A stretch of DNA of 23,362 bases from a virus (IMGVR_UViG_3300014838_000530:1-23362), one strand, 5' to 3'. Counted from the first letter of the stretch, positions 1-23,362 are shown. Program-made: numbers and translations. The notes: generated by a model not told the origin, from the letters alone.

Positions 1-110
1 ACGAAGCTTCGCAGACCCCGAAGCCACCACTGATTTTGCTCCTTCACATTACGAGCTGGCCGCCGCAGGCAGGTGTCGTTCAGGCTTCGCCCTCACAACA
101 CCACGTGTCG

Positions 111-119
111 TGATATACT
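111..119 (+). promoter_or_regulatory. Extended -10 promoter for the first gene
   Basis: TGA followed by TATACT (hexamer at 114-119) is an extended -10 element. The ATG at 126 is only 6 bases further on, so the expected start of transcription falls on or next to the start codon. I see no convincing -35 box at the right distance. The same geometry recurs at 6343, 14919 and 21412, which raises confidence. Confidence 0.45.
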
Positions 120-125
120 CATTGA

Positions 126-257
126 ATGGCGAACTATAAGCGAAAAGCTGGCTACAAAATGAGGCGGTCTTGCGGTCTATGTAAGCCCTGGAAGCGTATT
201 GGCAACAGTAAGAAATTAGAGAGGAAAAGATGCAAACGACAACGATTGAGCACCTGA
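126..257 (+). CDS. 43-aa basic CxxC phage mini-protein
   Basis: This short gene encodes a very basic protein. It has a CGLC knuckle at residues 16-19 followed by KPWKRIGNSKK and an Arg/Lys-rich tail. Small phage proteins with a Lys/Arg-rich start, one CxxC and a following GN(S/N) segment are common in tailed phages; their function is unknown, and nucleic-acid binding is only an inference. There is no Shine-Dalgarno upstream of the ATG, which lies 6 bases after a -10 element, so a leaderless start is likely. The 3' end overlaps the start of the next gene by 28 bases in another frame. That gene's ribosome binding site (221-224) lies inside this one, which suggests translational coupling. The call rests on composition, the motif and promoter placement, because the gene is too short for coding statistics. 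Confidence 0.55.
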   Translation: MANYKRKAGYKMRRSCGLCKPWKRIGNSKKLERKRCKRQRLST

Positions 258-1210
258 GTTATCCAGTTACTATTTGGGAGCCGCATGAGGCACCAGCATG
301 GGACCACAACCCGACTATCTGTAGGGACGATAAGAACAATGTATGGGTCGGTATACGGCACCATGACTTGCTTCCACTGACCGTACATTTGGACCCCACA
401 AATCCCAATACGCATGAGCCGAGCCGGTTTATGCTGGGGAAACTAGACGTAGCTACCCTAAAGGTTAGCGACTTGAAACTTATTACGCCGGAGATTGGTG
501 GCGACCCGTGCCTCAATAAAGGTATTGAGGACGTGCGGATTTACCACCGATATGACGGGCTGCGTGGTGTCGGGGTTATCTATTCGCCTCATGGCATTAC
601 GCAGGGCGAGTTGGGCATCAATTACGAGACAGGGCATTTTCGGTTGTTGCATGACTACGGCCAGCCGTATAAGCACACTGAGAAAAACTGGTCGCCAGCT
701 AGCACTCTGACTGAGCAGTTTGACTTTATCTACAGCCAGACCCAGGTTATTAAGTACGGGAAACCACGAGGCAAGGAGATTTACCACGGGGAGATTCACG
801 GCGGCTCCCAGCTCCTGCCGTATAAGGATGGCTATATTTCTATCGCCCATCGGGTTAGTCCGATTGTAGGCCTGACGTGGCGCTGGTATGCTAGCGTTGC
901 TCGCCTGCATGACAGCACCGGCAGGGTGACGCACATCAGCCAATTCTTTGATTTCGGGACTGGTTGGCGAGAGAATTTGCAGGAGTCTGTCGAGTACGTG
1001 AGTGGTGCTATATGGCTTGACGAGGGTAAAGAGCTACTGCTTAGCCTCGGTATTAAGGACGAGAAATGCGGCTTTGTGAAGGTACCGGTGAGCGTTTTCA
1101 AATGGGAGAAAGCCGGTGGTTCAGTGAGCAAATTTGAGCTTGATTCGAGTCTCCAAAAGATAGTGAAATCGCATGCTGGCAGTGTGCCGGTTCAAGAAAT
1201 TGTGTTGTAG
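230..1210 (+). CDS. GH130/glycosyltransferase-associated beta-propeller protein (copy A)
   Basis: This 326-aa protein looks like the five-bladed beta-propeller family that includes GH130 mannoside phosphorylases and hydrolases and the propeller domains attached to some glycosyltransferases. Visible signatures are GIEDVR (98-103, matching the EDxR motif that carries the catalytic Asp in GH130), EKNW (151-154), the HGGSQ turn (190-194), AHR (206-208), and a C-terminal VEYVSG...LLLSLGIKD block (254-277) typical of the last blade. It has no signal peptide or membrane segment, so it should act in the cytoplasm. The natural inference is recognition or processing of a mannoside-like glycan or sugar phosphate, but the substrate is unknown. 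The ATG at 230 is supported by GAGG at 221-224. A paralogue (4208-5152, minus strand) shares most of these motifs. The family assignment is fairly firm; enzymatic activity is not. Confidence 0.72.
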   Translation: MQTTTIEHLSYPVTIWEPHEAPAWDHNPTICRDDKNNVWVGIRHHDLLPLTVHLDPTNPNTHEPSRFMLGKLDVATLKVSDLKLITPEIGGDPCLNKGIEDVRIYHRYDGLRGVGVIYSPHGITQGELGINYETGHFRLLHDYGQPYKHTEKNWSPASTLTEQFDFIYSQTQVIKYGKPRGKEIYHGEIHGGSQLLPYKDGYISIAHRVSPIVGLTWRWYASVARLHDSTGRVTHISQFFDFGTGWRENLQESVEYVSGAIWLDEGKELLLSLGIKDEKCGFVKVPVSVFKWEKAGGSVSKFELDSSLQKIVKSHAGSVPVQEIVL

Positions 1211-1230
1211 AATTAACTCATTTCAAGGGT

Positions 1231-1260
1231 CTAGCGTGTTCACAACTTTCCAAACGCTAG
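1231..1260. repeat. Inverted repeat upstream of the helicase promoter
   Basis: CTAGCGT at 1231-1237 is perfectly complementary to ACGCTAG at 1254-1260, with a 16-base spacer. No T-tract follows, so it is not a simple terminator. It ends 8 bases before the -35 box of the helicase promoter. An operator, or an initiator-protein site near an origin, are both possible. Confidence 0.5.
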
Positions 1261-1268
1261 CTGTAGGG

Positions 1269-1298
1269 TTGCCACAATCGGAATTACGAGCTTATAAT
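1269..1298 (+). promoter_or_regulatory. Sigma70-type promoter of the helicase operon
   Basis: TTGCCA (1269-1274), an 18-base spacer and a perfect TATAAT (1293-1298) form a near-consensus promoter. Transcription should start around 1304-1306, leaving only 3-5 bases before the ATG at 1309. No Shine-Dalgarno can be seen between the -10 box and the ATG, so translation probably starts in leaderless fashion. Confidence 0.65.
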
Positions 1299-1308
1299 TT
1301 GAAGTCCA

Positions 1309-2673
1309 ATGGCCTCCACGAAAACGAAAGCTGAAGAAGTTAAAACCCTAGATATTGCTCATATCCTGAAGGAATTTAGGATTGCAAAATTCAAGGGTGC
1401 GCTGGTCTATATGGCTGACAATGGCTACTGGCAACCACTAACCGAGGACTACTTTAGAACCAAAGCTTACGAGATACTGAAAACGCCTATGCGCTCACGG
1501 GTAAATGAGGCGTGGGATTACATGCAATTTGGCACGCCTGACCTCACAAAATACGCTCAATATATCCGCATGGGCAACCTGGTTTGGGACACGAAAGTGG
1601 TCGATTTTACTGGGGATATTGCTGCTGAGGACTGCGTTTATGCGACTAAATATACCCCCCAATTAGAGCCTGAAATGAGTGACTTTGTGCTCGATATTGC
1701 TAAGCGAGATGAGCTGATTTATGCCACTATTATGCAGACAATCGCACCCATATTTTTGGCCTATAAACCAGCTGGTGTTATCTGGTGGAAGGGGGCTGGG
1801 CGCAACGGCAAGACCACGCTAGCGCAGGTGATTTACGACTTGTTCCCAGGCTTTATTGCGAACCTGACTATTAAGCAGATTGAGGACGAGCGTGATGCGC
1901 CGGTGCTGAATGGTAACCTGGCGAACGTGGTGAAGGAGTCGTCTGACGGCTATATTGAGGACTCCAAAGCCTATAAATCCATTGGTACACACGAGGACTT
2001 TCCAGTGCATAAATTCCACTCTCAGCAGAGCGTTCTAATTGACGGTAGTCTGCATCATATATTTAGTGCTAACAATATTCCTACCTTTGCTGACAAGTCA
2101 GATGGTGCTCGTAGGCGTACACTAATTATTCCATTCGAGGCGAAATTTGCCGACGACCCGACCTTCATTGATAAGACATTTACCAAGGACTTTTACGAGC
2201 AGCATTTAGGGCTATTTGTTCAGTGGGCCAAAAGGCTGAAGGAGTGGGATTATCACTACCACTTTGATGACCACACTCAGGAAGTAAAAGAGCGTTATGA
2301 TGTCGGCACTAACAGTGCCACGACCTACCTGGATGAGTTGAACACCCAGTATATTTTCGGCTTCAACAGCTACGGTAATCTGTTTACCGACTACCAGAAT
2401 TGGTGCATCGACAATGGCTATACGGCACTCAGTAACCAGCACCTGCGTCGGGCTACTGAGGATTACGACTTTCATGCTACTACGGTGCGTGGCGAGGAGA
2501 GCCAGCTCATTAAGCGGTACATCAAGAAGCCCTATACCTTTATTGAGCTGGAGCTGATTAGTGGTGGCATGCGGATGGGGCTTTACCGGCAGATAAATGC
2601 GCCGGATGACTATGCCGAGACGGTGCCTGCGAAGTCGAATCTACAGGAGTTTTTAGATGCCATCCCTGACTAA
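1309..2673 (+). CDS. D5/P4-type superfamily 3 helicase (phage replication ATPase)
   Basis: This 454-aa protein matches the helicase half of D5/P4-like primase-helicases, which unwind DNA at phage and plasmid origins as hexamers. A perfect Walker A motif, GAGRNGKTT, lies at residues 162-170. The Walker B region is probably around NVVKESSD (206-213). The motif C/sensor segment FSANNIPTF is followed by GARRRT, which would supply the sensor Asn and arginine finger. The N-terminal part resembles the D5_N region (ADNGYWQPL, residues 36-44). I see no archaeo-eukaryotic primase motifs or zinc finger, so it may be helicase only. It opens an operon and overlaps the next gene by 17 bases. The start follows a consensus promoter without a ribosome binding site. 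Confidence 0.85.
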   Translation: MASTKTKAEEVKTLDIAHILKEFRIAKFKGALVYMADNGYWQPLTEDYFRTKAYEILKTPMRSRVNEAWDYMQFGTPDLTKYAQYIRMGNLVWDTKVVDFTGDIAAEDCVYATKYTPQLEPEMSDFVLDIAKRDELIYATIMQTIAPIFLAYKPAGVIWWKGAGRNGKTTLAQVIYDLFPGFIANLTIKQIEDERDAPVLNGNLANVVKESSDGYIEDSKAYKSIGTHEDFPVHKFHSQQSVLIDGSLHHIFSANNIPTFADKSDGARRRTLIIPFEAKFADDPTFIDKTFTKDFYEQHLGLFVQWAKRLKEWDYHYHFDDHTQEVKERYDVGTNSATTYLDELNTQYIFGFNSYGNLFTDYQNWCIDNGYTALSNQHLRRATEDYDFHATTVRGEESQLIKRYIKKPYTFIELELISGGMRMGLYRQINAPDDYAETVPAKSNLQEFLDAIPD

Positions 2674-3433
2674 ACTACTTGACAAAATGCTTGTGCTCGA
2701 CTACAAAGAGTTCCAGCTGATGAGCGAGAGCGATGGCATAAATGCGGACGCTAAGGTGGTTGCTGCACTGCTGGACAGGTGTTGCCATGCCAAATCTACT
2801 CGTGCCATACACCTGGCATTTGAGCGGTTGGAAGGCGAGCAGCCGATACCGATTCGTTTCGACACTCCGAAGTTCTACACGCGCTACCACAATGCTGAAG
2901 CGCCACGCGAGCTGGTAGCTACCACTGGCATGCCAGACATTGAGGTTGATGATGACCCTCCGGTTACCTCGGACGTTGCAGGCTCTTTGCGTGTTACCTT
3001 AGATGCCCTGCGCCGGAGGCCGAAGTCAGATGTCCAGGCCCTGCTAGCTTACCGTGCAGCCGTTGATAAGAAATTACCGACAGCTGACCTGTCTGTACGC
3101 AAGGTGAGTGTGCGGAAAATTATAGCCGCTAACCTGCTTGTGATTGCCCATGATGGCAACACGAACGCCATAGAGGAAGTCTTTTTACAGATTGAAGGGC
3201 AACTGGAAAAGGTGGTCAAGGTACTTGGTGGTCACGATGTTTATATTGACGATTACCATACCTTAGAGGCTCCCATGAACGCGCACCTGGTAGATGGTGT
3301 TTGGACAGCAGAAAATGAGGCAGTCACCAACATGTGGGTGGCTCGACTAGCCCCCGAATCTCAGCCAGTAATTAACAAGTCGTTTAGTTCCCGATGGGAC
3401 CAAGCGGAGAAGGAGAAAAAAGCTAATGCTTAG
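2657..3433 (+). CDS. Uncharacterised 258-aa protein in the replication operon
   Basis: I do not recognise this protein with confidence. It is a soluble, charged protein. The N-terminal segment with AIHLAFERLEGEQPIPIRFD loosely recalls the end of small phage DNA-binding proteins that carry an 'LxxRxEG+P' pattern (terminase-small-subunit-like or DUF5681-like), but this match is weak. The middle (about 90-180) is helical and basic, with RRRPKSD and VRKVSVRK. The C-terminus ends in a charged helix (WDQAEKEKKANA). The ATG at 2657 has AGGAG at 2645-2649 with 7-base spacing and lies within the end of the helicase gene. The gene overlaps the methyltransferase gene by 8 bases, so the three are probably translationally coupled. 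A role in replication or DNA handling follows from position only. Confidence 0.75.
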   Translation: MPSLTKLLDKMLVLDYKEFQLMSESDGINADAKVVAALLDRCCHAKSTRAIHLAFERLEGEQPIPIRFDTPKFYTRYHNAEAPRELVATTGMPDIEVDDDPPVTSDVAGSLRVTLDALRRRPKSDVQALLAYRAAVDKKLPTADLSVRKVSVRKIIAANLLVIAHDGNTNAIEEVFLQIEGQLEKVVKVLGGHDVYIDDYHTLEAPMNAHLVDGVWTAENEAVTNMWVARLAPESQPVINKSFSSRWDQAEKEKKANA

Positions 3434-3998
3434 TCATGCAGAACGTGCCATCATTTGGCAGAAAAACTATAATAACGGAGACAACCTGCGTTCCTCGATA
3501 ACCTATTTACCTGAAATGCTTAAGCTAATTAAGGCGAAAACGGTTTTTGAGGTGGGCTGCGGCCAGAGCCACGTTTGGGACATCCCAGGCATTGAATATA
3601 TCGGTGCTGACCTCTGTGGTGACCTGATTGACGACAATAAACGGAACCACCCCAAAGTAGCATTTATACGCTTTGATGCGCTTCGCGCCACCATGCCGCA
3701 GAGTGACGTGATAATTTGCAAAGACCTGTTCGACTTCATGCCGAACGCGGAGGTCAGGGCAATATTGCAGAAAATCTACAGCTCCGGCAGCAAATGGCTG
3801 ATTGCCAGCACCAACCCGATGGTGAAAGACAAGCCTAACACCGATGAGGGTGTCTATCGGGCTATTAACCTGCAAGATTTCGGGTGTAAACTGGTAACGC
3901 TTACCCGTAATGACATTGGATTGTTTGAATTAAGCCGGAGGAAATGGCCCAGTGGAGAAGAAGCTACAGAACGAGATAATAAAGTTTCTGCAAAGTAG
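3426..3998 (+). CDS. Class I SAM-dependent methyltransferase
   Basis: The 190-aa protein has a Rossmann-type methyltransferase core. Motif I is VFEVGCGQS (40-48); it is followed by YIGADLCGDL with the acidic residue that binds the SAM ribose, FIRFDA, and DVIICKDLFDFMP in the position of motif IV/post-I. The DPPY/NPPY motif of DNA adenine or N4-cytosine methylases and the PC motif of C5-cytosine methylases are absent. A small molecule, protein or glycan substrate is therefore as likely as DNA. AGGAG at 3411-3415 precedes the ATG. It overlaps both neighbours (8 bases upstream, 47 bases downstream), placing it firmly in the helicase operon. The fold is confident; the substrate is unknown. Confidence 0.8.
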   Translation: MLSHAERAIIWQKNYNNGDNLRSSITYLPEMLKLIKAKTVFEVGCGQSHVWDIPGIEYIGADLCGDLIDDNKRNHPKVAFIRFDALRATMPQSDVIICKDLFDFMPNAEVRAILQKIYSSGSKWLIASTNPMVKDKPNTDEGVYRAINLQDFGCKLVTLTRNDIGLFELSRRKWPSGEEATERDNKVSAK

Positions 3999-4248
3999 AG
4001 GCGCATACGTTCTCAAGAACGATGCCAACTACCGGCAGGGCGTGCCAGACCTTAGTTTTTGGCACCCTGACCTTAATGGCTTCATTGAGGTAAAAGCCAC
4101 TGAAAAATCGCCATTTCGCCCCCTACAGGAGAAAACCTTGCAAAAATTAGAGGAAATGGGCATTTTTGTGCGCGTTATTTACCGAGAGAACTGGCCTGAA
4201 ATGCAGGCTAATTTTGAGCAGTGGATGGAGGATTATAGTAAATCCTGA
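3952..4248 (+). CDS. VRR-NUC domain nuclease
   Basis: This 98-aa stand-alone VRR-NUC protein belongs to the PD-(D/E)xK nuclease superfamily, found in phages as Holliday-junction or flap-processing enzymes. The active-site pattern is clear: GVPDL with Asp33, EVK with Glu46 and Lys48, and the following PLQ with Gln59. Length is typical for phage copies. The GTG start at 3952 is supported by GGAGGA at 3937-3942 (9-base spacing), inside the methyltransferase gene. The last 41 bases overlap the end of the convergent minus-strand propeller gene. With the helicase it probably serves replication or recombination intermediates. Confidence 0.85.
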   Translation: MEKKLQNEIIKFLQSRGAYVLKNDANYRQGVPDLSFWHPDLNGFIEVKATEKSPFRPLQEKTLQKLEEMGIFVRVIYRENWPEMQANFEQWMEDYSKS

Positions 4249-5152
4249 TTGGTTCTTCGCCAGCCTTAAATGGCTCGAATCGCAGGTCAGCAGGGTCAAT
4301 CAGCGATAGGGCGCTCTCGGCATCGCCAATCCCCAAAGACACTAGCAGTTTGCCGTTGCTCTCTACCAACCCTGAGATAAATTCAACGGCGTTGGTGGCG
4401 AGTAGTACGAATCCTTGGCTAATCTCAGTGGCAAAGCCAGCGGAGTTGTATTTAACAGCATAGCTGACGTACTGGCGAACGGTTTTTGGCACCACTACGT
4501 TGGAGCGAAACACGCGGTGCTGGAAGCTAAGCCAGCCATCCTCCCATTTAATAGCTTGAGAGCCGCCATGTAGGATGCCGTGATACTCCGGCTCACCATG
4601 CAATTTACCGTTTTTAAGCACCTGCGTAGGTGAGTAAATGTAGTCGAAAGCATCTGTTGCCACGTCCGGCACTGTCCAGTTCTTCTCGGTGCGCTCAGGG
4701 TATGGCTTGGTAACTAGCTCGGTAAAAAACAGGTCATCGCCGCGCACTTCACCCAGTGCGATATGCACATTAGCCCCATTACGCTCGTACTTATCCATGC
4801 ACACGCCAATGGCGTAGAGCTTATCGTCTCGCACAAATAACCTGGCATCTTCCAGGCCGATATTCTTGATGTACGGGTGTATTTCACCGGCATAGTTGAG
4901 CTTCTTGAGCTTGCTAACCGTAAGCGTCTTTTCATCGACCTCGCCGAGCATAACGTCGGTATGCAGCTTGCCGCCGATTATCACCTGACCCCCACCCTGC
5001 TCACCGAGCGTCCAGGTACTACTGCGGATGCTAATTAAAAGCTTCCCTTTGAACCTGACTAAACTGGGGTTGTAATAGGGCTTTAAGGGGTTGTTGTCGG
5101 GCAAAATAACGGTTTTTGCCGGTAGCATTTCAATAGTCTCTTTCCAAGGCAT
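4208..5152 (-). CDS. GH130/glycosyltransferase-associated beta-propeller protein (copy B)
   Basis: This 314-aa protein is the only gene on the minus strand and a paralogue of copy A. It shares GLEDAR (99-104), TEKNW (155-159), FDYIYSPTQV (169-178), YHGILHGGSQ (190-199), QHR (211-213) and VEFISG...LLVSLGIGD (256-277). It also has the first-blade YNPSLVRFKGKLLISIRSS (27-45), usual for the family and less clear in copy A. No signal peptide is seen. I chose the ATG at 5152 because the upstream 26 residues are hydrophobic, cysteine-containing and unlike the family. Another ATG at 5128 follows GGAAAGAG and is possible. The gene converges on and overlaps the nuclease gene, and is divergent from the gene at 5197. 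Its role probably concerns a host or phage glycan; the substrate is not predictable. Confidence 0.75.
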   Translation of the reverse strand: MPWKETIEMLPAKTVILPDNNPLKPYYNPSLVRFKGKLLISIRSSTWTLGEQGGGQVIIGGKLHTDVMLGEVDEKTLTVSKLKKLNYAGEIHPYIKNIGLEDARLFVRDDKLYAIGVCMDKYERNGANVHIALGEVRGDDLFFTELVTKPYPERTEKNWTVPDVATDAFDYIYSPTQVLKNGKLHGEPEYHGILHGGSQAIKWEDGWLSFQHRVFRSNVVVPKTVRQYVSYAVKYNSAGFATEISQGFVLLATNAVEFISGLVESNGKLLVSLGIGDAESALSLIDPADLRFEPFKAGEEPIRIYYNPPSTAQN

Positions 5153-5180
5153 TGTGCTAACATTAAAACATAACTTTAAT
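5152..5180 (+). promoter_or_regulatory. Possible promoter in the 44-bp divergent gap
   Basis: TTGTGC (5152-5157), a 17-base gap and TTTAAT (5175-5180) form a weak plus-strand promoter for the gene at 5197. On the opposite strand TTTAAT (5167-5162) lies 9 bases before the ATG at 5152, the same spacing as at the portal gene, but no -35 is evident. Both elements are weak. Confidence 0.3.
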
Positions 5181-5183
5181 GGG

Positions 5184-5189
5184 AAAGGA
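5184..5189 (+). promoter_or_regulatory. Ribosome binding site favouring the GTG start at 5197
   Basis: AAAGGA ends 7 bases before GTG 5197. The in-frame ATG at 5179 lies upstream of this site and has no ribosome binding site, so GTG 5197 is the better start. Confidence 0.55.
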
Positions 5190-5196
5190 TAACAAA

Positions 5197-5730
5197 GTGA
5201 ACTCAGAACAGATAGCCAATATTTTGGCATTTTACTCGTACTACCATCCGCAAGACGACATTGACATGATAGCTGATGAGTTCAAGCTTCCAGCTTCGCT
5301 TATCGTAAATGGGCTGTTCTGGGGTGAGGAGCACAAGCTTTTCACGTCTGACCGGCAAAGGGCGTATTGGAAGAACATTACAGTGGTTAAATGCCCTGAA
5401 ATTACGGCTGATTTTGGTAAGGATATCGAGCGCATTAAGGGCATAATGATGGAGACAATTACCAACCTGAACGGTGTAAAAGAGGACATTTTAGAGGAAA
5501 ACTTATTTATCTGGGTAGGTGCTCCGCTGACTATCTCGAAAGTAGCACTGCAACTATTAGTCAGCGAAGGGAAGCTCGCTAAGTATTGGATTCGGGACCT
5601 TAAAGACCCCAAGAGCAAATACCACTACCCAACCCTCCCCGAAAACGTTGATAAGAAGTTCGCTAAGGTGAATTTCAAACACGAGAACAAGAAGGGGAAG
5701 GGTGGAAAAAATGAGCGTAAGAAAACGTGA
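5197..5730 (+). CDS. Uncharacterised 177-aa protein, possible winged-helix
   Basis: I do not recognise the family. From GTG 5197 the protein begins [16 protein letters not shown], and residues 1-50 look like a helical DNA-binding-type domain ([20 protein letters not shown]). A second segment, [20 protein letters not shown] followed by [12 protein letters not shown], resembles a helix-turn-helix with a wing. The C-terminus is Lys/Arg/Gly-rich ([16 protein letters not shown]), consistent with nucleic-acid binding. It is divergent from propeller copy B and overlaps the first HNH gene by 20 bases. A regulatory role for a protein encoded beside a divergent promoter is plausible but is inference. 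An ATG at 5179 would add six residues. Confidence 0.7.
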
Positions 5731-6076
5731 AAAACAGTCTTCTATCTGGGTATGTTGGCGAGACTTAAATCAACGATGCACTAATCCTAATCGTAAAAAC
5801 TATGCCGATTATGGTGGGCGCGGTATTAAGGTATGCGAGAGGTGGAGTAATAGAACTAAGGTGGCAGTCGGTACTAAGCGAAGCCCACACGGGGGAACGC
5901 TATTAGTTTATAGGTCGCAAGGTTACCTGAATTTCTTGGAAGATATGGGTGAGCGGCCAGAGGACTACTCTTTAGACCGTATAGATAATGATGGTGATTA
6001 TACCCCTGAGAATTGCCGGTGGGCTACTCGAAGTGAGCAGAATCTGAATAGGCGGTCATTCAGGAGGAAGTTGTGA
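5711..6076 (+). CDS. HNH endonuclease of the YGGRGI/DRIDNDG family
   Basis: The 121-aa protein belongs to a widespread family of free-standing phage HNH proteins. It has RCTNP, the signature [15 protein letters not shown] (residues 33-47), [20 protein letters not shown], and [15 protein letters not shown] followed by an NRR ending. Compared with usual members, about 20 extra residues appear between ERW and the NFLEDMG segment ([20 protein letters not shown]). Such proteins are homing-type nucleases or nickases. ATG 5711 is preceded by GGTGG at 5701-5705; a GTG at 5702 would add three residues. The gene overlaps its upstream neighbour by 20 bases and the next HNH gene by 4 bases. Confidence 0.85.
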
Positions 6077-6312
6077 GCTTGTACCACAAAGAAAGCGACG
6101 ATGACCCGTTATTCAAAGCCCAGCGCAAAACCTACCTTGGCCGCTTCAAATTCTGTCGAATTTGCGGCGATTTCGTGCCGAGACTTCGACGCTCCATAGA
6201 CCATATCATACCAATGTGGCGCTTTCCTGGCCCCTATTGGGACAATAAAAACTGGCAAATGTTATGTCCAAGGTGCCATACTATGAAAGCCAAAATAGAA
6301 GGACAACCATAG
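6073..6312 (+). CDS. Zinc-binding HNH endonuclease
   Basis: This 79-aa HNH domain protein shows two zinc knuckles, C28-x2-C31 and C65-x2-C68, the catalytic D43-H44 (SIDHIIPM), Asn60 in the NKNWQMLC segment and His69 after the second knuckle. The overall arrangement is a complete minimal beta-beta-alpha-metal nuclease. The GTG start at 6073 is supported by AGGAGG at 6062-6067, and the start overlaps the previous stop by 4 bases (GTGA), indicating coupled translation. Phage HNH proteins of this size can act as homing nucleases or as partners of the terminase in packaging. The terminase is 13 kb away here, so the first seems more likely. Confidence 0.85.
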
Positions 6313-6322
6313 AAAATACCTA

Positions 6323-6348
6323 TTGCATAAGCATTTATGTGGTATTAT
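6323..6348 (+). promoter_or_regulatory. Extended -10 promoter for the 6355 transcription unit
   Basis: TGG directly precedes TATTAT (6343-6348), forming an extended -10. TTGCAT at 6323-6328 is a possible -35, but only 14 bases away. Six bases separate the -10 from ATG 6355, so the mRNA is predicted to begin at or next to the start codon. Confidence 0.5.
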
Positions 6349-6354
6349 TTTCTT

Positions 6355-6558
6355 ATGGCAGATTCCTCTAATCAACACTGGATGCAAGGTGCGGTAAAGC
6401 ACCCAGGAGCTTTCACTCGCAAGGCGAAGGCTCATAAAATGAGCGTCCGCGAATACGCTTCTGACGTTAAAAGCGGTAAAGTTAAGGCCAGTGGTACCAC
6501 TGAAAAACAAGCGAGCCTAGCCCAGACATTTGAAAAGCTTGCTGGCCGAGGTAAATAA
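6355..6558 (+). CDS. Small basic phage protein with KHPGAF motif
   Basis: From ATG 6355 the protein has 67 residues. It contains WMQGAVKHPGAFTRKAKAHK and MSVREYASDV, ending TTEKQASLAQTFEKLAGRGK. Short basic proteins with a W-x3-(A/I)-(V/I)-K-x-P-G-A segment followed by an Arg/Lys-rich helix recur next to structural genes of many uncultivated phages. Their function is not established. There is no ribosome binding site; the start lies 6 bases after an extended -10, so a leaderless start is likely. An ATG at 6337 in the same frame would overlap the promoter and is rejected. The next gene begins 2 bases after the stop. Confidence 0.7.
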   Translation: MADSSNQHWMQGAVKHPGAFTRKAKAHKMSVREYASDVKSGKVKASGTTEKQASLAQTFEKLAGRGK

Positions 6559-6560
6559 CC

Positions 6561-7559
6561 ATGGCTGCGACGGCTGCTCTCCCAACAGCTGCTAACGAGG
6601 GTAATACCGGCGTTTATTGGATTGGCTCAAATGGTCAGATTTATACGAATGTGGCCGGTGTTTCGGGTGGAGTGCATGACCAAGGTGCCGCTGATGTAAG
6701 TCAGTCCGGTCCTGAAGGTTATGCTATCAATACGCCCACTGGTCCGAGTTATACAACCGGAATCACTGAAATTGCCGACCCGAACGCTCCGGCTCAAACC
6801 CCAGCAGTTACTGGGTCAAGTGGCTCAAGCACTCCAGCTGGCGGTACGCTCTCTCAATCCGTTATTGATGCAGTTATGCAGTCTATTGCTAACGATGTCT
6901 CTCAAAACCAGGGCACTTATAACACAGCTCTCTCTACGAACCAGCAAAATCAAGCCAATGGCGACGCGCAGTATGGTGTCGATAATACCAATAACACTGA
7001 AGGTCGTGCCCAGTCTATCCAGCAAGCTGAAACGGCTGGTGCTACAGGGCTATCAGGGCTTGATGCAGTTTTGGCTAGTCTCGGTGCCTTAAATGGTACG
7101 GGGTCGCTTCTTGCTGGCCGCGCAGTGGCTAACACTACTAACAATGACATCGGCTCAGCTAACCAGACCTTCAACACGAACAAAACCGCTATCGGGAACG
7201 CCCAAGCCGGCTATGATACGGACTATAATCAGAACAACGCTAACCTCGCTACTGCGCTTCAAAATGACAATAAGGGTGCCCAGGCAACTGGCTACCAAGA
7301 TTTGCTCGACCAGGCTGATAGCATTGGCGATACTTCGCTTTATAACAAATACTTGCCACTAGCCGTTGGTGCCACTACTCCTACTCAGTCTATCGCGCCT
7401 ACGGTTATCCCAGTTTCGCAGGCCACTACAGCTAGTTACGGTGCTAACAGTCCATTAACTGTCGGCATGACAGGAAACAACACCAGCTCTCCACAAGCAC
7501 CGGCTGCTGGCATAACACCAACTAATTCATCGTTAGCTATAACTAAAGATAATTCTTAG
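6561..7559 (+). CDS. Q/N/T-rich putative internal virion protein
   Basis: The 332-aa protein is rich in Gln, Asn, Thr, Ala and Gly and almost lacks Cys. The first 90 residues are low complexity, with GSSGSSTPAGG near the end of this section. Residues about 100-260 are predicted helical and heptad-like (DAVMQSIANDVSQNQGTYN; LLAGRAVANTTNNDIGSANQ), and the C-terminal 60 residues are again Thr/Pro/Ser-rich. No enzymatic motif is visible. Position between the small basic protein and the giant virion protein suggests a T7 gp14-like ejected or core protein, by context only. ATG 6561 is supported by GAGGT at 6548-6552 with 8-base spacing. Confidence 0.75.
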   Translation: MAATAALPTAANEGNTGVYWIGSNGQIYTNVAGVSGGVHDQGAADVSQSGPEGYAINTPTGPSYTTGITEIADPNAPAQTPAVTGSSGSSTPAGGTLSQSVIDAVMQSIANDVSQNQGTYNTALSTNQQNQANGDAQYGVDNTNNTEGRAQSIQQAETAGATGLSGLDAVLASLGALNGTGSLLAGRAVANTTNNDIGSANQTFNTNKTAIGNAQAGYDTDYNQNNANLATALQNDNKGAQATGYQDLLDQADSIGDTSLYNKYLPLAVGATTPTQSIAPTVIPVSQATTASYGANSPLTVGMTGNNTSSPQAPAAGITPTNSSLAITKDNS

Positions 7560-7574
7560 GAAGGGGCATCAGTA

Positions 7575-10500
7575 ATGGGTCTTTTCTCAGACATAATCTC
7601 AGGCATAGGGAACGGTGTTAGCGACATCTTTGGCGGTGGTGGTGGAGATGATAACAACAATAAGCGCAAGCAACCGCAAGCGCCTACTATTGCTGCGCCT
7701 CAAAATAACCAGTCCTCGGTAAAATTGCCAGCCGTTCTTCAGATGGCTAAAGGTCCTACCCAGCTTCAGCCTATCCATCCAGTGAACATTGGCGCCGCAC
7801 CACAACCGGCTAATCAACCGGCAGCACCAAGTGCTCCACCCACCCCAGCTCAAATTGGGACTACCTCGTATTCTGCTCCGCATACGTCGTTATTCGGCCA
7901 CCTTTTGAACGCGGCTAAAGACACTGGCGAAGTGGTTGCATCTGCGGTCCCAGAAGTTGGGTTAGGTGTTGGTCGAGTCGCTACTGGCTTAGTTCAGGGC
8001 GCAACTCAAATACCGCATCTTGGCACGTCTCTCATCGCAACCGGCACAAAAGCACTCTCTGATACTGGCTTGCCTGGTGCTGGTACTGTTAATCGTGTGG
8101 CTCAAGATGTTAATACTGGCACTAAAGATGCTACTAATTTCGTTGATAAGCCAATTAACGCTGCTAGTCGAGGTATTGACACTGTAGCCAAAGACTACAG
8201 TAATGTTGGCCCACTGGCTGGCATGGGCGAGCAAGATTATAAAGATACTCAAATCCCACTAAATGTTTTGGCTGGGCTATTAACGCTGGGCGGTGGTACG
8301 GCGGCTGAGGCTGCTGGTGATGCTGGCGAGGCTGGTGAAGCAGGCCAGAGTGGTGGGATAGTTAGCAAAATCAGCGATTTCCTCAATAAAGACGTAGCCA
8401 ATCCTGGTAACGATGTCATTTCTAAGGTAGGTAGCGGTGTTCAACACGCTGTTAGCCCTGTAGTTAATGCGCTCAACGCCCCTGTTTCAGCGGTAATTAA
8501 GGGTACAAAGGCACTTGTAGGTGGTAGCGATGCAGCTGATGAGGTTGCTACCGCAGATAAGACACCGGTAGAATCTGGGACAAAAGCACCAGCAGAGCCA
8601 GCAAACGCTCCAGCTGGTGATAAAACTGCTCCTCCGGTTGCGGCTGATGGTGCTTCAGAAACTGGCGTTAAGGCACCTGCCGAACCAGCAGAACCAGCAG
8701 AGCCAGCTGAAACACCTACGACTACTGCACCAACCACTGCTCCTGTTGATTTGCGTACACAAAAAGACTTACAAAGTTCTCTTGACGTGGCTCATAACCT
8801 CTTAGGAGATACCAATCCTTATGACAATGAGAAAAGTGCTCAAGACGTTCTGACTAGGGCAGTGGCTCACCAAGGGCGTAACCAGGAGCTGGGCAAAATC
8901 GTAAATTCCAGGCTGGGCGCTGACCATAGTGAAGCTGAGCAAAGTAATATCTTAGATGCCTTAGAAGGAAAACGGACTCGTGCCTCTCTAAGCGCACATG
9001 AAAAAGAGGGTTTTGACGGTCTAAAGAATAAAGTCTTGAAACCATCCGACACAGTACGAGCTAAAAGCAGTACTGACTATCAGTCGCAAAAAAACTACTT
9101 CCCTCAAACCAGCGAGGGATCGCTTAAAGACGCTGCTCAAGGGGCGAAACGTGGCAAGGGAGTAAACGGTAAGATTAAGACATTTGCTGACTTACTTGAC
9201 CGTCAGTCTCGCTACTCCGAACAGAGTATGGCAGGTAAATTTACTGATGCTAATGGCAAATCTGTTATTGGCGACGCTAGGACGCTAGGATTGATTCGTA
9301 AGGGTGATGGCACTTTCAGAAATACGGCTGGGAAAGTCTATAATTATTCTCGTGCCTCTACTAACGAATTGAAAAATGCTGGAGTCAAGTTAAGGACTCC
9401 TGGTGGCTCTTTGGGGTCTTACCTCCAGGACACGCTTAATCTTAAGACTAAGATGGACGCTGCTGATTCGCTCATTAAAAACGCAGACCGCCTGGGCTTG
9501 CATACTGATGACTTACCTGGCACTACGGCGGTGTCGATAAAGGGGTCAGACGGCGTAGAGCATACCTTTCACACCGATGAACAGACGGCTAAAGCTATCA
9601 ATGACTCACCAGTAATCGGAACTGGCAGAAAAGCTCCCTCTTTGGTCAAAGCTTTTAATAAAGCCACTAGCGGTATTGTTCAGGGCACCGTAATAAACCC
9701 TCTTTCGCATGGGCTGAACCTAGTGGCTAATGCAGCGATTGGTAGTGGTGAAAGAGCCAACGGACTCACAGGGCTTAATGCTCTAGTCCGTTCCGTAAAA
9801 CCGTTGACCGATGAGGAAAAGTTCCATATGCAGGATGACGGGGTGTACTTCCCTTCTTACGGCAAGGATATTGTTAATACTCTCTCTAAATTGACTCACG
9901 GTGTTACTAAGTGGAACGAGAAAGGCGTGGCAGCTATAGATGCTCAAGTACGTGCTGGTATGTATCGGCAGCTTACTAGTGGAGATAAGGCTATAAGCGG
10001 TAAAGAAGCTGCTGACGTTATCAATAGGTGGATGGGCGGCCACGAGGTCTATCACGGGGATAGTCCGCAACTTGGCATGTTCTGGCACTACTTCACGCGG
10101 CAGGCAAAAAACGGTGTTCGCCTGTTTAGCATGGCCGCTACTGGTAAGCCTGGGCCTTTAATCAATGCTGGGATAGCAGCTGGCGTAACTTATGGCGCAG
10201 ACAAGGGAATCCAGGCTGTTACGGGCAATAAGCAGGGCTATATTCACCCTGCCGGTACGCTGGGGCTGCTGAATGATGCACTAGACTCTGGCGAGGATGT
10301 CGCTAAAGGGCAGTATCGAAATGCCGTGAACCCTCTTGTCAGCCATATAAACTCGTTAGTCAGCACTGCCTACGAGCAGCTTTTTGGCAACAATGAGTAT
10401 GGCGACAAATTCAGTTCTTTATCTGGGCCTGGCAATAGTCGTGTCAACAACCTACTTGGCATCACTCCTGAGACTAACTTGCTTGCCAATAATGGCCGGT

Positions 10501-11648
10501 CTGCCGCAGAAAAAGTGCTAAATACCGCTGGCATCTACACGCCCCATGTTGCCGGTGATCAGGCTGTTAGTTCTAAAGCTCCTGGAGCTTCAGTGCTTAA
10601 CGTAAAGAACGCCCAAAACGGTGGTACAAACAGCGTGGCATTTCCTAAAGACTTTACCGGTAAGCAAGAGAACAACGTAGCTAATACGCTGGGCAACAAT
10701 TACACGACTAAATCGGCTGCTTTGCTGGGTACTAAAACCCAACCTCAACAGGTTAAGTACGTGGATGCCGTCAACACGCTTAAGAAGTACGGCATCACTG
10801 ATACGGCTGACGCACAGGCATTTTCTAAGCTCAACAGCAAAGACCAGGGCAGCTACGTTAAGGCGGTGGACGCCCTTAATACGGCTGGTACTACATTTAG
10901 CTCTGATACGCTACAAACCCAGCTAGTCAAGCAGGGTGATACTGCGCTGGCAGCCAGCCTCAATTCTGATATTTCTCCAAAACTTGACCAGGGTGACAAA
11001 AACACGCTTGAGCAGTACTACACGAGGACAAGCTCTAGCGGAAATGTTACGCCCGAAAGTGAGAAATGGCTGCAAAATCCTACCAACGCTACCAATTACT
11101 TCGGTGCGCTCATCAATCAGGCTAAAGCTACTGGCACCCTCACTGCTGAGGACCAAAACGTAGGCGAGACATACGACGGCTCGCTCGATTTGGGTGATTC
11201 TGACGATTCTCTTTACACCAAATACTTAGTGTCCCAGGTCAATAAGCAAAACAATGTGCCCAGCACTACGCAGGCTCTGTACGTTGATACCAGCTATGAC
11301 GATTTCAAAGACCTGGCCGCTGGTCCTCAGCTGACCGCGCTTACTACCTACGCCGAACAATTAGCCGCTGCTGGCGTGCCTAACAAGTATTTCATCGGCT
11401 CAGATGGCACCTCCACAAGTGGTAGCAGCTCAAGTTCCAGCAGTGGCACGAGCCCTTACGATGCTGACGTGGCAGCCGGAATCCCTGACGGCACCGTTTC
11501 TGAGTCATTTGTTAAGCCTACGAGCGATAGCGGCTTGAAATCGGTAAGTGCGGTTGCATTCAAGGGACCTAAATTAGTCAAATATGCACCCGACACGAAG
11601 GCCAACCCATATACTCGTAGCATAAGCGTCAAGAGTGGGGTAAAGTAA
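7575..11648 (+). CDS. Very large putative internal (ejected) virion protein
   Basis: At 1357 aa this is the longest gene in the window. It starts with MGLFSDIISGIGNGVSDIFG plus a poly-Gly/Asp run and a Pro/Ala/Gln linker. Glycine/alanine-rich amphipathic segments occupy about 100-260. An Ala/Gly/Glu repeat (241-258) and PAE repeats (about 367-381) follow. A charged helical central domain (about 390-900) includes KNYFPQ (near 505), NPLSHGLNLVANA (708-720), WNEKGVAAIDAQVRAG (780-795) and FWHYFTRQAKNGVRLF (836-851). These resemble the large polyvalent or LPD38-like proteins of phages. A Ser-rich linker lies at about 1280-1292. No lysozyme or transglycosylase catalytic motif was recognised. AGGAAGGGG (7558-7566) precedes the ATG. 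Delivery into the host at infection, as for T7 gp15/gp16, is inferred from size, composition and position before the tail-tube genes. Confidence 0.8.
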   Translation: MGLFSDIISGIGNGVSDIFGGGGGDDNNNKRKQPQAPTIAAPQNNQSSVKLPAVLQMAKGPTQLQPIHPVNIGAAPQPANQPAAPSAPPTPAQIGTTSYSAPHTSLFGHLLNAAKDTGEVVASAVPEVGLGVGRVATGLVQGATQIPHLGTSLIATGTKALSDTGLPGAGTVNRVAQDVNTGTKDATNFVDKPINAASRGIDTVAKDYSNVGPLAGMGEQDYKDTQIPLNVLAGLLTLGGGTAAEAAGDAGEAGEAGQSGGIVSKISDFLNKDVANPGNDVISKVGSGVQHAVSPVVNALNAPVSAVIKGTKALVGGSDAADEVATADKTPVESGTKAPAEPANAPAGDKTAPPVAADGASETGVKAPAEPAEPAEPAETPTTTAPTTAPVDLRTQKDLQSSLDVAHNLLGDTNPYDNEKSAQDVLTRAVAHQGRNQELGKIVNSRLGADHSEAEQSNILDALEGKRTRASLSAHEKEGFDGLKNKVLKPSDTVRAKSSTDYQSQKNYFPQTSEGSLKDAAQGAKRGKGVNGKIKTFADLLDRQSRYSEQSMAGKFTDANGKSVIGDARTLGLIRKGDGTFRNTAGKVYNYSRASTNELKNAGVKLRTPGGSLGSYLQDTLNLKTKMDAADSLIKNADRLGLHTDDLPGTTAVSIKGSDGVEHTFHTDEQTAKAINDSPVIGTGRKAPSLVKAFNKATSGIVQGTVINPLSHGLNLVANAAIGSGERANGLTGLNALVRSVKPLTDEEKFHMQDDGVYFPSYGKDIVNTLSKLTHGVTKWNEKGVAAIDAQVRAGMYRQLTSGDKAISGKEAADVINRWMGGHEVYHGDSPQLGMFWHYFTRQAKNGVRLFSMAATGKPGPLINAGIAAGVTYGADKGIQAVTGNKQGYIHPAGTLGLLNDALDSGEDVAKGQYRNAVNPLVSHINSLVSTAYEQLFGNNEYGDKFSSLSGPGNSRVNNLLGITPETNLLANNGRSAAEKVLNTAGIYTPHVAGDQAVSSKAPGASVLNVKNAQNGGTNSVAFPKDFTGKQENNVANTLGNNYTTKSAALLGTKTQPQQVKYVDAVNTLKKYGITDTADAQAFSKLNSKDQGSYVKAVDALNTAGTTFSSDTLQTQLVKQGDTALAASLNSDISPKLDQGDKNTLEQYYTRTSSSGNVTPESEKWLQNPTNATNYFGALINQAKATGTLTAEDQNVGETYDGSLDLGDSDDSLYTKYLVSQVNKQNNVPSTTQALYVDTSYDDFKDLAAGPQLTALTTYAEQLAAAGVPNKYFIGSDGTSTSGSSSSSSSGTSPYDADVAAGIPDGTVSESFVKPTSDSGLKSVSAVAFKGPKLVKYAPDTKANPYTRSISVKSGVK

Positions 11649-11653
11649 TAGAC

Positions 11654-12064
11654 ATGACTGAACGACAAATAAAAATGGCCGAGCGTAAGGCGAAGGCAAT
11701 CGACTTGTTAGGTGGTGTTTGTGCTCGTTGTGGCTCTGAAGAGCGGCTTGAGTTTGACCACGTAGACAATGACAGGGAGAATTACAGACATACTTTAAGC
11801 AATATGTGGGACTGTGCATGGGATAAGATAGTGGCTGAGCTAGAGCGGTGCCAATTACTATGTCGGCATTGCCATGCTGTAAAGAGTCAGATTGATAGGG
11901 GTGGTTTGCCTAGTAGTGTGGTGGTACATGGAACCTCTAATGCTTATAATAATAGGTCGTGTCGATGTGGAGCTTGCAAAAAAGCATGGGCCGACTACAA
12001 GATAGCTCAGTGGCGTGATAAAAATCCATTGGCTTCTCGGCGTGGTAGGAGGGTGACAGCTTGA
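11654..12064 (+). CDS. HNH endonuclease with C-terminal HGT/CRC zinc module
   Basis: The 136-aa protein has an HNH core: C23-x2-C26, D35-H36 (EFDHVDND) and C70-x2-C73 with His74. A second module follows: VVHGTSNAYNNRSCRCGACK, the pattern often seen as 'HGT...Y..GCRC..C' in phage and mycobacteriophage HNH-associated proteins, likely another zinc or DNA-binding unit. It sits between the internal virion protein and the tail adaptor, suggesting a free-standing homing endonuclease. Its end overlaps the next start by 4 bases (TTGA), so it has been fitted without breaking the operon. Its own ribosome binding site is weak (GGGG at 11637-11640, 13 bases away). Confidence 0.85.
   Translation: MTERQIKMAERKAKAIDLLGGVCARCGSEERLEFDHVDNDRENYRHTLSNMWDCAWDKIVAELERCQLLCRHCHAVKSQIDRGGLPSSVVVHGTSNAYNNRSCRCGACKKAWADYKIAQWRDKNPLASRRGRRVTA
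12047..12053 (+). promoter_or_regulatory. Strong ribosome binding site for a TTG start
   Basis: AGGAGGG lies 7 bases before TTG 12061 and decides the start of the tail adaptor gene, which has no suitable ATG or GTG nearby in that frame. Confidence 0.7.
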
Positions 12065-12813
12065 ACCCCAACATATTCACAGGGCAGGCCTCGGTGGACA
12101 TACCTTTGTTTGCCAACGCGGTGTACTTACAAACCCATGGTATTGATAACGACGTTACGGGCACTGATTTGACGGCATTTTTGGTTGATACCATTACGTG
12201 GACAAACTTTTTTGCCTCGGATTTGGAGCTGGCTGCTGACTGGAAGTACCTACGGACTAACAACAACAACCTTGGCACCGTTTCAGCTAACACCATTCTG
12301 TACTCGCTTGACCCGACTATTCGTAAGCCCATTTACCACCCTCAGCGCATGCTTACTATCCAGCAAGATGGTGTTGTTGTGTCGAAGTGGACGATTGTAG
12401 ACCCTGACCAAATCCAGGCTGACCCTCGCTACACGCTCGTTAATAGTGCTACTGGTTATCCAGGCCCCGATTATTGCATGGTTGATAATGGTGTCTTGAC
12501 ACTCTCGCGTCCACCAAAAGACTATGAAGTTGGCGGTACGCTTGTGGCCGATACGATTGCATGGATTCCACAGCTCACCCTGACGGATAGTACGTTGCTT
12601 CAGACCGTAACCCCTCCTAAGCTCTTAATCTTAGGCGTAGCTAAAGACCAATTACCACCTGACCTTGTTCGAGGTGGACTAGCTAGCCTGATAGAGACTC
12701 GTTTCGACAAGTTACTGGCTAGCGCTATCCAAGACAATGGTGGCACTTCTATGGACGACGACTCGATGCCTGACGATTTGAGCGATGTCGGAGGAGTTTA
12801 CCTCAATGGCTAA
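12061..12813 (+). CDS. Tail adaptor protein (T7 gp11-like)
   Basis: This 250-aa protein begins at a rare TTG codon. It lies directly before a gp12-like nozzle protein and close to the portal, the usual place of the podoviral adaptor that joins portal to tail tube. The sequence is mainly soluble, with a helical end (DLVRGGLASLIETRFDKLLA, about 200-219) and a middle rich in beta strands (HPQRMLTIQQDGVVVSKWTI). The C-terminus is acidic (SMDDDSMPDDLSD). The gp11 assignment rests on size and gene order rather than on a catalytic signature; a head-completion protein is an alternative. It overlaps the next gene by 8 bases. Confidence 0.65.
   Translation: MNPNIFTGQASVDIPLFANAVYLQTHGIDNDVTGTDLTAFLVDTITWTNFFASDLELAADWKYLRTNNNNLGTVSANTILYSLDPTIRKPIYHPQRMLTIQQDGVVVSKWTIVDPDQIQADPRYTLVNSATGYPGPDYCMVDNGVLTLSRPPKDYEVGGTLVADTIAWIPQLTLTDSTLLQTVTPPKLLILGVAKDQLPPDLVRGGLASLIETRFDKLLASAIQDNGGTSMDDDSMPDDLSDVGGVYLNG
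12790..12796 (+). promoter_or_regulatory. Ribosome binding site fixing the nozzle start at 12806
   Basis: GGAGGAG ends 9 bases before ATG 12806. An in-frame ATG at 12785 lies upstream of this site and is therefore unlikely to be used. Confidence 0.7.
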
Positions 12814-14911
12814 GTCCTCGATGTACGGTAATGTTATCAGTTCACCTATCGTCAGTTTCAACGGTGGGCTAGATACTCGTATACCTCAAAATGCTGCACC
12901 TAACACCTTTAATGCCGCCGAAAATGTCTCTGTTACTACGCAGGGACTTTTGACATTCCGACCAGGCTTAAAGAAGTGGCTGCCTGACGCTGTAGACACG
13001 GTATATCAGATGTACCCAGTGCTTTATGAGGGCGAGATGTACTACTTTATTTGTGACGACGGCGTGGTGAAATACTGCCAGGACGAGGCTACAGAGTGGA
13101 TTACCTGTGGTGGCGCGAACTCGGTAACCCCGAACGTGCGATACCAATTTATCCAGGCTGAAAACAAGCTGTACGTGGCTAATGGTCAAGATTTGAGTCG
13201 CTATATCGACCTCACCACGCTAGATATGGTGGACTACGAGGCAGTGGACGACCCGACAAACGCGCCAACATTGGCCGCTTTCGGTAGTGGCCTGACATAT
13301 TCTGATACCTATGGCGTGGGCACTCCGTACCCGATTTATTACTCAATTAACTACAACGGTGAAGTGGGTCAGACTGTTAATAGCCCCATTAAAACCGGCT
13401 GGGTGTCGATTGACCGTACTGACTGGGTGGGAGATAACACCTATGGCTTGACCGTTACCTTCAATAACACCGCTCCAACTGGAGCGCAGAGTATCAATGT
13501 ATGGATAGCGAGTGCCGCTCCTACCGGCAGTATTACCAATGACGATATGCTTATGATTATCGGAGGGGTATCTATCGCTGGTACTACCTTTAGCGACGAC
13601 GGTACGCTGCAACCTATTTTGCAGGGCGGTACGGCTCCTGACGACAACTCTACTGAGGGTTTTGTGGCAACTTATGGCTGTGAAATTGATGGCCGCGTGT
13701 TCCTATGGGGCATCGTCGGCCAGGAATACACCCTTATGATTGGTGGCGACCCAGGTAATGCCTTCAACTTCACACCTACCTATAACGGCTTCCAGTTGAT
13801 AATGAACGAGGGCACCAACTACTACCCAACTAACTTAGTCTCATTCCGAAATAACCAGAGTGAGCCAGCCTGGACGATGCTGTATTCCAACACGCAGGGT
13901 GTCTCAAAACAGGCAGTGATTGCCAGTGAGACGGTGACTTATGGCAGTGTATCATTCGTTGTATGGACAATGACTGACCAGGGACGTTCTGTGCCAACGG
14001 CCAGTAGTCCTTACGCTGGTTTCGTCTACAACAACTCCTTGTTTTTCCCGACTGCTACCACCATTGAGGAGCTTACTACCAAGCCTACCAACTTCTATGT
14101 GTTGAGCGTGACCAATATTGCTATCCCAATTACGAGCGTTTACCAGAGCATTAGTGCGTCTCAGCTACCGAATATTGTCGGCTGTGGCATTGACGACAAA
14201 ATGTACTTCTCCTGCGCTATAGATGGGTATGACTACAACAATATCATTCTAGTTTATGACTATACCGACCCCAACAACCCACGCTGGTACCCATGGAATA
14301 TCCGGCAAAACTGGGTAGGCGTTGTCAGCCCACCAAACGAGGACTTTTTCTTGTACGTTAGCCAGGATAACCACATCTTCAAGCTGGAGCAGGGTACTGT
14401 GGCTCAAGACGAAAACTCTGATGGCGTGCCAATTCCATTCGATTACGGAGCTACTGGCCCAATTAGTGGTCTGACCCCTGACCACGCTTCCTACCTGGCG
14501 ATTGTTCAGGCGCTATTCTACGTGCTCAGTGTCATAGGCGAGATAGATGTGACTATTACCTATGCGATGGCCTCTCCGAGCGGCATACTGAAATATAAAT
14601 CGCGTACCAAGGCCATTGATGGGCCGGATTATGTCGTCGGCAGCGACGGTAACTGGAGCGATTACCAGTACCAATTCTTGCCCTCCGAGGTGCCGTTACT
14701 GGCATGGGGTGGTAATCCCGTATTCAACCCTGCTGACACGCAGCAACCTTCTCAATCGTACCGACAACCGGTGTCAGTCAACGAGGTCGTCAATGAGATG
14801 CAGTGGCAATTTGCTTCCAACAGTGCGGCTAGTGGTGGCCCGACATCGGCTACCTTTAGAGGTGTCTCTTACGAGGGCGTAAATATTGGTCCAAAGGGTG
14901 ATATCCAATAG
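12806..14911 (+). CDS. Tail tube/nozzle protein (T7 gp12/P22 gp10-like)
   Basis: The 701-aa protein starts with SPIVSFNGGLDTRIPQNAAP and then NAAENVSVTTQGLLTFRPGL. This is the typical opening of podoviral nozzle or stabilisation proteins ('...GLDT...P.....N....TQG.L..R.G'). Long stretches of aromatic and Gly-rich beta strands follow (YEGEMYYFICDDGVVKY; DGYDYNNIILVYDYTDPNNP), consistent with the propeller platform described for T7 gp12. No enzymatic motif is visible. It would form the distal end of the short tail, where the tailspike attaches. The start is chosen from the GGAGGAG at 12790. The stop lies just before the portal promoter, whose -10 begins 7 bases later. Confidence 0.75.
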   Translation: MAKSSMYGNVISSPIVSFNGGLDTRIPQNAAPNTFNAAENVSVTTQGLLTFRPGLKKWLPDAVDTVYQMYPVLYEGEMYYFICDDGVVKYCQDEATEWITCGGANSVTPNVRYQFIQAENKLYVANGQDLSRYIDLTTLDMVDYEAVDDPTNAPTLAAFGSGLTYSDTYGVGTPYPIYYSINYNGEVGQTVNSPIKTGWVSIDRTDWVGDNTYGLTVTFNNTAPTGAQSINVWIASAAPTGSITNDDMLMIIGGVSIAGTTFSDDGTLQPILQGGTAPDDNSTEGFVATYGCEIDGRVFLWGIVGQEYTLMIGGDPGNAFNFTPTYNGFQLIMNEGTNYYPTNLVSFRNNQSEPAWTMLYSNTQGVSKQAVIASETVTYGSVSFVVWTMTDQGRSVPTASSPYAGFVYNNSLFFPTATTIEELTTKPTNFYVLSVTNIAIPITSVYQSISASQLPNIVGCGIDDKMYFSCAIDGYDYNNIILVYDYTDPNNPRWYPWNIRQNWVGVVSPPNEDFFLYVSQDNHIFKLEQGTVAQDENSDGVPIPFDYGATGPISGLTPDHASYLAIVQALFYVLSVIGEIDVTITYAMASPSGILKYKSRTKAIDGPDYVVGSDGNWSDYQYQFLPSEVPLLAWGGNPVFNPADTQQPSQSYRQPVSVNEVVNEMQWQFASNSAASGGPTSATFRGVSYEGVNIGPKGDIQ

Positions 14912-14915
14912 GAAA

Positions 14916-14924
14916 TGGTATAGT
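14916..14924 (+). promoter_or_regulatory. Extended -10 promoter for the portal gene
   Basis: TGG followed by TATAGT (14919-14924) is an extended -10 located in the gap after the nozzle gene. ATG 14934 is 9 bases after it. No -35 box is convincing and no ribosome binding site lies between, so a nearly leaderless mRNA (2-4 bases) is predicted. Confidence 0.5.
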
Positions 14925-14933
14925 ATAAGCAAT

Positions 14934-16727
14934 ATGGCAAAAGCAGCAGTAATCACCGACACTACGGATAACGACGACCCCAACGACGCAACTGAGTTGA
15001 TTGACGAATGGTTGCTAGATTCGCAGTGGCGCTATAACTTCACGATTGACTACCTGACGCTCGCTAACTTAGTGGGCGGCGTGGCTATGAATAACGTCAA
15101 AAACGCTCCACGCGTGGGTGATGTGCGGCTTGGCAACGACGTAAAACAACTTCCGAGGGCTAGCATCCAGCAGATACCAACATTTGCAGTGCCGGTCAAT
15201 GGTACCCGTCAGAGCATTAAGAGCGCTATTTGTGAGTATATCGTCCGGCGTGAGATTTTGAACCAGGACACGCAGGGCGTGGGTACGTTGGCTACCACTC
15301 AGCTGATTGCTGAGAGTGCACTTACTTATGGCTGGCAGTCTAGCATGACTCAGCTTGTTACCGAGGGCCGTACTACCACTAAAATGACCTTTATCCATTA
15401 CTCGGATATGGCTATTGAGCGTGGCGTACTGGACTTCAGCAACTCTAATTATTTCTACGTCCGTACTCGTATCTCCAAGAGCAAACTTAAGGCCATGATT
15501 GCACGGCTTAAAAAGAAGAAAAACACCTCTTGGAACGTTGAAGCGTTGCAGGAAATGTACGACTCTGGCCCACAGGCTTACAGCTACACTATCCGCGATA
15601 GCTCCATTCCTCAGTTTAACGAGCTGGTCAACAGCTCCAATAACCAGTACAACTTTATTACTCGATACGGCACCGGTGCTTACTACGATATAGACGTGTT
15701 CAGCCCTAACTCTGAAAAGATTTTGCGCCACACTCAGTCACGCAGTAAGTTCGGCTATAACCGTGTCACGGCGCTTGTGCTTGACCCCAACCCTCTGTCA
15801 CCATTCGGTGTCTCTCGTGTGCGTTCAGCCAGCCCATCAGCTAACTTCGTAAATATCTATTTGCAGAGCGTCGCTAAGATGCTTCTGCTTAACGCTGATG
15901 CTCCTGTTGAAGTACGCGGCCAATATATCACTCCGGTACGTTTGAAGCGTGGTGCGAAGTGGGAAACACTTGACCCCAATGCCCAGGCCAATATCAAGGA
16001 ACTCTCTAACTCTACGCTTGAGCAATTTCAAGAAGTCCTGGAATACATGGAAGCCCAGATTGACAGCAGCATGGGTGTCTCCCCAGCTACCGGCGCAGGC
16101 CAAAGTGGTGCTTATGTCAACCAGGCGCAAGTACAGGCCCAGCAAGCCGTTCAAGATGCTCAGACGACTCAATTTACCAATGCGCTTGAAAACTACGTCA
16201 GGCAGTACGTTCTGACCGCCCTAGACCTCTACATTAGCGAACAGCAGGGTGAAGGCACGCTTATCATTGACGACATTTGCAAAGAGCTTATCAACAATCT
16301 CCAGCCAGGCTCTATCGGTCCTGACAATGAGTACGCCCTTAACTGGGACGACTTCTACGAGGCTATCCAAACATGGACTGTAGACATCGACTTCTCAATG
16401 GGTCAAAAGGCTGCCAACAAAGATGATGTCGCCAACTTACAAGATGAGCTTACCGTACTGCGTCAGACTGCTCAGCCAGGTGACCCAGTGGCTGCTGCAA
16501 ACGCCAATAAGATTGAGCAGGTACTACTACAAAAGACAGCTCCTGAGATTGCCAACATGCCTGACCCAGCTCCAACTGGTGTCCAGCCAGGCGCTATGCC
16601 AGCTGGTGCTCCAGCAGTCCCAGGTGCGGCTCCTGCACCACCTCAAGGCCAGCCACAACCTCCAGTTCAAGGTGCGGCTCCAGCAGCATCACCTAATCTG
16701 TTCCAGCGCCTTTTTAACCGACAATAG
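14934..16727 (+). CDS. Portal protein
   Basis: This 597-aa protein has the layout of podoviral portals. Near the N-terminus is WLLDSQWRYNFTIDYLTLAN, and long helical regions include RISKSKLKAMIARLKKKKN. A central stem/clip-like region with DPNPLSPFGVSRVRSA is followed by a helix around 330-395 (LEQFQEVLEYMEAQIDSSMG). A Gln/Ala-rich helix, QAQVQAQQAVQDAQTTQ, spans about 397-413; Gln-rich helices are common in the portal barrel. The Ala/Pro/Gln-rich C-terminal tail (about 543-588) is probably disordered. The size fits, and the scaffold and terminase genes lie downstream. ATG 14934 is preferred over upstream TTG/GTG codons because it lies immediately after the extended -10. Confidence 0.8.
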   Translation: MAKAAVITDTTDNDDPNDATELIDEWLLDSQWRYNFTIDYLTLANLVGGVAMNNVKNAPRVGDVRLGNDVKQLPRASIQQIPTFAVPVNGTRQSIKSAICEYIVRREILNQDTQGVGTLATTQLIAESALTYGWQSSMTQLVTEGRTTTKMTFIHYSDMAIERGVLDFSNSNYFYVRTRISKSKLKAMIARLKKKKNTSWNVEALQEMYDSGPQAYSYTIRDSSIPQFNELVNSSNNQYNFITRYGTGAYYDIDVFSPNSEKILRHTQSRSKFGYNRVTALVLDPNPLSPFGVSRVRSASPSANFVNIYLQSVAKMLLLNADAPVEVRGQYITPVRLKRGAKWETLDPNAQANIKELSNSTLEQFQEVLEYMEAQIDSSMGVSPATGAGQSGAYVNQAQVQAQQAVQDAQTTQFTNALENYVRQYVLTALDLYISEQQGEGTLIIDDICKELINNLQPGSIGPDNEYALNWDDFYEAIQTWTVDIDFSMGQKAANKDDVANLQDELTVLRQTAQPGDPVAAANANKIEQVLLQKTAPEIANMPDPAPTGVQPGAMPAGAPAVPGAAPAPPQGQPQPPVQGAAPAASPNLFQRLFNRQ

Positions 16728-16755
16728 TTGACGAGGAAATTGGTTATGGTATCAT
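16728..16755 (+). promoter_or_regulatory. Promoter upstream of the scaffold-terminase unit
   Basis: TTGACG (16728-16733), a 16-base spacer and TATCAT (16750-16755) preceded by TGG form one of the best promoters in the window. Transcription should start near 16762, giving a leader of about 15 bases before ATG 16777 with a weak AGGA at 16762-16765. Confidence 0.65.
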
Positions 16756-16776
16756 GACAATAGGACAAAAGCCCTT

Positions 16777-17073
16777 ATGAATGACAACGACGACGAGACA
16801 CTAGATTATATATCTTCGGTAGACCCTTTCACACCCGAAAAGGAACCGGCATCTATAGATGCGCCTGACCAAAAAGCACTTGAGAAGGTAGCTAGAACGT
16901 TAGTTGAGGAGAGGGAAGCTTATACCACTATTGGTGGTATGAAGCGCTTTGATAAGAAGTTTGATGCTGACCAGCGCGAGGCTATGTGTGATGAGATGGT
17001 TAAGTTGATAACCACTTTAGAGGGTAAAGTTAATTCAGCTATAGGTAATGTAAAGGAGAAGCAACGAAGATGA
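16777..17073 (+). CDS. Small acidic protein between portal and scaffold
   Basis: This 98-aa protein is not recognised. It is acidic at the N-terminus (MNDNDDETLDYISSVDPF) and helical and charged afterwards (DQREAMCDEMVKLITTLEGK), with one cysteine. It follows a strong promoter and ends with an ATGA overlap into an HNH gene. Small helical proteins at this position of phage operons may be head-assembly or packaging accessory factors, but nothing in the sequence proves this. Confidence 0.65.
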   Translation: MNDNDDETLDYISSVDPFTPEKEPASIDAPDQKALEKVARTLVEEREAYTTIGGMKRFDKKFDADQREAMCDEMVKLITTLEGKVNSAIGNVKEKQRR

Positions 17074-17429
17074 CGTATAGAGGAATACACCAATGGGTAG
17101 AGCGTTATTTGGGTAAGCCTCAGATTTGTTCTGAGTGTGATGTTACTGATAAAAAGCGTTACCACTGGGCAAACCTTAGCGGTGAATATCGGCAAGATGT
17201 TTCAGATTGGGTGCGCTTGTGTGTGCCGTGTCACAAACGCTATGACTTGAACCGTTTAGGGGGTCAAAATAAACATAGTTTCGTATTAGCAGCCTGCAAA
17301 AAAGGCCATCCATTTAGCGACGGTAATACTCGTTGGCGTACTAGGGGTACTAATAAGTGGAGAGTATGTCTCACCTGCCAGAGAGAATATTTTAAGAATT
17401 ATTTAAGCAGACAGAAAGTGGAGGCATAA
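17070..17429 (+). CDS. HNH-like endonuclease with C-terminal zinc ribbon
   Basis: The 119-aa protein contains C20-x2-C23, then YHWANLSGEYRQDVSDWVRLC with C51-x2-C54 and His55 (CHKRYD). This 'HxANxSGxYxxDxxDWxxLCxxCHxxYD' arrangement is a known phage HNH-like family in which the first His/Asp of the classical DH pair is altered, so activity is uncertain. A second zinc module follows (CKKGHPFSDGNT... with VCLTCQREYFKNY), a pattern seen alone or fused to HNH domains in actinophage-type sequences. The gene overlaps its upstream neighbour by 4 bases. AAAGGAGA at 17052-17060 acts as ribosome binding site. It ends just before the scaffold gene. Confidence 0.8.
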   Translation: MTYRGIHQWVERYLGKPQICSECDVTDKKRYHWANLSGEYRQDVSDWVRLCVPCHKRYDLNRLGGQNKHSFVLAACKKGHPFSDGNTRWRTRGTNKWRVCLTCQREYFKNYLSRQKVEA

Positions 17430-17430
17430 T

Positions 17431-18459
17431 ATGCAAGATGACGCTAACAAACCAGACCCTAACGAGCCAGGTGCTGAAGATTTTGATGTCAATTCGCTCG
17501 CTGAGTCACTATTAAATGGCTCAAAAGAGGAGGACAATAAAGCCGATGAAAAAGATAAAGATACGGAGCCGGAGAAGCCTGCGGATGGTGCTGAAAAACC
17601 AGCTGAGAAGCCTGCTGAGGGCGACAAACCGGCTGACGACAAAGACAAAAAGGACGACGAAAAACCCGAAGATAAACCTGCCGATAAGCCAGCCGAAGGT
17701 GACGCTGCCGCAGAAAAACCTGAAGAAAAACCTGGTGATAATGCCGAAGAAAATAAACCCCTAACCCGTGAGGATATCCGCGCAGCTATGCGTGAGGAGC
17801 AGGAAGCTCGTGATGCGGCTGCTAGCCAGCGCTCGACTTATTCCGGCCAAGTACGCGACACCATTAAAGAGGATTTGAAGCTTGACTCTACTTATACGAC
17901 TGTAGCTCTGGATGACGGTACGCCGATTACCAGCGTTGAGCAGTTGACTTCTGTTATTAACCCGAACACTGATGAGCCATATACACGCGAAGAAGCGGCT
18001 ACGCTACTACTCGATGCCCGTAAGGTAGTCGATGACAACCTTAAAGCCTATGACCAGCGTGTTGACCAGCTGACCGACCTTAACGTGAACTTCAAAGAGC
18101 AGGCCGATGAAGTGGAGCGCAAGTTCGGGGACATTCTTAAGGCGTTCCCTGATGTCGCGCAAGATTTACTCAAAGCCTACCAAAAGACATTTACCACCTC
18201 TGAAGATGGTAAGTACGTCACTAATGTCCCTATCCCACCAATGGAGTTCTACTCTCCAGTGCTCGGCAAGTTCCGCGTGGCTACTGACCAGGTAACTCAG
18301 CGACAGGCTGATGAAAAGACGGCAACCGAAAAGGCTGCTGCCGAGGCCAAGGCCAAAGAGGAACAAGAGGACCGTGGCGATTTGGGCACCAGTGCTGGCG
18401 ACAATAAGGGCAAGCCTGGACTGCTTGAAACCGCCCTGGATAATTACATTAAGCAATAG
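17431..18459 (+). CDS. Capsid scaffolding protein
   Basis: The 342-aa protein is strongly charged and mostly helical or disordered. Residues 1-110 are acidic and consist of Lys/Pro/Glu/Ala/Asp repeats (EKPAEKPAEGDKPADD type). After this come REDIRAAMREEQEARDAAAS and long helices with EVERKFGDILKAFPDVAQDL. A Lys/Ala/Glu coiled-coil-like region (about 288-320) precedes a short terminal helix that probably touches the capsid protein (LLETALDNYIKQ). Size, charge and placement between portal and capsid gene match podoviral scaffolds such as T7 gp9 and the P22 scaffold. No protease motif is seen. TGGAGG (17419-17424) precedes the ATG. Confidence 0.75.
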   Translation: MQDDANKPDPNEPGAEDFDVNSLAESLLNGSKEEDNKADEKDKDTEPEKPADGAEKPAEKPAEGDKPADDKDKKDDEKPEDKPADKPAEGDAAAEKPEEKPGDNAEENKPLTREDIRAAMREEQEARDAAASQRSTYSGQVRDTIKEDLKLDSTYTTVALDDGTPITSVEQLTSVINPNTDEPYTREEAATLLLDARKVVDDNLKAYDQRVDQLTDLNVNFKEQADEVERKFGDILKAFPDVAQDLLKAYQKTFTTSEDGKYVTNVPIPPMEFYSPVLGKFRVATDQVTQRQADEKTATEKAAAEAKAKEEQEDRGDLGTSAGDNKGKPGLLETALDNYIKQ

Positions 18460-18476
18460 ATTAAGGAGACAAGACA

Positions 18477-19007
18477 ATGGACTTACAGACAGTGAAATTC
18501 GTAAACATCTTTCGCAAGGTACCTGCTGGTACCAAGCGCCCAGACCAAAAGGTAGGTGAGTTTGAGGTAGCAGTAATCCCAATTACTAACCCTCAGAAAA
18601 TTCGTGCCTACATTGATAGTGGTGATTTGCAGCCTGAGAACGCTAAAAACAATGACCACGGTTGGCGCTTAGACCCGAAAGTTACCGCTAAGATTCGAGA
18701 CATCCTTGATGACCCAGCTAAGCTTGAGAAAATTGCTGAAGTTACCAGCACCCCTCTCGACATGATTAACGCTTTCCGCGTGTTTATGTATGAGATATCC
18801 CGTAACCGCGCATTGGCTCGTCGTGTTGCTGTGAATACTCTTGACAAAGAGGAAGCTAATAGCCAATACGAGCAGCAAGTTGCCGCAGAACGCGCCAAAT
18901 TGGTTGACCAGGAAATGGCTGATGAGGACGCTGCACTTGAGGACGAGTTTGACGAGGCCGACCCAGCGCCAGGCACTGGCAAGACGGTTCCATCTAAAGA
19001 GAAGTAA
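18477..19007 (+). CDS. Uncharacterised 176-aa protein, candidate small terminase
   Basis: The protein has a beta-rich start (VKFVNIFRKVPAG, GEFEVAVIPITNPQKIR), a helical middle that could carry a helix-turn-helix (PAKLEKIAEVTSTPLDMINA followed by FRVFMYEISRNRALARRVAV), and a long charged coil ending in an acidic tail (EMADEDAALEDEFDEADPAP). It lies directly upstream of the large terminase, 5 bases away, where the small terminase subunit commonly lies. That makes small terminase the leading guess. A head-assembly factor is an alternative, since the scaffold lies just before it. AAGGAG (18463-18468) lies 8 bases before the ATG. Confidence 0.7.
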   Translation: MDLQTVKFVNIFRKVPAGTKRPDQKVGEFEVAVIPITNPQKIRAYIDSGDLQPENAKNNDHGWRLDPKVTAKIRDILDDPAKLEKIAEVTSTPLDMINAFRVFMYEISRNRALARRVAVNTLDKEEANSQYEQQVAAERAKLVDQEMADEDAALEDEFDEADPAPGTGKTVPSKEK

Positions 19008-19012
19008 ATGCG

Positions 19013-20380
19013 GTGGAGATACCGGCACACTTCGACCCCCGACAGTGGCAAGCTGAGTTCTTAAAGAACGCTCCGCTTTTCCGCATCATAGTACTAGAAG
19101 TGGCACGTCGAGGCGGTAAAGATATAGCGTGTTTCGTCTATGCAATCACCCGTATGGTCAATGAGCCTATGGGTGTTGTTATCATTTACCCGACAAAAAC
19201 CCAGGGCTATAGCTCATTTTGGAATAGCGTAGAAAATGATGGCTTTCGTACCATCGAGCACATGCCGAAAGACCTGATTACCAGTTTCTATTCCACCCCT
19301 GACAACATGAGCATGGTGCTCAAAAACGGCTCAACGCTTACGCTTGTAGGCTCGGCTAACAGCCCCGAATCCCTGCGTGGTCAAAACACTAAAATCTTTA
19401 TTCTACCGGAGTTCGTTGACCAGCCCGTAGGCGTGCTCGGTATCATCCGGCCAGTAGTGGCCGCTAATCACGGTCAAATTATTATCCAGTCCACACCTAA
19501 GCAGGACGGTATCTCAGGCGGCACATTTATCAAACTGCTCGAAGCTGCTGAAAAAGACCCGACTCAATTTGCGATGCGTGTAGACGCTCGTGCTTATATG
19601 ACCGATGAACAGCTAGAGCTAGTGCGCCAGGACTATATTACTGAGTACGGCAACGATTTCATGTATCGCCAGGAGTTCTTGCTCGATGAGGGTCAGGCGC
19701 TAGCAACCAGCTACTACGGTAATCAAATTACCAAAGCTCGCAAGGAAAAGCGCGTTGGCAACCACCCTTGGAAATCATCCTTACCGGTGTTCTGCACCTA
19801 CGACCTTGGCTCCGGCTCCGGTACAATGACCGTGCTGTTTTGGCAGTACCACAAGCTCCGGCTCAATGTTATCGACTCCCACGAAACACACGATATTGGC
19901 GATGAGGCTCTGATTAAGTTTATTAAGGCCAAGCCCTACAACTACGGCTGGCACTTCCTGCCGCACGACGGTGCCAAAAAAGACGATGCCCAGGCTATAG
20001 CCCGTATTCAGAAGTGGCGTGAGCTTGGTATTATCAACGCTAGCCTGCTCCGTAAAGAGGCACTGGACGACGGCATCAGGCGTGCGGTTGTCCTTCTATC
20101 AGAACCAACTACCACCATTCACCAGCCAACTACCACAGAGTTCTTGCGTAAGCTGGCTCTCTATAAGCGTAAATTCAACCAATTCACTGGTGACTACGAA
20201 GGTCCGAAACACGACAGTACCTCGCACTACGCCGACAACTGGCGCTATGTTAATGCTGCTATCGAGCAGGGCTTCCGTGCAAATGGTGAGCCATATATGA
20301 CGCTGCCTACCAAGAAAAAACAAGTAGAAGTTATCCCCAGCGACGATTGGGATAATGGCCCAGATTTCAACGACTTCTAA
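19013..20380 (+). CDS. terL: Terminase large subunit (packaging ATPase and nuclease)
   Basis: This 455-aa protein packages DNA at the portal. An adenine-binding Q-type motif RQWQAEF (10-16) precedes Walker A ARRGGKD (31-37). Glu133 in ILPEF occupies the Walker B catalytic position, and QSTP (159-162) is the coupling motif. The C-terminal RNase H-like nuclease has Asp264 (TYDLGSG), Asp319 (LPHDGAKKD) and Asp401/Asp408 (KHDSTSHYAD). The usual Asp before the Walker B Glu is replaced by Pro; related terminases with a Ser there are known. Length is normal. GTG 19013 is chosen because the protein then begins just before the Q motif and AAAGAGAAG lies upstream; an ATG at 19008 is in another frame and stops quickly. 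Confidence 0.92.
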   Translation: MEIPAHFDPRQWQAEFLKNAPLFRIIVLEVARRGGKDIACFVYAITRMVNEPMGVVIIYPTKTQGYSSFWNSVENDGFRTIEHMPKDLITSFYSTPDNMSMVLKNGSTLTLVGSANSPESLRGQNTKIFILPEFVDQPVGVLGIIRPVVAANHGQIIIQSTPKQDGISGGTFIKLLEAAEKDPTQFAMRVDARAYMTDEQLELVRQDYITEYGNDFMYRQEFLLDEGQALATSYYGNQITKARKEKRVGNHPWKSSLPVFCTYDLGSGSGTMTVLFWQYHKLRLNVIDSHETHDIGDEALIKFIKAKPYNYGWHFLPHDGAKKDDAQAIARIQKWRELGIINASLLRKEALDDGIRRAVVLLSEPTTTIHQPTTTEFLRKLALYKRKFNQFTGDYEGPKHDSTSHYADNWRYVNAAIEQGFRANGEPYMTLPTKKKQVEVIPSDDWDNGPDFNDF

Positions 20381-20387
20381 TAAAATA

Positions 20388-20401
20388 TTTGCATTTGCAA
20401 A
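20388..20401. repeat. Short inverted repeat over the capsid promoter -35
   Basis: TTTGCA (20388-20393) and TGCAAA (20396-20401) are perfectly complementary with a 2-base centre. The repeat overlaps the -35 box of the capsid promoter and could be an operator. Confidence 0.4.
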
Positions 20402-20418
20402 AACGCTAATGATATAGT
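20389..20418 (+). promoter_or_regulatory. Major capsid gene promoter
   Basis: TTGCAT (20389-20394), an 18-base spacer and TATAGT (20413-20418) with upstream TGA form a clear sigma70-like promoter. The expected start, near 20425, leaves a leader of about 48 bases, unlike the leaderless starts elsewhere. Confidence 0.65.
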
Positions 20419-20425
20419 ACGAGCG

Positions 20426-20439
20426 TAAGCACAAGCTTA
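20426..20439 (+). promoter_or_regulatory. 5' hairpin in the capsid mRNA leader
   Basis: TAAGC (20426-20430) pairs with GCTTA (20435-20439) around an ACAA loop at the predicted 5' end of the capsid mRNA. Such terminal stem-loops can protect an mRNA from decay. The stem is short, so the call is tentative. Confidence 0.35.
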
Positions 20440-20472
20440 TCTATCATTTAACACTTTGAGGTAAAAAATTCG

Positions 20473-21351
20473 ATGAACCCTAACCAATATGGCATCCGAA
20501 CAGCGAATCTGCTTGAAAAGCCACTGAAAATTCTCAGTGTCGTTACGCAGCATCTCGGAGACAATGGCTACACCTGGACAGGTGTATACACTGTTCGCTC
20601 TCTGTACTTCAACGATGGTACTCTAGTCAGTACCAACAACAGTTCTGCAACTGCTACTTGGGGTACACCAGGTATAACAAACACACTAAACAACGACTAC
20701 ACTATTGACTACGATGAGGGTATGATTACCCGTATTCCACGTCAGGCTCAGCAAGACGTTCCTATTGATAGCCTCGGCGCTCAATGGGCTGCTCAGCAAC
20801 TTAGTGATGTCTTTATTCCTGCCCACGATGAATACTCTTTGAGTAAAATCGAAGCAGCCGTACCTTACGCAAACAAAATCGAAATTACGACAACTGGTGG
20901 AATTTGGCCTAACCCGAACCTACCAACGTCCGGCCTTAACCTTGCTTTCCAGCAAGCAGTGAACGTCGCTCGTGTTGCCGGTAATCCGAACATGAGTCAG
21001 ATGGTCGCATGGTGTTCCTATAACTTTGTAGCTGCGCTTCGTGCTCAGACCAACTACACAGGGTCCAACCTTGGTTTTGCGAACGCCCAGACCGGTATGC
21101 TTGGTAAGTACAACGGTGTCACAACTGTTGAGACTCCCGACGTATACTTCTTGGCTGGTACCTACGTCATCATCGCGGACAAGCGAGCTGTCATTAACGT
21201 GACTCCAAAAGTGTCACCAGAGGACTTCCGTATTCTTACGCAAGTTCCACTGTTTGACGGTATCGAGGTTCAGATTCGTGACCGTGGCGCAACCATTCCA
21301 ATGCTGCGACGTGTGAACAACTTGAGTCTTATCTGGGCATCAAGCTCTTAG
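20473..21351 (+). CDS. Major capsid protein
   Basis: The 292-aa protein is followed by a terminator and preceded by its own promoter, leader and Shine-Dalgarno (GAGGT at 20458-20462, 10-base spacing), as expected for the most abundant virion protein. The region with DVFIPAHDEYSLSKIEAAVP, then helical LNLAFQQAVNVARVAGNPNM and MVAWCSYNFVAALRAQTNYT, looks like an HK97-fold spine and A-domain. The later GMLGKYNGVTTVETPDVYF, followed by GTYVIIADKRAVINVTPKVS, matches the strand-rich end common to HK97/P22-like coat proteins. It lies just after scaffold and terminase. HK97 fold is inferred; capsid identity is well supported by context. Confidence 0.8.
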   Translation: MNPNQYGIRTANLLEKPLKILSVVTQHLGDNGYTWTGVYTVRSLYFNDGTLVSTNNSSATATWGTPGITNTLNNDYTIDYDEGMITRIPRQAQQDVPIDSLGAQWAAQQLSDVFIPAHDEYSLSKIEAAVPYANKIEITTTGGIWPNPNLPTSGLNLAFQQAVNVARVAGNPNMSQMVAWCSYNFVAALRAQTNYTGSNLGFANAQTGMLGKYNGVTTVETPDVYFLAGTYVIIADKRAVINVTPKVSPEDFRILTQVPLFDGIEVQIRDRGATIPMLRRVNNLSLIWASSS

Positions 21352-21371
21352 GAGCCTGACAACTAGAGCAA

Positions 21372-21400
21372 TTAGCACTCCAATCGGAGTGCTTTTTGTT
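21372..21400 (+). terminator. Rho-independent terminator after the capsid gene
   Basis: AGCACTCC and GGAGTGCT flank the four-base loop AATC, and a TTTTTGTTT run follows the stem. This is the clearest intrinsic terminator in the window and closes the capsid transcription unit. Confidence 0.88.
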
Positions 21401-21406
21401 TATGCT

Positions 21407-21417
21407 TATAGTATGAT
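21407..21417 (+). promoter_or_regulatory. -10 region for the tail unit
   Basis: Overlapping TATAGT (21407-21412) and TATGAT (21412-21417) lie just after the terminator. ATG 21424 is 6 bases after TATGAT, the same spacing as at 126 and 6355. No clear -35 box is seen. It would let the tailspike genes be transcribed after the upstream stop of transcription. Confidence 0.45.
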
Positions 21418-21423
21418 TAAATT

Positions 21424-21777
21424 ATGAATCCTGCTTTGACGTACACACGAGGCACCAGCTATGCCGCCACGCACACTTACGTTGCGCCCGTTTACTTGGG
21501 GGCGACCCTCCTTTTTACCGTGAAATCAGTGCCTAATGACACTGACATTACCGACACCACCAACGCCATCATGACTCCAAAAGTTATCACCATGAGCGGT
21601 AGCAGCTTCCCACAAACAACAGTTATCCAAATCAACCCAGCAGACGTGTCAGTAGACACCGAGCCTGGCAAATATTATTACAGCATTAAAGTTATCGACA
21701 CTGCCGGTAAGGAGTACGCTGCTGCTTCCGGCGTATTCAACCTAGAAGCCATTACCACTAACGAAATCACGAGTTAG
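21424..21777 (+). CDS. Small beta-rich tail-associated protein
   Basis: The 117-aa protein is rich in beta strands and Thr. Its features are YLGATLLFTVKSVPNDTDIT with DTTNAI, and EPGKYYYSIKVIDTAGKEYA followed by GVFNLEAITTNEIT. This pattern (LGATLxFxVK, NDxDxxD, PGxYxYDIKV, GxFxL) recurs in small phage proteins placed before tail fibre or receptor-binding genes, with an Ig-like or baseplate-type fold; a tailspike adaptor is the likely role. There is no ribosome binding site and the ATG sits 6 bases from the -10, suggesting a leaderless start. The tailspike gene starts 2 bases after its stop. Confidence 0.7.
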   Translation: MNPALTYTRGTSYAATHTYVAPVYLGATLLFTVKSVPNDTDITDTTNAIMTPKVITMSGSSFPQTTVIQINPADVSVDTEPGKYYYSIKVIDTAGKEYAAASGVFNLEAITTNEITS

Positions 21778-21779
21778 CC

Positions 21780-23362
21780 ATGCAAAATTCAGCAACCATA
21801 AACACCGTAGTTACCGAGGGTGGTACCATCAACACCACCGTTGAGACTGGTTCGACTATCTCCTCCACCATCACGGGTGGTGGCATCGGTCCAGCTGGTC
21901 CAGTCGGTCCTATCGGTCCAGTCGGTCCACAGGGTCCACCTGGTACATTTGAGCCGTACTACAATGTCAAGGACTATGGAGCTACTGGCAACGGCACGAC
22001 AGATGACACCTATGCTATTCAAGCCGCTATTTCGGCAGCAGTCGATGGCGGTACAGTCTTTTTCCCTGCCGGTACTTATAAAACCACTGCAACTCTAACT
22101 CTCGCTGCTGGGGTGTCGATGCTGGGCGTAGGCACCACTGCTTCAGTTGTTGCCCTGGCTACGGAAAATGTCGATATTGTTTCCTTCCTTAACAGCGGTA
22201 ATGTCAGTGCTTCTATGAGTATTAGCGAGATGGGCTTTGCCGGTCCTGCTGCCGGTACTGGCGATGGCATCCACATGACAGGTGCCGCGTTAGCTTATAT
22301 CTCAATCCGAGACGTAGCCATTCAAAACGCTGGTCAGACCGGACTTCACCTTGGCGGCCCAATCGTATCGACTATCGAACGGGTTACCTCAACAACCAAC
22401 GGACTGCATGGTTTCTGGATTGACGGTACAAGCTCGTTCGTGACATCGGTCACTATGACAAACTGCTATGGTAACGATAACCAGGCTGCTGGCTACCTGA
22501 TTTACAAGGCTACCTACTGTTCGATGGAAGGCTGTGCTGCTGACAGCAACGGCATCGGCTACTACCTGTTCGACGTAGTAGGCTTCTCGGCTAATGGCTG
22601 TGGTACTGAGGCTTCTCAATCTCATGGTGTATCAGGCTACCCAGGCATTGGCTGGAAAATCTACGGTGACAACATTTTTGCTTGTGACAACATCGTGCTA
22701 GTCGGCTGTTTTGTTTATGACGTACACAATATTGCCTACCTTATCACCGGTTACGCTTACGCAATCAGCATGATTGGCTGCCTCGATAGCACCCCTCACT
22801 CCGGCGCAAGTTACTCATTAGAAGTGGACGCTAATGCTTCCATGAGCTACATGGGCTGCCGTTTCTATAACTCGCTTTTGCTTACCGGCACAACTGCCGA
22901 CCTCGCAGATGCTAGTAACCAGAACAGCACACTGAACACCGTTACTGTCGGTACTATAATCGCAACCGACACTCCTAAGTCACTGGCTACCAGTGGCGGC
23001 AACATCTTAATGACTTCTTTGGGGGGCATCAACTATATCGAGTCAGTCGGCGCAGATAATACTGGCGGCGCTAACCTTATCATTGGTAGCCAATATGTCG
23101 GTGTAGAGTTCGTATCATTCAATGGTACAACTGGTAAGGCTAGTTTCCCTAGCGGAGTTGGTGTGCTCAATGGCATCACCACAGATACCCTGAGCGCTAC
23201 CGGCCTAGTCTCAGCTACCGACGGCTTAAGTGTCACTGCCGGGCTAACGGTTGTTAGCGGAGGCGCTACAATTACCGCTGGCGGTCTGCTCATTTCGGCT
23301 GGCGGTTTGACCGTCAACGCGGGGACAACTTACCTATCGACTACTAATATCTATGGCAACCT
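21780..23362 (+). CDS. Tailspike with collagen-like stalk and pectate-lyase fold (partial)
   Basis: An open frame from ATG 21780 runs off the end of the window; 527 codons are visible. Residues 1-36 are Thr/Gly-rich. Six Gly-Pro-X repeats form a collagen-like stalk (37-55). Then NVKDYGATGNGTTDDTYAIQ (62-81) with GGTVFFPAGTY (90-100) is the signature opening of the Pectate_lyase_3 right-handed beta-helix of phage tailspikes. Repeating strands with Asn/Gly/Cys turns continue to about residue 390, and the visible end is made of Gly/Val repeats (GLSVTAGLTVVSGGATITAG). Such proteins bind and cut host surface polysaccharides. There is no obvious Shine-Dalgarno; the ATG is 2 bases after the preceding stop, so coupling is likely. 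Confidence 0.85.
   Translation, partial: MQNSATINTVVTEGGTINTTVETGSTISSTITGGGIGPAGPVGPIGPVGPQGPPGTFEPYYNVKDYGATGNGTTDDTYAIQAAISAAVDGGTVFFPAGTYKTTATLTLAAGVSMLGVGTTASVVALATENVDIVSFLNSGNVSASMSISEMGFAGPAAGTGDGIHMTGAALAYISIRDVAIQNAGQTGLHLGGPIVSTIERVTSTTNGLHGFWIDGTSSFVTSVTMTNCYGNDNQAAGYLIYKATYCSMEGCAADSNGIGYYLFDVVGFSANGCGTEASQSHGVSGYPGIGWKIYGDNIFACDNIVLVGCFVYDVHNIAYLITGYAYAISMIGCLDSTPHSGASYSLEVDANASMSYMGCRFYNSLLLTGTTADLADASNQNSTLNTVTVGTIIATDTPKSLATSGGNILMTSLGGINYIESVGADNTGGANLIIGSQYVGVEFVSFNGTTGKASFPSGVGVLNGITTDTLSATGLVSATDGLSVTAGLTVVSGGATITAGGLLISAGGLTVNAGTTYLSTTNIYGN

Follow-up and report, generated by a model that had tools for sequence, protein, structure and literature searches.

Why does a phage carry two diverged beta-propeller genes, one on each side of its replication genes, and what do their products do? 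The stretch analysed here (the window) is a virus record of 23,362 bases, a 23 kb fragment with terminase, portal, major capsid-like and tail genes. On the forward strand, propA (230-1210, 326 aa) is followed by a DUF5906/D5-like primase-helicase (hel, 1309-2673; PF19263, 1.5e-7; phrog_864 DNA primase, 2.8e-41), gene 3 of unknown product (g3, 2657-3433), a class I methyltransferase (MT, 3426-3998; phrog_3382, 5e-15; PF13649, 5.5e-4) and a VRR-NUC nuclease (3952-4248; PF08774, 9e-7). On the reverse strand, propB (4208-5152, 314 aa) converges on VRR-NUC, their 3' ends overlapping by 41 bp, and is divergent from the forward-strand g7 (5179-5730, unknown product), which lies 26 bp from the propB start and marks the conserved insertion site of propB. 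No promoters or terminators exceeding the shuffled background were found.

This ORF layout agrees with the preliminary description, which had placed two homologous propellers of 326 and about 314 aa around the helicase/methyltransferase/VRR-NUC genes in opposite orientations. Both ORFs are intact, and propB is a diverged paralogue of propA (BLASTP: 35% identity over 241 aa, 113 bits, E=1e-33). The motifs listed earlier (EDxR, TEKNW, FDxIYSxTQV, YHGxxHGGSQ, HR and SLGIxD) were all found in the two proteins and, as also proposed, no signal peptide is evident in either. A signal-peptide-like extension of propB by 26 codons upstream (to 5230) was rejected since it is not conserved among the relatives, and the start at 5152 is correct.

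Searches with Pfam, PHROGs, NCBIfam and PADLOC gave no useful family match for propA or propB, and neither reached the PF04041 (GH130) gathering cut-off; in distant phage relatives, PF04041 matches are weak, repeated and sub-threshold (best 1.3e-4). Single-sequence phmmer searches of the PDB with both proteins returned no match, and the GT108 entries had no sequence match by phmmer or profile. A first profile against the PDB gave only chance matches to immunoglobulins, and a related profile recovered a beta-1,2-mannobiose phosphorylase (7fip) at 9e-4. Profile alignment by hhalign with genuine GH130 proteins from Chloroflexota extended over the full length (E=3.6e-4; 8e-6 for a related set).

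Structure prediction supports the GH130-like propeller fold suggested initially. AlphaFold2 models built on an alignment of 20 phage homologues (propA, pLDDT 84.7 and pTM 0.87; propB, pLDDT 84.2 and pTM 0.86) are five-bladed propellers matching the solved members, and in Foldseek their good PDB matches are almost exclusively GT108 and GH130 (about 1e-8 to 1e-9, prob 1.00, TM 0.56-0.62), which for these predicted models is likeness at superfamily level, not family. For propB, GT108 proteins of Leishmania come first (6q50, 6q4z and 6q4x, E about 3e-9) with GH130 next, whereas propA has GH130 first (9gph, 2.5e-9) and GT108 (6q50) at 1.7e-6. Fold scores therefore do not separate a transferase from a phosphorylase, propB leaning to GT108 and propA to GH130. 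Among the BFVD neighbours are proteins of giant viruses, some of which carry the annotation fucosyltransferase, LicD or pyruvyl transferase; with the propeller-GT2 fusions of a Chloroflexi MAG (L044 and L046), they support the kinship with glycosyltransferase-fused propellers that had been put forward. Both proteins belong to a branch of this beta-mannoside propeller superfamily (GH130/GT108) that occurs in phages and had gone unrecognised.

The pocket of the superfamily is kept as well. In BT3780, the -1/+1 sites include Asn74, Arg89, Glu141, Asp142 and Asp363, Asp142 being the candidate acid (PMC4599007). The corresponding residues of propB, by the 20-homologue alignment and hhalign columns, are N28, R43, E101-D102 and D277, of which N28 and E101-D102 are invariant and D277 is conserved in at least 90% of the 20 phage homologues. 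The elements N-P, R, E-D, EKNW, H, Y and G..D vary little or not at all across the same proteins. All 20 have a His or Arg ahead of the GG motif, and the later His of YHG is invariant. The EDxR pocket, on which catalysis had been suggested to depend, is retained through its Asn, Arg, Glu-Asp and distal Asp.

No close cultured relative of the phage that could indicate its host was found. The same layout, propA-hel-g3-MT-VRR with propB on the opposite strand and g7, is present in 3 IMG/VR contigs (L001-L003, records G001-G003). Orthologues of propA have 59-71% identity (L001-L004), while those of propB have 60-70% (L001-L003) and 61% in G222; the L004 contig ends after propA-hel, and that of G222 ends inside propB, which occupies the same site adjoining g7. 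In the comparison of L002 with L003, propA has a dN/dS of about 0.06 and propB one of about 0.05, indicating strong purifying selection, so both genes are maintained by selection. In the tree, propA clusters with the single propeller of three other phage genomes (G005, G006 and G017) and not with propB (support 99/96). The paralogy is therefore old, and a recent tandem duplication as the origin of the pair is ruled out. Profile searches of genome contigs gave no match with A1 and one Chloroflexi MAG with A3; in 200 other genomes of the phylum of this MAG, the propeller family is absent at E<=1e-10. The family spans uncultured phages, cyanophages and, by structure, giant viruses.

Some other genes of the window and its relatives deserve a record. 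Many small HNH-type endonuclease-like ORFs occur in the window (5702-6312, 11654-12064 and 17070-17429) and in L037 and L038, between structural and replication genes and at differing places in each phage, like free-standing homing genes. An ORF of 1357 aa (7575-11648) has no Pfam or PHROG match and a length poorly conserved among relatives; it is possibly an ejected internal virion protein. In G003, a close relative of the window, adjacent genes (L037:6809-7347) encode an Acb2/Tad1-hairpin protein (PF24729, 7e-7) and a Tad2-like protein (PF11195, 8e-21), both being homologous to sponges that counter Thoeris/CBASS defence.

Glycan genes recur around the propeller homologues in a consistent pattern. 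In G001, the gene of a dehydratase-like SDR overlaps propA by ATGA (PF16363, 2e-55; best NCBIfam match gmd, 6e-33), its product falling below the gmd equivalog cut-off, so that it could act on another nucleotide sugar. G003 also has a dehydratase, whose best match is the GDP-mannose 4,6-dehydratase TIGR01472 (2e-101, below the curated cut-off) and which exceeds the cut-off of PF16363 (2e-98). These two genes favour a sugar-nucleotide connection; on the other side, G002 has the propellers and no recognised glycosyltransferase or GDP-mannose dehydratase. Elsewhere, a polysaccharide pyruvyltransferase is flanked by two propellers (G008; PF04230, 1e-9), a PHROG 'glycosyltransferase' lies nearby (G014; 2.5e-33), and the propeller is fused with FkbM and a second methyltransferase (G015) or two propellers with a methyltransferase (G016).

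Virion genes are the other frequent neighbours. Fibre or other virion genes adjoin propeller homologues in L014, L015, L022, L023, L018, L019, L027 and L028, and in the phage DSL-LC02, FkbM proteins adjoin the propeller amid tail-fibre genes. A GT4 gene of G001 (PF00534, 2e-14) is located between tail-fibre genes, near a collagen-like fibre protein. The window itself ends in a forward-strand tail protein gene (21780-23360), cut by the contig end, whose product combines a short stretch resembling collagen with a domain like that of pectate lyases (PF12708, 1.3e-15); its collagen-like homologue in G001 adjoins this GT4 gene. Against a link with the tail, propA and propB are not beside tail genes in the window clade.

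Two long ORFs were observed at such loci. In DSL-LC02, a fusion of FkbM methyltransferase, radical SAM and SPASM (L018:7875-10028) directly follows the propeller, beside tail fibres. The two-propeller/methyltransferase ORF of G016 (L028:4485-7697) encodes 1070 aa and has as neighbours a GT2-TPR gene and one that is tailspike-like.

We give roughly an even chance to the reading that propA and propB are GT108-like transferases using GDP-mannose-type donors and most likely decorating phage tail fibres. Computation established the homology, the fold, the conserved pocket, the selection, the conserved layout and the recurring company of glycan genes, whereas the transferase direction, the donor, the acceptor and the division of labour between the paralogues are inferred. 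GT108 provides the analogy for inverting transfer from a GDP-mannose-type donor (PMC8950772). In this reading, the two proteins would be cytoplasmic inverting glycosyltransferases, the central pocket of each propeller binding a GDP-activated mannose-type sugar (mannose or 6-deoxymannose) and the invariant Glu-Asp motif contributing its Asp to a proton relay. The sugar would extend a growing glycan through a beta-linkage, and propA and propB probably make successive or different linkages. The carrier of this glycan is most likely a structural protein of the phage, for instance a tail fibre. A tail component is the likeliest acceptor since propeller homologues adjoin fibre and virion genes and a GT4 lies in the fibre operon of G001; in the window, the tail protein at 21780-23360 could be a candidate. 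The complete scenario, with two stand-alone GT108-like propellers supplied by a phage GDP-deoxymannose enzyme and equipping the tail fibres of the same phage with a beta-linked glycan, is tentative.

The same neighbours can be read differently. Genes for GT2, GT4, pyruvyltransferase and FkbM are typical of envelope glycan pathways, and propB resembles a separately expressed inserted gene, being on the opposite strand with overlapping ends. Both features would suit the transfer of sugar onto a host surface glycan or lipid-linked precursor, altering the receptor during infection (superinfection exclusion). However, propeller homologues adjoin tail-fibre genes, and no membrane-anchored glycosyltransferase or flippase was recognised in G001-G003. 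The failure to find a tyrosine integrase (PF00589) makes a role in lysogenic conversion less likely, and this variant was set aside. We consider modification of the host surface rather unlikely.

Could the propellers break down glycans, as their GH130 kinship might suggest? Degradative enzymes (phosphorylases or mannosidases) would break down a beta-mannoside in the host cytoplasm or trim a glycan of the host, so that sugar phosphate is released or a receptor sugar is lost. In favour of this, the best solved neighbours of propA are GH130 phosphorylases, and the propellers keep the pocket residues that GH130 members share. In GH130 phosphorylases, three basic residues act on the phosphate, while hydrolases have Glu instead (PMC4599007). 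Of these basic positions, the propellers keep the His of YHG and a His or Arg ahead of GG in all 20 homologues, while the phosphate-site Arg of the GH130 'HR' appears, by hand alignment, to be replaced by Tyr-Ser; the Glu pair that takes the place of the basic residues in GH130_NC has no conserved Glu counterpart in alignment A5, with positions again assigned by hand. Moreover, neighbours and fusion partners are synthetic (GT2, GT4, GDP-mannose dehydratase, FkbM and pyruvyltransferase) rather than catabolic. A degradative role is unlikely, and this phage branch probably makes a glycan rather than breaking one.

The position beside the replication genes, which had suggested a common system, does not hold across relatives. 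In a 38 kb relative (G225), hel, g3, VRR and a truncated relative of the methyltransferase are present without any propeller. In G005, G006 and G017, hel-g3-VRR is at one place and the propeller is more than 11 kb off, where an FkbM methyltransferase adjoins it and a g7-like gene diverges from it, which equals the propB site. Across relatives, g3 accompanies the helicase and VRR-NUC. The survey of related phages revealed no conserved linkage of the propellers with hel-g3-VRR; their place beside the helicase is a trait of one clade, and a functional tie to the helicase/methyltransferase/VRR-NUC genes is unsupported. The primase-helicase is judged a neighbour, outside the propeller function. We also rejected the window methyltransferase as a propeller partner, since its truncated relative in G225 (L072:4943-5329) lacks the N-terminal SAM-binding part and still persists between g3 and VRR-NUC without propellers; nor has the window enzyme detectable homology with the methyltransferase part of the two-propeller fusion in L028. 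The locus was ranked in the preliminary description as its best candidate for an undescribed system, which stands for the propellers themselves and falls for a system including the replication genes.

The same separation weighs against glycosylation of modified phage DNA as a means of evading host nucleases. This idea draws on the adjoining primase-helicase, methyltransferase and VRR-NUC and on propellers near an Fpg/Nei glycosylase and ribonucleotide reductase in DSL-LC01 and G013, but no homologue of a base hydroxymethylase, TET/JBP or thymidylate synthase was found in the scanned ORFs of G001-G003 (E<=1e-4), and we regard it as very unlikely. Activity is known for none of this propeller branch, as would fit sugar-binding propellers without catalysis, such as structural or decoy proteins, although pocket residues invariant in 20 diverse homologues and strong selection make this highly improbable.

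If the complete scenario on tail fibres is real, these would be the first GT108-type transferases at work in a virus of bacteria; our literature search found no paper on GH130/GT108 propellers of phages. The pair would define a phage enzyme family missed by current profile libraries and give the poorly understood propeller-glycosyltransferase fusions a role, open to testing, in decorating viruses with glycans. Since beta-mannosyl linkages are difficult to make, new GT108-like enzymes would be of practical value.

Among known systems, the single-domain propellers of the phages DSL-LC01, DSL-LC02 and S-SCSM2R are homologous and were annotated by similarity as 'beta-mannosyltransferase' or 'MGP protein', with only 21-28% identity to propB (E 1e-17 to 1e-4). 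The GH130/PF04041 beta-mannoside phosphorylases and mannosidases share the fold, a full-length profile alignment and the Asn, Arg, Glu-Asp and distal Asp, but their phosphate-site Arg and hydrolase Glu pair seem to be missing from the window proteins, whose neighbourhood is synthetic, not catabolic. The GT108 proteins MPT-1, MPT-2 and MPT-4 of Leishmania (6q4w, 6q4x and 6q50) are five-bladed propellers like propA and propB, MPT-1 and MPT-2 being GDP-Man-dependent mannosyltransferases according to the PDB title; the catalytic Asp of GT108, inactive as the D94N variant (6q4z), and the mannose configuration extend the comparison. GT108 is the best structural match of propB only, and the window proteins differ in having about 15% identity to it, in being phage-encoded and in lacking a mannogen context. 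The nearest predicted structures are the glycosyltransferase-fused propellers of giant viruses and bacteria (among them A0A481ZE78 and A0A3G5AFP7, and L044 and L046 of Chloroflexi), with TM up to 0.76 and 17-23% identity; L044 and L046 have the same EKNW, GGS/GGA and G..D motifs as the window proteins, which, unlike these fusions, stand alone and come as a pair.
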